Assembly: GCF_000382265.1 (NCBI RefSeq)
Contig: NZ_KB907986.1
Location: forward strand, 1-64,000
Origin: Yoonia vestfoldensis DSM 16212
GTDB lineage: Bacteria > Pseudomonadota > Alphaproteobacteria > Rhodobacterales > Rhodobacteraceae
Reading direction: 5' to 3'
DNA: 64,000 nucleotides
Below the pieces are notes generated by a model, which saw nothing but the letters and a program-made list of their open reading frames with translations, ran no database searches and was not told where the DNA came from. The translations under genes were made by a program, and so were the position numbers. The stretch's first letter is position 1. Each line of letters opens with the position of its first letter. This document shows positions 1 to 64,000 of the stretch, in pieces.

Positions 1-170
1 TAAGGGTCCAGCTTGCTGGGACGATCTGGCGCGTGAAACGCAGGTTCAACAATCCCCTCCCGCAAATACTTCTTGATCGTGTTGCGAGACACGCCCGTCC
101 GCCGCGCGATCTCGCGAATGGGCATCTTGTCACGCAGCGCCCATTTCCGGATAACTTTTAAAAATCCCAT
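1..170 (-). pseudogene. istA: IS21-family transposase IstA, N-terminal part (runs off window)
   Basis: Reading leftwards from the ATG at 168-170 gives MGFLKVIRKWALRDKMPIRE followed by a helix-turn-helix (IARRTGVSRNTIKKYLRE) and the start of a linker (FHAPDRPSKLDPY). This is the usual amino end of IstA, the DDE transposase of IS21-type elements, which needs the IstB ATPase. Only about 56 codons lie in the window, so whether the element is complete to the left cannot be judged. The repeats at 224-277 lie just upstream, as expected for an IS21 end. Confidence 0.75.
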
Positions 171-223
171 GTCTATCACTCCAAGTGCTCCCAGCTGATT
201 CAAGCCGGGGTAAGGTTGCACAT

Positions 224-277
224 GGGTCAATTCTCGATGACAATTTCTGCTGCTGCCGGGTCAGTTCTCAGTGACAA
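224..277. repeat. IS21-type terminal repeats (element end)
   Basis: Two near-identical blocks, gggtcaattctcgatgacaa at 224-243 and gggtcagttctcagtgacaa at 258-277, lie 34 bp apart between the istA start and non-IS DNA. IS21 elements carry such multiple terminal repeats that bind transposase; the element edge is probably the TGACA at about 272-276. No second copy is visible in the window, so a target-site duplication cannot be tested. Confidence 0.6.
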
Positions 278-427
278 TCAACAAAGATGGCTCAGACTCA
301 CCGTCCGCTCGGTTTGCAAATCGAAAAACCTGGGTTGCGGACTCCAGCGTCCGATTTCGTCAGGTTGCCCAATTTAGTTTGCGGGCACAGCTAAGGTCGG
401 CTCGCCGCCGATGTCGATCGCCGACCA
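278..427. other. Spacer between the IS end and the helicase locus
   Basis: 150 bases with no recognisable gene. It is the 3' flank of the DUF3427 reading frame. I see no terminator hairpin in it. Confidence 0.4.
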
Positions 428-763
428 TCAACCCTGGACGCCATACAACTCCCGCAACTGCTGTGGTACCGGCTCGGCAAGGTCGCACTGCACCGTTATC
501 GGAGCTTTGCCCTCCCAGCCTGCGAATTGCACCGGCCCAGCATAACGGAACGGGGCTGCGCGCCCATCGCGCAGTTTCGATTTTCGAAGGAACAAGTGAA
601 CCGTCCAGCCGGGCTCCACGCCAGAAATTACGCGACCGCGCATGTCGTCGCGGCGGGTACTGGTCTGGGTCTGCCAGACAAAGCGCGTAGGGCTGGCGAA
701 CTGGTCGGCGTAATGGCTGCCGACTGACATGCTACCTTTGTCCATTGTTACCAGCAGGATCAT
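428..763 (-). pseudogene. Out-of-frame C-terminal part of the DUF3427 helicase
   Basis: From an ATG at 761-763 this frame encodes 111 residues (MILLVTMDKGSMSVGSHYAD onward, ending LRELYGVQG) that read as the carboxyl end of a DUF3427 domain, with the HYADQF and FVWQTQT stretches typical of it. The main helicase ORF stops at 760-762, so the TGA stop and this ATG overlap as ATGA. The two protein parts join without a gap if one base is added or removed between about 763 and 800, so a frameshift is the simplest reading. Translational coupling through the ATGA would be an alternative that yields a split but functional protein. Confidence 0.6.
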
Positions 764-3606
764 GCTCGCACGCCCTTGAGAACTACGATACCGGCGTTCC
801 ATGACCCTGTGTTGAACACCGCTCCGAAATGCGGCGCGATCTGGTCGCGCTGGTATTCCTGCCATAGGGTCAGGCCATGGGTGGGGGCGACCGGTGCGGG
901 GGCTGCATCTTCGGCGGCTTCCGCCAGGCTGGTGCCCTCGGGCATGTCATAGGTCACATCGCGCGCTTGGAGATATCGCAGCAGCCGCCAGTCCACGAGT
1001 TCCGAGGCGAGCGCGGCAAGGGCCGCGTTCTCGCCCTCCGCAAACGTGGTTTCGAACGTGCCTGGGCCCAACTGGAACCAGACCGTCTCGGCCAGGATCT
1101 TCAGCGGTTGCTGCATTAGGACCGCGCGCAGCCGGGGCGCGTCGTCCGGATCGACGCTCAGGTCCGCCTTGATCTGCGGGTTTCGCCGGGCGAGACGGGA
1201 AACGCGCTCCACCAGGTCGCTCAGGGCGATCCGGCCTGGGAAGGCGTCGGCCTCGATCATCGCGCGCAACACCAACATCTTGTAGCTGCGGGTCATGCGG
1301 GTTGTCTCGATCTCGTCCAGAAGCGCGCGATGCGCAGTCCAGGCGGTGCGTTGCGCCTCTGAAAGGTCGCCCATGTCGGCCACGAACCCCAGCCAGCCCG
1401 CATGCCCCGTGCGGCCGGGGTTGAAGCCCGCGTGCTGCACCTCGGACGCTGTAGGCCGTGTGCCGTGGCGTTCTCGGAAGTCGCGGTAGAAGGCGGCCAG
1501 TTCCTCGCCGTCGCGCGGCTGGCGGATCAGGGACCGCAGGATGTCGAGCGCCTGCAGATCATACTGCACCTCGCAACCGACTGGGAACTGGATCAGCTTG
1601 TCGGTCAGCCGCTCTAGCGCCAGCCGCAGCGCACCGTCGCCTGCTCCTAGTTTGAGAAGCGTGCGGAACTTCGTCAGGAAAATCCGGTGGTTGCCGATAT
1701 AGTCGATGACAGCCAGATGTGTTTTCTCTGCCGACTTACGAAGGCCGCGCCCCAGTTGCTGCAGCCAGATCACCGGGCTCTCAGTCGGGCGCAGCATCAG
1801 CACTGTGTCGATCGAAGGTACGTCCACGCCTTCGTTGAACATGTCGACGGCGAAGACGATGTCGAGATCACCGTCTTCCAGCGCCTTCAGCGCGCTGGCG
1901 CGTGGGGCGGAGGTGTCCCCGGAATGGACCGCCACGGCCCGCAGGCCGCGCGCTTGCGCGAAATCGGCCATGAAATCGGCATGGCGGCGGGAAACGCAGA
2001 AGCCGATTGTCTTCTTGCCGCCGCGTTTCGCGAGCTGTTCAAGGGCATTCTCGGCGCGGGCCTGAGTGGCGACGGCTTCGGTAAGCGCAGCCTCGTCGAA
2101 CCGCCCGCTGCGCCAAGGGATCTGGGAATACTCGACCGGGTCGGGCACGCCGAAATAGTGGAAAGGGGCCAGAAGCCCCCGGTCGATACCCGACCAGAGA
2201 TCGCATTCGTAGACAAGGTTTTCCTCGCAAAGCCCCAGCAGATCACCACCATCGCTGCGGTCGGGCGTGGCGGTCAGGCCCAGCAGGAAGCCGGGCTGGA
2301 AATGGTCGATGATCCGCCGATAGGTGGCAGCGGCCGCGTGGTGGAATTCGTCGACGACGATGTAATCAAAGGCCCGGGGGTCGAACCGGGTCAGGTGCGC
2401 ATTGCGCGCGAGAGTCTGGACCGAGGCGAAGACAATGTCGGCCTCTGCGTCCTTCTCCTCGCCGTTGTAGCGTCCAAGTCGGGCGCGGGGCCGGACCGCG
2501 CGGAAGGCGGCCATGGCTTGGGTCAGGATTTCCTCTCGATGCGCGACGAACAGGACGCGGGCTGCATCCGCGCTGTCGAAGGCCGCAAGGAAGGTTTTGC
2601 CCAGCCCCGTGGCCAGCACGACCAGCCCCGCACCATAGCCTTTCGCCCGGGTTGCGCGCAGGCCCGCCAGCGCCTCGTCCTGAACCTCGTGCGGGGTGGG
2701 GGCGGTTTCCTGGGCTTCGTTAGGTGCGCCGCTGGCCGTGGGCTGGGGTGCGATGCGGCGCGCCTCGTAGGCGTCGATCCAGGCGGGCGTCAACTCGATC
2801 ACCTCGGGCCGGGCAAGCAGCGCCTCGAATGCCGCGCGGGCGGCCAGAAGCGGGGCAGGATCGACCGGATCGACATGGCGCAGGTTCCACTCAACGCCAT
2901 CGGTCAGCGCTGAGCGCGACAGGTTCGACGACCCGACGATCAGCGCCCCGCCGTCACCCGTGAAGGTGAACATCCAGGCCTTGGGGTGAAACGGGATCTG
3001 TGCGGCCTGGAACACATGCAGCCTGCGCGCGCCCTCAAGGTCGGAAATCAGCCGAAGCGCCGCCGGTTCCGTCACGCCCAGATAATCGCCGGTCAAGAGC
3101 CGCAGCACGCCGCCACGGTCTAGCAGATCGCGCAGATGCGGCAGCACCAGCCTGACGCCGGAGGTCATCAGGAAGGACACCGACAGATCGACGGCGCGCG
3201 CCCGGTCGATCATGGGACGCAGATGGGCATGCAGCGCATCTTCGCCGCCCGAGATCAGCGGGCGATCATGGGGCATGCCCGGCAAGGGACCGGGTGCCGC
3301 CAATGGCGGATCGAGGCTCAGGTGGACATGGTCGCCAGTCTCGACCAGCGTTACTCGCGCGTTCGTCCCCTCGGTCTCGAGGAGGGCTTGCGCGGGTCCG
3401 ATCCTAGCGGCAAGGGCCGCTTGCTCTCCGGCGGAAAGCTCCCCCCAGCGGGCCACATGACGGCGGGGCGCGAGAGCAAGGCCTGCGCCGTGGCGGATCA
3501 GGATAACATGGGCGTCACATTCCACGATATCGCTGGCGGCGGCATCGCATACAGAGCAGGCAGGGTTGCTTGACCCCTCAGCAGGAACACTCGATCCGCC
3601 GGTCAC
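760..3606 (-). CDS. HIT-like / phospholipase D-like / SF2 helicase / DUF3427 protein (C-terminus frameshifted)
   Basis: 948 residues. The order is: a HIT-like N-terminus (residues ~15-100) with GDHVHLSL, where the third His of the HxHxH motif is a Ser; a PLD-type nuclease-like domain (~120-270) with HPKAW and GSSNLS; an SF2 helicase (~300-650) with ATGLGKT (Walker A), VDEFHH (DExH), TATPDR and QQLGRGLRKS; and a DUF3427 region to the end. The stop at 760-762 cuts DUF3427 short; the rest lies in another frame at 428-763. The GTG start at 3604-3606 overlaps the methyltransferase stop (GTGA), so the two genes are translationally coupled. PLD-helicase-DUF3427 proteins are commonly found in accessory DNA and I infer a nucleic-acid-directed, possibly defensive role. 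Activity of this copy is uncertain because of the break. Confidence 0.8.
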   Translation of the reverse strand: MTGGSSVPAEGSSNPACSVCDAAASDIVECDAHVILIRHGAGLALAPRRHVARWGELSAGEQAALAARIGPAQALLETEGTNARVTLVETGDHVHLSLDPPLAAPGPLPGMPHDRPLISGGEDALHAHLRPMIDRARAVDLSVSFLMTSGVRLVLPHLRDLLDRGGVLRLLTGDYLGVTEPAALRLISDLEGARRLHVFQAAQIPFHPKAWMFTFTGDGGALIVGSSNLSRSALTDGVEWNLRHVDPVDPAPLLAARAAFEALLARPEVIELTPAWIDAYEARRIAPQPTASGAPNEAQETAPTPHEVQDEALAGLRATRAKGYGAGLVVLATGLGKTFLAAFDSADAARVLFVAHREEILTQAMAAFRAVRPRARLGRYNGEEKDAEADIVFASVQTLARNAHLTRFDPRAFDYIVVDEFHHAAAATYRRIIDHFQPGFLLGLTATPDRSDGGDLLGLCEENLVYECDLWSGIDRGLLAPFHYFGVPDPVEYSQIPWRSGRFDEAALTEAVATQARAENALEQLAKRGGKKTIGFCVSRRHADFMADFAQARGLRAVAVHSGDTSAPRASALKALEDGDLDIVFAVDMFNEGVDVPSIDTVLMLRPTESPVIWLQQLGRGLRKSAEKTHLAVIDYIGNHRIFLTKFRTLLKLGAGDGALRLALERLTDKLIQFPVGCEVQYDLQALDILRSLIRQPRDGEELAAFYRDFRERHGTRPTASEVQHAGFNPGRTGHAGWLGFVADMGDLSEAQRTAWTAHRALLDEIETTRMTRSYKMLVLRAMIEADAFPGRIALSDLVERVSRLARRNPQIKADLSVDPDDAPRLRAVLMQQPLKILAETVWFQLGPGTFETTFAEGENAALAALASELVDWRLLRYLQARDVTYDMPEGTSLAEAAEDAAPAPVAPTHGLTLWQEYQRDQIAPHFGAVFNTGSWNAGIVVLKGVRA

Positions 3607-4193
3607 GTCTTATTCACCACTGCATTTACCCACACCTCCGACGTCCGATCCGGGCGACAATCGCGGCTCTCCCAGAGGTCAGGTTCGTTGAACGCGCCAC
3701 ATCCGTCGAGCAACGCCGCCAGACCTTCCGCCGTCATGTCGGTAAACCGGCGTCCGTCCTTCACCCGCGCGCCGGTGCCGCGCTTGAAGGACAGGTAGAG
3801 CGCGCCACCAGGAACTAGATGGGCGGCAAGGCGGTCGACGACCCCAGACAGGTCCGCATCGGACACATGCAGTAAAGACGCGCAGGCCCAGATGCCTTCG
3901 AACGAATGCTCCCAGGCGAAATCCTCGAAACACATCAGTCGGGTCTCGACTGCCGCATGCGCTTGCGTGGCAGCAACCATGGCAGGCGAGGCATCGAAGG
4001 CCTTCACATCGTAGCCCAAGACGCGTAAAGCCAGCGCATCGCGCCCCGACCCTGATCCGGCATCGAGAATACGTGCTGGACCATTCGCCCGCGCAGGTAC
4101 AGCTGCCAGAAACCGCTCCCTTGCGTCTGACATGTCGACGTCGCGCGTGGTCGCGATGAAAATGGTAGCGTGGCGGTCGTAGTAGTCGGCCAA
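3603..4193 (-). CDS. Class I SAM-dependent methyltransferase
   Basis: 196 residues with the Rossmann SAM-binding motif ILDAGSGSGRDAL (~residue 42), an acidic residue at the end of strand 2 (VKAFDAS) and WACASLLHVSD as the post-motif region, as in the TehB/UbiE-like group. No target-recognition domain is present, so a small molecule or protein substrate is as likely as DNA. I chose a TTG start because GGAG stands 7 bases upstream and no ATG fits. Its stop overlaps the helicase GTG start, so it is the first gene of that operon. Substrate unknown. Confidence 0.75.
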   Translation of the reverse strand: MADYYDRHATIFIATTRDVDMSDARERFLAAVPARANGPARILDAGSGSGRDALALRVLGYDVKAFDASPAMVAATQAHAAVETRLMCFEDFAWEHSFEGIWACASLLHVSDADLSGVVDRLAAHLVPGGALYLSFKRGTGARVKDGRRFTDMTAEGLAALLDGCGAFNEPDLWESRDCRPDRTSEVWVNAVVNKT

Positions 4194-4380
4194 AATGGCG
4201 CTCCAATCGGTCTGATCTCATATCTTCGCTAGAAATCAGAGATTTGACCAGGTGTGGTGCAGCGGTTTTCTTATCAAAGCCGATGCAAGGCCGAGTGCCA
4301 TGCGATTAGGGGCGCAAATGGGCAAATATGCTCTGCGGTTTATAATCCAGACGACATGGGTGCGTCTTGCTTAGCCTAGC

Positions 4381-5718
4381 CTATCCGTGCTGATCACTCA
4401 GACCGATGATGCGCACCCTCGCATCTTCGAAACAGGCCCTTAGCGATTCTTTCCGGCTACCAAGGCCCTGCACGCAATAAGTATTTAAAAACTGCCGCCC
4501 GGCAAAAAGCTTGGCATCCACGGGGCTCAGTGCCGCCTCGTCGCACAAGGCTGCCCAGTTTTCAGAAATGGTCTCGATCTGTCGTGCGATGATCGCGGCA
4601 GCATCGTCTTCGCTCAGGTGGTAATCGGTCGCCGCCGACAGGCAGGCGGCAAGCGTGCTCATCCGCGACCCGCCCTTGATCAGCATCGCTTGGGTCGCCT
4701 CGTTGCCTGCGCGGCCCTGCGGGCAAATGTCATAGGCTGGCGTCAGAGTCAGCATCTTGCCGTCCCAGAAGGCGGCATGGTTGCGCGCGTGATCGTCGAT
4801 GTTCCCGCAGAGCACGTTGAAGCAGATCCGCCCGTAAAGCTCGCGCAGCGTTTCCTTGGGATCGGCGAAGCGGTGGCGGATTAACTCGGCAAGGTCCTCG
4901 TAGGACGCATAGCGCGCTTCCATCTCGCCCAGACCCAGAATGGTCAGCGCCGAGACCATGGCGCGGCGGTGCCATCCGGCCTCCGCTTTGATCCGGTCGA
5001 AACGTTCGATCAGTAGCACGTCCTTGCCCGCCGTCTCGAAAATCGCGACACGGGCCACATTCAGCCCTGACAGCGCCGCCAGACGCATAGCTATGAACTC
5101 TGCCTTCACGACGCTGTAGACGTCCTTGCTGGACGAGAATTTGGCGATCAGCTTGCGGTCGTCATCGTCGATCAGTGCTTTGGGTCGGGCGCCACCGATC
5201 GAGGTGCCATGATGGATCGCCTGGTCCAGCGTCGGCGTCAGGGGCAGGCCCTTTTCCACGCGGTCCGCGGCCTCAATCAGCTCCTGATAGCTCGCCTGCG
5301 TCGACAGACGTGGGACGTATTCGCTGGCTGAGTGCTGGAAATCCAATGCGCCGATCCTGTCCGAGCCGGATTCGAGCAGGTAGGTCAGTTCGTTCAACTC
5401 GCCCGCGCCTTGATCCGCGGCTTTTGGGCCGACGAGCCGGTTGATGATCACGCGGCGGCCCCAGGCGTCTGGCGATCCGTCGCGCAGGCAGCTGGCCATT
5501 TCCATGTTCGGCGGCGGATCGAGCCGGCCACGTCGGAGGGGCAGCTCGGGCGTGTAAAGAGGGATGGCGTTTGCCCGGTCCAGATAGCTTGCACCATAGT
5601 TGAAGGCGTAGCGGCCGCCCTCAGACGTGATGCGACCGGCCACGACTGGCTCGGTCTCGCCCGGCAACCAGACCCAGACGAAGGCGCTGTCAGGTGTCCT
5701 GCGGTCAGAAGTCATCAT
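4381..5718 (-). CDS. hipA: HipA-family serine/threonine kinase toxin
   Basis: 445 residues. HipA toxins are kinases; the E. coli protein phosphorylates glutamyl-tRNA synthetase GltX and so stops translation. Visible motifs are the N-terminal subdomain (AGRITSEGGRYAFNYG), the phosphate-loop-like GTSIGGARPK, the catalytic NIDDHARNHAAFW and the metal-binding YDICP. Length agrees with full HipA proteins. The start used is the ATG at 5716-5718 with GGAGG a few bases upstream; an adjacent ATG at 5713-5715 is equally possible. It overlaps the end of hipB by 14 bases, so toxin and antitoxin are coupled. No defect seen. Confidence 0.88.
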   Translation of the reverse strand: MMTSDRRTPDSAFVWVWLPGETEPVVAGRITSEGGRYAFNYGASYLDRANAIPLYTPELPLRRGRLDPPPNMEMASCLRDGSPDAWGRRVIINRLVGPKAADQGAGELNELTYLLESGSDRIGALDFQHSASEYVPRLSTQASYQELIEAADRVEKGLPLTPTLDQAIHHGTSIGGARPKALIDDDDRKLIAKFSSSKDVYSVVKAEFIAMRLAALSGLNVARVAIFETAGKDVLLIERFDRIKAEAGWHRRAMVSALTILGLGEMEARYASYEDLAELIRHRFADPKETLRELYGRICFNVLCGNIDDHARNHAAFWDGKMLTLTPAYDICPQGRAGNEATQAMLIKGGSRMSTLAACLSAATDYHLSEDDAAAIIARQIETISENWAALCDEAALSPVDAKLFAGRQFLNTYCVQGLGSRKESLRACFEDARVRIIGLSDQHG

Positions 5719-6037
5719 CGACCTCCGTACGGGAAGGGCGGACACTCTTGGGCAGAAGGGTCAACTTTTCGGCAAGCCGGGCGTTTTCCGTGCGCAGGGC
5801 CGCGTCGTCCTGGTCGAACAGGCGAACGCCTGACAATGCCGCGGCCTCGAACACGGTGCCGATCTCGGGCCCCGGCGCGCCCTTCTCGATGTTGTAAAGC
5901 GTTGTGCGGCTGATGCCGACGCGGTCTGCGAGTTCTTGCGCCGTCATCCCGCGCTCCATGCGCCCGATCCGGATCAACTTGCCTAGAACCGACAGGGCTT
6001 CACGCGTCTGGCGCGCGTAGGTTCTTTTGCGCTTCAT
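5705..6037 (-). CDS. hipB: HipB-type XRE antitoxin/repressor
   Basis: 110 residues from the ATG at 6035-6037, which has TGGAG 7 bases upstream; an earlier in-frame ATG at 6056-6058 has no clear ribosome site. A Cro/C1-type HTH occupies residues ~23-75 (MTAQELADRVGISRTTLYNI). In the family HipB neutralises HipA and represses the operon by binding upstream operators. The C-terminus is longer than E. coli HipB and ends in acidic residues (EVDDDF). Candidate operators lie at 6060-6190. Confidence 0.85.
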   Translation of the reverse strand: MKRKRTYARQTREALSVLGKLIRIGRMERGMTAQELADRVGISRTTLYNIEKGAPGPEIGTVFEAAALSGVRLFDQDDAALRTENARLAEKLTLLPKSVRPSRTEVDDDF

Positions 6038-6059
6038 GGTGGGCTCCAGACGTGTCATT

Positions 6060-6190
6060 CAGTTTGATGGACGTGAGCTTTCCTTGCGTCCGCTTAGTTG
6101 AACATCGTTGGCGTGACTTGATACCATTGTCAATGCATTCGTTCGGTTAAATGAACATTTGGCATCGTTGTGTTTACTTAAATGGACGCT
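6060..6190. promoter_or_regulatory. Candidate hipBA operator array
   Basis: Upstream of hipB the sequence is AT-richer than its surroundings and carries four related boxes containing TGRAC: gtttgatggacg near 6062, cttagttgaacat near 6093, cggttaaatgaacat near 6144 and acttaaatggacg near 6175. A GGACG...CGTCC inverted repeat (6069-6073 and 6087-6091) overlaps the first. XRE antitoxins bind such repeated sites, but which box HipB uses is inferred. Confidence 0.4.
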
Positions 6191-6439
6191 ATCAGTCCCT
6201 TCTGGTCGATAGAGGGCGTTGCGCGACTTCAAATTTCGACGAGGCCGCCCGAAGCGAGACATGTTCCTCGATGACCAAGGCCGGTCGGCATTCGGTGACC
6301 TGCCTCGCCGACGCGACTGATCTCTGCTTGCAGTCCGTGGACTATATAGCTCGAGCACTGTATTCTTGTAATATAGCTCATGAACTATAGGTGTCGGCCG
6401 ATGGACTTGTCCTTGTTTCCGATCCGAAGCCTGCGCTAG
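6191..6439. other. Non-coding spacer with a partial direct repeat
   Basis: About 250 bases without a supported gene. Near the end, atatagctc occurs at 6344-6352 and again at 6371-6379, each next to ctata/ctatag sequence. They may be an operator for one of the flanking HTH genes. Nothing else is recognised. Confidence 0.35.
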
Positions 6440-6676
6440 GCAGGTGTTGCGCTCCGCGCCCGGCGGATCGCGCGAAAGCTCAGCCAGAAGGCGTTGGGCA
6501 AGATGACCGGCACCGCCCAGTCCACCATTTCGGACGTCGATAATAGCGTCGTGTCCGTGAGCCTTGATGTCTATTTGCGCCTTCTCGAGGCTCTTGGTGC
6601 CGAGCTGTCAGCCAAAGACCGTCAGGTTGACGGGGCGAGCACTGATCGCGTAAATCGTCTTGATTTGCTGCCATAG
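6440..6676 (+). pseudogene. Orphan XRE-type HTH fragment without a good start
   Basis: The open frame after the stop at 6437-6439 reads ALRARRIARKLSQKALGKMT, then TAQSTISDVDNSVVSVSLDV, a complete Cro/C1-type HTH like the antitoxins of HipB-like pairs, and ends with TAG at 6674-6676. No ATG, GTG or TTG precedes the first HTH helix in this frame; the first usable start (TTG 6494) would delete half the domain. I therefore call it a remnant. No toxin-like partner follows it. Confidence 0.5.
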
Positions 6677-6706
6677 CTCAACAATCTTGGGTCCCGACCC
6701 CGGCGA

Positions 6707-7285
6707 TCAATAGGACGCCGGCCCTTTCGATTGCACCCCCTCCAGCGCCTTGTCGACCTTGCGCGTCTTTGCGGCCAACTGTGCCTCCCACAGGATGCGA
6801 AACGCCTCGGCGAATTCGACCAGCCCCCCGGCGAAGGTGCGGATCGTGGTCATGTCATCGTCGGTAAACGGGATCGGGCGGCCGCGCAATTTGGCCTCGT
6901 TCAGCTTGCGGGCGATGTGGTTGACAGCGGTGCCTTCGGTCGCGACCTGCGCGCACTAGGCTTGCAGATGGTCCAGCACGACCGGATCGACCGGACACAG
7001 CAGGATGTCGGCCGCCCCCATAAGGCGGCGCAGCGCGGCAGGTTGGTCGGTGATGCCGCGGCGCTCAAGCGCGCCCTGGAACCCCTTCAGCTGGCGTGCG
7101 CTCAGGCGGGTGCTGATCGTCGTGGTGGGGCCAGGGCGCGTGCCTTTGGCCCGGCTCAGCGTGTTGTAGATCGTCCGGATCGAGACGCCGAAGCGGCGGG
7201 CCAGCACGGCGGCAGGCGTGCCCCCGGCGCGTGCCTCGATGATCTGGCGGCGTTCGTCGTCGGTCAGTTTGCGATGGTGGCGCAT
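6707..7285 (-). pseudogene. MobC-like plasmid mobilization protein with N-terminal HTH, split by amber stop
   Basis: From the ATG at 7283-7285 the frame encodes 109 residues: an HTH (residues ~5-45, LARRFGVSIRTIYNTLSRAK) and a MobC-like segment (LSARQLKGFQGALERRGITD). TAG then follows at 6956-6958. In the same frame, translation continues for 83 more codons to 6707 without another stop and contains VATEGTAVNHIARKLNEA, which resembles the conserved gNNLNQIARxLN block of MobC relaxosome proteins. One base change therefore separates two halves of one ancestral gene of about 192 codons. MobC proteins help the relaxase act at oriT. No relaxase gene is in the window. Confidence 0.6.
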
Positions 7286-7579
7286 GTGAAGTTTACGTTC
7301 CTATTTCTTGCCAACTTCCTCCAAGCCTCCCGCCTCCCAGCGTCAGCGGAGGCGGGTCAGCGGCTTGGAGTCCGTTTCGGTGGGTTCTCTCGGCGGGACG
7401 GGCTGCGGGATGCGCGATGCGGGAAACGCGATACGCGCAACACAGTACAGTACACCGGACGCGGCGCAAAGGACGCGATGCGAACGACACGGCGCAGGGG
7501 ACGCAGGACAGGGCGCACGCTTCGGAAAGCGCGATGCACAACACGCGATACGCGGCGCATTTTGCAGAGGACGCGCCGT
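7286..7579. repeat. Irregular GCGATRCG repeat tract
   Basis: This 294-base gap between the mob-like and rep-like genes has unusual composition. The octamer GCGATRCG or a one-base variant occurs at 7414-7421, 7428-7435, 7475-7482, 7531-7538 and 7545-7552, embedded in a purine- and CG-rich sequence with cagtacagtac near 7443. ORFs drawn through it are low-complexity and not credible. Between replication-type and mobilization-type genes, an origin (iterons) or oriT is possible but unproven. Confidence 0.4.
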
Positions 7580-8391
7580 TCATCCCGCCAAGCCCGCGGC
7601 GCGCAACTGGCCGTCGGTCACCAGCCCCGCCGCCACCAGCGCGGTCACCTGCGGGGCGGTGATGTGTTTGCACATCGGGCTGCGGTCGCGCACCCAAGCG
7701 GCCAGCCGTGGATGATGATCGGCGGCCAGCGTTGTTCGGGCCTCTCGTTCATCGGCCGCCACTTCGAGGAAGCGCTGCCAGCGGCGGCCAGCGAACCAGT
7801 TGTCGGCGAAACAGACCTTCGCACGTGTGAAACCCGCGCTCTCGGTCGCGTAGGCCTGCACGGCGCGCAGCAGGTCGTCCGGGTTGATCCCCTCGGCCAG
7901 CGCTTCGACAATCGCGCTCAGACTCGCCGCCTTCCCGCGCTGCCAGTCCTTCGGGTAGGCAGCCCAGATCTTCTCAACCCTGTCATCTACCGCCGCCTCC
8001 GCGCGCTTGCGCGTAGGTGGTTTATGGACGGTTTTAGGGTGGTTTGGGGTCCACGCTGGACGGGGTCCACTGTGGACCCCGTCCCTTCGTCAGGTTCGGC
8101 AGAGCTTTCCAGCGCCATCACCCGGTCCAGCGCGATCCGGTAGATCACGGTGAATCCGTTCTTGCAGGGCCGCCGCCCGGTCTCGACCAGGATGCCCTCG
8201 CGCAGGAAATCGGTGATGGTCCGCTTGACCGTGCTTTCGCCCAGCTCGGTGTGGCGCTGGATCGTGCCCTTGGAGCACCAGATGCCGGAGCCGTCGTCGC
8301 TCGCCTTATCGGCCAAGAACATGATGATCTGTTTGCGCGAGGCGCTGCCGAAGATCCGGTCGGCGCAGAGATTGGCGACCTTCCAACTCAT
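7580..8391 (-). pseudogene. Phage/plasmid replication-type HTH protein, frameshifted
   Basis: The start at 8391 (MSWKVANLCADRIFGSASRK) opens a 134-residue frame with a winged HTH (ASRKQIIMFLADKASDDGSG and TIQRHTELGESTVKRTITDF) that ends at 7987. A second frame covers about 8013 down to 7580, with KIWAAYPKDWQRGKAASLSA and ATESAGFTRAKVCFADNWF, a C-terminal module typical of phage and plasmid replication proteins of Rhodobacterales. The two join as KPSINH/PPTRKRAEA if one base is gained or lost near 8013-8020. I read it as one inactivated replication or regulatory gene of the mobile element. Confidence 0.6.
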
Positions 8392-8601
8392 GCGCGGGCC
8401 CCCGGGAAGGAGGCGCGGCGCCCCCTTGACCGTGATGGATCAAACCGCTTGACAGAACGGAAAACGCCTCCGCACCATCCGCCCAAAGCCCCTTTCCGGG
8501 CCCACAAATGGTTTGACAATCGGCCCGTAAGTGCCTGATTTTCCATGGTGGGTTTGACAGAAATTTCGCGCCTAACCGACTGATCTTCCATCCACAATTT
8601 G
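8392..8601. other. Spacer with degenerate direct repeats beside the att site
   Basis: TTGACA occurs at 8449-8454, 8513-8518 and 8554-8559. The last two belong to a longer degenerate direct repeat, a gtttgaca start and a CTGATYTTCCAT end (8535-8546 and 8580-8591). Adjacent to a tRNA-type attachment site, these could be integrase arm sites; promoter -35 boxes are the plainer alternative. No gene seen. Confidence 0.35.
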
Positions 8602-8649
8602 GGATTGAAAATCCTCGTGTCGGTGGTTCGATTCCGCCCCCGGGCACCA
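8602..8649 (+). other. tRNA-Phe 3' fragment, probable attachment site (island boundary)
   Basis: The stretch contains an anticodon stem-loop (ggattGAAaatcc, anticodon GAA), variable region, T-arm (ggtggttcgattccgcc) and 3' acceptor strand cccgggc followed by ACCA. It matches the 3' two-thirds of a typical alphaproteobacterial tRNA-Phe. The acceptor 5' strand (gcccggg) and D-arm are absent upstream, so no tRNA can be made. Tyrosine-recombinase elements inserting at tRNA 3' ends leave such a copy at their far end, which places the element to the left (1 to about 8650) and the intact tRNA-Phe gene beyond the left edge. No integrase gene is in the window. Confidence 0.65.
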
Positions 8650-8697
8650 CTTTCAGGCACATGGCGCTGCGTGCCGCGGCTGCCGGACGTCCGTGAC

Positions 8698-10923
8698 TCA
8701 GAAACTGAATTGCATACCGACAAATCCGGATATCGCGCTTTGCCCGGTGATGTTGCCGTCGTTTCGGCTGTGCATGAGGCCGACGCTCAGATTGCCCGCT
8801 CGGGACACGGGAACCTGATATGCGAGGCCCAGATCAAGCTGACGTGCGACTGGCGCAAGGCTGATATCGTGGCTGGCAAAACGAACCTGGCCATTCGTCA
8901 ATTGCACCGGCAAATCCATGCGCGCCGACCCCCGCGTTATGCCGATCGGCTGGCGGACGAAAATCGAGAGGACATCCCCCGCTTTGCGGACATCCGCCTG
9001 CGCAACAGCCAGCCCGACCCGGTCATAGCTGAGCGCGCCGAGATTGCTGAGCAGTCCCGCGCCGTCCCCTGTCGCGATGCCGATCTCTGCGGTCATGCGC
9101 AGGGCTGTGACCGGCGACAGGCCAGCTGCCACATCGATATGCAGCGCATTGGTGACAGAGCTGATGTCATCCGCATTGCCGGGCTGGCCGATGCCAAGGA
9201 TCGTGCCATCCGTGCGCATCGTCGTCAGCCCGACTTGCGCCTGCCCCCAAGCCAGATCAAACCTGCGATGCAGCGAGAGCCCGGTCGTTGCGTTGCCTGT
9301 GACGAGCGCGGCACCAAGATCGCCCTGCGGCGCCGTGAGCGGAACAATTTCGCCGCCCAAAAGCTCGGCGCCGGATTGATCGCGCCAGGCATTCCGATAG
9401 CCGGCAAGATCACCGCCGCCGCGGATTGCAGCGTTCATCGCGTGACGGTTGCCCCCCATATCGGTCCGCAACACCGCCATCAACGCCGCGGCCGCGGGGT
9501 CTTCGCGGCGGTCAGTGCCCGCCAACACGGCTCCGGACACCGAAAAACTGCCGTAAAGCTGGTCCGTGGTCAGAATATCCACAGCGGCCAAGGCCTGCGA
9601 CAACCCGTCCCCGACAGCTGCGCCAGCCGTGATCGCCGCCGTGCCCAGATCAACAAAGCCACCATCGGCCATCGGCACGATTGCCTGCCCGATCGGCAGC
9701 AAGGCCGACCGGAGATCCAGAAAGCCGTGCCCGAATTCCGCGTTGTATCCATGCGTGATGCCCGGCGCGAATTCGTGCACGAAGTCATGCGTGAAAAATC
9801 CATTGTCCGCCGTCGCAAGCAGCCTGTCGCGCAATTGCGCAGCGCTCAGTTCGGGGAACGCCTCGGCCAAAAGCGCGATGGAGCCTGCGACCTGCGGCGC
9901 AGCAAAGGAGGCACCGACGCCGATCTGATAGCTGCTGTCGCTGCTTTGCGCGGCAACCTTGATCTGCCCGTTCGCCGCCATGCAGAATCGCGCGGTTTCA
10001 AGACAGGCCGTGGACACGCGTATTGCGTCCCTGATGCCGGTATCGTCGAATTCGGGGATCACGTTGATCACGCTGATCCAGTTGGCTTCCAGGTCAGGGG
10101 CGCCCAGGGGCAGCGCCGCCATCAGGCTTGCACTCGTGGCATTGTAATCGTTTTGCAGCGCGAACACGATCACACCGTCTTTTGCAAAGGTGCGCAGGCC
10201 GCTGACATAGGGGCGCGTCGCCCACAGGAAACTGCCCATGTCGCTGTTCTGGACGGTCTTGTCGGCCAGACCCCAGGAATTGTTGGATACAATCGCGCCG
10301 ATCTGGGCTGCGTCGCGCATGTGGTTGCCAAGCGTCGACCAGCTGACCGAGGTTGCATAATTCAGATAGCCTTGATGAAGGTCGGCCCCCGGCGCAAAGC
10401 CAAGAGTGCCGCCGTTCGTCCCGTTTCCCGCCAACACAGACGCGACGGCGGTGCCATGAAAATCGCCCGATGCAGGTGCGCCCCCGGACGTATGGATCGT
10501 CTTGCCGCTGAATTGGTCGTGCGACAGCCGGATACCATCGTCGATCATCGACACTGTCTGCCCCGCCCCGGTCAGCCCCGTTGACAGCGCGTAATCAAGC
10601 CGTGCCGCAACAAGCGGGTGCGATCTGACGATCCGGCCACCACCACGAAAGACCGGGTGGGCGGTGACGCGCAGGTTGAAACCAAAGCTGTTCGCGACAA
10701 AGCCCGACAGGCTGCGTATCCGTTGCACGTCTGCCGGATCGAATTCCGTAACGAAGTACCGGTTCCAAGGAAAAGGGTTGTCGCCCGACGTCGTGCCGAT
10801 GATCGCCGGGGGCCCATCATCGGGCGGCGCGGTGACGACGCCTCCGGCTGTCCCCGACCCTGCGTCATCCAGATTGCAGGCTGCAAGCGAAAACAGCAGA
10901 ACAAGAGAGAGCGATCTTTTCAC
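8698..10923 (-). CDS. Subtilisin-like (S8) serine protease, lipoprotein with probable C-terminal barrel
   Basis: 741 residues from a GTG at 10921-10923, chosen because AAGGA lies about 9 bases upstream and the frame begins with a signal peptide and lipobox (LFSLAAC). The S8 triad is visible: Asp in SMIDDGI (~residue 130), His in DFHGTAVASVLAG (~155) and Ser in GASFAAPQVAG (~340), with SNNSWG for the oxyanion hole. Residues ~430-741 are Gly/Ala-rich, strand-like and end in Phe (FVGMQFSF), as in autotransporter or outer-membrane barrels. Role: probable surface-exposed or secreted protease; substrate unknown. It is the first core gene right of the tRNA-Phe fragment. Confidence 0.75.
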   Translation of the reverse strand: MKRSLSLVLLFSLAACNLDDAGSGTAGGVVTAPPDDGPPAIIGTTSGDNPFPWNRYFVTEFDPADVQRIRSLSGFVANSFGFNLRVTAHPVFRGGGRIVRSHPLVAARLDYALSTGLTGAGQTVSMIDDGIRLSHDQFSGKTIHTSGGAPASGDFHGTAVASVLAGNGTNGGTLGFAPGADLHQGYLNYATSVSWSTLGNHMRDAAQIGAIVSNNSWGLADKTVQNSDMGSFLWATRPYVSGLRTFAKDGVIVFALQNDYNATSASLMAALPLGAPDLEANWISVINVIPEFDDTGIRDAIRVSTACLETARFCMAANGQIKVAAQSSDSSYQIGVGASFAAPQVAGSIALLAEAFPELSAAQLRDRLLATADNGFFTHDFVHEFAPGITHGYNAEFGHGFLDLRSALLPIGQAIVPMADGGFVDLGTAAITAGAAVGDGLSQALAAVDILTTDQLYGSFSVSGAVLAGTDRREDPAAAALMAVLRTDMGGNRHAMNAAIRGGGDLAGYRNAWRDQSGAELLGGEIVPLTAPQGDLGAALVTGNATTGLSLHRRFDLAWGQAQVGLTTMRTDGTILGIGQPGNADDISSVTNALHIDVAAGLSPVTALRMTAEIGIATGDGAGLLSNLGALSYDRVGLAVAQADVRKAGDVLSIFVRQPIGITRGSARMDLPVQLTNGQVRFASHDISLAPVARQLDLGLAYQVPVSRAGNLSVGLMHSRNDGNITGQSAISGFVGMQFSF

Positions 10924-11295
10924 GTCGTCTGGTCCTTTGTCAGATGCCTGTCGGATCAAAGGCCCCGAGTGTTAAAAAACCCCTTCAGTCGCTGGACTGA
11001 TCGCTTAAAACACTATGAAAAATTGGGGCTTTTCAGTCCGCCAAGGCGCAAGCACAGGCAAGACCGCCTGCGCGCAATCGGTGACTTTCGCGTCCCGACG
11101 CCCTGGGCGATCGCAGGTCTGCGATGTCAAAAACCTGTGTCAGATGCGGCGTGATCGGTGCTGCCTTTCGGCACGGGGCTGCATCATCGCGCCAAGGTCA
11201 GGCGGCCTCTGTCGGTAATCGTCAAATGCAGTTGCAAACGCTTCTCATTTGCATACATATTGCGAACACCACGTCACGATTCGAAGGAAACCCGC
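10924..11295. other. Divergent promoter region between protease and metal importer
   Basis: 372 bases with no supported gene. It must hold the promoters of both divergent genes. A candidate operator is listed separately at 11233-11253. The segment around 10972-11030 is AT-rich with cagtcgctggactgatc, which could be a weak hairpin. Confidence 0.4.
11233..11253. promoter_or_regulatory. Inverted repeat TGCAAA-N9-TTTGCA, candidate metalloregulator operator
   Basis: TGCAAA at 11233-11238 and TTTGCA at 11248-11253 form a perfect 6-bp inverted repeat 42 bases upstream of the metal-binding protein start, in an AT-rich patch. Fur-superfamily regulators (Mur, Zur) and MntR use short inverted repeats at this kind of place in metal importer promoters. 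Which regulator acts is inference only. Confidence 0.4.
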
Positions 11296-12279
11296 ATGTT
11301 GGCCAAAAGGTTGAACCCCACACTTGTCGCGACGGCTGCCGCCATCGCAATCACAACGCCTGCCCTGTCGCAGGACCAGCCGCTGAACGTATTGACCACC
11401 GTTACGATGATTGCGGATGTTGCGGCCAATGTGGCGGGCACATGCGCCGAGGTCACTTCGCTGCTGGGTGCTGGCAGCGATCCGCATCTTTACCGGCCGA
11501 CCGCAGCGGATGTCCAAAAGCTCGCCAGTGCTGATCTGATCCTCTACGTCGATCCCGCACTCGAGGCGCGACTGGCCGAGGTGCTGGCGGGCTTCACCGA
11601 CAGAACCGCGACAGTCGGCCTTGCGCGCGCGGCCTTTGACGACAGCATATTGATGGGCGATGCCGAAGACGCGGATCAGATCGACCCGCATCTGTGGATG
11701 GATGTCAGCCTCTGGGCACGGATTGCCCCCGTGATCGCCGATGCCATCGCCGCCCAGCGCCCCGATTGCGCCAGTGATCTGGCCGCGAATGTCGCGGATT
11801 ACACGGCCCAACTGGACGCCCTGCATGGGTGGGTGACAGCCGCGATCGGTTCGATCCCCGAGGACCAGCGCCTGTTGGTCACCGCACATGACGCGTTCGA
11901 ATATTTCGCTGCGGGCTATGATATGCAAGCCTCGGAAGCCATCGAAGGCATCAGCACTGAATCCGAGGCGAGCATCGCAGATATCCGCGGTGTCGCGGCC
12001 TTTGTCGCTGACAGCGGCGTGCCTGCGGTTTTTGTCGAAACCACCATCAACCCCCGCACGATCGAGGCATTGGTCGCAGAGGTACAAAGCCAAGGCCATG
12101 ATGTCGTCATCGGCGGCGCGTTGTTTTCGGACGCGATGGGTGATGACGGCACCCCCGAGGCGACCTATATCGGAATGATCCGCGCCAATACGGTCACTCT
12201 CACCGAAGCGCTTGGCGGAGAGCTGCCGGACTGGCCTGCGGCGTTGCAGGACTGGGCGCAGGATTGGAACTTGGACTGA
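11296..12279 (+). CDS. Metal ABC transporter substrate-binding protein (TroA-like, Mn/Zn)
   Basis: 327 residues with a signal peptide cleaved around ALSQDQ. It is a cluster A-I periplasmic metal-binding protein. The metal ligands of the family can be placed: His in SDPHLYRPT, His in DPHLWMD, His in TAHDAFEYF and Asp in ALFSDAMG, a H-H-H-D set as in TroA of Treponema, which takes Zn and Mn. There is no long His-rich loop, which argues against a dedicated ZnuA. Start: ATG 11296 with GAAGGAAA upstream. The importer ATPase and two permeases follow. Confidence 0.85.
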   Translation: MLAKRLNPTLVATAAAIAITTPALSQDQPLNVLTTVTMIADVAANVAGTCAEVTSLLGAGSDPHLYRPTAADVQKLASADLILYVDPALEARLAEVLAGFTDRTATVGLARAAFDDSILMGDAEDADQIDPHLWMDVSLWARIAPVIADAIAAQRPDCASDLAANVADYTAQLDALHGWVTAAIGSIPEDQRLLVTAHDAFEYFAAGYDMQASEAIEGISTESEASIADIRGVAAFVADSGVPAVFVETTINPRTIEALVAEVQSQGHDVVIGGALFSDAMGDDGTPEATYIGMIRANTVTLTEALGGELPDWPAALQDWAQDWNLD

Positions 12280-12337
12280 CGCCACCGCGCTAGCGGCGCA
12301 TGGCTTGCCCTGCGCCGCCCGCACTGGAGAGATGATG

Positions 12338-13111
12338 ATGCGTGACGACACCCTGCACGAGCCTGATCAGGCGCTGCATGTCGAGGACCTGACCGTCACC
12401 TACGGCGCCAATCCGGTGCTATGGGACATCGACCTTGATGTCCCGCCCGGTGTGATGTGCGCCATCGTCGGCCCCAATGGAGCGGGCAAATCGACGCTGA
12501 TCAAGGCGGCGCTCGGACTGGTGCGCCCGGTGGCAGGTCATGTCCGTTTTCTGGGTCGTCCCATCGGGCAGATGCGCGGGCAGATCGGCTATGTCCCGCA
12601 GCGCCACAGTGTTGACTGGGATTTCCCCACAACCGCGCGCGATGTGGTGGAAATGGGGCTTTACCGGCATCTGGGCTGGCTGCGTCGTCCGGGCAAGGCC
12701 GAACATGCCCGCGCGCTGGCGGCCTTGGCCGAGGTCGGGATGCAGGATTATGCCGACCGCCAGATCAGCCAGTTGTCGGGCGGCCAGCAGCAGCGCGTCT
12801 TTATCGCCCGCGCCCTTGTGCAGGACGCACCTATCCTGATCCTTGACGAACCGATGGCGGGCGTCGATGCCAGCACCGAGGCGATCATCATCGCCCTGCT
12901 GAAAAAACTGCGCGACGCCGGGCGCACAATCATCGTCGTGCATCACGACCTGACAACCGTGCAAAGCTATTTCGACTGGCTGGTCATGCTGAACGTCCGC
13001 ATCATCGCGCAAGGCCCAGTCAGTGAGACCTATTCGGCGGATAACCTGCGCGCGGCTTATGGCCGTCATCTGGCGATGATCGCGGTGCCCGCAGAGGAAC
13101 CTGCGCCGTGA
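12338..13111 (+). CDS. Metal ABC transporter ATP-binding protein (TroB-like)
   Basis: 257 residues. Walker A GPNGAGKST, signature LSGGQQQRVFIARAL, Walker B LILDEPMAGVD and the switch His in VVHHDL are all intact. It powers the importer formed with the permeases downstream. Three consecutive ATGs (12332, 12335, 12338) follow GGAGA; I took the third for its spacing. The TGA stop overlaps the GTG start of the next gene (GTGA). Confidence 0.87.
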   Translation: MRDDTLHEPDQALHVEDLTVTYGANPVLWDIDLDVPPGVMCAIVGPNGAGKSTLIKAALGLVRPVAGHVRFLGRPIGQMRGQIGYVPQRHSVDWDFPTTARDVVEMGLYRHLGWLRRPGKAEHARALAALAEVGMQDYADRQISQLSGGQQQRVFIARALVQDAPILILDEPMAGVDASTEAIIIALLKKLRDAGRTIIVVHHDLTTVQSYFDWLVMLNVRIIAQGPVSETYSADNLRAAYGRHLAMIAVPAEEPAP

Positions 13112-14262
13112 CCGCAATCGCCGCTCTGCTGTCCAGCAGTATCGTTCAGACCGTTCTGGTCGGTGCGGCGATCCTTGGGGCGATTTCAGGGATGCTCGGG
13201 GCTTTTGCCGTTCTGCGGCGGCAGAGCCTTCTGGGCGACGCGCTGAGCCATGCCGCCCTGCCCGGCGTCTGTCTGGGTTTCCTGATCGCGGGCGGGCGCG
13301 ATCTGGGCAGCGTGATGGCCGGAGCCTTTGCCACAGGCGCGCTTGCCGCGCTGATCATGATGCTGATCGTGCGGCGCACCACGCTCAAGACCGACGCCGC
13401 ACTTGGCATCGTGCTGAGCGTGTTTTTCGCGGTCGGGATTGTCCTGCTGACGGTGATCCAGTCAGAGGGCGGATCCGGCAGCCTTGGGTTGATGACTTTC
13501 CTCTTCGGGCAGGCCGCCGCGATCCTGCGGAGCGATCTTTGGATCATGGGCGGGATCGGCCTTGCCGCCTTGATGCTGGTGCTGGCCTTGTGGAAGGAAT
13601 TCAAACTGGTCAGCTTCGACGCCGATTTCGCGCGTGCGCAGGGCTTTCCGGTCACCGTGCTGGAGGCCGGGCTGACCGTGATGGTGGCCCTCGCCATCGT
13701 TGTGGGCTTGCAGCTTGTCGGCGTGGTTCTGATGGTGGCGCTGCTGATCGCACCGGCGGCAGCCGCGCGGCAATGGACCAATTCGCTGGGCGGCATGGTG
13801 CTGTTGTCAGCCTTGATCGGGGCTGCGTCCGGTGCGGGAGGCGCATTGGTCAGCGCCACGACACGGGGGCTGGCCACCGGCCCGGTCGTGGTGCTGATCG
13901 CCACGGGCATCGTTGTCGTGTCCTTGCTGGTCGCCCCCGGGCGGGGGCTTTTGTGGCAGGCAGCCGCGACGCGTCAGGCGCGCGCACGGATCAGCGACGG
14001 GCGGGTGCTGGCCACCTTGCAAGGCTTTGCGCGGATGCATGACGACGCGGGCTATCCGTCCGAGCGCGGCATGTTGCAGGTCGCCTTGGGCGCCAAGCCG
14101 CCCGCAGCACGGCTGGCATCGCTAGAAAGCCGCGGGTTGATCCGGTCGGTCATGCATCCGCCCGAAACCACCCCGCATTGGGAACTGACGACCGCGGGCC
14201 ATACCGAGGCGGCCGCTTTATCAGGCCAGCCGGGCGACACCGCGAAGGGGGGCACGGAATGA
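13108..14262 (+). CDS. Metal ABC transporter permease with C-terminal winged-helix-like domain
   Basis: 384 residues, starting with GTG in the GTGA overlap. Residues ~1-280 form an ABC-3 type membrane domain (GAISGMLGAFAVLRRQSLLG, then DALSHAALPG, the usual signature). Residues ~290-375 are soluble: QGFARMHDDAGYPSERGMLQ, LASLESRGLIRSV, HWELTTAGHTEAA read as a winged helix of the DtxR/MntR kind. TroC-type permeases with such tails are known in other bacteria; the tail may sense metal or gate transport, but that is inference. Confidence 0.83.
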   Translation: MTAIAALLSSSIVQTVLVGAAILGAISGMLGAFAVLRRQSLLGDALSHAALPGVCLGFLIAGGRDLGSVMAGAFATGALAALIMMLIVRRTTLKTDAALGIVLSVFFAVGIVLLTVIQSEGGSGSLGLMTFLFGQAAAILRSDLWIMGGIGLAALMLVLALWKEFKLVSFDADFARAQGFPVTVLEAGLTVMVALAIVVGLQLVGVVLMVALLIAPAAAARQWTNSLGGMVLLSALIGAASGAGGALVSATTRGLATGPVVVLIATGIVVVSLLVAPGRGLLWQAAATRQARARISDGRVLATLQGFARMHDDAGYPSERGMLQVALGAKPPAARLASLESRGLIRSVMHPPETTPHWELTTAGHTEAAALSGQPGDTAKGGTE

Positions 14263-15380
14263 TCGCCGCCTTCTTCAACTCAATCCCGATGATGATCGTG
14301 CTGACCGGCGTGCTGACAGGGATTTCGGCGGCGCTGCTGGGATCGTTCCTGATCCTGCGCGGCAATGCGATGCTGACCGATGCGATCAGCCATTCCATCG
14401 TCTTCGGGATCATCGTGGTCTGGCTGCTGACAGGCCAGACGTCGGGCCCGGTACAAGTGTTGGGCGCGGCCATCACGGGCGTGCTGACGGTAGTGTTGTC
14501 CGAGCTTCTGGCACGATCACGGCTGGTCAAGATGGACGCCGCGATCGGGCTGGTCTTTCCCGCCCTTTTTGCCGCCGGTGTGATCCTGATTTCGATCAAC
14601 GCGCGCAACGTGCATCTGGACGTCGACAGCGTCCTGCTGGGCGAGATCGGGTTTGTCTGGCTCAATACTGTGCCGCTGTTCGGCGTCAATGTCCCTGTTG
14701 CCGTGGCCACGCTTGGCGTGGTGACGGTCGCGAACCTTGCCTTCGTGCTGGTGTTCTGGAAAGAGCTGAAGCTTGCGACATTCGACGCAGGACTTGCTGC
14801 CGCGCTGGGGTTCCTGCCGGGCATCTTGCATTATGCGATCCTGACGCTGACCAGCGTGACGGCAGTCGCGGCTTTTGACGCGGTCGGCGCGATCCTGTTC
14901 ATCGCGTTTGTGATCGTCCCGCCTGCAACCGCCTATCTGTTGACCCGCCGCCTATGGCTGATGGTCGTGCTGGCAGTGGTTTTTTCGGTCGCAGCCTGTG
15001 TCAGCGGCTATTTTCTGGCCCTGCGCTGGAATGTGTCGATTGGCGGCATGATGGCCAGCATGACCGGCGTCTGGTTCGCGCTGGCCTTGCTGTTCGCGCC
15101 GGCGCAGGGGTTGATCGCACAGGCGCTGCGCTGGCGGACCGAGCGGTTGGACCATGATTGCCGGGCGCTGGTGGCGCATCTTTTCACCCATCAGGACACC
15201 CCCGCCATGGCCGAGGAAAACACGCTGCGCGCCTTGGTGGATCACCTGCGCTGGACCGAGCCGCGTGCCCGCGCCGCCGTGCTGCGCGCACATGACCGCG
15301 ATCTGATCGAACGCCGCGCGGGGCTTTTGGCCCTGCGCCCGAAAGGCAAGGCCGAGGTGGAGGCGATCTTTGGCCGCTAA
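14259..15380 (+). CDS. Second metal ABC transporter permease with C-terminal winged-helix-like domain
   Basis: 373 residues. The ATG overlaps the previous stop (ATGA). The ABC-3 membrane domain carries ALLGSFLILRGNAMLTDAIS; the tail from about residue 290 (HQDTPAMAEENTLRALVDHL, LRAHDRDLIERRAGLLALRP) resembles a winged helix. Two non-identical permeases point to a heterodimeric TroCD/SitCD-like channel. It is the last gene of the operon; a GC-rich stem-loop follows at 15430. Confidence 0.83.
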   Translation: MIAAFFNSIPMMIVLTGVLTGISAALLGSFLILRGNAMLTDAISHSIVFGIIVVWLLTGQTSGPVQVLGAAITGVLTVVLSELLARSRLVKMDAAIGLVFPALFAAGVILISINARNVHLDVDSVLLGEIGFVWLNTVPLFGVNVPVAVATLGVVTVANLAFVLVFWKELKLATFDAGLAAALGFLPGILHYAILTLTSVTAVAAFDAVGAILFIAFVIVPPATAYLLTRRLWLMVVLAVVFSVAACVSGYFLALRWNVSIGGMMASMTGVWFALALLFAPAQGLIAQALRWRTERLDHDCRALVAHLFTHQDTPAMAEENTLRALVDHLRWTEPRARAAVLRAHDRDLIERRAGLLALRPKGKAEVEAIFGR

Positions 15381-15429
15381 GCGGCGCAACACGCGTCCTT
15401 TCAGCAGCTGCGCTCCTGACGCTCTGGCC

Positions 15430-15460
15430 GCCGCCGGCACGGGGGGAAGGGGCCGGCGGC
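15430..15460. terminator. GC-rich stem-loop between convergent genes
   Basis: GCCGCCGGC at 15430-15438 pairs perfectly with GCCGGCGGC at 15452-15460 around a 13-base loop. It lies 50 bases after the permease stop, between convergent genes, where a terminator is expected. There is no T-run, so it is at best an imperfect intrinsic terminator. Confidence 0.4.
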
Positions 15461-15601
15461 GTCACCTCGCCGGGTGAGACGGCGGAACGACAAGCGGCGT
15501 CAGAGGCTGCGCCGCGCTGTGATCCGAATATGTAAATGGTACTCACTTGCGTCAAGCGGAAAGTGAGAGAGACTTACTTTTGGTACGGCAAACCGTCGGA
15601 A

Positions 15602-16459
15602 TCAGCCTTGAGAGACGACTTTCTGCGTCTGCACGCCCAACCCGTCGATGCCGAGCCGGACGGTTTCGCCCCCGGCAAGATAGCGTTGCGGCTTTTGGCC
15701 CATTCCCACGCCCGGCGGTGTCCCGGTCGAAATGATGTCGCCCGGTTGCAGGCTCATGAATCGCGAACAATAGGCGATCAGATGCGGCACCTTGTAGACC
15801 ATCGTTGCGGTGGTCCCATCCTGGTAACGTTTGCCGTCCACATCGAGCCAAAGCCGCAGGTTGTCGTGGTCGGCCACTTCATCAGGCGTGACCAGCCAAG
15901 GCCCCGTTGGCCCGAAGGTATCGCAGCCTTTGCCTTTGTCCCATGTACCGGCGCGTTCCATCTGGTATTCGCGCTCCGAAACGTCGTTGATCACGCAAAA
16001 GCCCGCGACATGGGCCATGGCATCCGCCTCGTCGATATGGACGCCGCCCTGCCCGATCACCACGCCCAGTTCCACCTCCCAGTCGGTCTTGACCGATCCG
16101 GGCGGAATCATGATGTCGTCGTCGGGCCCGATGATCGCCGAAGTCCATTTGCCGAAGATCACCGGTTCGGGCGGTACGGCAAGACCGCTTTCGGCGGCGT
16201 GATCCGCATAGTTCAGCCCGATACAGATGAATTTTCCGACCTGCCCGACGCAAGGACCAAGGCGCAGATCATCCTGCGGCGTGCCGTCGACGATGGGCAG
16301 GCTGTCGATCTCAAGCGCCCTCAACCGGGCGATTTCATCCGGCAGCAGCGCTGCGCCGGCGATATCCGCGACATGGGCAGACAAATCGCGCACACGCCCC
16401 TGCGCATCCAGACATCCGGGTTTTTCCTGACCGCGCGCGCCGTATCGCAATAGTTTCAT
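15602..16459 (-). CDS. Fumarylacetoacetate hydrolase family protein
   Basis: 285 residues. The N-terminal cap starts MKLLRYG and contains CIGLNYADHAAESG. The catalytic FAH fold carries PVIFGKWTSAIIGPDD, DWEVELGVVIG (acidic metal ligands) and ISTGTPPGVGMGQKP. Relatives act as 2-hydroxyhepta-2,4-diene-dioate isomerases, acylpyruvate hydrolases or ureidoglycolate lyases, so the exact reaction is not assignable. Start ATG 16457-16459 with GAAGAG upstream; the frame stays open further upstream but without family sequence. Confidence 0.82.
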   Translation of the reverse strand: MKLLRYGARGQEKPGCLDAQGRVRDLSAHVADIAGAALLPDEIARLRALEIDSLPIVDGTPQDDLRLGPCVGQVGKFICIGLNYADHAAESGLAVPPEPVIFGKWTSAIIGPDDDIMIPPGSVKTDWEVELGVVIGQGGVHIDEADAMAHVAGFCVINDVSEREYQMERAGTWDKGKGCDTFGPTGPWLVTPDEVADHDNLRLWLDVDGKRYQDGTTATMVYKVPHLIAYCSRFMSLQPGDIISTGTPPGVGMGQKPQRYLAGGETVRLGIDGLGVQTQKVVSQG

Positions 16460-16731
16460 CTGCTCTTCGTCTTTCCAGTTTTGGGCATTGGCGAACCCGG
16501 ACGACATCAGGGGCCGCGTCTGTTTGCAGGGCCGGTCACAATGGACGGCATGGGTTTCACCGTCATCGATAGTCGACCGATCACAAAAGTAAAAGCCGGT
16601 GTTGATGCTTGCGGAACCTTCTGCGCCGCTTATCGCGGCGATCGCGGCTTGGCCCTTTGCATGACCCCAGCCGACAAGGTGCTGCATGATTCTCCCGGTC
16701 CGGGCAGTGCCGCCAGTATGCTTGCGCCAGC

Positions 16732-19215
16732 GTGAAAAGGTCTGCGGCATCCACCCAGATGCAGGTTTACCCCGGCCTTGATTTGGGCAAATATGCCGGA
16801 ATACGGGAAAACGTGCCAGAAGAGGCGCAGGAGTCACGCCACGACCTGCTGAGTTCAATGACACATTTCTTTCATGACAAAGCGTTTTTCGAGACCCTTC
16901 GCGACGAGGTGCTGCAACCCCTGTTCGCCAACGTCCCCGATGATGGTATTCGTGCATGGACGGCCGGCGTCGCAGCCGCCACAGACGCTTACAGCCTTGC
17001 GATCCTTTTGCTGGAAGACACCGCGCGTCGCAACGTCTCCGTCCCGATCCACATAGTTGCCAGCGATGAGGACGAAAGCGTGCGCGCCGGACGCTTTCCC
17101 CGCACCATCGAAGCCGATGTGTCGCAAGAACGGCTCAGCCGCTTTTTCATCGACAAAGGCACGCATTACCGCGCCTGCAAAGACTTGCGCGCGCTGGTGC
17201 TGTTTTCCGACAACAACCCGTTGCAAGACCCGCCTTTCACCCAGCTTGACCTGATCATCTGTCGTGACCTGCTGATCAATCTTGAACGTCCCGTCCGGGA
17301 CCGGGTGCTGCGCCAGTTTCACGACGGGCTGCGGCCCGGCGGTGCGCTATTGCTGGGCGCGGCCGATCCTCCGCCATCGCTCTCGGACCTGTTCAAGATG
17401 CGCAATCCGACAGCGCAGCTTTACAGCGCGCTTGCGGGTGCCGGACAACGCAATCGGGCGATGCCCCTCGCATCAAGAGACCAGACAGCGCCGGATCGGG
17501 TGTCCGAAGTGCCCCCCGCCACGATGCCCGGGCTGACACAGGCCGCGGCGGCGGACCAGCTTGCCCCGCCCGGCATATTGGTCGACGCAGCGGGCAAGAT
17601 CATTCAGATGTCGCCGGGCGCTGGCCGCTTCATCCTGCCGTCCGGCGATGTCTTGACGATGCCGCTGGTCAAAGTGCTACGGCCCGAATTGCGCGCAGGT
17701 TTTGGTCCGGCCTTGGACAAGGCCCGGGAGAGCGGACTGCCGATACTCAGCCAGCCCGAAAACGTGGCCCTTGAAGGCCACACGCACGGTATCGCGCTGC
17801 ATATCCTGCCGGACATCAGCGATGACGCGACAGGCGGTCAGGCGATGGTCATCTTCATCGACGCAGGTCCCAGCCCCGACGACAGGCGCAATGACTTGGC
17901 AGAACTGATGGCGGCAGCCGGGATCGGCATGCTTTCACTGGATACGCACATGCGTATCCGCGTGTTCACGCCGCCCGCGGCGGACCTGTTCGCCATCACC
18001 GAAACGGACACCGGGCGCCTGATCACGGATGTCACAAGCAGGCTGGTCTATGACACGCTGGACAAGGACGCACGCCAGGTCTTGCGTGATCTGATCCCCG
18101 TCGAGACCGAGGTCCAATGTCAACTTGGCAGATCGTACCTCCTCCGCATCCACCCCGACCGGCGGACCGACGGCAGCATCGCAGGTGTCGTTCTGAGCTT
18201 CGTCGATATCTCGCCCGCGCGGCGGATCGAAAGCGACTTGCGCGAAAGCCAGCAGAATTACCAGACGCTGTTCGATTCCATCGATGAAGGTTTCGCCATC
18301 ATCAAGGTGCTGTTCCAGAACGACATTCCCGTCAATTACCGCTTTATCAAGGTCAACAGCGCCTTTGAGCGGCAAACAGGCCTTGCCAATGCCCAAGGCA
18401 AGACAGCCCGGGATATGGTGCCGCACCTCGAAAGGTATTGGCCACAAAGATACGGCAAAGTCGCCATCTCGGGCGAACCGGAAAGGTTCGAGGCCCCGTC
18501 CGACGTGATGGGCCGCTATTTCGACGTCTACGCCTTTCCCGTCGGGCAGAAGGGCGCGCACATGGTCGGCATCCTGTTTCGCGATGTCAGCGCACGCAAG
18601 GAGGCCGAACAACAGCGCCAATTGCTGACCGATGAGTTGAGCCACCGGGTCAAGAACACGCTGGCCGTCGTGCAGGCACTTGCCCGGCAACCGGGATCAC
18701 CGCAGATGACGGTCGAACAATACCGCGACCGTTTCATCGGGCGCATTCAGGCGCTGGGCCATGCACATGACCAATTGCTGCAAACGCATTGGAAGTCCGC
18801 CGATCTTGCGACGCTGGCACGCAAGGCGCTGGCACCCTATCGTGTCGAGGGACGGCGCGACGTGGACATCAGCGGCCCAGAGGTCGTGCTGACCCCCAAG
18901 CAGGGGCTTGGGCTGGCGCTGATCCTGCATGAGCTGGCGACGAATGCCTCGACATATGGCGCGCTGTCGGTGGAAGGCGGGACGCTTGGCATGACATGGG
19001 AACTGACCTCGGTCGGGACGGCGCAGATGGTCCATCTGATCTGGCACGAAAACGGGGGGCCACCTGTCGAACCTGCCCACGATCCCGGCTTTGGGATGCG
19101 ACTGATCAAGCAAGCCTGCACCTACGAGCTTGACGGAAACGTGGAACTTTTGCCGCTGGCGACGGGTTATCACGCAGAGATTTCTTTTCCCATGGATAGG
19201 ACAGGGCATGGATGA
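16732..19215 (+). CDS. CheR-like/PAS/HWE-type sensor histidine kinase
   Basis: 827 residues, cytoplasmic. Residues ~40-240 resemble a CheR methyltransferase (AWTAGVAAATDAYSLAILLL, LDLIICRDLLINL, QFHDGLRPGGALLLG), but the CSTGEE SAM loop reads VAAATD, so methyl transfer is doubtful. PAS-like segments cover ~265-610. The kinase core starts at ~625 with DELSHRVKNTLAVVQALARQ (phospho-acceptor His) and has LHELATNASTYGALS and GFGMRLI, typical of HWE/HisKA_2 kinases. The GTG start at 16732 lacks a strong ribosome site; ATG 16759 is an alternative. It overlaps its response regulator by 8 bases. Confidence 0.8.
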   Translation: MKRSAASTQMQVYPGLDLGKYAGIRENVPEEAQESRHDLLSSMTHFFHDKAFFETLRDEVLQPLFANVPDDGIRAWTAGVAAATDAYSLAILLLEDTARRNVSVPIHIVASDEDESVRAGRFPRTIEADVSQERLSRFFIDKGTHYRACKDLRALVLFSDNNPLQDPPFTQLDLIICRDLLINLERPVRDRVLRQFHDGLRPGGALLLGAADPPPSLSDLFKMRNPTAQLYSALAGAGQRNRAMPLASRDQTAPDRVSEVPPATMPGLTQAAAADQLAPPGILVDAAGKIIQMSPGAGRFILPSGDVLTMPLVKVLRPELRAGFGPALDKARESGLPILSQPENVALEGHTHGIALHILPDISDDATGGQAMVIFIDAGPSPDDRRNDLAELMAAAGIGMLSLDTHMRIRVFTPPAADLFAITETDTGRLITDVTSRLVYDTLDKDARQVLRDLIPVETEVQCQLGRSYLLRIHPDRRTDGSIAGVVLSFVDISPARRIESDLRESQQNYQTLFDSIDEGFAIIKVLFQNDIPVNYRFIKVNSAFERQTGLANAQGKTARDMVPHLERYWPQRYGKVAISGEPERFEAPSDVMGRYFDVYAFPVGQKGAHMVGILFRDVSARKEAEQQRQLLTDELSHRVKNTLAVVQALARQPGSPQMTVEQYRDRFIGRIQALGHAHDQLLQTHWKSADLATLARKALAPYRVEGRRDVDISGPEVVLTPKQGLGLALILHELATNASTYGALSVEGGTLGMTWELTSVGTAQMVHLIWHENGGPPVEPAHDPGFGMRLIKQACTYELDGNVELLPLATGYHAEISFPMDRTGHG

Positions 19216-19606
19216 CCAGATACCGCCCGCAACCGCGCTGGCCGGGAAAAAGATCCTGATCGTCGAAGACGAGATGCTTTTGGCGCTCGATTTGCAGTTG
19301 CTTCTCGAAGATGAGGGCTGCGAGGTTCTGGGGCCCGTTCAAGACGCAAAACGCGCACTTGAAATGCTGGCGGACAACCGCCCTGACGCCGCGACGCTGG
19401 ACATGAACCTGAACGGGCGGTCGTCGGCACCGATTGCGGTCGCCTTGCGTGAAAAAGGAATTCCCTATGTCGTGATCAGCGGATACAGCGCCCCGCCAGA
19501 CGCTGAACCCGCGCTGCGGGATGTACAGCTGTTGGCGAAACCGATCTCGAACGCCCTGCTGCTGCGGGAATTGGCGGCACTTCTGGATGGGTCCGCGCGC
19601 GCCTGA
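19208..19606 (+). CDS. Single-domain response regulator
   Basis: 132 residues that are only a receiver domain: acidic pair VEDEM near residue 22, phosphorylation Asp in TLDMNLNG (~66), Ser in VVISGYSA and Lys in LLAKPIS. No output domain. The start (ATG 19208) lies inside the 3' end of the kinase gene, so the kinase and regulator are coupled. Such stand-alone receivers next to HWE kinases usually relay phosphate to other proteins. Confidence 0.85.
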   Translation: MDDQIPPATALAGKKILIVEDEMLLALDLQLLLEDEGCEVLGPVQDAKRALEMLADNRPDAATLDMNLNGRSSAPIAVALREKGIPYVVISGYSAPPDAEPALRDVQLLAKPISNALLLRELAALLDGSARA

Positions 19607-19671
19607 CGTGCCATGGCCAAGCGGTCAACGGGCAGATCCGTCAACAAGGCATCGACGACGTGGCAGTCCGC

Positions 19672-20742
19672 TCAGCGCCGGGACGCACCGACAGAGCGCG
19701 CATCCGGTTGCTCGCGTTCGAGATACCGGGCGACATAGGTTTCGCGCACAAGCGTAAGCCCGACCGCCGCCAGCGGGGTCGCCAGCGCCAAGCCCAGAAT
19801 GCCGAACAGCGTGCCCATCAACAGCTGCGCCGAGATGATCAGCGCGGGCGGCAATGACACCTGTTCCTGCTGGATCAACGGGGTGATCACATAGCTTTCC
19901 AGCGACTGCACCGCGACATAGACGCCGACGGCCAGCAAGGCGATTGTCGGCCCCTGCGAAAACCCCAGCAGAACCCCCGGCACAGCCGCAAGAATGGGGC
20001 CGATATTCGGAATAAAGGCCAGTAGCGCGGCGATCAGCCCGAGAACCGGCGCAAGCGGCACACCGATCGCCCAAAGCCCCAGCCATGTCAGCACCCCGAC
20101 GATCGCCATCGCAAAAAGCTGTGCCAGCAACCAGCGTTTCAACGTATTCACGATTTCCATCAGAACGTCCTTGCCTTGGGACCGCAGGGATGGTGCAAGC
20201 ATGGCGATCACGCCCTTGCGGTAGATGGTTGGTGCCAACGCGACATAAAGGCCGATGAACAGCATGATGATCATGTTGCCCAGCGCGCCGAAAGTAGACG
20301 TGACCGCACCCGCCGCCGATGCGCCACCTTCTGCCGACAGCAAGGCGCTTGGGGTTGCCCGCGCCAGCAACGCGTCGCCCCAGGAATATTGGGCGATCCG
20401 GTCACGCAGATCGCTGATCGCCTCGGGGACGCGCTGCAGCAATTGTTCGAACTGGTCGGCGACAACAGGCGCAAAGCCGACACCGAACATCACAAGGGCC
20501 GCGATGATCCCTGCGATCACAACAAACACACCGAAAATCCGGTTCAACCCCAAACGCCGGGCCAGCCAATCCGCGCTACCGCCGAAAAACACGCCGACCA
20601 GCAACCCGGTGAAGACGACAAGCAACACGTCGGGTGCAAAGATCAGGACAAGGATCAGGACCGCTGCCAGTACCGCCAGCGACACCGGGCGCGGTGCCCA
20701 TCCGGGTGATGTTTCATCGTGATGCGTCAGATCGTCGGTCAA
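19672..20742 (-). CDS. AI-2E family transporter (PerM/YdiK-like membrane protein)
   Basis: 356 residues with about eight hydrophobic segments and the family features: PDVLLVVFTGLLVGVFF near the start and FIPNIGPILAAVPGVLLGF about residue 245. The family includes autoinducer-2 exporters and Na+/H+ antiporters, so the transported compound is not predictable. The start is TTG; no ATG is available upstream of the first membrane segment. It is convergent with the response regulator gene. Confidence 0.8.
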   Translation of the reverse strand: MTDDLTHHDETSPGWAPRPVSLAVLAAVLILVLIFAPDVLLVVFTGLLVGVFFGGSADWLARRLGLNRIFGVFVVIAGIIAALVMFGVGFAPVVADQFEQLLQRVPEAISDLRDRIAQYSWGDALLARATPSALLSAEGGASAAGAVTSTFGALGNMIIMLFIGLYVALAPTIYRKGVIAMLAPSLRSQGKDVLMEIVNTLKRWLLAQLFAMAIVGVLTWLGLWAIGVPLAPVLGLIAALLAFIPNIGPILAAVPGVLLGFSQGPTIALLAVGVYVAVQSLESYVITPLIQQEQVSLPPALIISAQLLMGTLFGILGLALATPLAAVGLTLVRETYVARYLEREQPDARSVGASRR

Positions 20743-20864
20743 GATAGTGCCCCGTGCTAAACGCCTTGCAGCCTTGGCCGCGCGTCATTGCCTATGCGCG
20801 CCCAACGCGCCGCTGCACAAAACAGTTCCCGTCAGGATCGCGCGCGCGCCCGCTCGCCCCGGTC

Positions 20865-21719
20865 TTACCTGCGCCGATACAGCCAGAGCACGACCGGGGC
20901 GAGCGTGATCGTCAGCACGACCGGCGCGATCAATGCAAGGCAGACCTGTGTCAGCGTCGCCGTTCCCGCCATCAGCCCACGCAAAGCCGTCGTCATCAGG
21001 GACACCGGATTGACCGCGACGAAACTGCGCAACCAATCGGGCATGGTGGCCGGATCGACAAGAATGTTGGACGCAAAGGTCAACGGAAACAGGATCGTGA
21101 AGCCCAGCGTCATGACCGTCATCGGCGTGCGCACCAGCAGGCCCAGCACGATGAACACCCAGCCCATCCCGAATCCGATGGTCAGCAGCAGCGCAAAGGC
21201 CAACGCCGTGCCGACAAAACCCGCCTCGGGGCGATACCCAAGGATCAGCCCGATCCCGAGGATGATCCCGCCCGCGATCAGGTGGCGCATCACATCACCG
21301 ACCATCAGCCCGGCAAAGGGGGCCAGCGACCAGATCGGCAATGTCCTGAACCGGTCGAACAGCCCCTTCTGGAAATCCGTCGACAGGCCCATCCCCGAAT
21401 AGACCGAGTTGAATACAACCGTCTGGACCAGAATCCCCGGCAGAAAGAATTGCAGGTAGTCCCCGGTCGACCCTGCCAAGGCGCCGCCGAAAACGAACGT
21501 AAAGAGAAGGGTGAACATCAGCGGCGTCATGACCAGATCGAACAACTGCTCGGGGACATGCCGAAACTTCAGGATGGCGCGCCAGCCGAACACGAGCGCA
21601 TTCGACACCGGCCCCGGAGCGCGCGGCGGCGCGACTTGGCGCAAGGCCGCGATCGTCACATCATTTTGCGCCGTGTCAGCCGGCGACATTCGGGCGGTTT
21701 GCGCGGCTGCATCCGTCAT
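20865..21719 (-). CDS. ABC-2 type export permease (DrrB-like)
   Basis: 284 residues with six membrane segments and the DrrB-like pattern (FLPGILVQTVVFNSVYSGMG, LTFASNILVDPATMPDW, FVAVNPVSLMTTALR). Partner of the ATPase upstream, with which it overlaps at ATGA (21716-21719). DrrAB pairs export drugs such as daunorubicin; the true substrate here is unknown. Confidence 0.83.
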   Translation of the reverse strand: MTDAAAQTARMSPADTAQNDVTIAALRQVAPPRAPGPVSNALVFGWRAILKFRHVPEQLFDLVMTPLMFTLLFTFVFGGALAGSTGDYLQFFLPGILVQTVVFNSVYSGMGLSTDFQKGLFDRFRTLPIWSLAPFAGLMVGDVMRHLIAGGIILGIGLILGYRPEAGFVGTALAFALLLTIGFGMGWVFIVLGLLVRTPMTVMTLGFTILFPLTFASNILVDPATMPDWLRSFVAVNPVSLMTTALRGLMAGTATLTQVCLALIAPVVLTITLAPVVLWLYRRR

Positions 21720-22705
21720 GTCATAGCCTCCGTTGTATTGCGCTTGCCGTCTTTCGCCCTGTCGGGTCCGCCGGTCAGCGCAAAGAACACCTCGTCCAGA
21801 CTGGGCGCGCCCATGCGGAAATCCGTCAGATCAAAGCCCGCTTCGATCAGCGCGGCCAATGCGGCATTCGCCGCCGTCGCGCTGCCTGCCAGAACCGACA
21901 ATTCGGCACCTTCGGGGCTGCGCTGCACACTGCCGCCAAGATGCTGCATCAACAAGGCGGCTGCCGCGTCGCACTGCCCCGGATCTGCAAGCGACACATG
22001 CAGGAACCCCGATCCGGTCGCGGCCTTCAGTTCGCGGCTGGTGCCTTCGGCGATCTTGCGGCCGTGGTCGATGACCGCGATCCGTTCGGCAAGCTGATCG
22101 GCTTCTTCCAGATATTGCGTGGTCAGCAGGATCGTGACGCCTGCACCGGCGAGTTGCCGGATCAGATGCCAAACGCCCTGCCGCGCAGATGGATCAAGGC
22201 CCGTCGTCGGTTCATCCAGAAACAGCACGCCCGGTGTCACGATCAACGATGCCGCGATATCCAGCCTGCGGCGCATCCCGCCGGAATAATTCTTGACCTG
22301 TTTGCGGGCCGCCGCCGACAGATCGAAGGCCGCCAAAAGCTCGTCCGCCCGCGCCCGCGCGGCACCGGACCGAAACCCCCACAAGCGCGCCAGCATCACC
22401 AGATTGTCGCGCCCCGTCAGATCCTCGTCCAATGATGCGAATTGGCCGGTCATAGCGATCGAGGCGCGTACCTTGTGCGGCGCGGTGGTGATATCGTGTC
22501 CCATCACTGTGGCCGTGCCCGCATCGGCCGCCGTCAGCGTCGCCAGCATCCGCAGCAAAGTGGTCTTGCCGGCCCCATTCGGCCCAAGCACGGCAAAGAT
22601 CGTGCCGCGCCGCACATCAAGGTCGATCCCGGCAACCGCTGTCAGGTCGCCGAACCGTCGCACGAGACCGCGAGCCCTGATCGCCAGATCCTGTTGGTCC
22701 GTCAT
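21716..22705 (-). CDS. ABC exporter ATP-binding protein (DrrA-like)
   Basis: 329 residues. Walker A GPNGAGKTT, signature NYSGGMRRRLDIAASL, Walker B LFLDEPTTGLD; the C-terminal region (SGFLHVSLADPGQC, GAPSLDEVFFALTG) is the DrrA-type extension. Start ATG 22703-22705 with GAGAGGTG upstream; earlier in-frame ATG (22736) lacks homologous sequence. Forms the exporter with the downstream permease. Confidence 0.85.
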   Translation of the reverse strand: MTDQQDLAIRARGLVRRFGDLTAVAGIDLDVRRGTIFAVLGPNGAGKTTLLRMLATLTAADAGTATVMGHDITTAPHKVRASIAMTGQFASLDEDLTGRDNLVMLARLWGFRSGAARARADELLAAFDLSAAARKQVKNYSGGMRRRLDIAASLIVTPGVLFLDEPTTGLDPSARQGVWHLIRQLAGAGVTILLTTQYLEEADQLAERIAVIDHGRKIAEGTSRELKAATGSGFLHVSLADPGQCDAAAALLMQHLGGSVQRSPEGAELSVLAGSATAANAALAALIEAGFDLTDFRMGAPSLDEVFFALTGGPDRAKDGKRNTTEAMT

Positions 22706-22798
22706 CCGGTCACCTCTCGCGGGTATGCCCTTGGCCAAGGCGGGCCTGTCGGGGTCAGATTAACCGCGGTGCCGGGTGATGGGAACCGTGTTTTGGGC

Positions 22799-25700
22799 TC
22801 AGACCGTCCGCTCGCCGGTGATGGCAGCGTCCAGTTCGCGGATCAGACGGCTTTCCTCTTGCGCCTTGGGCTGCGAGAACCGCGCCAGCAAAAGATAGGC
22901 GACCGGCGTCAGATACAGCGTCGATACCGTCGCAAGCCCCAGCCCGCCCACGATGACCCAACCCAGCGCCTCGCGCGCTTCGGCCCCTGCGCCAAACGAC
23001 AGGATCAGCGGCACACCACCCAGCACGGTCGAAATCATCGTCATCATGACCGGGCGCAGGCGGATCGTGCTCGCATGTTCGATGGCATCGCGGATCGGTT
23101 CGCCCCGGTCGCGCAACTGATTGGCGAATTCGACGATCAGGATACCGTTCTTGGCCATGATCCCGATCAGCATCACCAGTCCGATCTGGCTGTAAAGGTT
23201 CAGGCTTAGCCCGGTCAGCACCAGCGCGACCATGGCACAGGCAATCCCGAAAGGCACCGTCGCCATCACGACGATCGCCGAGATGAAACTCTCGAATTGC
23301 GCCGATAGCACAAGGAACACCACCAGCAGTGCAAAACCGAAGGTCAGCAGCAGCCCGGCAGAGGTTTCATCCAGCGTCGCGGCCTCGGCCAGCGGCACAA
23401 GGTTGTTCTGCGGTGCCAGCACATCGTCCGCGATCGCCTGCACCTGCGCCAGCGCTGCCCCCAGCGGCAGGTCAGGCGTAAGCCCTGCCGAAATCTCGAC
23501 CGACCGGTTCTGCCCCTCGCGTTCGAGTTCGGGCGCGACTGCGCGTTCCTCAAGCCGGACGAAAGTCGACAGCGGCACCATCTGCCCATCCCCGGATTGC
23601 ACAAAGACATTCTCCAGATCTCCGGGATCATTCACCGGGTTTGTCGTCGCCAGCAACTGGATGTCATAGCTTGTATCATCAAGGAACACCGTCCCGACGC
23701 TGCGCCCGTCAAGTACCGCGCGCAGGGCATCGCCCAATCCCGTGATGTCGATACCCAGATCGGACGCGCGGGTGCGGTCTATCTCGATGAACAATTGCGG
23801 CTGGGTGGTTTCATATTCCAGCCGAACCTGTCCGAACGCGGGGTTTTCCTGCATCCGCGCCACCAATTGTTCGGCCACGGTTGCAAGTTGGTCATAATCG
23901 TTGCCGGTGACCGCAAAGGTCAGACCGCGCCCTGCCCCGCGAATACCCAGCGAATTGGGCTGGATTGCAAAGGCACGCACCCCGATCACATTGCGCAAGG
24001 CCGCGTTGATGTCGCCCACGATCTCTTGCTGGCTGCGGGCGCGGTCGTCCCAATGCGCCAGCGTCATCACCATGAAGCCGCGTGCATTGGACCCCGTGCC
24101 GCTGATCGAAAACAGGTTCGTGATCTCGCCGCTGTCGCGCAAAGGCTGCATCAGGTCCTCGATTTCGCGCATCTTGGTGGCGGTATAATCGAGCGACACA
24201 CCCTGCGGCGCCGACACGCTGAGCAACGCGACCGCCCGGTCCTCGGGCGGGGTCAGTTCCTGCCGGATACCTGTGGCCATCATCGCCGCGGTCAGGGCAA
24301 ACAGAACGGCCACGATGATGACGACCGCCGGATTGGCCAGCGCGCTGCGCAGGGTCGCGGCATAGAATGCCGCAAGCCTGTCGCCAAGCCATCCGAAAAA
24401 CCCGCCCGAGGACGGCGCACTGGCATCCGCACGCAACAGGCGGCTGGCCAGCACCGGGCACAGGCTCAATGCCACGACCGAGGACAGCCCCACCGCAAAG
24501 GCCAGCGTAAAGCCGAATTCGCGGAACAAGCCGCCCGCCTGCCCCGGCAGGAACGACAGCGGGATGAACACCGCGGCCAGCGTCGCCGTTGTTGTGACGA
24601 CGGCAAAGAACACCTCTTGCGTGCCCAGAACGGCGGCGGCGCGCGGCCCCATACCTTCGGCGCGGCGGCGCACGATGTTTTCCAGCACGACGATCGCATC
24701 GTCCACGACCATCCCCGTCGCCAGCACCAATGCCAGCAACGTCAGAATATTGACCGAAAACCCGACCAGATAGATCGCCGCAACCGTGCCGATCAGGGCG
24801 ACCGGGATGGTCAGCACCGGGATCAGCGTGGCGCGTAGATCGCGCAGGAAAATGAAGATCACGACGACCACGATCGCGACGGCCAGCATCAGCGTCTTGA
24901 GCACCTCGGAAATCGATCCGCTGATAAACACCGCATCGTCGGAGGTGATGAAAATGTTGACGTCCTCGGGCAGCGTCCGCCGCAGGGTCTCGACCGCCTC
25001 GTGCACGCCTGCGGAAATCGCCAAAGTATTGCTGGTCGCCTGGCGCACGACACCAAGGCCAAGGCCGGTTTCCCCATTCGCCCGCAAGATCGTTTCGTTC
25101 GGCGCCGGGCCAAGCGTCACGCGCGCCACGTCACCAACACGCACGTTATCGCGGATCACCAGATCCTCGAACGCTCCGGGCGTGGCCACGGCGGCGGTCG
25201 TGCGCACATTGATTGACTGGCGATCACCCGCCAGATCGCCCGCAGGCGCATCATAGGCGACATCCGCGAGGGTGTTGCGCAGATCGGCGAGCGTCAGCCC
25301 CCGGCTGGCCAGTTCCATCAGGTTGATGTCGATCCTGAAAATCGGGGTACGGTCGCCGTAGACCTGCAAATCGGCGACACCGTCGATGGAAATCAGCCGG
25401 TCCTCGATATTGTCGCTGACCAGGCGGGTCAGGTCCTGGGCGCTGCGTGTCGCCGACGTCACAGCGATCCGCACCACCGGCTGTGCATCTGCATCGGCTT
25501 TGACGATGCGCGGGGCCTCTGCGCCATCGGGCAGGCTGTTGATGATCCGCGCCACCGCATCGCGCGCATCGGTTGCGGCGACGTCGATATCGGCATCGCT
25601 TGCGAATTCCAGTGTCACGCGGCTGCTGCCGAAACGCGACGTCGACGAAATCGAGCGCACGCCGGCGACGCGCCCCACGGCGCCTTCGATCCGTCCGGTG

Positions 25701-25918
25701 ACTTCCTGATCGACTGTTTCGGGGGACGCGCCGGGAAAATCGGTCGAGATCGAGATGACCGGACGGTCGACATTAGGCAATTCGCGGACTTCGACCCCAA
25801 AGAGGCTTGCGACACCTGCGATGATGATCAACGCGCTCAGCACGAAGGCAAGTATCGGCCTGCGCACGAACAGCGCGGTACCCGAACGTCCGGCATCCTC
25901 GGCTGTGCGTTGTTTCAT
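22799..25918 (-). CDS. RND-family efflux pump inner-membrane transporter (AcrB/MexF-like)
   Basis: 1039 residues, normal RND length. After MKQRTAEDAG the first membrane helix (RRPILAFVLSALIIIAG) follows. There are two periplasmic halves and a membrane domain with VVDDAIVVLENIVRR, the usual proton-relay acidic helix 4 motif, and GIMAKNGILIVEFANQLRDR in the second half. It exchanges protons for drugs or other hydrophobic compounds. AAGGAAA precedes the ATG. The adaptor gene lies just upstream (21-base gap); no outer-membrane TolC gene is present here. Confidence 0.9.
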   Translation of the reverse strand: MKQRTAEDAGRSGTALFVRRPILAFVLSALIIIAGVASLFGVEVRELPNVDRPVISISTDFPGASPETVDQEVTGRIEGAVGRVAGVRSISSTSRFGSSRVTLEFASDADIDVAATDARDAVARIINSLPDGAEAPRIVKADADAQPVVRIAVTSATRSAQDLTRLVSDNIEDRLISIDGVADLQVYGDRTPIFRIDINLMELASRGLTLADLRNTLADVAYDAPAGDLAGDRQSINVRTTAAVATPGAFEDLVIRDNVRVGDVARVTLGPAPNETILRANGETGLGLGVVRQATSNTLAISAGVHEAVETLRRTLPEDVNIFITSDDAVFISGSISEVLKTLMLAVAIVVVVIFIFLRDLRATLIPVLTIPVALIGTVAAIYLVGFSVNILTLLALVLATGMVVDDAIVVLENIVRRRAEGMGPRAAAVLGTQEVFFAVVTTTATLAAVFIPLSFLPGQAGGLFREFGFTLAFAVGLSSVVALSLCPVLASRLLRADASAPSSGGFFGWLGDRLAAFYAATLRSALANPAVVIIVAVLFALTAAMMATGIRQELTPPEDRAVALLSVSAPQGVSLDYTATKMREIEDLMQPLRDSGEITNLFSISGTGSNARGFMVMTLAHWDDRARSQQEIVGDINAALRNVIGVRAFAIQPNSLGIRGAGRGLTFAVTGNDYDQLATVAEQLVARMQENPAFGQVRLEYETTQPQLFIEIDRTRASDLGIDITGLGDALRAVLDGRSVGTVFLDDTSYDIQLLATTNPVNDPGDLENVFVQSGDGQMVPLSTFVRLEERAVAPELEREGQNRSVEISAGLTPDLPLGAALAQVQAIADDVLAPQNNLVPLAEAATLDETSAGLLLTFGFALLVVFLVLSAQFESFISAIVVMATVPFGIACAMVALVLTGLSLNLYSQIGLVMLIGIMAKNGILIVEFANQLRDRGEPIRDAIEHASTIRLRPVMMTMISTVLGGVPLILSFGAGAEAREALGWVIVGGLGLATVSTLYLTPVAYLLLARFSQPKAQEESRLIRELDAAITGERTV

Positions 25919-25939
25919 CGTCCGTTTCCTTTCAATGTC

Positions 25940-27103
25940 TCATGATTTTCGGCTCATGCCATACCGCAGTGCGGAACCGGCGTTCGCCGCATCGTCGGTG
26001 GCGATATCCACCGATGCACCGGGGCGCAGGGTCTGGACGCCCTCGATGATCACCAGATCGCCGGGCGCAAGATCGCCTTCGACGATCACGCTGTCGCTTG
26101 TGCGCTGTCGGATCATGACGGGCACGCGCTGGGCCGCGTTGTCTCTGACCACCCAGACAAACGATCCGTCGCCGGTCCATTGGATCGCCAGCGGATCGAC
26201 GACGGGCAGCGTGTCACCCGGAAAGGACAGCGTCACCGAAAACGCCTGACCCGCACGCAGGTTGTCGTCGGTATTCTCGACCTCACCCTGCACGCGCAAC
26301 GTCCGGCTGGCACGGTCCACAACGTTGTCGAGCGCGGTGATCCGCCCTGCAATCACTTGGTCGGGCCGCGACAGCGGGGTCACATCCATCGACATCCCGA
26401 TGGACAATTCGTTGATATAGCGTTCCGGAACGCGGAATTCGATCTGCAGGCTGGATCTGTCGGTGATCACGGCGATCGGTTCCTGCGCGCCGACGCGGTC
26501 ACCCAATGCGGCCTCCAGCAGGCCGACCCAGCCGCTGATCGGCGCGGTGATGCGCCGCTGCTGAAGATCAAATTCCGCCTGCTCGACCTCAAGCTCGGCC
26601 GTGCGCAGCGCCAGTTCAGCCGCACGTATGCTTGCGCCGGCCACGGTGCCCGACGACCCCAACTGGCGCAGACGATCAACCTCGTCCATGGCATCGGCCA
26701 CGACAAGGCGGGCGCGTTCCAGCGCGATCCGTTCGGCGGCATCATCGAATTGCGCGACAAGCGCGCCCGCTTCGACATAGCTGCCGGGGGCGACGGGCAT
26801 ATCGCGGATGATCCCGGTCGTGACGGACCGGATCGTCACCGTCTGCGCGGCACGGCCGTCACCGATGGCCGATATCCGGGCATTGACCTGCCCTCTCGTC
26901 ACCTCGGACACGATGACCCTGCTTGCCCCGCCACCGAACCCGCCGCGACGTTCCTCTTCGGGCGCGGGTGGTGCAAGGCCGATCAGATCGTAGAAACCGG
27001 CCCTTTCCAGATAGGGCGCGGCCGCAGGGACGAAAGCGACCCAGATCGCGATGGTCGCGACAATCGCGACGATGCCTAGAACAAACTGCTTCATCGGGTT
27101 CAC
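25940..27103 (-). CDS. RND efflux periplasmic adaptor (membrane fusion protein)
   Basis: About 387 residues: an N-terminal anchor (KQFVLGIVAIVATIAIWV), biotinyl-lipoyl-like halves (VAPGSYVEAGALVAQFDD, then RITAPISGWVGLLEAALGDR), an alpha-helical hairpin of about 60 residues, and beta-barrel and membrane-proximal domains. It links the inner-membrane pump to an outer-membrane channel. I chose GTG 27101-27103, 4 bases after AGGAG (27108-27112); ATG 27094 or 27124 are possible. Confidence 0.82.
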   Translation of the reverse strand: MNPMKQFVLGIVAIVATIAIWVAFVPAAAPYLERAGFYDLIGLAPPAPEEERRGGFGGGASRVIVSEVTRGQVNARISAIGDGRAAQTVTIRSVTTGIIRDMPVAPGSYVEAGALVAQFDDAAERIALERARLVVADAMDEVDRLRQLGSSGTVAGASIRAAELALRTAELEVEQAEFDLQQRRITAPISGWVGLLEAALGDRVGAQEPIAVITDRSSLQIEFRVPERYINELSIGMSMDVTPLSRPDQVIAGRITALDNVVDRASRTLRVQGEVENTDDNLRAGQAFSVTLSFPGDTLPVVDPLAIQWTGDGSFVWVVRDNAAQRVPVMIRQRTSDSVIVEGDLAPGDLVIIEGVQTLRPGASVDIATDDAANAGSALRYGMSRKS

Positions 27104-27481
27104 GCGGCTCCTGCCGTTCATCATTGGTACACTTGCTAGCCTGCGACGGGATATAGCGCCGCGCGCCCTTGACCCAAGAAATAATTTCAAACGCCAGATC
27201 AAACCGGGTCGTCATCGGCACCCGATCCACGATTGGCCAGCGACAAATCAACCGGCCCGGTCACCGCAGACGCGGGGCTGGTGACATGCGCCATCCTCTT
27301 TATCTGCGGCGCGTGTTTGGCTCTCGGTTCATTCGACAAGGACCGCGGCAAGCACAGCGTTCAAACACAGTGCGAAGAGGTCAAATATTTTGTGTATGAT
27401 GCGCCCCATAACGGCAGGTTTTCTCAAATTTGTGAGAGAGACGCATGAAATTTCAGCGCAAACGCATGACTGCCTGCGGCA
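27104..27481. other. Spacer upstream of the efflux operon
   Basis: 378 bases, with no gene I can support. It holds the efflux operon promoter and the 3' flank of the hybrid kinase. The sequence ctcaaatttgtgag (27423-27436) is a small inverted repeat of the kind bound by MarR/TetR repressors; no regulator gene is adjacent. Confidence 0.35.
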
Positions 27482-29713
27482 CTAAGGCAAAAGCAACTGA
27501 GCCGGATCCTGCACCAACCCGACCGGGCGCGAATGCGCGTCGCCTGGAAACGACGCAGCCTGCCGGGCGGCCTCGATGCTTTGCGCAACCAACCCTGAAA
27601 GGGCTGACATCGCGGCGGCGTCGGTGCATCTTGCCGCGCGCAGCCCCTGGCATTGGGTGCCGACCCGCCACAGGCCCAATGTCATCGCCGCCCCTTTCAG
27701 CGTGTGCAAAGCGTCGTCAAGCCTATCGCCGGTGGAATAATCACCGTCCGGCGTGGCGATCAACGCAAGCGCATCGGCATCATGACGCAGCTGATCAAGC
27801 AGGTCACAGAACAGGTCCGACCCCAATTCATCCCGCACCGCATGCAATTGCGCCAGATCAAGCAGCGTGTCAGGGTCGGCGCGCGCGGTGGCGGCGTTGT
27901 CAGGCGGAACAGACGCAAAGCCGCGCAGCACCGATCCAAGCTTGTCTCGGGTCACCGGCTTGGCCACGAAATCCGTCATTCCCGCCTCAAGGCAGCGCTG
28001 GCGATCCTCGGCAAAGGCATTGGCGGTCAGGCCGATGATGGGCAGGTCGATGCCAAGCGCACGGATCGCGCGGGTCGCGGACAGACCGTCCATGACGGGC
28101 ATCTGCAAATCCATCAGGACAAGGTCGAACACATCCTGCTGCACCCGGGCCAGCGCGATCTGCCCGTCCGCAGCTGTGACGACGCGCGCTCCGAAACTGT
28201 GCAGCAATGCTGCCGCCACCTCGCGGTTGACGGGGTTGTCCTCGACAAGCAGGACCCGCATGTCACGCGGCACGGCCGGCACGACAGGTGTTTCGCTGGC
28301 GGTGGGTGCCGCCGCCGGGGCAAGAACCGCAACAGGCAATTCCAGACAGAACGTGCTGCCCTTGCCGATCGCGCTGTCCACGCCGATCCGGCCTCCCATC
28401 CCCGTGACGATCCGTTTGCAGATCGCAAGGCCAAGGCCGGTGCCGCCGAAGCGGCGTGATGCCGAGCCTTCGATCTGGCTGAAATCGCGGAACAGCTTGT
28501 CGTGATCTGCCGGTGCGATCCCGATACCGCTGTCCTGCACGGCGATCCGCAAGCCCCCCTGCGGCAAAAGCAGGCCGCGGACGTTGACAGAACCTTCGGG
28601 CGTGAACTTGATCGCGTTGGCGACAAGGTTCAGCAACACTTGCCGCAGCCGTGTCTGATCGGTCACAACGGTGACGGCCGGCAAGTCGACATCGAACGAC
28701 AAACCGGCATCCGCGACCCGCGTCTGGAACACGTCGCGCAAGACCACCGCGATTTCCGGCAGCGACACAGGCGCGTTGTTGAAAGTGACGCCGTTCGCGT
28801 CGAGGTTGGAATAGTCGAGAATATCGTTGATGATCTCCAGCAGCACGTGGCCGGACCGCCAGATCGTCAACGCGCGGCGGGCTTGCTCCGGATCAAGATT
28901 TGTCGTCCGCAACAGATCAGCGGATCCGATGATGCCGTTCAGCGGCGTTCTGATTTCGTGGCTCATCGTCGCAAGGAACATCGACTTTGCGGCGCTCGCC
29001 GCCTCGACTGCGGCGGCGCTGCGGGAATTGCGCACAGACAGGTCGCGCAATTGCTGCTGCGTCTGGGAAATGATGCGCAGATCCATGAACTGCAAGGTGA
29101 TCGTCCCGACAAATGCCAGCGCGGCGATAGCCACAATCGTGGCCAGACGCTGGTACGCGACGAAGGTCTGTTGTCTGCCGTCGACCCGCGCGATGTTCAG
29201 CTGTTCGTTGGTGGCGATGACCAGATCGTTGCTCTTGGTCTGGATCAGACGGGCCTGATCCCGGATCAGCGGCAAGGCCTGTTCCAGCGCCGCCCTGTCG
29301 CTCGTACGCGCGTCTATGACTTTTGAAAGTGCGACGATCTCGTTCAGGACATCGCGGCCGATAGCCTGCAACGCATCAGAACCGCGAAAACTCTCGGCGA
29401 ACACGCCCTTATGCAGCAACGTGATCCGGCTATAGACAAGGTCGAAACTGAGAACGACAGCGTCGATTGCCGCTGGGGCCGGGGCGTTCTTGGCCTCGAG
29501 CACCGTTTCGACCAGGCGGGATGCTTCGCGGTGGGTCTGGAACACCGCCCACATGGCGTCTTCACGGACGCTTTCCACCACGACTTGCTGACGGTCCTGC
29601 AAATTGGTGAAGAGATAGGCCGTGGTCGCGATCAGCACCACACCCAGGGCCGTCAGGACAAGCGTTGCCCATCCAACGGGCACCGACCAGCCCAGGGCCT
29701 TGGGCTGGTCCAT
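27482..29713 (-). CDS. Hybrid sensor histidine kinase with receiver and HPt domains
   Basis: 743 residues. Two membrane helices (~10-35 and ~180-205) enclose a periplasmic helical sensor. Then HisKA ([20 protein letters not shown], His ~255), HATPase ([29 protein letters not shown]), a receiver ([24 protein letters not shown]) and an HPt tail ([15 protein letters not shown], with His). It is therefore a complete phosphorelay protein. The start ATG overlaps near the stop of the upstream molybdopterin-fold gene (1 base apart), so sensor protein and kinase are made together. Confidence 0.88.
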
Positions 29714-29714
29714 A

Positions 29715-30212
29715 TCAATCCTGCACTTCAATCCGGGCGATCTGCCAGACAGACCGCCCGAAATAGACTTCGTCGAACAGATCGGGGTTATCGTCGAACG
29801 GATAGATCAGGAACAACGGCCCCTTGTCGCGCACGGACATCATCTGCCCGTCGAGATGGGTTGCAAGCACCGCACCGAGATCGCGCAGGTCGGCAGCGGG
29901 CACGGTGGCGGCATAATCATTCAGCGCGACAACACGCAAGGTGCCACCTTGCGCGCCGACAGCTTCCAGCACGGCCAGTCCCAAAGGTCCGCTGAAATCA
30001 TGCGTCGCGTCGAACCAGGGCGTTGCCGCGGTGATGGTGGCCTGTTGCAGGTCTTGCAGCATGGCGCGGTCGAACCGCGCGACGCCATCCCCGTTGGTAT
30101 GCGTGATATTGCCGGAAACCGTCAGGACCACGTCACCCTCCGGGGAGCGCAATCCATCGGCCTGCGCCACCGATGCGATCAGCAGAACAACAAAAGTCAT
30201 ATTGTGTTTCAT
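29715..30212 (-). CDS. Periplasmic oxidoreductase molybdopterin-binding-like protein
   Basis: 165 residues with a signal peptide ([20 protein letters not shown]). The body ([66 protein letters not shown]) resembles a small sulfite-oxidase-type molybdopterin-binding domain. The cysteine that ligates molybdenum in true enzymes is not seen, so it may sense a ligand rather than catalyse. Set between an HD-GYP regulator and a hybrid kinase whose start it nearly touches, it is probably the periplasmic partner of that kinase (inference). ATG at 30212 chosen for the signal peptide; an upstream ATG (30221) is possible. Confidence 0.65.
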
Positions 30213-30237
30213 CTTGGGCATCTTTCCTTGTGGCATG

Positions 30238-31284
30238 TCAGGCTACATGTGTGGCCACAGAGTGATCGGGGTAATATCTTGCGATTTCGTTCAGTCCCGC
30301 GGTGAAAGCGGTGACGCATTGCGGGTCAAAATGGCGGCCGGACTGACGCAGGATTTCTGCATAGGCCTCATCGAACGACCAGGCCCTCTTGTAGGGCCGA
30401 TCCGAACACAATGCGTCAAAGACGTCGGCAACGGCGGTGATCCGGGCCGCCAGCGGAATATCGGTGCCAGCCATGCCTTGCCCGTAACCCGTGCCGTCCC
30501 ATTTTTCGTGGTGATGCAGCGCGATCTGGTGGGCCATGCGGATCAGGTCGCTTTCGCCGTCCTGCAGGATATCGGCCCCAATATCGGTGTGGCGCTGGAT
30601 TTCGGTGCGTTCCGCGGGCGTCAGCGCGGCAGGCTTGTTCAGCAATGCATCGCTGATCCCGATCTTGCCGGTATCGTGTAGCGGCGCCGCCAGATAGATC
30701 GTCCGGCAATAGGTTTTGCTTTGCCCAAGCGTGCGGGCGATGATTTCGGCCACTGCGGCAACACGCGAAATATGCTGCATGGTCGTGCCATCGCGTCGTT
30801 CGATAGCACACGCGAGCCGCCAGATCAGTTCTTCCTCACGTTCGACCAGCTTGCGTGTCGCCTCCCGCACCTCGGCGTCGAGGTGACGTGCGCGATCCAT
30901 CAGCGCAAGCTGCGCCTCGCGCAGCGCCAAAAGGTTGTGCGTCCGTACCCGCAGTTCTTCGGGGTCAAAGGGCTTGTTCAGGAAATCAGTGGCCCCTGCC
31001 CGCACCGCCGCAAGGCGCAGGTCCCTGTCATGATCAGCCGTCAACATGATGATCGGCACGAATTGGTAATCGGGTAACGTGCGCAGATGGGTGATGCAGG
31101 TGATCCCGTCCATATCCGCCATGCGGTAATCGACGAGCACCATGTCAAAGACGATATCCCGGCATCTGGCCAGCGCCGATATCCCGTCGGAAAAGCATTC
31201 GACGTCGTAGGTGTCGGTGCGGGATAAAACCGCCCGGTTGACACTGCGGCTGATCCGTTCGTCATCGACGATACATATGCGCAT
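30238..31284 (-). CDS. Response regulator with HD-GYP phosphodiesterase domain (RpfG-like)
   Basis: 348 residues: receiver (VDDERISRS; phospho-Asp in LVDYRMADMDG; NKPFDPEEL), a coiled linker, then an HD-GYP domain (~170-345) with HDTGKIG and HHHEKWDGTGYGQGMAGTDI, which contains the GYG form of the GYP motif. HD-GYP proteins cleave cyclic di-GMP. Start ATG 31282-31284 follows AAGGA at proper spacing. The order regulator, molybdopterin-fold protein, hybrid kinase on one strand suggests one redox- or ligand-responsive c-di-GMP circuit. Confidence 0.85.
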   Translation of the reverse strand: MRICIVDDERISRSVNRAVLSRTDTYDVECFSDGISALARCRDIVFDMVLVDYRMADMDGITCITHLRTLPDYQFVPIIMLTADHDRDLRLAAVRAGATDFLNKPFDPEELRVRTHNLLALREAQLALMDRARHLDAEVREATRKLVEREEELIWRLACAIERRDGTTMQHISRVAAVAEIIARTLGQSKTYCRTIYLAAPLHDTGKIGISDALLNKPAALTPAERTEIQRHTDIGADILQDGESDLIRMAHQIALHHHEKWDGTGYGQGMAGTDIPLAARITAVADVFDALCSDRPYKRAWSFDEAYAEILRQSGRHFDPQCVTAFTAGLNEIARYYPDHSVATHVA

Positions 31285-31431
31285 TGTCTGTCCTTCCTGT
31301 TGGTCTTCGTCCGGATTTGCCAGGCCCACTTATCCCAACGTCTGCCGGTTCGTTAAGCCTCTAAGAATAGACAATTCTAAGCGAATTCAACGTATCGGTG
31401 TTCCCCGACAGCAGCCAACCCGCGGGCGGCA

Positions 31432-32652
31432 TCACGGTGCCAGCCGCGCCTTTCGGGCTGCCAGAAATACCCGTGCCGCCGGATCATGGCTCAGTGCGAT
31501 CGCGCGGTCATAGGCCAGATCGGCGGCCTGCGCCTGTCCGGTCGCGGCCAGCAGATGGGCCCGGACGGCCCACCAGGGTTGGTACAGCGCCGCGCACGCG
31601 GGCGCGACCTCGTCCAGCACGGTCAGTCCCGCCGCAGGCGCGCCGGCGGCTGCCGTTGCAGCGGCAAGACCGGTCAGCGCGCCGGTCGTCGGATGGAGCG
31701 CGACCAGACCACGGTAAAGATCGACGATGGCCCCCCAGTCTGTCGGTCGCCCACTGCGCCGGTCGGCATGCGCAGCCGCGATGGCCGCCTCGATCTGGTA
31801 ACGGCCAAGCGACGGACGGCGCGCGGCCAAGCACAGCGCCGCGTCTGCATCGTCCATCATGCGCGCGTCCCAAAGATCGGTGTCCTGGTCATCAAGTGGG
31901 ACAAGGCACCCCGCCGCATCCACCCTTGCAGCCCGGCGCGCCCGCGTGAACAGCATCAGCGCAAAAAGCGCCTGCGCCTCGGATTCCTCGGGCATCTGTG
32001 CCGCAACAACGCTGCCCAGCCAGAGCGCCTCTTGCGCGAGAGAGTTGGATTTCGCGTCGCCCGCACCGCCGCCGTCGATCCCGACGGTAAAGGCCGCATA
32101 GATCGCATCAAGCACATGACCAAGGCGCGCAGCGCGTTCGGCCCCATCGGGCAGCGCAAAGCCGATCCCAACCGCCGCAATCTTTGACCGCGCGCGTGTC
32201 AACCGCTGGCCAAGCGTACCGGGCGCAATCAGAAAGGCCGCCGCCATCCGCCGCGCATCCAGCCCCAGCACGAGTTGCAGCATGAGCGGTGTGCGCATCC
32301 GGGCGTCGATTGCCGGATGGGCGCAGACGAACATCAGGTTGAGCGTCCGGTCCGGGGTCGCGTTTGTTCCCGCCGCGCGGCGTTCGTCGTCCAGCAGCGC
32401 AAGAGTATCGGCGGCGCGCGCGGCACGCGCTGACCGGCGCCCCGCATCGGCTGCGCTGTTGCGCGCCGTTGCAATCAACCATGCCTCTGGATTGGCCGGG
32501 ATACCACGGTCAGGCCATGTTTCAAGCGCACGCACCACCGCCTCGGACAAGGCGTCCATGGCGTCTGTCATGCCAGTGCTGGCGGCCAGAATGGCGACGA
32601 GCCTGCCATGCGACAGGCGCGCCACCCTTTCGATCTCGTCAAATGCGCTCAT
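31432..32652 (-). CDS. ECF42-type RNA polymerase sigma factor
   Basis: 406 residues: sigma-70 regions 2 and 4 in the N-terminal 180 residues (ALSEAVVRALETWPDRGIPA, NPEAWLIATARNSAADAGRR, LVLGLDARRMAAAFLIAPGT, LGQRLTRAR), followed by the long helical C-terminal domain (DUF6596/TPR-like) that marks ECF42. Such sigma factors are encoded with a DGPF-domain protein, as here; its stop overlaps the sigma start (ATGA). Targets are usually its own operon. Confidence 0.87.
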   Translation of the reverse strand: MSAFDEIERVARLSHGRLVAILAASTGMTDAMDALSEAVVRALETWPDRGIPANPEAWLIATARNSAADAGRRSARAARAADTLALLDDERRAAGTNATPDRTLNLMFVCAHPAIDARMRTPLMLQLVLGLDARRMAAAFLIAPGTLGQRLTRARSKIAAVGIGFALPDGAERAARLGHVLDAIYAAFTVGIDGGGAGDAKSNSLAQEALWLGSVVAAQMPEESEAQALFALMLFTRARRAARVDAAGCLVPLDDQDTDLWDARMMDDADAALCLAARRPSLGRYQIEAAIAAAHADRRSGRPTDWGAIVDLYRGLVALHPTTGALTGLAAATAAAGAPAAGLTVLDEVAPACAALYQPWWAVRAHLLAATGQAQAADLAYDRAIALSHDPAARVFLAARKARLAP

Positions 32653-33005
32653 GCCGTCGCGCGCATGACGACCGGTCGGACCTCGACCGCACCGGCCGCC
32701 GCCGCGGGGTTGAGCGCGGCCCAGTGCAATGCGGTATCCAGATCGGCCACGTCGATGATATAATATCCGCCGAATTGTTCCTTGCTCGCGGCATAGGGAC
32801 CGTCCTGGATGTCGCGTTCCCCTGCACGCAGACGCAGCGTGGTCGCGGTATGCGACGGGTGCAAGGCGTTGCCGCTGACGAACACGCCCGCATCAATGAG
32901 GGCGCGTGTATACCGCTCCCAGACGGCACCGTCAGCGGCGGCGGCAATGGCCGCGGCATCGGCATTTTCGGACGCAAGCGTATAGTTGAGGATCATGTAT
33001 TGCAT
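32649..33005 (-). CDS. YCII/DGPF-domain protein partner of ECF42
   Basis: 118 residues starting MQYMILNYTLA. The family DGPF motif appears as DGPYAASKEQFGGYYIIDVA, with the usual final P/V-rich strand (VEVRPVVMR). DGPF proteins are always paired with ECF42 factors, and their molecular function is unknown; YCII-like ones may bind small molecules. AGGAG precedes the start. Overlaps the sigma gene by 4 bases. Confidence 0.87.
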   Translation of the reverse strand: MQYMILNYTLASENADAAAIAAAADGAVWERYTRALIDAGVFVSGNALHPSHTATTLRLRAGERDIQDGPYAASKEQFGGYYIIDVADLDTALHWAALNPAAAAGAVEVRPVVMRATA

Positions 33006-33021
33006 GGCATCGGTCTCCTTT

Positions 33022-33600
33022 TCAGCGGGCGACGACGGCGGGCAGCAGCGCGGTCGGAGTCTTGTCGGCAGAGCACATGTCGTTGTCGGCGGGTCGGACG
33101 CCAAAATGCAGTCCATCGTCCGAAAATGCCAGAAGATCGTGATCCTGCCCGCAATCAGCCACCGGACGCCAGGCGGCGCAGCCCGTTTCGGAAATGTCGG
33201 CTTCGAGGTTAACGGTCAGTCCGCAGTCGGCCATCCCCATCGCAGCGGCAATTTCGGGGACCGGCGTCAACAGCGTCAGATGCTTCCAATCCTCATCAAA
33301 GACAGTGTGAAACGCGCCCGGCAGCTGGGTTGAAGCCGCCTGGACGTCATACCCGCCGCCGGTGCGGAACTGAAACGTGCGCTGGGTCATGCCGGGATCG
33401 AGCGCGTGGATGAATGTCAGGCTCCACTGGCCATCCGAAAAGACGAACTCTCGGGTGCCAAAGCCGCCATACCATTCCTCGACATGGGGACTGTGAAAGG
33501 TCCCGTGCAGGCCAAGAAGGGCCGCGCGGCCAGCATCTTGTGCAAACGCAGGTGTGGTCAGGGCCGTTGCGACTGCAAGGGCTGCATAAAGTGATTTCAT
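33022..33600 (-). CDS. Secreted protein in the ECF42 operon (weakly APCDD1-like)
   Basis: 192 residues with a signal peptide (MKSLYAALAVATALTTPAFA). The mature part has LLGLHGTFHSPHVEEWYGGF, WSLTFIHALDPGMTQRTF and FRTGGGYDV, and at least four cysteines (DCGLTV, GCAAW, DCGQD, MCSAD) probably forming disulphides. The pattern of a threonine-rich first strand plus W-L-x-F weakly recalls the APCDD1 domain of animal Wnt inhibitors, also found in some bacteria. It ends 16 bases before the DGPF start, same strand, and is probably the first gene of the ECF42 operon. Function unknown. Confidence 0.6.
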   Translation of the reverse strand: MKSLYAALAVATALTTPAFAQDAGRAALLGLHGTFHSPHVEEWYGGFGTREFVFSDGQWSLTFIHALDPGMTQRTFQFRTGGGYDVQAASTQLPGAFHTVFDEDWKHLTLLTPVPEIAAAMGMADCGLTVNLEADISETGCAAWRPVADCGQDHDLLAFSDDGLHFGVRPADNDMCSADKTPTALLPAVVAR

Positions 33601-33816
33601 GGGATCGTGCCTCCTTGGTTGGCGGCGCCCCCGATGGGCACCGATACCCCATGACGTTCGACCTACTCCCGTTTTCTACAAAGGCTGCGATTTTTTTCTC
33701 GACGACCACCGCGCATCTGCCCCGCGGGGGCAGGATCTGCGACACGGACGGGTCCGCCAGATTTGGTCCCAGTGCAGGCCTGCTGCCCGTGCGCTGATGG
33801 CGCAGGTTCCGCGCGC
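33601..33816. other. Spacer upstream of the secreted protein
   Basis: About 216 bases with no gene of its own; it includes the promoter of the ECF42 operon on the minus strand and probably more decayed sequence before the ATPase relic. A poly-T run occurs near 33691. Confidence 0.35.
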
Positions 33817-33928
33817 ATGCCGGACCTTTCGGCACCCAATCACCGGACGGTCGAGATTGCCAAGGCATCGGGGCGCGCGGCCCCCACTGTTGATCATGGA
33901 TGAGCCGACCGCCGTCCTGACGACGACG
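33817..33928 (+). pseudogene. Relic of a sugar ABC transporter ATP-binding protein
   Basis: In one frame MPDLSAPNHRTVEIAKASGR (33817 onward) looks like the signature-helix region of RbsA/MglA-type ATPases (DLSVAxxQxVEIAKAL). Shifting by one base gives PLLIMDEPTAVLT, the Walker B segment that should follow directly. The two pieces in different frames, with no Walker A and no continuing ORF, point to a decayed gene fragment. Nearby sequence to 34130 is probably more of the same, but I cannot align it further. Confidence 0.5.
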
Positions 33929-34189
33929 TGGTTATCGGTGCGCTGGAAGCCATCGCGCAGAACGCAGCGCAGTTTTGTTTGCCCGACAGCCCGTTCTGAT
34001 CCTTTACCGTATCGGCGGATACCCGTCGGTCTGGGCCCCGTGATCGGCAAGATCGACGTTCGGCAGTCTTTTTTGCGACCCGTGCTTTCGCCCCCAGATT
34101 TGCGCGCAACCGGGCTTGCATTCTTGTAGCCTGCGGAAACCTTCCCATATCTCTCGGTGACGGCAACGGACGAGTTTGCGGAGACGACG

Positions 34190-35098
34190 ATGGGCTATCT
34201 GAAAACAGGGATCCTGATGGCGGCGATGACCGCGCTTTTCATGGGCATCGGCTATCTGATGGGCGGTGTCGGGGGCGCTGTTATCGCGCTGGCGGTCGCA
34301 GCGGCGATGAACGCCTACACCTGGTGGAATTCCGACAAGCTGGTCCTGCGGATGCACGGTGCCCAGCCCGTGATGCCTGGTGATCGCATGGGCCTGCATG
34401 CCCTGACAGCCGACCTCGCGCGGCAGGCAAGCCTGTCCGAACCAAAGGTCTATCTGATCGACACGCCCCAGCCCAATGCCTTTGCGACCGGGCGCAATCC
34501 CGCGCATGCGGCGGTCGCCGTGACGACGGGCCTGATGCGCAGCCTGAACCGCGAGGAACTGGCCGGGGTGATCGCGCATGAACTGGCCCATATCCGCAAC
34601 CACGACACCGCGATCATGACGGTGACCGCGACCTTTGCCGGTGCGATTTCAATGCTGGCCAATTTCGCGCTGTTCTTCGGCGGCACCCGGGAACGGCTTG
34701 GGCTGATCGGTACGTTGTTGCTGATGGTCCTCGCGCCCTTCGCGGCGGCGCTGGTGCAGATGGCGATCAGCCGGACGCGCGAATATGCCGCCGACAAGGC
34801 CGGGGCAGAGATTTGCGGCAACCCGCTCTGGCTCGCCTCGGCGCTGGAAAAGATCGCCGTGGGCGCAGCGCGGATCGACAACACCGCTGCGGAACGGAAC
34901 CCCGCAACCGCGCATATGTTCATCATCAATCCACTGCATGCGCACAAGCACGATAATCTTTTCGCGACCCATCCCGCGACCCAGAACCGCGTGGCCGCGC
35001 TGCGTGCCATGGCGGGACAGGCCCGCCCCGAGGCCGCACGACAGCCCGCCCGCACGGGCGTCCCGTCGACACGCAGGCGCAGCGGACCCTGGTCCTGA
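34190..35098 (+). CDS. htpX: Membrane zinc metalloprotease HtpX
   Basis: 302 residues. N-terminal membrane helices ([20 protein letters not shown]), then the M48 peptidase with [10 protein letters not shown] (HExxH zinc ligands and Glu), NAFATGRN as the usual strand before the site, and a downstream third ligand in [11 protein letters not shown]. HtpX degrades misfolded membrane proteins. The start ATG 34190 has GGAG 6 bases upstream; the C-terminal 30 residues are Arg/Pro-rich. Alone on its strand between a relic and glpR. Confidence 0.88.
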
Positions 35099-35128
35099 CG
35101 CGCGGGGCGGCGGCCGGGGCGCCCCCGG

Positions 35129-35911
35129 TCAGGCGCCTGTCGCGTTGCGCTGTGCTGCGATCGTCACGGCGGTATTCCAGCCACGGCACTCAGCGTCGAG
35201 TCTTCTGGGCAAGGCCGCGTCCGTATAGAACCCGTCAATCTGCGCAATCGACCCGATCCGCGCAGGCGCGCGCCGTGCGAATTTCGACTGGTCGGCCACC
35301 AGAAAACTGCGCCGTGCCTGCCGCAGGATCGCCTGGCTGACGCCCACTTCGTGAATGTCATAATCGAGCATGTCGCCGTCTTCATCCAGCGCCGAACAAC
35401 TGATGACGGCCAGATCGAACTTGAACTGGCCGATGGCCTGTGTCGTCACGGTGCCCACAAGCCCCGCATCGGTGCGCCGCAGCAATCCACCGACGACGAT
35501 GATCTCGCAATGCGGATTATCGACCAGAATGTTCGCGACATTCAGATTGTTGGTCAGCACCATGATATCGCGATGCCGCAGCAGCGCGCGGGCCACAGCC
35601 TCGGTCGTGGTACCGATGTTCAGGAACAGGGAACAGCCATTCGGAATATCGCGTGCGCAGGCCTGCGCGATGGCGGCCTTGCCTGCCTCGTTCAGGTCGC
35701 GGCGGTCCTGATAGCCGATATTGGCCACCGTCGAGGGCAGGATCGCGCCACCATGCACGCGCTGCAACTTGCCCTGATCGGACAATTCGGACAGATCGCG
35801 CCGGATCGTCTGCATCGTGACGGCAAATTTCGCGGCAAGATCTTCGACGCTGACCCGCCCGTCGCGGCGGGCGATGATCTGGATATCGCGCAAGCGTTCA
35901 GCCTGTGACAT
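35129..35911 (-). CDS. glpR: DeoR-family glycerol-3-phosphate regulator GlpR
   Basis: 260 residues. DeoR winged HTH at the N-terminus (VEDLAAKFAVTMQTIRRDLS, HGGAI) and the sugar-phosphate sensor with LFLNIGTTTEAVARAL and VADQSKFARRAPARIG. In E. coli, GlpR represses glp genes until glycerol-3-phosphate binds. It is divergent from glpD and followed by an untranslated spacer containing TTCG/CGAA boxes. Start ATG 35909-35911, AAGGG 10 bases upstream. Confidence 0.85.
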   Translation of the reverse strand: MSQAERLRDIQIIARRDGRVSVEDLAAKFAVTMQTIRRDLSELSDQGKLQRVHGGAILPSTVANIGYQDRRDLNEAGKAAIAQACARDIPNGCSLFLNIGTTTEAVARALLRHRDIMVLTNNLNVANILVDNPHCEIIVVGGLLRRTDAGLVGTVTTQAIGQFKFDLAVISCSALDEDGDMLDYDIHEVGVSQAILRQARRSFLVADQSKFARRAPARIGSIAQIDGFYTDAALPRRLDAECRGWNTAVTIAAQRNATGA

Positions 35912-35983
35912 GGCAAAGACCCTTTCCGGGGCGGAGTGTATCAATTTTTGCCGACGATCCGAATCGCGGGTTTCGGACGGAAT

Positions 35984-36105
35984 GTTCGTTTTCACGATAT
36001 GCTGCGCCGCCGCGATCATGCAACAAGGAACATAATGGCAACAAACCGCTTTTAATTTTTCGTTTTTACGAAAACGAACAAATAATGCGGCGAAAACGAA
36101 AAAAC
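35984..36105. promoter_or_regulatory. Candidate GlpR operators between glpR and glpD
   Basis: The glpR-glpD intergenic region is AT-rich and has repeated TTCGTTTT/AAAACGAA boxes: gttcgttttcacga at 35984-35997, an inverted pair cgttttt-acgaaaacg around 36061-36078 with aacgaac next to it, and cgaaaacgaa at 36091-36100. Similar boxes are bound by DeoR-family repressors, including GlpR (TTCGATAACGAA type in E. coli). Binding is inferred. Confidence 0.5.
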
Positions 36106-36175
36106 TTGCGCATCGAACGGGGCCGCGTCTAGGTTTGCGGTGGTCGTCCCGACGACCCACGCGAGGGGAGAGCGT

Positions 36176-37774
36176 ATGGCACAATCTGCGCAAAACAGCG
36201 CTGACATCCACGACCTGCTGGTCATCGGAGGCGGCATCAACGGCTGCGGCATTGCGCGTGATGCGGCCGGGCGCGGGCTGTCGGTGGTGCTGGCCGAAAA
36301 AGGCGATCTGGCGGGAGCCACATCCTCGGCTTCGACCAAGCTGTTTCATGGCGGGCTGCGGTATCTGGAATATTTCGAATTCCGGCTGGTCCGCGAGGCG
36401 CTGATCGAACGCGAGACCCTGTTGCGCGCGATGCCGCATATTTCATGGCCGATGCGTTTCGTGCTGCCGTATCACAAGGACATGCGGTTCGACAGCGACA
36501 CGCCGACATCGCGGCTTTTGGGCGTCGTCATGCCGTGGATGAAAGGGCGCAGGCCCGCATGGCTGATCCGGCTGGGTCTGTTTCTTTATGACAATCTTGG
36601 TGGGCGGAAAATCCTGCCGGGGACGACGACAATCAGCCTGACGGACACACCCGAAGGCAAGCCGCTCCAGGACCGCTTTACCCAAGCCTATGAATATTCC
36701 GACGCCTGGGTCGAGGATTCACGCCTTGTCGTGCTGAACGCCCGCGACGCCGAGGCGCGCGGCGCCACGATCATGACACGGACAGAGGTTGTGTCGGCGG
36801 AAGCCACGAACGGCATCTGGCGCGCCACGGTCCGCGACGACGACGGTGATCGCATCATCGCAGCGCGGATGCTGGTCAATGCATCGGGGCCATGGGCCGG
36901 AGAGATCATCCACGAAACGCTGCGTCTGAACAGCCCCGAGAACGTGCGCCTTGTGCGCGGCAGCCATATCGTCACGCGCAAGCTTTACGATCATGACAAA
37001 TGCTATTTCTTTCAGGGCACGGACGGGCGGATCATTTTTGCGATCCCCTATGAGCAGGATTTCACGCTGATCGGCACAACCGATGCCGAACATGATGATC
37101 CATCGCGCAACCCCGTCTGCACGGACGAGGAACGCGATTACCTGTGCGCTTTCGCGACCCAGTATTTCAAACGCCCGGTGAACGAGGACGATATCGTCTG
37201 GACCTATTCCGGGGTTCGCCCGCTTTATGATGACGGTGCAAGCTCGGCCACCGCCGCGACCCGCGACTACACGCTCAAGGTCGACACATCGGCGGGCGCG
37301 CCCGTGCTGAACATCTTTGGCGGCAAGATCACGACATACCGGCGGCTGGCGGAATCCGCACTGGACAAGATCGGGGCCGTGCTGCCCTTGTCGCAGGACA
37401 AATGGACGGCGGGTGTGGCTTTGCCAGGGGGCGATTTTCCGCATGACGGCGTGGCCGATCTGGTCGCGGGATTGCGCCGTGACTACCCGTTCCTGACCGA
37501 TTTCTGGGCGCGGCGGCTGGTACGGGCCTATGGCACCGAAGCCCGCGATCTGCTGGGCCAGGCCAAGGACGCCGCCGGTCTCGGCCGCGATTTCGGCGCG
37601 ACCCTGACCGAGGCAGAGGTCCGCTGGCTTCTGACCCGGGAATATGCCCGCAACGCCGAGGATGTCCTTTGGCGACGGTCGAAACTGGGCCTGCGGCTGA
37701 ACCAACACCAAGTGGCGGCGCTGGAGGAGTGGATCGCCAGCCATGCAAGGAAAATCATGCGCGCCGCAGAGTAA
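36176..37774 (+). CDS. glpD: Aerobic glycerol-3-phosphate dehydrogenase
   Basis: 532 residues. FAD dinucleotide motif DLLVIGGGINGCGIARDAAG (residues ~12-35), then GATSSASTKLFHGGLRYLE, a family-diagnostic stretch; GGKITTYRRLAE before the C-terminal domain. It oxidises glycerol-3-phosphate to dihydroxyacetone phosphate and passes electrons to the quinone pool at the membrane. First gene of the glycerol operon; GGGGAG precedes ATG 36176. Confidence 0.93.
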   Translation: MAQSAQNSADIHDLLVIGGGINGCGIARDAAGRGLSVVLAEKGDLAGATSSASTKLFHGGLRYLEYFEFRLVREALIERETLLRAMPHISWPMRFVLPYHKDMRFDSDTPTSRLLGVVMPWMKGRRPAWLIRLGLFLYDNLGGRKILPGTTTISLTDTPEGKPLQDRFTQAYEYSDAWVEDSRLVVLNARDAEARGATIMTRTEVVSAEATNGIWRATVRDDDGDRIIAARMLVNASGPWAGEIIHETLRLNSPENVRLVRGSHIVTRKLYDHDKCYFFQGTDGRIIFAIPYEQDFTLIGTTDAEHDDPSRNPVCTDEERDYLCAFATQYFKRPVNEDDIVWTYSGVRPLYDDGASSATAATRDYTLKVDTSAGAPVLNIFGGKITTYRRLAESALDKIGAVLPLSQDKWTAGVALPGGDFPHDGVADLVAGLRRDYPFLTDFWARRLVRAYGTEARDLLGQAKDAAGLGRDFGATLTEAEVRWLLTREYARNAEDVLWRRSKLGLRLNQHQVAALEEWIASHARKIMRAAE

Positions 37775-37801
37775 CGACGGCGCATCGGGGGAGGAGAGAA
37801 C

Positions 37802-38887
37802 ATGTCGCTTGAACTGGATGGCGTCAGCAAGGTGGTTGACGGGCAGAGCCATATCTACCCGACGGACCTGACGCTGGAACGCGGGACGATGAACGTGCTG
37901 TTGGGGCCGACATTGTCGGGCAAGACCACGCTGATGCGCCTGATGGCGGGGCTGGATGTCCCCGCGACCGGGCGCGTCATCTGGGAAGGCCGTGACGTGA
38001 CCGGGATGCGCGTGCAGGACCGCAAGGTCGCGATGGTCTATCAGCAATTCATCAACTACCCGTCGATGACGGTTTACGACAACATCGCCTCGCCGTTGAA
38101 GCTGATGGGGCTGAACCGCGCCGAGATTGACCGCAAGGTGCGCGAGGCTGCCGACCTGATGCAACTGGCCCCCATGCTGGACCGCAAACCATTGGAATTG
38201 TCGGGCGGGCAGCAACAGCGCTGCGCGCTGGCCCGCGCGCTGGTCAAGGGCGCGGGGCTGGTGTTGCTGGACGAACCGCTCGCCAACCTCGATTACAAGC
38301 TGCGCGAGGAGTTGCGCGCCGAAATCCCCCGCATCTTTGAAGAATCCGGCGCGATCTTTGTCTATGCCACCACCGAACCCGAAGAGGCGCTATTGCTGGG
38401 CGGCAATGTCGCCACAATGTGGCAGGGCCGGATCACGCAGTTCGGACCGACGCCCGCAGTTTACCGCCAGCCCAAGGATGCCACGACCGCGCGGGTCTTT
38501 TCGGATCCGCCGATGAATTTCACCGGCTTCGTCAAGACTGGCGACAAGATCGACTTTGGCAAGGGCCCGATGCCTGCAAGAGGCGCCTTGGCGCATCTTG
38601 CCGAGGGCCGCTATGTGGCCGGGTTCCGTCCTGATCATCTGCATCTGAAGGCGCAGGGCAGCGACGGTCTGGATTTTGACTGCACGTTGCGGGTGACGGA
38701 AATCACCGGGTCCGAAACCTTTGTGCATCTGGACCATACCGGCGACCGTTGGGTCGGGCTGATCCACGGCGTGCATCACCTGCAATTCGGTGCGCCGATC
38801 AATGTCTGGCTTGATGTCGCCCATGTCTATGTCTTCACCGAAGCGGGCGATCTGGTCGCGCCGGCATCTTATGCGGCGGCGGCCTGA
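37802..38887 (+). CDS. glpS: Glycerol ABC transporter ATP-binding protein GlpS
   Basis: 361 residues. Walker A GPTLSGKTT (an unusual TLS variant), signature LSGGQQQRCALARALVKG, Walker B LVLLDEPLANLD, followed by a TOBE-like C-terminus (~240-361). The variant P-loop and the pairing with a second ATPase gene match the glycerol importer GlpSTPQV of Rhizobium. Strong ribosome site GGGGAGGAG ahead of ATG 37802. Followed by glpT after 10 bases. Confidence 0.85.
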   Translation: MSLELDGVSKVVDGQSHIYPTDLTLERGTMNVLLGPTLSGKTTLMRLMAGLDVPATGRVIWEGRDVTGMRVQDRKVAMVYQQFINYPSMTVYDNIASPLKLMGLNRAEIDRKVREAADLMQLAPMLDRKPLELSGGQQQRCALARALVKGAGLVLLDEPLANLDYKLREELRAEIPRIFEESGAIFVYATTEPEEALLLGGNVATMWQGRITQFGPTPAVYRQPKDATTARVFSDPPMNFTGFVKTGDKIDFGKGPMPARGALAHLAEGRYVAGFRPDHLHLKAQGSDGLDFDCTLRVTEITGSETFVHLDHTGDRWVGLIHGVHHLQFGAPINVWLDVAHVYVFTEAGDLVAPASYAAAA

Positions 38888-38897
38888 GGGGAACGGC

Positions 38898-40004
38898 ATG
38901 GTACAAATCACACTCGACAATCTGGCACATTCCTATCTGCCCAACCCGCAGGGCGAGGATGATTTCGCGCTCAAGCAACTTGATCATGTCTGGAAGGACG
39001 GCGAGGCTTATGCCCTGCTGGGGGCCTCGGGCTGCGGGAAATCGACGCTGCTGAATATCATCTCAGGCCTGCTGGTCCCGTCACGCGGGCGCATCCTGTT
39101 CGGTGACCGCGACGTGACGCATCAGGACACCGTGGCACGCAATATCGCGCAGGTGTTCCAGTTTCCCGTGGTCTACGACACGATGACCGTGGGCGACAAT
39201 CTGGCCTTTCCGTTGCGCAACCGCGGGATGGCCCCGGCCGCAATCGCCGAACAGGTGCAAAAGATCGCTGCCATGATCGGGATGGAAGATCAGCTCAAGC
39301 GCAAGGCGCGCGGCCTGACGGCGGATGCCAAGCAAAAGATCAGCCTTGGCCGCGGCATGGTGCGCGAGGATGTGAACGCGATCCTGTTCGATGAACCGCT
39401 GACCGTGATCGACCCGCATATGAAATGGGAATTGCGCACGCAATTGAAGGCGCTGCACAATGAATTCGGTCATACGATGATCTATGTGACCCACGACCAG
39501 ACCGAGGCGCTGACCTTTGCCGACAAGGTCGTGGTCATGCATGACGGCCGCGTCGTCCAGCTTGGCACGCCGGAGGAATTGTTCGACACGCCGGAACATA
39601 CCTTTGTCGGCTATTTCATCGGATCACCCGGCATGAACCTGATCGACGCAGAGGTCGCGGGCGACACCGCCCAGTGCGGCGGTCATGCGATTGATCTGGG
39701 CGGCCATTACCGCACGCCCAAGGGCCGTGTGCAAATCGGTATCCGCCCTGAATTCGTCACACTGACGGCGGGCGATCGTGGCCTGCCCGTCACGATCAAA
39801 CGGATCGAGGATGTGGGCCGTCACCAGATCCTGCGCGCCGAATTCGCAGGCAAGCCGATCAACGCGATCCTGCCCGAAGGCTTTGCCGTCCCCGCAGGCG
39901 CGAACCGTCTGCATTTCGCGCCTGACCGGATCAACGTCTATGCCGATGACTGGCGCGTGGCACCGCTCCATGCTGTCGCAAACCCCGTGAAAGAGGCTGT
40001 CTGA
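38898..40004 (+). CDS. glpT: Glycerol ABC transporter ATP-binding protein GlpT
   Basis: 368 residues. Walker A GASGCGKST, Walker B ILFDEPLTVID, switch His VTHDQTEAL and a TOBE-type C-terminus (QIGIRPEFVTL). The signature loop (LTADAKQKISLGRGMVR) is unusual, as the first LSGGQ position reads LTADA. With GlpS it forms a heterodimeric motor, as expected from two different ATPases. Stop overlaps the glpP start by one base. Name is from the Rhizobium system, not the E. coli G3P permease. Confidence 0.85.
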   Translation: MVQITLDNLAHSYLPNPQGEDDFALKQLDHVWKDGEAYALLGASGCGKSTLLNIISGLLVPSRGRILFGDRDVTHQDTVARNIAQVFQFPVVYDTMTVGDNLAFPLRNRGMAPAAIAEQVQKIAAMIGMEDQLKRKARGLTADAKQKISLGRGMVREDVNAILFDEPLTVIDPHMKWELRTQLKALHNEFGHTMIYVTHDQTEALTFADKVVVMHDGRVVQLGTPEELFDTPEHTFVGYFIGSPGMNLIDAEVAGDTAQCGGHAIDLGGHYRTPKGRVQIGIRPEFVTLTAGDRGLPVTIKRIEDVGRHQILRAEFAGKPINAILPEGFAVPAGANRLHFAPDRINVYADDWRVAPLHAVANPVKEAV

Positions 40005-40876
40005 TGGATAAGGTACAAAACAACAAGGCATGGTTTCTGGTGTTGCCAGTGCTGGTGCTGGTGGCGTTTTCCGCCGTCATCCCGCTGATGACCGTAGTGA
40101 ATTATTCGGTGCAGGACACGTTCGGCAACAACGTCTTTTTCTGGGAAGGTCTGGGCTGGTTCGAACAGGTCCTGACCGACAGCCGCGTGCATGGGGCCTT
40201 GGGCCGGCAGCTTGCGTTTTCGGGGATCATTCTGGCGATCCAGATTCCGCTCGGCATCGCGATTGCGGTCTGCATGCCGAAAAAGGGGTTCTGGGCCTCG
40301 GTCTGTCTGGTGCTGATGGCACTGCCCTTGCTGATCCCGTGGAACGTGGTCGGCACGATCTGGCAGATCATGGGGCGCGGCGATATCGGGCTGGTGGGCT
40401 ACAGCCTGTCAGCGCTCGGCATCGACTGGAACTATGCCCGCGACCCGCTGCATGCCTGGATCACCGTCATCGTGATGGATGTCTGGCACTGGACATCGCT
40501 GGTGGCCCTGCTGGCCTATGCCGGTCTGCAATCCATCCCGCAGGCCTATTATCAGGCGGCGAAAATCGATCAGGCGAGCCGCTGGTCGGTGTTCCGCTAT
40601 ATCGAATTGCCCAAGATGCAGGGCGTGCTGCTGATCGCGATCCTGCTGCGCTTCATGGACAGTTTCATGATCTATACCGAACCTTTCGTCGTCACTGGCG
40701 GCGGGCCGGGATCGGCGACATCGTTCCTGTCGATCGATCTGGTGAAAATGGCGCTGGGACAGTTCGATCTTGGCCCTGCGGCGGCATTTTCGCTGATGTA
40801 TTTCCTTGTGATCCTGCTGGTGTCCTGGGTGTTCTACACCGTCATGACCAACCTTGATAAAGCGGAGGGCCGGTAG
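40004..40876 (+). CDS. glpP: Glycerol ABC transporter permease GlpP
   Basis: 290 residues, six membrane segments and the MalF-like EAA-type loop (YYQAAKIDQASRWSVFRYIE). Sits between the ATPase GlpT and permease GlpQ. MDKVQNNKAWFLVLPVLVLV opens the first helix. Pairs with GlpQ to form the channel. Confidence 0.86.
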   Translation: MDKVQNNKAWFLVLPVLVLVAFSAVIPLMTVVNYSVQDTFGNNVFFWEGLGWFEQVLTDSRVHGALGRQLAFSGIILAIQIPLGIAIAVCMPKKGFWASVCLVLMALPLLIPWNVVGTIWQIMGRGDIGLVGYSLSALGIDWNYARDPLHAWITVIVMDVWHWTSLVALLAYAGLQSIPQAYYQAAKIDQASRWSVFRYIELPKMQGVLLIAILLRFMDSFMIYTEPFVVTGGGPGSATSFLSIDLVKMALGQFDLGPAAAFSLMYFLVILLVSWVFYTVMTNLDKAEGR

Positions 40877-40877
40877 A

Positions 40878-41732
40878 ATGGTTGCCACAACAGAAACCTT
40901 CACCGCCACCGCCCGCAGGTCGGCATTTCCCAAGGTGCGCGCCCGGCATGTCGTGATGGTCGCCTACCTGCTGTTCATGCTGATCCCGATCTACTGGCTG
41001 ACCAAGATGAGCCTGCAGACCAATCAGGAGATCCTGGGTGGTTTCACGCTCTGGCCGCAGAACCCGACGCTGGACAATTACCGCGTCATCCTGACCGATC
41101 CGTCGTGGTACATGGGCTATGTCAATTCGATCACTTACGTCGTGATGAACACCGTGCTGTCGCTGGCGGTGGCGCTGCCTGCGGCCTATGCCTTTAGCCG
41201 TTACCGGTTTCTGGGCGACAAGCATCTGTTCTTCTGGCTGCTGACAAACCGCATGGCGCCACCGGCCGTTTTCGCGCTGCCATTCTTCCAGCTTTATTCC
41301 AGCGTGGGCCTGTTCGACACGCATATCGCGGTCGCGCTTGCGCATACGCTATTCAACGTGCCGCTGGCCGTCTGGATCCTTGAAGGGTTCATGCGCGGCG
41401 TGCCCAAGGAAATCGACGAGACCGCCTATATCGACGGCTATTCGTTCCCGCGCTTTTTCATCAAGATCTTCATGCCGCTGATCGCCAGTGGCATCGGGGT
41501 CGCCGCGTTCTTCTGCTTCATGTTCTCGTGGGTCGAATTGTTATTGTCACGCACGCTGACGGCGGTGAACGCGCAGCCCATCGCGTCGATCATGACGCGG
41601 ACGGTGTCGGCCTCGGGGCTGGACTGGGGCGTGCTTTGTGCGGCGGGGGTCCTGACCATCGTGCCGGGTGCCTTGGTGATCTATTTTGTCCGCAATTACA
41701 TCGCCAAGGGCTTTGCCCTGGGCCGCGTCTGA
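40878..41732 (+). CDS. glpQ: Glycerol ABC transporter permease GlpQ
   Basis: 284 residues, six membrane segments; EAA-type loop ETAYIDGYSFPRFFIKIFMP. MalG-like partner of GlpP. GGAGGGCCGGTAGA precedes the ATG at 40878, one base after the glpP stop. Not to be confused with the glycerophosphodiesterase GlpQ of E. coli. Confidence 0.85.
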   Translation: MVATTETFTATARRSAFPKVRARHVVMVAYLLFMLIPIYWLTKMSLQTNQEILGGFTLWPQNPTLDNYRVILTDPSWYMGYVNSITYVVMNTVLSLAVALPAAYAFSRYRFLGDKHLFFWLLTNRMAPPAVFALPFFQLYSSVGLFDTHIAVALAHTLFNVPLAVWILEGFMRGVPKEIDETAYIDGYSFPRFFIKIFMPLIASGIGVAAFFCFMFSWVELLLSRTLTAVNAQPIASIMTRTVSASGLDWGVLCAAGVLTIVPGALVIYFVRNYIAKGFALGRV

Positions 41733-41746
41733 AGGGGGGGAAACCG

Positions 41747-42025
41747 ATGTCATTTGCATGGATGGCCTGGACCGGCCCGACCGCGATCTTCTTTGGTGTG
41801 ATCGCCTGCGTGCTGCTGCTGTTCACGTTTCTGGGCATAAAGTACCCCGAAACACCCCGGCGCGGCATTCTGATGATTGAAACGACGCGGGGTGACCGGT
41901 TGTTCATCACGCTGCTGGGATCAGCCTTTATCAACGCAGGCTGGCTCGCGACAACTGGGCTGCCGCAATACTGGGCTTTGGGAATTTGCGCGTTCTATGC
42001 CGCAGCGGTGTTCCGCTGGGTGTAG
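41747..42025 (+). CDS. glpU: DUF2160 small membrane protein GlpU
   Basis: 92 residues with three hydrophobic segments (WTGPTAIFFGVIACVLLLF, LFITLLGSAFINAGWLATTG, WALGICAFYAAAVFRWV) and the conserved KYPETPRRGILMIETTRGDR loop. This small protein is found with glycerol importers of this type, but its job is unknown; an accessory subunit of the transporter is plausible. GGGGGG ribosome site before the ATG. Confidence 0.8.
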   Translation: MSFAWMAWTGPTAIFFGVIACVLLLFTFLGIKYPETPRRGILMIETTRGDRLFITLLGSAFINAGWLATTGLPQYWALGICAFYAAAVFRWV

Positions 42026-42041
42026 GTGCGCGCAAGTAAAG

Positions 42042-42088
42042 GCATGACCGGACCGGAGGGATGAGGCCCGATGACGTCCCGGTCATGC
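42042..42088 (+). other. Perfect 10-bp hairpin upstream of glpV
   Basis: GCATGACCGG (42042-42051) pairs perfectly with CCGGTCATGC (42079-42088) around a 27-base loop. It lies in the glpU-glpV gap, about 40 bases upstream of the glpV start, with no T-run after it. A role in mRNA processing or protection of the glpV segment is more likely than termination. Confidence 0.5.
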
Positions 42089-42129
42089 AAGACTGAAAAG
42101 AAGGTTCAATCCATGGGAGGATTTACACA

Positions 42130-43842
<1,713 letters not shown>

Positions 43843-43847
43843 CGATC

Positions 43848-43874
43848 ATCGGGGGCGACCTCCACGCCCCCGAT
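43848..43874 (+). terminator. Perfect 10-bp stem-loop after glpV
   Basis: ATCGGGGGCG (43848-43857) and CGCCCCCGAT (43865-43874) pair perfectly around a 7-base loop, directly after the glpV stop. It lacks a T-run, so partial termination or 3' stabilisation of the binding-protein mRNA is expected rather than a full stop. Confidence 0.5.
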
Positions 43875-43877
43875 CCC

Positions 43878-43909
43878 GTGGCGAAGCGGCCCGCTGGCTG
43901 CTTCGCCAC
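43878..43909 (+). terminator. Second 10-bp stem-loop between glpV and glpK
   Basis: GTGGCGAAGC (43878-43887) and GCTTCGCCAC (43900-43909) are perfect complements around 12 bases. It follows the first hairpin by three bases. No T-run. Together they separate glpV mRNA from glpK, which lies 41 bases further on. Confidence 0.5.
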
Positions 43910-43950
43910 ATTCATGACAGGCTGCCAAGAAAATACACAGGAGCGAGCAC

Positions 43951-45438
43951 ATGGGATATATTCTGGCACTGGACCAGGGCACGACATCCAGCCGGGCAAT
44001 CGTCTTTGGCCCCGACATGAAGATCGCCGCCACCGCACAGGAAGAATTCCCGCAGCATTACCCTGCATCCGGCTGGGTCGAACATGACCCCTCCGATCTG
44101 TGGGCCTCGACGGCGGCGACGGCGCGGGCCGCCATCGAAAAGGCGGGCCTGAACGCGCGCGACATCGCCGCGATCGGCATCACCAACCAGCGCGAAACGA
44201 CGATCGTCTGGGACCGCAAGACCGGCAAACCGATCCATAACGCCATCGTCTGGCAGGACCGTCGCACCGCAGATTTCTGCGCCAAGCTGCGCAAGGACGG
44301 TCACGAGGACATGATCACGCGCCGCACCGGGCTGCTGGTCGATCCGTATTTCTCGGCCACCAAGGTGAAATACATCCTCGACAAGGTGGACGGTGCCCGT
44401 GACCGCGCGCGCAAGGGCGAACTGGCCTTCGGCACCGTGGACAGCTGGCTGATCTGGAACCTGACCGGCGGGCGCAGCCATGTGACCGACGCGACCAACG
44501 CCGCGCGCACGATGCTCTACGACATCCACAAGGGCCGGTGGAGCCGGACAATCTGCGACCTTTTCGATATTCCGCTGGACATGCTGCCGGACGTGCAGGA
44601 TTGCGCCGCAGACTTCGGTATGACCCGCGCCGACCTGTTTGGTCATGAAATCCCGATCCTTGGTGTCGCGGGTGACCAGCAGGCCGCGACCATCGGGCAG
44701 GCCTGTTTCCAGCCCGGCATGGTCAAATCCACCTATGGAACCGGTTGTTTCGTGGTGCTGAACACGGGCGATACGGCGGTGACATCAACCAGCAAGCTGC
44801 TGACCACCATCGCCTATCAGCTGGACGGCAAACCGACCTATGCGCTGGAAGGGTCGATCTTCATCGCGGGCGCCGTCGTGCAATGGCTGCGCGACGGGAT
44901 CAAGGTGATCCGCGCCGCACCCGAAACCCAGGGGCTTGCCGAAACGGCCGATCCTTCGCAAGACCTGATCCTTGTGCCTGCCTTCGTCGGGCTTGGCGCG
45001 CCTTATTGGGCGCCAGAGGCGCGCGGCGCGATCTTCGGCATGACTCGCAATTCCGGGCCTGCCGAATTCGCGCGCGCGGCTCTCGAATCCGTCGGCTACC
45101 AGACCCGCGACCTGCTGGAGGCAATGCAGGCCGACTGGGCCCGCGATGCCGCCCAGCCATCCTTGCGCGTCGATGGCGGGATGGCCGCGAACGATTATGC
45201 GATGCAGTTCCTGTCCGACATCATCGGTGCGCCGGTAGACCGCCCGCAGGTGCTTGAAACCACCGCGCTGGGTGCGGCATGGCTGGCGGGGATGCGCGCG
45301 GGCGTCTGGCCGGACATGGCCGAATTTGCCAAAGGCTGGGCCATCGACCGCCAGTTCACCGCTGAAATGGGCGCAGATGCACGCGACGCCCGCTATGCCC
45401 GCTGGGGGCGCGCGGTCAACGCCGTGCTGGCCGTGTGA
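43951..45438 (+). CDS. glpK: Glycerol kinase
   Basis: 495 residues, normal for the FGGY kinase GlpK. N-terminal [15 protein letters not shown] phosphate-binding motif, [20 protein letters not shown] and IVWQDRRTA, and the second signature near [18 protein letters not shown]. It phosphorylates the glycerol delivered by GlpSTPQV; GlpD then oxidises the product. CAGGAGCG precedes ATG 43951. Confidence 0.93.
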
Positions 45439-46556
45439 TGATCGCACCTTTCGGTTTCGCCACGGCCGGGACGCTCCGGTTTGGCCGTGGTGTCCTGTCA
45501 GAGGCGGCCCCCTTTGCCGCAAGGTTCGCGCGGGTGCTGCTGGTGCGGTCCGCATCGGTCACGGCGGCGGACAGGCTGGCACATGACCTGCGCCAGACAG
45601 GCGAGGTGCTGGATCTGGTCGTGAAAGGCGAACCAGACCTGCCAACCATCACTCGGCATCTGGCGCGCGTGCGGCCCTTCGCCCCCGATTGCGTGATCGC
45701 GGTCGGCGGTGGTGCTGTCATCGACCATGGCAAGGCGCTCGCCGCGCTGATCCCCGCCCCGCATGACGCGCTGCGCTATCTGGAGGTCGTGGGCGAGGGC
45801 AGGCCGCTGGACAAGGCCCCCCTGCCCCTGGTCGCGGTCCCGACCACGGCAGGAACCGGCACCGAAGTCACCCGCAACGCCGTGATCGGCGTGCCTGAGG
45901 CGGGCCGCAAAGTATCCTTGCGCGATCCACGGTTGTATCCGACGCTTGCGCTGGTCGATCCCGACCTGTGCCTGTCCTGTCCCAAGGGCGTAACGCTGGC
46001 ATCAGGGCTTGACGCGATCACGCAGGTGATCGAACCCTTCATCAGCGCACGTGCCAATCCCGTGACCGATGCTTTGTGCCGCGATGCGATCCCGCGCGGT
46101 CTGGCCGCGCTGCACCAGATTCTCGATGACGCTGACACCAGCGCATGGGATGACATGGCCCTGACGAGTGTTTGCGGCGGACTAGCCCTGGCGAATGCCG
46201 GTCTGGGTGCCGTGCATGGATTTGCGGGGGTGATCGGCGGCCGGACAGGCGCGGCGCATGGCGCGATCTGCGGCACATTGCTGGTGCCGGTCCTGGAGGC
46301 CAATCTTGCCGCCTCTGACCATGACGGCGCTGCGCGCATCACTTGGGTGATCACGCGCATCGCGGATGAATTCGGCAGCCTGTCCGACTTTGAAAAATGG
46401 ACCCGCAGTCACGGCCTGCCACGGCTGGAGACGCTGGGCCTCACGACTGCAAACCACGATCAGATCGCACGCGAAACCACGGCGTCGTCATCCTACAAGG
46501 CAAATCCGGCCGATCTGGACATGGCGGCCCTGCTGGGCATCCTCGCGCGCGGCTAG
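45438..46556 (+). CDS. Iron-containing alcohol dehydrogenase
   Basis: 372 residues. The NAD-binding region has AVGGGAVIDHGKALAALIPA and PTTAGTGTEVTRNAV. Metal site: Asp in SGLDAITQVIEPF, then His residues in GAVHGFAGVIGGRTGAAHGA; the position usually His (DALTHAIE) is Gln here, leaving three obvious ligands as in glycerol dehydrogenase. Its ATG overlaps the glpK stop by one base, so it is made with the kinase. Candidate activities: maleylacetate reductase-like or a glycerol/glyceraldehyde dehydrogenase; not decidable. Confidence 0.72.
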   Translation: MIAPFGFATAGTLRFGRGVLSEAAPFAARFARVLLVRSASVTAADRLAHDLRQTGEVLDLVVKGEPDLPTITRHLARVRPFAPDCVIAVGGGAVIDHGKALAALIPAPHDALRYLEVVGEGRPLDKAPLPLVAVPTTAGTGTEVTRNAVIGVPEAGRKVSLRDPRLYPTLALVDPDLCLSCPKGVTLASGLDAITQVIEPFISARANPVTDALCRDAIPRGLAALHQILDDADTSAWDDMALTSVCGGLALANAGLGAVHGFAGVIGGRTGAAHGAICGTLLVPVLEANLAASDHDGAARITWVITRIADEFGSLSDFEKWTRSHGLPRLETLGLTTANHDQIARETTASSSYKANPADLDMAALLGILARG

Positions 46557-46721
46557 GTTTTCCCACCAACGCTTGCGTTTTCCGGCCCTGTGGGCGGTGA
46601 CACGCTGCGCGGTTGGCCAGTGAGGCCGTGGCCATCTTTGCCTGATAAGCCGCCACTCCCGGACTTTGAATTGTGTGCGAATGACCACGCCCGCAGCCGG
46701 GCAATGTGGGCCTGCCGCCTT

Positions 46722-47066
46722 TCAACTGCCCCTGTAGGTCGAAAAACCGAAGGGCGAGACCAGAAGCGGCACATGATAATGCGACGCAGGGTCGTTGATG
46801 CCGAACCGGATCGGGATGTCGTCCAGAAAGCGCGGGTCGTCGCTGCGCGCGAAATACGCGCCAGCCTGAAACACCAGTTCATAGCGACCGACAGTGAAAT
46901 CCGCGGCTGGCAGGATCGGGCCATCGGTGCGCCCGTCGGCATTCGTGACCTTCGTCGCCAGATGCACCCGCGCACCGCCGTCCAGACGGTAGAGATCGAC
47001 ATTCATGCCTGCGGCAGGGACGCCGTTTGCGGTATCAAGCACATGGGTCGTCAGAAATCCGGTCAT
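46722..47066 (-). CDS. uraH: 5-Hydroxyisourate hydrolase (transthyretin-like)
   Basis: 114 residues from MTGFLTTHVLD to the diagnostic C-terminal YRGS. It hydrolyses 5-hydroxyisourate in uric acid breakdown; the catalytic His of the N-terminal THVLD and the late Arg are present. GAGGA lies 5 bases ahead of the ATG at 47064-47066. No other purine catabolism genes are nearby. Confidence 0.9.
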   Translation of the reverse strand: MTGFLTTHVLDTANGVPAAGMNVDLYRLDGGARVHLATKVTNADGRTDGPILPAADFTVGRYELVFQAGAYFARSDDPRFLDDIPIRFGINDPASHYHVPLLVSPFGFSTYRGS

Positions 47067-47233
47067 CGTCGTCCTCGGGTTGCCTAAAATTGCGCGCGAC
47101 AGGGGGCTGACATGCGATTCATGTCGGCGCGAAATCAACCGCTTGACGGCTCCGCGCCTTGCTGTCGCACCCCACTGACACGGTGGCTATACCTGCTATA
47201 TGAGGGTCAACGATAGCGTAAAGGCGAAATAAA

Positions 47234-48625
47234 ATGATGGAAACACTCCTTTTGTCCCGCATCCAGTTTGCGGCGAACATTTCATTCCACATCCTGTTTC
47301 CGACGATCACCATTGCGCTGGGCTGGCTGCTGCTGTTCTTCAAAATCCGTTACAACCAGACCGGTCAGGATCGTTGGATGGAAGCGTATCGCTTCTGGGT
47401 CAAGATCTTTGCGCTGTCCTTCGCAATGGGGGTGGTATCCGGCATCACCATGTCGTTCCAGTTCGGGACAAACTGGCCGGGCTTCATGGAAAAGGTCGGC
47501 AATATCGCGGGCCCCTTGCTGGCCTATGAGATCATGACCGCCTTCTTCCTTGAGGCGGTGTTCCTCGGCATCATGCTGTTCGGCTTCAGCCGCGTGCCCA
47601 ACTGGGTGCATACAGGGGCGACGTTCCTTGTGGCCTTCGGCACGCTGATGTCGACTTTCTGGATCATCGTGCTGAATTCGTGGATGCACACGCCCCAGGG
47701 CTTCGAGATGCGTGACGGTGTCGCCCATGGGACCGACTGGTTCGCGATCATCTTCAACCCTTCGATGCCCTATCGCTTTACCCATATGGTGCTGGCCAGC
47801 TTCCTGACCGTCAGCTTTCTGGTCGCCGGTGTCAGCGCGTTCCGCTGGCTGATCGGCGGGCGGACCGAAGGTGTGCGTGTCGCGCTGAAAACCGCCGTCT
47901 TCACCGCTGCCCTGTTGATGCCGGTGCAGATCCTTGTCGGCGACATGCACGGGCTGAACACCAAGGAATTCCAGCCCGCCAAGGTCGCGGCGATGGAAGG
48001 GCATTGGGAAACCGGCGGCAACGTGCCCCTGATCCTGTTCGCCCTGCCCGACGAGGAAGCGCGCGAGAACCGGTTCGAAATCGGTATCCCGAACCTCGCG
48101 TCCTTCATCCTGACCCACACATGGGACGGTGAAGTGCAGGGCCTGAACGATTTTGTCGCCGAGGATGGCACCGTTCTGCACCCGCGCGTGGCACCCGTGT
48201 TCTGGTCGTTCCGCGTGATGATCGGCACCGGCATCGCGATGCTGCTGCTCAGCTGGACCGCCGCTGTGATGATGCTGCGGCGCAAGCGCGGGGTCGAAGG
48301 CCTGCCCAAGCCGATGCTTTACGCCTTTGTCGGGATGAGCTTCAGCGGCTGGATCGCGACACTTGCGGGCTGGTACACGACCGAGATCGGCCGCCAGCCG
48401 TGGCTGGTGCAGGGCGTAATGTCGACGGCAGAGGCCGTGGCGGATGTGCCCGCGCCGATGGTTCTGTCAACGCTGATCGCGTATCTCGTGGTCTATGCCC
48501 TTTTGTTGGTGGCCTACATCTATGTCATCTTCTATCTGGCGCGCAAAATGTCGCGCGGCGAAGAGATCGGCACACGGATCGCACCGGCCCCTGCGGCGGT
48601 GCCCAAAGCCATGCCGGCGGAGTAA
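47234..48625 (+). CDS. cydA: Cytochrome bd-type quinol oxidase subunit I
   Basis: 463 residues. QFAANISFHILFPTITIALG near the start includes His for heme, GNIAGPLLAYEIMTAFFLEA and the Q-loop region with LPDEEARENRFEIGIPNLAS. The Q-loop is short, as in cyanide-insensitive (CIO-type) oxidases rather than E. coli CydA. It reduces oxygen to water from ubiquinol. cydB follows after 5 bases. Confidence 0.9.
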   Translation: MMETLLLSRIQFAANISFHILFPTITIALGWLLLFFKIRYNQTGQDRWMEAYRFWVKIFALSFAMGVVSGITMSFQFGTNWPGFMEKVGNIAGPLLAYEIMTAFFLEAVFLGIMLFGFSRVPNWVHTGATFLVAFGTLMSTFWIIVLNSWMHTPQGFEMRDGVAHGTDWFAIIFNPSMPYRFTHMVLASFLTVSFLVAGVSAFRWLIGGRTEGVRVALKTAVFTAALLMPVQILVGDMHGLNTKEFQPAKVAAMEGHWETGGNVPLILFALPDEEARENRFEIGIPNLASFILTHTWDGEVQGLNDFVAEDGTVLHPRVAPVFWSFRVMIGTGIAMLLLSWTAAVMMLRRKRGVEGLPKPMLYAFVGMSFSGWIATLAGWYTTEIGRQPWLVQGVMSTAEAVADVPAPMVLSTLIAYLVVYALLLVAYIYVIFYLARKMSRGEEIGTRIAPAPAAVPKAMPAE

Positions 48626-48630
48626 CTGAT

Positions 48631-49641
48631 ATGAATACCTTTGGTGATCCCACGATCTGGCTACCATTCGTCTTTGCGGGGCTCATGGGCCTGTCGATCG
48701 TGATCTACGTGGTGCTGGACGGTTTCGACCTTGGCGTGGGCGTCCTTTTCCCGTTCGCCACCGAGGACGAAAAAGACCGCATGATCGCGTCGATCGGCCC
48801 GTTCTGGGACGCGAACGAGACGTGGCTGGTGCTGGCGGTCGGGCTGTTGCTGGTGGCCTTTCCGGCAGCACATGGCGCGATCCTGACCGCGCTTTACCTG
48901 CCGGTCGCGATCATGCTGGTGGGGTTGATCCTGCGCGGCGTCGCCTTCGAGTTCCGCGCCAAGGCCCCCGCGCCGCACAAACGGCTCTGGAACAACGCGT
49001 TCTTTGCAGGCTCGCTGATGACGTCACTGTCGCAGGGGTTCATGCTTGGCATGTATATCATGGGGCTGGAATGGACGCTGCCACATGCGGCCTTTGGGAT
49101 GCTGACGGCGGTGTTCCTGACCGTGGGCTACAGTTTTATCGGGGCGACATGGGTGATCCACAAGACCGACGGGGACTTGCAGGCCAAATCCGTGGACTGG
49201 GCCAAGGGCGGTATCTGGGGGCTGATGCTGGGCATCGGGCTTGTGTCGATGGCGACGCCGCTGGTCAGCACGCGGATCTTTGACAAATGGTTCAGCTGGC
49301 CCGAGGCGCTGTTGCTATCGCCATTGCCGATCGTCTCGGCGCTGCTGGTATTCGGCCTGTGGTGGATGCTGCGCCGGATGCCGTTCACCAATGACCGGCT
49401 GTCGTGGTTGCCATTCGCGGCCGCCTCCTCGCTCTGGGTGATGGCGTTCATCGGGATGGCCTACAGCTTTTATCCCTATGTGGTCCCCGAACGGTTGACG
49501 ATCTACGAGGCCGCCAGCGCGCCCGAAAGCCTGTTCATCATCCTGATCGGCACGCTCTTCGTGCTGCCCACGATCCTGGCGTATACGGTGCTGGCCTATA
49601 CGGTGTTCCGCGGCAAGGCGACGGAACTGCGCTACGACTGA
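48631..49641 (+). CDS. cydB: Cytochrome bd-type quinol oxidase subunit II
   Basis: 336 residues, eight or more membrane segments. VLDGFDLGVGVLFPF and IGPFWDANETWLVLAVGLLL are the conserved N-terminal signature. Partner of CydA. GGAG precedes the ATG at 48631. I saw no cydX-like small ORF directly after it; CIO-type oxidases often lack one. Confidence 0.9.
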   Translation: MNTFGDPTIWLPFVFAGLMGLSIVIYVVLDGFDLGVGVLFPFATEDEKDRMIASIGPFWDANETWLVLAVGLLLVAFPAAHGAILTALYLPVAIMLVGLILRGVAFEFRAKAPAPHKRLWNNAFFAGSLMTSLSQGFMLGMYIMGLEWTLPHAAFGMLTAVFLTVGYSFIGATWVIHKTDGDLQAKSVDWAKGGIWGLMLGIGLVSMATPLVSTRIFDKWFSWPEALLLSPLPIVSALLVFGLWWMLRRMPFTNDRLSWLPFAAASSLWVMAFIGMAYSFYPYVVPERLTIYEAASAPESLFIILIGTLFVLPTILAYTVLAYTVFRGKATELRYD

Positions 49642-49668
49642 TGCAGAGCGGATCATGATCCACCTGAC

Positions 49669-49706
49669 GGGGGGTGAAATCGGGCAGAATCGGTTTGACA
49701 CCCCCC
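49669..49706 (+). terminator. Stem-loop after cydAB
   Basis: GGGGGGTG (49669-49676) and CACCCCCC (49699-49706) can pair as an 8-bp stem with a 22-base loop between the cydB stop and the tRNA gene. There is no clear T-run, so this is a candidate only. Confidence 0.35.
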
Positions 49707-49737
49707 CGCCCTTTGCGTAATCGGACGCACAAGGTTC

Positions 49738-49814
49738 GGCGCGGTAGCTCAGTTGGTTAGAGCGATCGACTCATAATCGATAGGTCGGGAGTTCAAGTCT
49801 CCCCCACGCCACCA
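49738..49814 (+). tRNA. tRNA-Met (anticodon CAT)
   Basis: A full cloverleaf can be drawn: acceptor GGCGCGG/CCACGCC (one C-A mismatch at the fifth pair), D-stem GCTC/GAGC, anticodon stem ATCGA/TCGAT with loop ctCATaa, T-stem GGGAG/CTCCC and an encoded CCA end. CAT means elongator Met, initiator Met or lysidine-modified Ile; the acceptor and lack of initiator features favour elongator Met, tRNA-Ile2 is not excluded. Confidence 0.88.
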
Positions 49815-49878
49815 CAACCCTTTCCACTGCCTCAAAACCCCATTAGCTTGCGGCCAAGACTGCACGAAAGGCCGCCCC

Positions 49879-51291
49879 ATGTCCGTCATCGACCAGATCG
49901 CCGCAGCCATCGGCGCGGATCGCATCCTGACCGGCAAGGACGCCGCCCCCTACGGCGCGGACTGGACAGGGGCCTATACATCCACCCCTCTCGCCGTGCT
50001 GCGGCCCATGTCCACCACCGAAGTCGCGGCCATCATGCGCATCGCCCATGCGACGCGCACGCCGGTTGTGCCCTGTTCCGGCAGGACAGGGCTGACGGGG
50101 GCCACGATGGCCGATCGCGCGCTGATGCTGTCGGTCGAACGGCTGAACAAGATCACCGAGATCAATGCCACCGGCCGCACCGCCACTGTCGGCGCTGGCG
50201 TGATCCTGTCGAACCTGCACGATGCGGCGGCCAAGCATGACCTGATCTTTCCGCTCACCTTGGGCGCGCGCGGGTCCGCGATGATCGGCGGCTTGCTGTC
50301 CACCAATGCGGGCGGGTCCAATGTCGTGCGCTACGGCAGCACACGCGGCCTGTGTCTGGGACTGGAGGTCGTGATGGCCGACGGGCGCGTGATGAATCTG
50401 ATGAGCGCGCTGCACAAGGACAATTCCGGCCTTGATCTGCGCAATCTGATGATCGGGGCCGAAGGCACGCTGGGTGTCATCACCGCCGCCGTTTTGAAAC
50501 TGCTGCCGAAGCCGCAGGCCTATGCGACGGCGATGGTCGCGCTGCCGTCGCTGGCCGATGCACTGGCGCTGCTGCACCGCTTGCAGGACGAAACCGGCGG
50601 CGGGGTCGAGGCATTCGAATACATGCCGCGCAGCTATATGGCCAAGCACCGGCAGATGTTCCCCGACATGCCACCGCCTTTCGCGCAGGACCACGATGTC
50701 AACATCATGATCGAGGTGGCCGCCACGACGGCCCGCGACGCGCAAACAGGCGCCGATGGCCAATTGCCCGTTGTCACCCTGCTGGAGGATGTGCTGTCCC
50801 AGATGCTCGACGACGGCACGTTGCTCGACGCCGTGATCGCACAGAACGAAACGCAGCGCCGCGACATCTGGAAACGCCGCGAAGACGCGGGCCATGTCGC
50901 GTTCTTCGGCGGCCATTTCGTGAATACTGACATCGCCTTGCCTCTGGACAAGGTGGCGGCATTCGAGACGGCGCTGACACCCCGCCTGCGCGCCATCGAC
51001 CCCGATGTGGAAGAGGTCATGGTCGCCCATCTGGGCGATGGCAACATCCACCATACCAGCTATGTCAGCCGCAACGATCCCGACGCGATGGCCGCCTTGG
51101 TCGAAGCGGTCGAGGATGTCGTGCAGGAACTGGGCGGGTCGTTCAGCGCCGAACACGGGATCGGCGTGTCAAAGCTGGACACGATGAAGCGGCGCAAGGA
51201 CCCCGTGGCGCTGGACGCGATGCGCGCGATCAAGGTGGCACTTGACCCGCACAATATCCTGAACCCCGGCAAGGTGATCCCGCCCGCCTGA
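49879..51291 (+). CDS. FAD-linked oxidase (D-lactate/glycolate/2-hydroxyglutarate dehydrogenase type)
   Basis: 470 residues: FAD-binding type 4 domain (VVPCSGRTGLTGATMADRAL, LTLGARGSAMIGGLLSTNAG, NLMIGAEGTLGVITAAVLKL) and the FAD-oxidase C-terminal domain (MVAHLGDGNIHHTSYV, with the HLGDGNIH metal-binding motif, and SAEHGIGVSKLDTMKRR). Uses FAD to oxidise a 2-hydroxy acid; exact substrate not determinable. AAAGG ribosome site before the ATG at 49879. Confidence 0.85.
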   Translation: MSVIDQIAAAIGADRILTGKDAAPYGADWTGAYTSTPLAVLRPMSTTEVAAIMRIAHATRTPVVPCSGRTGLTGATMADRALMLSVERLNKITEINATGRTATVGAGVILSNLHDAAAKHDLIFPLTLGARGSAMIGGLLSTNAGGSNVVRYGSTRGLCLGLEVVMADGRVMNLMSALHKDNSGLDLRNLMIGAEGTLGVITAAVLKLLPKPQAYATAMVALPSLADALALLHRLQDETGGGVEAFEYMPRSYMAKHRQMFPDMPPPFAQDHDVNIMIEVAATTARDAQTGADGQLPVVTLLEDVLSQMLDDGTLLDAVIAQNETQRRDIWKRREDAGHVAFFGGHFVNTDIALPLDKVAAFETALTPRLRAIDPDVEEVMVAHLGDGNIHHTSYVSRNDPDAMAALVEAVEDVVQELGGSFSAEHGIGVSKLDTMKRRKDPVALDAMRAIKVALDPHNILNPGKVIPPA

Positions 51292-51310
51292 ACCCCATGA
51301 AGGGCGACCG

Positions 51311-52636
51311 ATGATCAAGCTTTTGTTCGCTAGACTCTTGCAGGTGCGTCAGAACTACTGGTTCTGGCCCAGCATGATGACCTGCGTCGCGGTCGTCCTG
51401 GGGATATTGATGCCGATCCTTGACAGGCGTCTGGGCGCTGTCTGGCTGCAAGATGTGGCCTTTGCTCCCATCGCCGATGTCGATGGCGCACGGGCGGTCC
51501 TGACCACGCTTGCCGCGTCCTCGCTCGGGGTGGCGGGTGTCGCGTTTTCGGTGACGATGGTCGCCGTGTCCTTTGCCAGCGCCAATTACGGGCCACGGCT
51601 GATTAGCAATTTCATGGCCAATCGCCAGAATCAGGTCGTGCTGGGCGTGTTCGTCGCGACCTTCGCCTATAGCATGGTCGTGCTCAGCACGGTGAACGAC
51701 GACACCTCCCTGCCCGATCTGACGCTGGACGCCTTCGTGCCGCAGATCGCGATCCTGTTCGCGCTGGTGCTGACGCTGGCCGCCGTGGGTGCGCTGATTT
51801 TCTACATCCACCACATCCCCGAATCGATCAACATCATGAACCTGCTGTCCGAGATCGGCGGCAAACTGGAACGCGCCGTCATCGCGATGCTGGACGCCGA
51901 ACAACGCTCCATTCACAAAAAGCCCATCGATCTGGTACCGGTGCCCGAAGGCCCGGATGCGCCCGGCAGTCACGTCACCGCCGATTGCGCCGGGTTCCTG
52001 CAGCATGTGAATTACAAAGGCCTGGTCGAGATTGCCGAGACCAACGACATTCAGGTCACGCTGCACCGCGCGCCGGGGGATTTTCTGGTGCCGGGCGATC
52101 TGGTCCTGTCAGCGCGTCCATCGGGGCGCTGCGGCGACCGGGCGGTCGGCCAGATGCGCAATTGCTACACCAGCGGGGCGAACCGGACGGAACATCAGGA
52201 CATATTGTTCCTGTCCGACCAGTTGGTCGAGGTTTGCGGGCGCGCGCTGTCTCCCGGCGTGAACGATCCGATGACAGCGATGCTGTGCCTGAACTGGCTC
52301 AAACCGGGCCTTGTTGCCTTTGCACAGCGACCGGCAGCCCAACAGGCGGACCCGTCGGACCCCGTGATCTATCGGCGGATGACGTTCAAGGACATGCTGG
52401 ACCAATCTTTCGACGGGATGCGCCAATATGTGGCGACCGACCACAGCGTAACTTTGCGCGGATTGGAGATGCTGGCCGATATCGCCGTGGCTGCTGGCAA
52501 AGACGATGTCACCGCCGACTGCAAGCGACAGGCGCAACTTTTGGGGGCGTCGGCGATCGCTGTGCAGCACGACCCCAGCGCGCGGGCCGACATCGCGCGC
52601 GCCCTCGGTGCAACGTTGCAGCGCATGGCAGGCTGA
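51311..52636 (+). CDS. DUF2254 membrane protein
   Basis: 441 residues. About four N-terminal membrane helices (NYWFWPSMMTCVAVVLGILM; SSLGVAGVAFSVTMVAVSFA) and the DUF2254 consensus ASANYGPRLISNFM, then a soluble region with VCGRALSPGVNDPMTAMLCL, the hallmark of the family. Family function unknown. A ribosome site (GAAGGGCG) precedes ATG 51311. Confidence 0.85.
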   Translation: MIKLLFARLLQVRQNYWFWPSMMTCVAVVLGILMPILDRRLGAVWLQDVAFAPIADVDGARAVLTTLAASSLGVAGVAFSVTMVAVSFASANYGPRLISNFMANRQNQVVLGVFVATFAYSMVVLSTVNDDTSLPDLTLDAFVPQIAILFALVLTLAAVGALIFYIHHIPESINIMNLLSEIGGKLERAVIAMLDAEQRSIHKKPIDLVPVPEGPDAPGSHVTADCAGFLQHVNYKGLVEIAETNDIQVTLHRAPGDFLVPGDLVLSARPSGRCGDRAVGQMRNCYTSGANRTEHQDILFLSDQLVEVCGRALSPGVNDPMTAMLCLNWLKPGLVAFAQRPAAQQADPSDPVIYRRMTFKDMLDQSFDGMRQYVATDHSVTLRGLEMLADIAVAAGKDDVTADCKRQAQLLGASAIAVQHDPSARADIARALGATLQRMAG

Positions 52637-52662
52637 TCCGCCCTTGGCCGCAGCTTCGGGGC

Positions 52663-52917
52663 TTAAACCTCGCGCGCGGTCGGGTCTGGAATGGCACTTG
52701 GGACGTTGTCGAGCTTGGTCTCGTCCCAGCCTTTGTCCTGCCGCTTGATCCGGCGTGAAATCGCATAGCTGATCGGCCAAGCGATCACGAACCCGATCGC
52801 GGTAGCCACACCGATCGCCAGCCAAGAATACCAGCCCAGCGTCATCACGGCGACAACCAGCGCGCCCGTCGTGACGCTGCCGACCATGAATGTCAGGTAG
52901 ATGCTCAGGCGATCCAT
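52663..52917 (-). CDS. Small two-helix membrane protein of unknown function
   Basis: 84 residues: two hydrophobic segments (YLTFMVGSVTTGALVVAVMT and WLAIGVATAIGFVIAWPISY) followed by a basic then acidic tail (SRRIKRQDKGWDETKLDN). AAGGA lies 6 bases before the ATG at 52915-52917, which supports translation. Common conserved small protein; no function assigned. Confidence 0.7.
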   Translation of the reverse strand: MDRLSIYLTFMVGSVTTGALVVAVMTLGWYSWLAIGVATAIGFVIAWPISYAISRRIKRQDKGWDETKLDNVPSAIPDPTAREV

Positions 52918-52974
52918 AACGTATCCTTTCACGTTGAAAAGATAACGTCCGAACGCGTCGCAGGTTCCATAGCC

Positions 52975-53919
52975 CTATTTGTGGTCGAAGAACCCCGGGC
53001 CTGCCTGTTCCAGCAGCTTGACCGCCATTTCGCGCCCCATAGCTACGCCATCCGCAATCGCGCCGGTCATGTCGTCGATCAGAACCTGCGACCCGTCCGT
53101 GCGCAGGATTTCCCCGCGCAGGCGCAGGCTATCGCCATCAAGGTCGGCAAGGCCGCCGATCGGCGTTTCGCAAGACCCGTCCAGATGCGCCAGAAAGCTG
53201 CGTTCAGCCGCAAGGCGCTGGCCGGTGGGGCCGTGGTGGATCGCCTCCAGCATCGCGGCGGCGCGGGTGTCATCGGCGCGCCGTTCGATCCCGATGGCCC
53301 CTTGGGCGATGGCGGGCAGCATGTCCTCTGGCGCGATCGGGGTGCGCGGCACATCGGTCATGTTCAGCCGGTTCAAGCCTGCCATGGCCAGAAACGTGGC
53401 CCCGGCCACGCCATTGCCCAGCTTCATCAGGCGGGTCTGTACGTTGCCACGGAATTCCACGATGTTCAGGTCGGGCCGCCGCACCAGCAGTTGCGACCGC
53501 CGCCGCAAGGACGATGTGCCGACCGTGGCCCCCTGTTCGAGATCGTCGAATCCCTTGGCCGTCAGCGACACAAACGCATCGCGCACATCCTCGCGTGGCA
53601 GATAGGTATCCAGCAGCAGACCGCCCGGTTGTTCGACCGGCATGTCCTTCATCGAATGGACAGCGATGTCGATGGACCCGTCCAGCAGCGCCTCTTCGAT
53701 TTCGCGGGTGAACAGGCCCTTGCCGCCGATATCCTTCAAGGCGCGGTCCTGAATCGCATCGCCCATGACCTTGATCACGACGATGGCAAAAGCGTCTTCG
53801 GGCAGATCGAAGGCCGCCATCAGCCTTGCGCGCGTCTCATGCGCCTGCGCAAGCGCAAGCGGCGATCCACGGGTTCCGATGTTGAAAGGCGAGGCGGGTG
53901 TGGGCAAAGCAATGTTCAT
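52975..53919 (-). CDS. hemC: Porphobilinogen deaminase (hydroxymethylbilane synthase)
   Basis: 314 residues. [20 protein letters not shown] at the start, [38 protein letters not shown] and the cofactor cysteine in [11 protein letters not shown]. Makes hydroxymethylbilane from four porphobilinogen molecules in heme synthesis. Divergent from hemE with a 94-base gap. Confidence 0.93.
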
Positions 53920-54013
53920 GGCGCGATTGTTAGACGTGTCAATCTGGCCTGACAACTGCCTTGACAACATGTTCCGCAATTGGGACGACAGACGGGTTAA
54001 AAAAGGACAGACC

Positions 54014-55048
54014 ATGGCGCAGCAAAAGACCATCCTGAGGGCCCTTGCGGGCGAAACGCTTTCCACGCCGCCCATCTGGATGATGCGGCAGGCGGGGCGT
54101 TACCTGCCCGAATATCGCGCGACGCGCGAACAGGCGGGGGATTTCCTGTCGCTGTGCTACAACCCTGAACTGGCGGCGGAAGTCACGCTGCAACCGATCC
54201 GCCGCTACGGGTTCGACGCGGCGATTCTGTTTGCCGATATCCTGCTGTTGCCGCAGGCTTTGGGGGCGGATCTGTGGTTCGTCACCGGCGAAGGCCCGCG
54301 CCTGTCCACCATCACCACGCCCGATGAACTGGGCCGGCTGAAGCCGGTCGAAGAAATCCACGACACGCTGAACCCCGTCTATGAGACAGTGAAGATCCTG
54401 TCGCAAGAGCTGCCCAAGGAGACCACGCTGATCGGTTTCGCAGGTGCGCCTTGGACGGTCGCCACCTATATGATCGCGGGCAAAGGCACGCCGGACCAGG
54501 GACCCGCCCATGCGCTCAAGGCTGAAAACCGGCCCGTTTTCGAAGGAATCATGCACCGTTTGACCGAAGGCACCATCGCCTATCTGTCCAAACAGATCGA
54601 ATCGGGGGCGGAATGCGTCAAGCTGTTCGACAGCTGGGCCGGGTCGCTTGAAGGCGACGATTTCACCGAGTTTTCGATCAAACCGATGCAGCGGATCACC
54701 GCAGCCCTCAAGCAAATGCACCCCGGCATCCCCGTCATTGCCTTTCCGCGCGGGGCGGGCACGAAATACGCAGGCGTGCATGCCGCGACGGGGGCCGATT
54801 GCGTTGCCGTCGACGATGGTGTCGATGCCGCATGGGTCGCAGAGCATGTCCAGAAAGACGGTTGCGTGCAGGGCAATCTGGCGTCCTCACATATGGTGAC
54901 GGGCGGTCAAGGGCTGGTCGATGAAACCCGCCGCATCTGCGACGCCTTGTCGGGTGGCGCGCATATCTTCAACCTTGGCCACGGCATCACGCCAGAGGCG
55001 GACCCCGCCAATGTGCAACTGATGATCGACACAGTACGCGGGGCCTGA
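54014..55048 (+). CDS. hemE: Uroporphyrinogen decarboxylase
   Basis: 344 residues. [20 protein letters not shown] and [20 protein letters not shown], both family signatures, and [31 protein letters not shown] at the end. Converts uroporphyrinogen III to coproporphyrinogen III, the substrate of HemF encoded nearby. AAGGACAGACC precedes ATG 54014. Confidence 0.93.
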
Positions 55049-55061
55049 AAGGACAACCATC

Positions 55062-55430
55062 ATGCGCCTGCCGCTGACCCTTCGCCTGATCTTTCACGGT
55101 CTGCGTGGGGTCATGCTGGCGCTGACCATCACGCTTTTGGGATGGGTCACGCTGGTGCCTGCAACCGCCGCAGAGCGCGCCGCGCTGAACGCACCGCTCG
55201 GGGCCACGTCACCCGATGGGCTGCTGGAATTGCGGATCGCGCGGGCGATGATCCATTTCGCACCCGAACGATCCGCACAGATGCTGAGCCGCGCCAGCAA
55301 CGGCGAAATCTCGCCAGAGCTGGCTGAAATGATCCTGCGCGACATCGCATTTGGCACGCAGGACGTCCCCAGTAGCGCTACCCCGCCAGAACGGCAAACC
55401 GGCGGGGCACGTTTCGTTACTGTCGACTAG
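55062..55430 (+). CDS. Small exported protein after hemE
   Basis: 122 residues: signal peptide or anchor (MLALTITLLGWVTLVPATAA) and an acidic/neutral mature part (GLLELRIARAMIHFAPERSA, then EISPELAEMILRDIAFG). Starts 13 bases after the hemE stop with AAAGGACA upstream, so co-expressed with hemE. Unknown function; convergent with hemF (last 4 bases overlap). Confidence 0.6.
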   Translation: MRLPLTLRLIFHGLRGVMLALTITLLGWVTLVPATAAERAALNAPLGATSPDGLLELRIARAMIHFAPERSAQMLSRASNGEISPELAEMILRDIAFGTQDVPSSATPPERQTGGARFVTVD

Positions 55431-56305
55431 ACCCATTTCGCAAGCGGCGGCAGGCTCATCAGCACGGCATTGGCGTCATGGCCCGTGGTCAGTCCGAACT
55501 TGGTGCCCCGGTCATAGACAAGGTTGTATTCCGCATAAAGCCCGCGGTGAATCAGCTGGATATCCTTGTCAGCGTCGTTCCACGGCGTATCGCGGCGCTT
55601 TTCGACCAATGGCACATAGGCAGGCAGGAAGGCGCGGCCGATATCCTGCGTCACGGTGAAATCAGCCTCCCAATCGCCGGTGCAGTAATCATCCATGAAG
55701 ATACCCCCCACACCCCGCGCGCGGTTGCGGTGGGGGATGTAGAAATACTCGTCCGCCCATGCCTTCAACTTTGGGTAGTGATCCAGCCCGTGCGGGTCGA
55801 GATGCGCCTTTTGCGCGGCGTGGAAATGGGCGGTATCCTCGGCATATTCGATGCAGGGATTCAGGTCGGACCCGCCGCCGAACCACCAGGCATGCGGGGT
55901 CCAGAACATGCGCGTGTTCATATGGACCGCGGGCGCATGGGGGTTCTGCATATGCGCCACCAGCGAAATGCCGGAGGCCCAGAACCGCGGATCATCGGCC
56001 ATGCCGGGCACACCGCGTGCGGCCATCGCGCGCTGCGCGGCATCGCCCAACTGGCCATAGACGGTCGAGATATTGACCCCCACCTTTTCGAACACCCGCC
56101 CCCCGCGCATCACCGACATCAGCCCGCCGCCTGCATCGGACCCGTCATCGGAATGACGCGCTGTCTCGGTCACCTCGAACCGGCCTGTGGGGGTGTCGCC
56201 TCGATGGCTGTCCTCCAGCGCCTCGAACGCTGCGACGATGTCGTCGCGCAAGGTGCGGAACCATGCCGATGCCTTGGCTTTTTGTGCTGCGAATTCTTCT
56301 GCCAT
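55427..56305 (-). CDS. hemF: Oxygen-dependent coproporphyrinogen III oxidase
   Basis: 292 residues. AWWFGGGSDLNPCIEYAED, HRNRARGVGGIFMDDYC and RGTKFGLTTGHDANAVLMSL are HemF signatures. Oxidatively decarboxylates coproporphyrinogen III to protoporphyrinogen IX. Weak ribosome site before ATG 56305. Next heme step after HemE, though on the other strand. Confidence 0.93.
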   Translation of the reverse strand: MAEEFAAQKAKASAWFRTLRDDIVAAFEALEDSHRGDTPTGRFEVTETARHSDDGSDAGGGLMSVMRGGRVFEKVGVNISTVYGQLGDAAQRAMAARGVPGMADDPRFWASGISLVAHMQNPHAPAVHMNTRMFWTPHAWWFGGGSDLNPCIEYAEDTAHFHAAQKAHLDPHGLDHYPKLKAWADEYFYIPHRNRARGVGGIFMDDYCTGDWEADFTVTQDIGRAFLPAYVPLVEKRRDTPWNDADKDIQLIHRGLYAEYNLVYDRGTKFGLTTGHDANAVLMSLPPLAKWV

Positions 56306-56404
56306 GTGACGACTTAGCCCCTGATATTGTATAGCGATGCGTGATACTGTGACGGTACCATACCGAACACGATCCGATGTTCCAGATCAAAACCGGAGAA
56401 GATG

Positions 56405-56791
56405 ATGCGCCCTGCCCTGATGATCCTGCCGCTTCTGGCACTGGCGGCCTGCGCGACGCCGCGCGAACAATGTATCGGGCAGGCGACGCGTGATCTGCGC
56501 GTGCTCAACAGCCTGATCACTGAGACGCAAGGCAACCTTGCGCGCGGGTATGCGATCGAGCAACAGCAGGAAGTCCGCACCGTGCGCCAGACCTGTCGCG
56601 GCGAAAACAGCGACGGCACGACCTTTCGCTATCGGTGCGATGACACGCAGACGTATACGACGAACCGCCCTGTCGCGATTGATCTGAACGTCGAACGCGC
56701 CAAGCTCAATTCTCTGATCGAACGGCGCAATCAGCAGCAGGCGACGGCGGATCAGGCGGTGCTGCAATGCATTGCCACACACCCTGAATGA
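56405..56791 (+). CDS. Small lipoprotein of unknown function
   Basis: 128 residues with a lipobox (LLALAACA), then a cysteine-containing helical body (REQCIGQATRDLRVLNSLIT; RQTCRGENSDGTTFRYRCDD; VLQCIATHPE). Anchored in the outer or inner membrane after processing. GGAG precedes ATG 56402/56405; the second is better spaced. No family known to me. Confidence 0.65.
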   Translation: MRPALMILPLLALAACATPREQCIGQATRDLRVLNSLITETQGNLARGYAIEQQQEVRTVRQTCRGENSDGTTFRYRCDDTQTYTTNRPVAIDLNVERAKLNSLIERRNQQQATADQAVLQCIATHPE

Positions 56792-57595
56792 TCAATGCGC
56801 CGACACGCAGGCCGGGTCGATCAGGGTCCGGCCGCCGTCCACGGTGATGATCTGGCCGGTCACGAAACCGGCCGCGTCCGACGCCAGATATTGCACGGCA
56901 TCCGACACCTCGCCCGGGCTTGCGATGCGGTGCAACGGCGTGTTTTCGAGAATCGCATCGCGCATGTCGTCGTCGTCTTTCAGCGAACCTTTCAGGCTCG
57001 CGCTCATCACGCTGCCAAATGCAACGGCATTGACCCGGATGCCATGGGGCGCAAAAGCCACCGCAAGCGACCGCGTCAACTGGTCCAATGCGGCAGAACT
57101 GACCGAATAGGCCAAAAGATCCGCATGGGTGCGGCGTGATGCGATCGACGAGATATTCACGATTGACCCGATCGCCGCACCGCCGCCCTTGCCCGCCTGC
57201 TTGATCATCCGCCGCGCCACAGCCTGAGAAACGCGCATCGCGGTCAGCATGTTCTGCTGCAACAATTCATCCATCGACGTATCGTCAGGATCAAGCGGAT
57301 CGGTCGTCATCACTTGGCGCGACGCATTCACCAGAATGTCGACCCGCTCGAACGCGTCGATGGTCGTTGACAGCAGGTTGGTGATCGTCAGCTTCTTGCG
57401 CAGGTCGCCCGCGAAAAGCCGGATGTTCGGTTCCTTGTCGGCTTCTTCACCCATCTGGGCGCGCAATGTCTTTTCGTCCATGTCGGCAAAGACGACATTG
57501 GCCCCGCCCTCGGCGAAATGCCGCGCGATGGCGAGACCGACACCATTTGCCGCCCCCGTGACGATCGCGGTCTTGCCGCTGATGGAAAAGGACAT
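56792..57595 (-). CDS. Short-chain dehydrogenase/reductase-like protein with altered active site
   Basis: 267 residues. NAD(P)-binding motif AIVTGAANGVGLAIARHFAE, catalytic Ser in NISSIASRR, and Tyr in AYSVSSAALDQLTRSLAVAF. At the catalytic-lysine position (YxxxK) there is Ser, and the usual NNAG reads VNASRQ. C-terminal GFVTGQIITVDGGRT is normal. The fold is clear; reductase activity is doubtful unless compensated. Starts at ATG 57595. Confidence 0.75.
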   Translation of the reverse strand: MSFSISGKTAIVTGAANGVGLAIARHFAEGGANVVFADMDEKTLRAQMGEEADKEPNIRLFAGDLRKKLTITNLLSTTIDAFERVDILVNASRQVMTTDPLDPDDTSMDELLQQNMLTAMRVSQAVARRMIKQAGKGGGAAIGSIVNISSIASRRTHADLLAYSVSSAALDQLTRSLAVAFAPHGIRVNAVAFGSVMSASLKGSLKDDDDMRDAILENTPLHRIASPGEVSDAVQYLASDAAGFVTGQIITVDGGRTLIDPACVSAH

Positions 57596-57615
57596 GCGGT
57601 GGCTCCCCTGCGCGG

Positions 57616-58587
57616 TCAGCGTATCGGTTTGGTGGCGTGGAACAGTTTGAACGCGTTGTTGCCGCCGATTATGTCGACATTGCGGAAACTTTCCGACATC
57701 GCCTGTTCATAAGGCAAGTGCCGGTTTGCGACCATCCAGAGCTTGCCATGCGGCGCAAGCAGGCGGGACGCCGCTTGGATAAAAGCGCGGCCCAGCCCCG
57801 CATCGGCGGCGCGCCCGGTGTGAAACGGCGGGTTCATGACGATCCCGTCATAGGCTTTTTCAGGGTTGAACCGCAGCGCATCGGCCCAATGGAAACGCGC
57901 GCGCGGGTCGGTCACGTTCAACCGCGCGCAATCCAGCGACAGCGCCTCGGCCTCGATCAGATCGAGCGATGCAACCGTGTCCCGCGCCAGCACCGCCTGC
58001 GCCAGATAACCCCAACCCGCGCCCAAATCGGCCATGCGTGCGGGCAGTTTCGGCGGCAACGCATCGGCCAGCAGCGCAGAGCCTGCATCGACCGCGCCAT
58101 CGGAAAACACGCCAGCAGTGGTGAAAAATCCGTGCGGCCCTTGCACCGGCCCGGTGGTGGCCCAATCGGCCAAGGCCGTCGTCGCAGGAAACCAGAACAA
58201 CCGCCCATGTCCTTTGGTGATCGAGGGCAGATCGCCAAGACGGGCGCGACAAGCCTTGAACAGGCTGTCCACGCCATCCGTGCGCTGGCCATCGACGACG
58301 ACCAGATCGGCTTTGGCGCAGGCTTCGGCAATCATCGCCTGCGCCAGCGCCTTGGCGCGCGGCACAACGACGATGGCGGTTCCGCAGGGCGGCAGGTCTT
58401 GGGTGACGGTATGGCCCGCAATCTGCCAGTCGGCCACATCGGGGAAATAGCCATGCGTGATCCGCAGCGCATCGCGCGGCAGGTCCGACAGGTCATAGGT
58501 GGCGGATGGGCGCATCAGGCCGATATCGCCCGCGCGCAAAACCAGAAGGCCGTCTTGGATGGCCGTGCTGAGGCGTGACTGTGGCAT
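57616..58587 (-). CDS. RsmC/RlmG-like class I methyltransferase
   Basis: 323 residues. SAM motif ARMADLGAGWGYLAQAVLAR (~residue 180) and the base-methylase motif NPPFHTGRAADAG (~265), as in rRNA guanine N2-methyltransferases RsmC. The N-terminal ~150 residues are a degenerate copy of the domain, also typical. Presumably modifies 16S or 23S rRNA. The gene is shadowed by an upstream frame; I used ATG 58585-58587 (MPQSRLS). Confidence 0.8.
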   Translation of the reverse strand: MPQSRLSTAIQDGLLVLRAGDIGLMRPSATYDLSDLPRDALRITHGYFPDVADWQIAGHTVTQDLPPCGTAIVVVPRAKALAQAMIAEACAKADLVVVDGQRTDGVDSLFKACRARLGDLPSITKGHGRLFWFPATTALADWATTGPVQGPHGFFTTAGVFSDGAVDAGSALLADALPPKLPARMADLGAGWGYLAQAVLARDTVASLDLIEAEALSLDCARLNVTDPRARFHWADALRFNPEKAYDGIVMNPPFHTGRAADAGLGRAFIQAASRLLAPHGKLWMVANRHLPYEQAMSESFRNVDIIGGNNAFKLFHATKPIR

Positions 58588-58612
58588 ATCTGTTACGAAT
58601 AACGCGGGCGCG

Positions 58613-58954
58613 CTATTCTTTCTCCATCGTGCATTGCAGAGGATGCTGGTGGCGCTGTGCAAAATCCATGACCTGCGCGACCTTCGTCTCGGCGATCTCG
58701 TGGCTGAAGACGCCGACGACAGCGACGCCTTTCTTGTGAACCGTCAGCATCAGCTCGAACGCTTGGGCATGCGACAGGCCAAAGAACCGTTCCAGCACAT
58801 GCACGACGAATTCCATCGGGGTGAAGTCGTCGTTCAGGATCAACACCTTGTACATCGGCGGGCGCTTGGTCTTTGGCTTTGTCTCCAGCGTGACGCCAAG
58901 ATCGCCGTCGTCACGGTCGGTCTTGTCGGCCATCATGTGGAACGGTTTATGCAT
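58613..58954 (-). CDS. clpS: ATP-dependent Clp protease adaptor ClpS
   Basis: 113 residues. [20 protein letters not shown] and the Met/His pocket region [20 protein letters not shown] are ClpS hallmarks. It hands N-degron substrates to ClpA/ClpP. ATG 58954 has AGGA 7 bases upstream (AGGACCTTTT); a later ATG pair (58936, 58933) is possible. The N-terminal ~25 residues are acidic. Confidence 0.92.
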
Positions 58955-59217
58955 AAAAGGTCCTGTCATCCTGTGCCTACATATAAACCATGCCCGCCCA
59001 GAGAAAAGGGGTCGCGTCAGAAAGAGGAAACCCGCCAATCGCCGATCTAGCGGCTTGGCCGCGCCGATCTACCACATGTTTGAAATTCGCCTGATGATCA
59101 CCCGCAAAGTGTTTGAAATTAGGGTGTTTTCGGCAAAGCAAAGTTGTGCTAGCGTTTCCCGATAATAATAAGGTCACCGGAAAAATCCGGGGCCAGAGGC
59201 AGCAAGAGGCAAACGAC

Positions 59218-60813
59218 ATGGCACGTCGTCCGGGACAGTTGGCCCATTACGGGCTTTATATCTGCGTTCTGATTTTCGTTCTGGTATCCGCACCGATCCG
59301 CGGAATGGCTGCGCCTTATGCGGCGCTGGTGATGGACGCGCGTACGGGCGAGGTGCTGCATGCGCAGAATGCCGATACAAGGCTGCACCCGGCCTCGCTG
59401 ACCAAGATGATGACGCTTTACGTCGCGTTTCAGGCGATCGAGCGGGGCGAAATCTCGCTCGATACCGAGGTGACGATCACCGCGCAGGCCGCCAACGAGC
59501 CGCCATCGAAACTGGGGCTGCGCGCTGGTCAGCGCATCCGCCTGCGATATCTGATCCGCGCGGCGGCCGTGCGGTCGGCCAATGACGCGGCCACTGCCAT
59601 CGGCATCGCGATTTCGGGGTCCGAAGAGGCTTTTGCCACGCGCATGAACCGGACCGCCGCCGCGATGGGCATGTCCAACACCACATTTCGCAATGCCCAT
59701 GGGTTGACCCAGTCGGGACATATGTCGACGGCGCGTGACATGTCGGTGCTTGGCCGCCATGTGATCTATGACTTTCCGCAGTATTATAACCTCTTTTCGC
59801 GCCGCACCGCCGATGCCGGCGTCGCCACCGTGCAGCATACCAACCGCCGCTGGCTTGACAGCTATCCGGGCGGTGACGGGATCAAGACCGGCTTTACCAA
59901 TGCCGCCGGTTTCACGCTTGTCGCTTCGGCGCAGCGTGGTGATCAGCGCATCATCGCGACCGTCTTTGGCGGCACCTCCACGGCGGGCCGCAATGCACGG
60001 ATCACCGAATTGATGGATATGGGCTTCAGCATGGCACCGAGCCGCGCCAACGTGAACCGTCCGACACCGCCCGGCGCGATGGCAGAGGCGCCGGTGGCAC
60101 CTGGTGCAAACCAGACCGTCGCGGCCGCCGACAGCGTGCGCGGCACGGCCGGCAAGACAATTCGCGTCAATGGCCTGGTGACCCGCAGCTATCGCCCCGT
60201 CAGCCGCCCCGCGCCAGAGGCGCCGGCACCCGATCTGCTGCTGTCCGCCGCACCCGAGGCGGATACGGCGGTCGTGGTTGCGGCTGCGCCCGAACCTGCC
60301 GTCGAGGTCGACGTCGCAACGCTCGTCGATCAGGACGTGATCAATGCCGTGCTGGCAGATGCGGTCAACGCCGCGCTGATGGATGTGCTGGCCGAGGAAA
60401 CGGCGGCACCCGTACAGGTTGCCGAAGCCGCACCTGCCGTCACACCGCAACCCCGCCCAAAGCCCCCTGCGCAGGTGCAGATGGCGGCGATCGCGGCGGC
60501 CCCGATTGCGCCTCCGGTCGAGGATTTCGCGCCTGCCGAACCAGAGGTCGTGACCCGCGTGTCCACCTCGGGCGGGCGGCATTGGGGCGTCAATGTGGGC
60601 CGCTATCCCAGCCGGTTCGACGCCGAACGTGTCCTGTTGCAGGTCGCCCTGAACGAGATGAGCACGCTTGACGGGTCGCTCCGCCGCGTCGTGCAACGGT
60701 CAGGCGGGTTCGATGCCAATTTCATGGGGCTGACCCGCGAAGGCGCCGATCTGGCCTGTCGCCGGTTGCAGGCGCGCGGCACGACCTGTTTCATGATCGG
60801 GGCGGACGGGTAG
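59218..60813 (+). CDS. D-alanyl-D-alanine carboxypeptidase with SPOR domain (DacC/PBP5-like)
   Basis: 531 residues. Signal peptide, then penicillin-binding motifs SLTKMMT (SxxK), SAND (SxN) and GIKTGFTN (KTG). A long Ala/Pro/Val-rich linker (~280-445) leads to a C-terminal SPOR domain (HWGVNVGRYPSRFDAERVLL), which binds septal peptidoglycan. Trims D-Ala from peptidoglycan pentapeptides at the division site. Start ATG 59218 (AAGAGGC upstream). Confidence 0.88.
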   Translation: MARRPGQLAHYGLYICVLIFVLVSAPIRGMAAPYAALVMDARTGEVLHAQNADTRLHPASLTKMMTLYVAFQAIERGEISLDTEVTITAQAANEPPSKLGLRAGQRIRLRYLIRAAAVRSANDAATAIGIAISGSEEAFATRMNRTAAAMGMSNTTFRNAHGLTQSGHMSTARDMSVLGRHVIYDFPQYYNLFSRRTADAGVATVQHTNRRWLDSYPGGDGIKTGFTNAAGFTLVASAQRGDQRIIATVFGGTSTAGRNARITELMDMGFSMAPSRANVNRPTPPGAMAEAPVAPGANQTVAAADSVRGTAGKTIRVNGLVTRSYRPVSRPAPEAPAPDLLLSAAPEADTAVVVAAAPEPAVEVDVATLVDQDVINAVLADAVNAALMDVLAEETAAPVQVAEAAPAVTPQPRPKPPAQVQMAAIAAAPIAPPVEDFAPAEPEVVTRVSTSGGRHWGVNVGRYPSRFDAERVLLQVALNEMSTLDGSLRRVVQRSGGFDANFMGLTREGADLACRRLQARGTTCFMIGADG

Positions 60814-60880
60814 ATATCGACGCCACAAAAAGAACTTTCTGGCCTCCGGCGGGAGTATTTCTGGAAAAAAGAAGTGGGGG

Positions 60881-62485
60881 TCAGGCCGAAATGGCGCGCC
60901 CTTCAAAGGCGGCGGCCATCAACTGGCGGGTATAGGGGTCTTGCGGGGCGTCGAAGATCGCATCCGCGTCGCCCGCTTCGACCACGTCGCCCTGTTTCAT
61001 AACCATGACCTTGTGCGACAGCGCGCGTACGACCTTCAGGTCGTGGCTGATGAACAGATAGGCGAGCCGGTTCTTCTGCTGCAATTCGCGCAGCAAATGC
61101 ACGATCTGCACCTGCACCGTCATGTCCAGCGCGGATGTCGGTTCGTCCAGCACCAGCAAACGCGGCCGCAGGATCATCGCGCGCGCGATCGCGATCCGCT
61201 GGCGTTGTCCGCCCGAGAATTCATGCGGGTAGCGGTCCATCATCGCGGGGTCGAGCCCGACCTCGGCCATGATTTCCGCCACCATGTCGCGCCGGTTGCG
61301 CCCCGGATCGACACCGTGGATGCCCAGACCTTCGGCGATGATCTGTTCCACCGTCATGCGCGGGCTGAGTGATCCGTAAGGGTCCTGAAAGACGATCTGC
61401 ATGTCGCTGCGCAGCGGCCGCATCTGCCGCTGGGTCAGTTTGTGAATGTCCTGCCCGACAAAGCTGATCCGCCCTTCGGACCGGATCAGCCGCATCACGG
61501 CAAGTGCGAGCGTCGTCTTGCCTGACCCGCTTTCGCCTACGATGCCCAGCGTTTCGCCTTCGCGCAGGGTCAGCGTGGCGCTGTTGACGGCCTTGATATA
61601 GCCGACAGTGCGTTTCAGCAGCCCCGCCTGAATTGGAAACCAGATGCGGGTTGCATCGGTTTCAAGCACGGTGACTGCGTCTGCGGGCACGGGTACCGGC
61701 ACGCCGGTGGATTCTGCCGCCAGCAGGGTTTGCGTATAGGGATGCTGCGGATTCGCAAAAAGGTCGGCTGTTGGCCCTTCCTCCACTATCTCGCCGTTTT
61801 TCATCACGCAGACGCGGTCTGCGATCTTGCGCACGATCGTCAGGTCATGGGTGATGAACAGCATCGACATGCCGTCGCGCTGTTTGAGATCGGCCAGCAG
61901 ATCGAGGATCTGCGCCTGAATGGTCACGTCAAGCGCGGTCGTCGGTTCATCCGCGATCAGCAGGTCCGGTCCGTTCGCCAGCGCCATCGCGATCATGACA
62001 CGCTGTCGCTGCCCGCCCGAGAGCTGGTGCGGATAGGCACCAAGCCGGCTTTCGGGGTCGCGGATGCCGACGCGGTTCAGCAATTCGATGATCCGCACAC
62101 GCACCGCCGGGCCGCGCAGCCCTTGATGCAGTTCGATGCTTTCGGCCAATTGCTTTTCCAGCGTATGCAGCGGGTTCAGCGACGTCATCGGTTCCTGAAA
62201 GATGAAACTGATGTCGTTGCCGCGCACCTTGCGCAGCGCAGCCTCGGTGGCGCCGACCATCTCGACGCCGTTATAGGTGATCGACCCCGCCATCACCGCA
62301 CTGTCGCCCAGCAGCTGGACGGTGGACAAGGCTGTGACCGATTTGCCCGACCCGCTTTCGCCGACGATGGCCAAAGTCTCGCCGCGGGCGATCTGGAACG
62401 ACACGCCGCGCACCGCGTGGGTGGTGGCCCCATCCTGCCGGAAGGCAACCCGCAGGTCGCGCACATCAAGAAGAGGCCTGGTCAT
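60881..62485 (-). CDS. yejF: Peptide ABC transporter fused double ATP-binding protein (YejF-like)
   Basis: 534 residues with two ABC domains: first Walker [10 protein letters not shown], signature [16 protein letters not shown], Walker [13 protein letters not shown]; second [36 protein letters not shown]. Drives the YejB/YejE importer of peptides (microcin C in E. coli). Start overlaps the YejE stop (ATGA, 62482-62485). Confidence 0.88.
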
Positions 62486-63657
62486 TTCGCGGTGGCCTTT
62501 TGCGCGACGCCGAGGTCTTGCGCGGTTACCACGGGCACCGACCCGTCGGCGATGAAGGTCTTGCGTGGATCGAATGCATCACGCACCCCTTCGAAGATGA
62601 ACACGAGCAGCGACAGCATGATCGCGAAGGTAAAGAAAGCCGTGAAGCCAAGCCAGGGCGCTTGCAGGTTCTGTTTGGCCTGCAATGTCAGCTCGCCCAG
62701 CGACGGGGCCGAGGACGGCAAGCCAAAGCCCAGGAAATCCAGCGAAGCCAGCGTGCCGATGGCGCCTGTCACAAGGAACGGCAACATGGTCACCGTCGCG
62801 ACCATCGCGTTGGGCAGCATGTGGCGGAACATGATCGTGCGGTCGGGCACGCCCAGCGCCTTGGCGGCGCGGACATATTCGAGGTTACGCGCGCGCAGGA
62901 ATTCCGCGCGCACCACGCCCACCAGCGCCGGCCAGCCAAAGAGCACCGTCAGGAAGACGAGCAGCCAGAAACTTCGCCCCAGAATGGCAAAGACAATCAT
63001 GATCACGTAAAGCGACGGCGTGCCTGTCCAGATTTCGATGAATCGCTGGAACGCAAGATCGGTCCAACCGCCAAAATAGCCCTGCACCGCCCCCGCCGTG
63101 ATCCCGATGATCGACGCCGAGATCGTGACGATCAGCGCGAAAACGATGGAAAGACGAAAGCCGTAGATGACCCGCGCCGTGACATCGCGTTTGGTGTCGT
63201 CGGTGCCCAGCCAGTTCAGCGCAGATGGCGGTGCGGGCGCGACACCCGGCACATCGACGATAGTGTCATAGGAATAGGGAATGATCGGCCAGATCATCCA
63301 GCCACGCTGGAACCCTTGGCCCAAATCCTCGCCCGCGTCCACGGCGGCGACCAGCCCTTCGGGACCATCGAAGCAGGATTCCATGCCGCCGGTCATGATC
63401 AGGCATTGCACTTCGACATCCTGATAGCGTGCCTCGGTCGGGAAATCGCCACCAAAGTCCCGTTCGGAATAGAAGGTCGCAATCGGCATCCGCCATTCGC
63501 CCTGATAGCTGACCAGAATCGGTTTGTCGTTGGCGATGACTTCGGCCATCAGCGACAGGCCAAAGAGGACACCGAAGATCATCAGCGACCAGACCGCACG
63601 GCGGTTACGTTTGAAATTGCGCCAGCGGCGCTGGTTCAGCGGGGACAGGCGCATCAT
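62482..63657 (-). CDS. yejE: Peptide ABC transporter permease (YejE-like)
   Basis: 391 residues. DPP-type inner-membrane permease with the ARKALG-like EAA loop ([20 protein letters not shown]) in the second half; an unusually long N-terminal segment between helix 1 and the domain (~40-150) is the YejE type. Overlaps YejB stop and YejF start, so all three are coupled. Confidence 0.88.
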
Positions 63658-64000
63658 GTGTTGCGCGCCTCGAAATCGATGCGGGGGTCGATGAAGACAT
63701 AGGTGATGTCGGTCAGGATACCCACAACAAGACCAATCAGGGTAAACGCGAACAATGTCCCGAACACGACAGGGTAGTCGCGTGCCACGACAGCCTCGAA
63801 CCCCAGTCGCCCCAGACCGTCGAGCGAGAACAGTGTTTCGATGATCAGCGATCCGCCGAAGAAGACGCCGATGAACAGCGCCGGAAAGCCCGAGATCACG
63901 ATCAGCATCGCGTTGCGGAACACATGGCCGTAAAGCACGCGGGATTCCGACAATCCCTTGGCCTTGGCGGTGATGACATATTGCTTCTTGATCTCGTCGA
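63654..64000 (-). CDS. yejB: Peptide ABC transporter permease YejB, C-terminal part (runs off window)
   Basis: The frame stays open to the right edge ([20 protein letters not shown], then [20 protein letters not shown]), so the gene begins outside. The EAA loop and helices DPPB-like ([20 protein letters not shown]) are visible. First permease of the YejBE pair; the missing yejA is expected further right. Confidence 0.85.

Follow-up and report, generated by a model that had tools for sequence, protein, structure and literature searches.

The half tRNA-Phe gene at positions 8602–8649 of the window (the whole stretch of 64,000 nucleotides analysed here, which is the start of contig C14 of the Yoonia vestfoldensis draft genome, G000) is very probably attR, the right boundary of an island that a tyrosine integrase put into the sole tRNA-Phe gene detected in the genome. 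The left end lies on contig C3, and complete elements of Marivita lacus (G094) and Rhodobacter sp. NTK016B (G106), together with a MAG contig (L152), provide the comparison. The exact right edge of the island is now fixed in the draft genome, and the left 8.6 kb of the window are best read as decayed foreign cargo. The features of this region are the following.

1–283, minus strand: end of an IS21-family element, with the start of istA at 3–170 and the terminal inverted repeat at 258–283 (NF033546 IS21 transposase, 5.9e-10 over 56 aa, below the full-length cut-off)
437–3606, minus strand: cargo helicase, type IV restriction-like (ResIII and Helicase_C above their cut-offs, PLD-like just below)
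3603–4193, minus strand: SAM-dependent methyltransferase, cargo, unbroken (Methyltransf_25, 4.6e-12; 85% over 196/197 aa of the L152 homologue)
4381–5745, minus strand: HipA-family gene with an open frame (HipA_C, 9.9e-49)
5705–6058, minus strand: HipB-like HTH antitoxin candidate with an open frame (HTH_3, 5e-10; TIGR03070 below cut-off)
6716–7285, minus strand: HTH regulator of the element backbone, with an in-frame stop (from the translation; the first ORF ends at 6956)
7583–8391, minus strand: right-end HTH/rep-like backbone gene, frameshifted (alignment to the 285-aa homologues requires two frames, −1 and −3)
8285–8604, plus strand: right end of the element, on the element side of the probable attR (290/320 against the right end of G094, 282/320 against that of G106)
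8510–8559, plus strand: two GGTTTGACA repeats (8510–8518 and 8551–8559), possible integrase arm sites (motif count)
8602–8649, plus strand: displaced tRNA-Phe 3′ half, very probably attR (TTGAAAA, the start of the relatives' displaced copies, is at 8605 here, in the anticodon loop)
8698–10959, minus strand: S8 serine peptidase, first gene outside the island (Peptidase_S8, 2.2e-26)

The two ends of the island

The fragment reads GGATTGAAAATCC...GGGCACCA and is identical at 48/48 positions to the 3′-terminal part of an intact tRNA-Phe gene with anticodon GAA at C3:267747–267821 (plus strand), 1.7 kb from the end of that contig. The two copies diverge directly to the left of 8602 and directly to the right of 8649, in agreement with the initial annotation, which had described a 48-base tRNA-Phe 3′ match with no 5′ half. 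ARAGORN and Rfam (at the gathering threshold) call no tRNA at 8602–8649, as expected for half a gene. A search of the 3.72 Mb draft (45 contigs) with the last 47 bases, allowing up to three mismatches, finds the fragment and the C3 gene and no third copy. The C3 gene is the only tRNA-Phe gene within this limit of three mismatches, and a more divergent one may be present among the 44 tRNA genes. The same 47-base pattern has no match in 100 shuffles of the window, and a reversed control pattern has none in the genome.

The annotation had interpreted the fragment as the product of integration at a tRNA 3′ end and placed the intact gene beyond position 1, where an integrase was to be looked for beside it. 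Both are indeed found, on another contig, which supports this interpretation. A tyrosine integrase frame adjoins the C3 tRNA-Phe gene on the minus strand and ends 48 bases past the CCA; its C-terminal piece matches Phage_integrase (3.3e-15) and its N-terminal piece matches Phage_int_M (1.3e-5, just under the cut-off). Next to it is a gene of 78 residues, without a Pfam match, that by eye has the look of an excisionase; a homologue of it precedes the integrase, on the upstream side, at 45 of the 54 loci of the integrase family described below. The istB end of an IS21 element then extends to the end of the contig. Contig C14 begins inside an IS21 element, and the istA start in the window and the istB end on C3 both match IS21 models. 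Their orientations fit a single IS21 copy bridging the two contigs, which the assembly leaves unjoined; C3 ends in IS21 facing the way that a run into window position 1 requires.

The terminal repeat of IS21 has 32 exact copies in the genome, at contig ends (including 258–283 of the window). Seven other pairs of IS21 ends share target duplications of 6–9 bases and could be used for joining contigs. Between the IS21 flanks of C3 and C14 there is no target duplication of at least four bases, and both ends are unpaired. With 32 IS21 ends and no common target duplication, the assembly alone is therefore no proof of the link between C3 and C14. Contig C33 (16.6 kb), likewise with two unpaired IS21 ends, is a possible middle piece; by eye its ORF list has no recognisable integrase or island gene, and it carries no copy of the tRNA-Phe 3′ end.

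The elements of relatives argue strongly for the C3–C14 link. In G094 and G106, a complete element, in each case the second of an array, lies between two tRNA 3′ halves that are 20.4 and 20.8 kb apart, respectively. The 320 bases 3′ of the C3 tRNA match the left ends of these elements at 295/320 (G094) and 290/320 (G106) positions, and the 320 window bases before the crossover match their right ends at 290/320 and 282/320. Eight elements of a sister branch have 247–259 aligned identities at the left end and 183–200 at the right end, and 30 random stretches of G094 compared with the right end in the window average 170, the highest value being 178. Because both ends match both ends of single elements in relatives, the fragment is best explained as the attR of an island that is integrated here and spans no less than 10.4 kb, this being the length seen (C3 267774–269540 plus window 1–8649). 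In two further complete elements, L133 and L170, the rep-like gene also adjoins attR. L152 matches C3 with 92% identity along 1539 bases that stop precisely where IS21 starts, and matches window 405–4254 with 88.5% identity, in the same order and orientation as here and in one contig. The two matching blocks are separated by about 5 kb (L152:4725–9710) with strong matches to GajA and GajB (Gabija), at the place where our copy has IS21; a search with L152 finds no match to this stretch in our genome. The simplest reading is probably a deletion of about 5 kb linked to IS21, which would also explain the missing target duplication. The match between the L152 contig and the window does not extend past 4254, and that genome has its other tRNA 3′ copy on a separate contig with a different element side, so that L152 bears on just the left end and the helicase–methyltransferase cargo.

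The first seven bases of displaced copies in other genomes are TTGAAAA, which make up the anticodon loop, and the bases before them differ. This fits a crossover in the anticodon loop, one of three tRNA-gene sublocations named in the Islander study (PMC4383910). Our copy has three extra identical bases, GGA, which, since G094 and G106 share them, would be part of the half-site of this subfamily. The attP of the element would have carried a copy of the tRNA-Phe 3′ half, and a crossover at TTGAAAA would have regenerated a complete gene as the left boundary (attL, on C3), with the former 3′ half remaining as the right boundary (attR, 8602–8649). From left to right the island would consist of tRNA-Phe, integrase, xis-like gene, IS21, helicase, methyltransferase, hipA/hipB, HTH regulator, rep-like HTH gene, and attR, an IS21 event having probably removed about 5 kb. 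The motif GGTTTGACA occurs three times in the window (the third copy at 49692) versus 0.27 expected, and one exact and one single-mismatch copy lie 3′ of the intact C3 tRNA. The repeats near the two element ends are possible integrase arm sites.

Right flank and alternative explanations

The genes to the right of the fragment had been described as ordinary chromosomal ones; they are normal in kind but patchily distributed in the genus. This is the case for the cluster of the S8 peptidase and a metal-ABC transporter (8698–15380), whose transporter permease is found in 4/56 genus genomes, ours included (E of 1e-60 or better). From the S8 gene rightward the block is largely collinear with the genomes G016 and G029, where the same cluster lies 44 kb and 59 kb, respectively, beyond their own tRNA fragments. 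Hence, the chromosome to the right of the fragment changed in one lineage or the other, a change that does not touch the island reading. The annotation had also called for a comparison with relatives lacking the island, and this succeeded in part: no fragment lies beside the cluster in G016, G029, and G068, but no clean empty site with our right flank is found. The best ungapped match to the fragment in these three cluster loci, which are close copies from the same genus, is 25–27/48, and at other loci with an S8 gene (L092, L093, L094, and L099) it is 23–25/48. When 40 of the 44 kb between the G016 fragment and the S8 gene are compared with our genome, one finds scattered partial matches, the longest with 67–72% identity over 1.1–1.9 kb. 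Within up to ~18 kb 3′ of tRNA-Phe in 17 genus genomes (20 stretches), the right-flank proteins have only paralogue-level matches (25–38% identity).

Several observations count against an island ending in attR at this position, namely the unjoined contigs, the 32 IS21 ends and the lack of a common target duplication at the two ends concerned, the possible place of C33 between them, the restriction of the L152 match to the left end and the helicase–methyltransferase cargo, the interrupted integrases of G094 and G106, the missing empty site, and the different placement of the right-side genes in G016 and G029. In an alternative, the fragment would be the attR of another element, older than the present one and part of a tandem array, the C3 integrase belonging to another island and more island DNA lying in the gap, where C33 could be placed. 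Tandem arrays are common at this site, with three same-strand copies on a single contig in 6/30 genomes and with 6/54 integrases adjoining a displaced fragment. However, one finds only two copies of the 3′ end in our genome, both ends belong to one subfamily and correspond, in G094 as in G106, to the left and right ends of a single element, and L152 joins our type of integrase to the helicase–methyltransferase cargo in a single contig; this alternative is therefore improbable. Still more improbable is that the half tRNA is a relic of an ordinary duplication or rearrangement, for example by IS21, without any integration. Like other displaced copies, it has its boundary in the anticodon loop, IS21 is absent at the fragment, and the conservation of the element side of the junction in other genera contradicts this explanation, in spite of the many IS21 copies in the genome and of a right flank placed differently from G016 and G029. 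A chance match, or a degenerate tRNA gene that has nothing to do with mobile DNA, has no point in its favour and is contradicted by the 48/48 identity and the empty shuffled and reversed controls to an extent that makes its probability negligible.

Cargo and decay

Among the genes to the left of the fragment, the annotation had listed an IS21 end, a helicase, hipBA, a mob-like gene, and a rep-like gene. IS21, the helicase, and HipA are clear, the HipB-like protein falls below the cut-off, and the rep-like gene has a single match, to HTH_36, which is sub-threshold. The mob-like assignment is not confirmed: the unbroken homologue (191 aa) matches HTH families and no mobilization family. Neither the eight left-side ORFs of the window nor two unbroken right-end homologues of G106 match a relaxase or MobC, and genes for a relaxase and NikA/MobC are present in the sister-branch elements. 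No Pfam match to phage structural genes is found among the eight left-side ORFs. Both results refer to the assembled part of the element. G+C content is 0.636 in the island versus 0.626 to its right, a difference that is uninformative.

The helicase matches the PADLOC family mREase_IV (type IV restriction enzyme) at 3.9e-104 and thus would represent cargo of a defence type, with a broken frame. Its ORF covers 760–3606, the frame is broken near 763–778, and the C-terminal part is in another frame at 437–778; the unbroken homologue of L152 (1068 aa) aligns in the two frames with 92% and 91% identity. Frame breaks relative to unbroken homologues also affect the integrase and the rep-like gene, and an in-frame stop interrupts the HTH regulator, whose homologues in G106 and G094 align over 189–190 residues in a single frame (83–87%). 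The methyltransferase is whole, and hipA and hipB have open frames, as judged without a close unbroken homologue. On the right side of the window, 15/15 genes of the block collinear with G016 align in one frame, and a general sequencing error is therefore unlikely. The element is thus decayed; excision by its own integrase would be unlikely and its mobility presumably lost. According to our criterion, the integrase is uninterrupted in 35 of the 54 family loci, interrupted in 15, and near a contig edge in 4. Those of G094 (L146) and G106 (L169) are interrupted, and the one of L152 is whole.

Use of the tRNA-Phe site and comparison with known systems

The integrase family consists of 54 named loci found with the full-length integrase of the same-genus genome G033. 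The integrase adjoins an intact tRNA-Phe gene in 41 loci, a displaced tRNA-Phe fragment in 6, neither in 6, and a contig edge in 1. Judging from these neighbours, the family targets tRNA-Phe (47/54 loci adjoin the gene or a fragment). In L175, from an uncultured Pleomorphomonas and one of the six loci beside neither, a 49% identical integrase adjoins tRNA-His instead. Among 30 genomes with family loci, 24 have a match to the tRNA 3′ end; three same-strand copies are found in one contig in 6 and two in 7, and in these 13/30 genomes the spacing is 10–32 kb. Within the genus, a 34-base tRNA-Phe pattern matches in 48/56 genomes and matches at least twice in 13/56. The 5′ neighbour of the tRNA-Phe copy is rng in 23/25 fetched same-genus loci, and in most of the 25 the 3′ flank varies between genomes by eye. 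Because our integrase family is found in only 4/56 genus genomes, ours included, other integrases probably use the same tRNA-Phe site. G033 and G015 have no second fragment within three mismatches of the 34-base pattern. In G033 (L083, ~13937–14313) there is a decayed tRNA-Phe 3′ remnant ~12 kb further on, followed by integrase remains, which corresponds to an older tandem element. The genome G062 has seven copies of the tRNA-Phe 3′ end (at most 3 mismatches over 34 bases), each on a contig of its own (L184–L190), one of them in the intact gene, possibly reflecting integration at secondary sites. Two copies in opposite orientation, ~550 bases apart, are found at G104:C13:58508–59147.

The elements of the family carry genes of type I restriction-modification, PD-Lambda-4, CBASS-type E1-E2/JAB, and Pnkp ligase, in gene lists that are approximate because the ORFs of relatives were called by a simple script. 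For example, L133:3736–7729 is a Pnkp-ligase RNA repair gene within a tRNA-Phe island, with a Hen1-like neighbour by eye. At 1e-15, 259 PADLOC families have a match among the ORFs of ten complete elements versus 32 among an equal number of ORFs from the chromosomal side of the tRNA, counts that refer to families rather than proteins and are inflated by overlapping models and by the longer island ORFs. The comparison includes 101 island ORFs and 101/118 control ORFs (17 of L147 and L156 were omitted to equalise the numbers), and the greater length of the former (44,265 residues in 101 ORFs versus 36,652 in all 118 controls) favours island matches. It is about an even chance that a single integrase lineage devoted to the tRNA-Phe anticodon loop provides a standing dock for defence cargo across Rhodobacterales, where arrivals would regenerate the tRNA, displaced fragments would become landing places, arrays of two to three elements would form, and integrase decay would fix the elements. 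As this single site is reused across many genera, defence genes of Rhodobacterales can be searched for between the repeats.

The integration event is of an ordinary kind, at a site that related elements of these bacteria reuse repeatedly; searches of the open-licence literature listed no paper on a tRNA-Phe island family from the group. Anticodon-type crossovers account for 2083/3919 Islander islands (PMC4383910), and our island resembles these tDNA islands in its regenerated tRNA gene, its displaced 3′ fragment, the integrase between them, and its anticodon-type crossover. It differs from them in having its ends on two contigs and a broken integrase gene. The tRNA gene and 3′ fragment are present, with an integrase (of broken frame) between them. 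The Islander order, with the fragment downstream, in the same orientation, and on the same replicon, fits if C3 runs through IS21 into C14, and Islander lengths of 2–200 kb compare with at least 10.4 kb seen here, the interior being unassembled. With the elements of G094 and G106 it shares the integrase, the xis-like gene, the end sequences, and the right-end HTH genes, and with L152 the integrase and the helicase–methyltransferase cargo. The elements of G094 and G106 also carry other cargo, their helicases being ~50% identical to ours and the HipA genes of G106 ~27%. Ours is smaller than these two as far as seen, holds an IS21, and lacks the Gabija genes that L152 carries. In E. coli, tRNA hotspots are already known to hold defence cargo (PMC10121019). 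With the integrative and mobilizable elements described there, the sister-branch elements share their relaxase and NikA/MobC genes, whereas the ORFs of our window match neither a relaxase nor MobC; like those of E. coli, the island combines an integrase with defence-type cargo at a tRNA hotspot.
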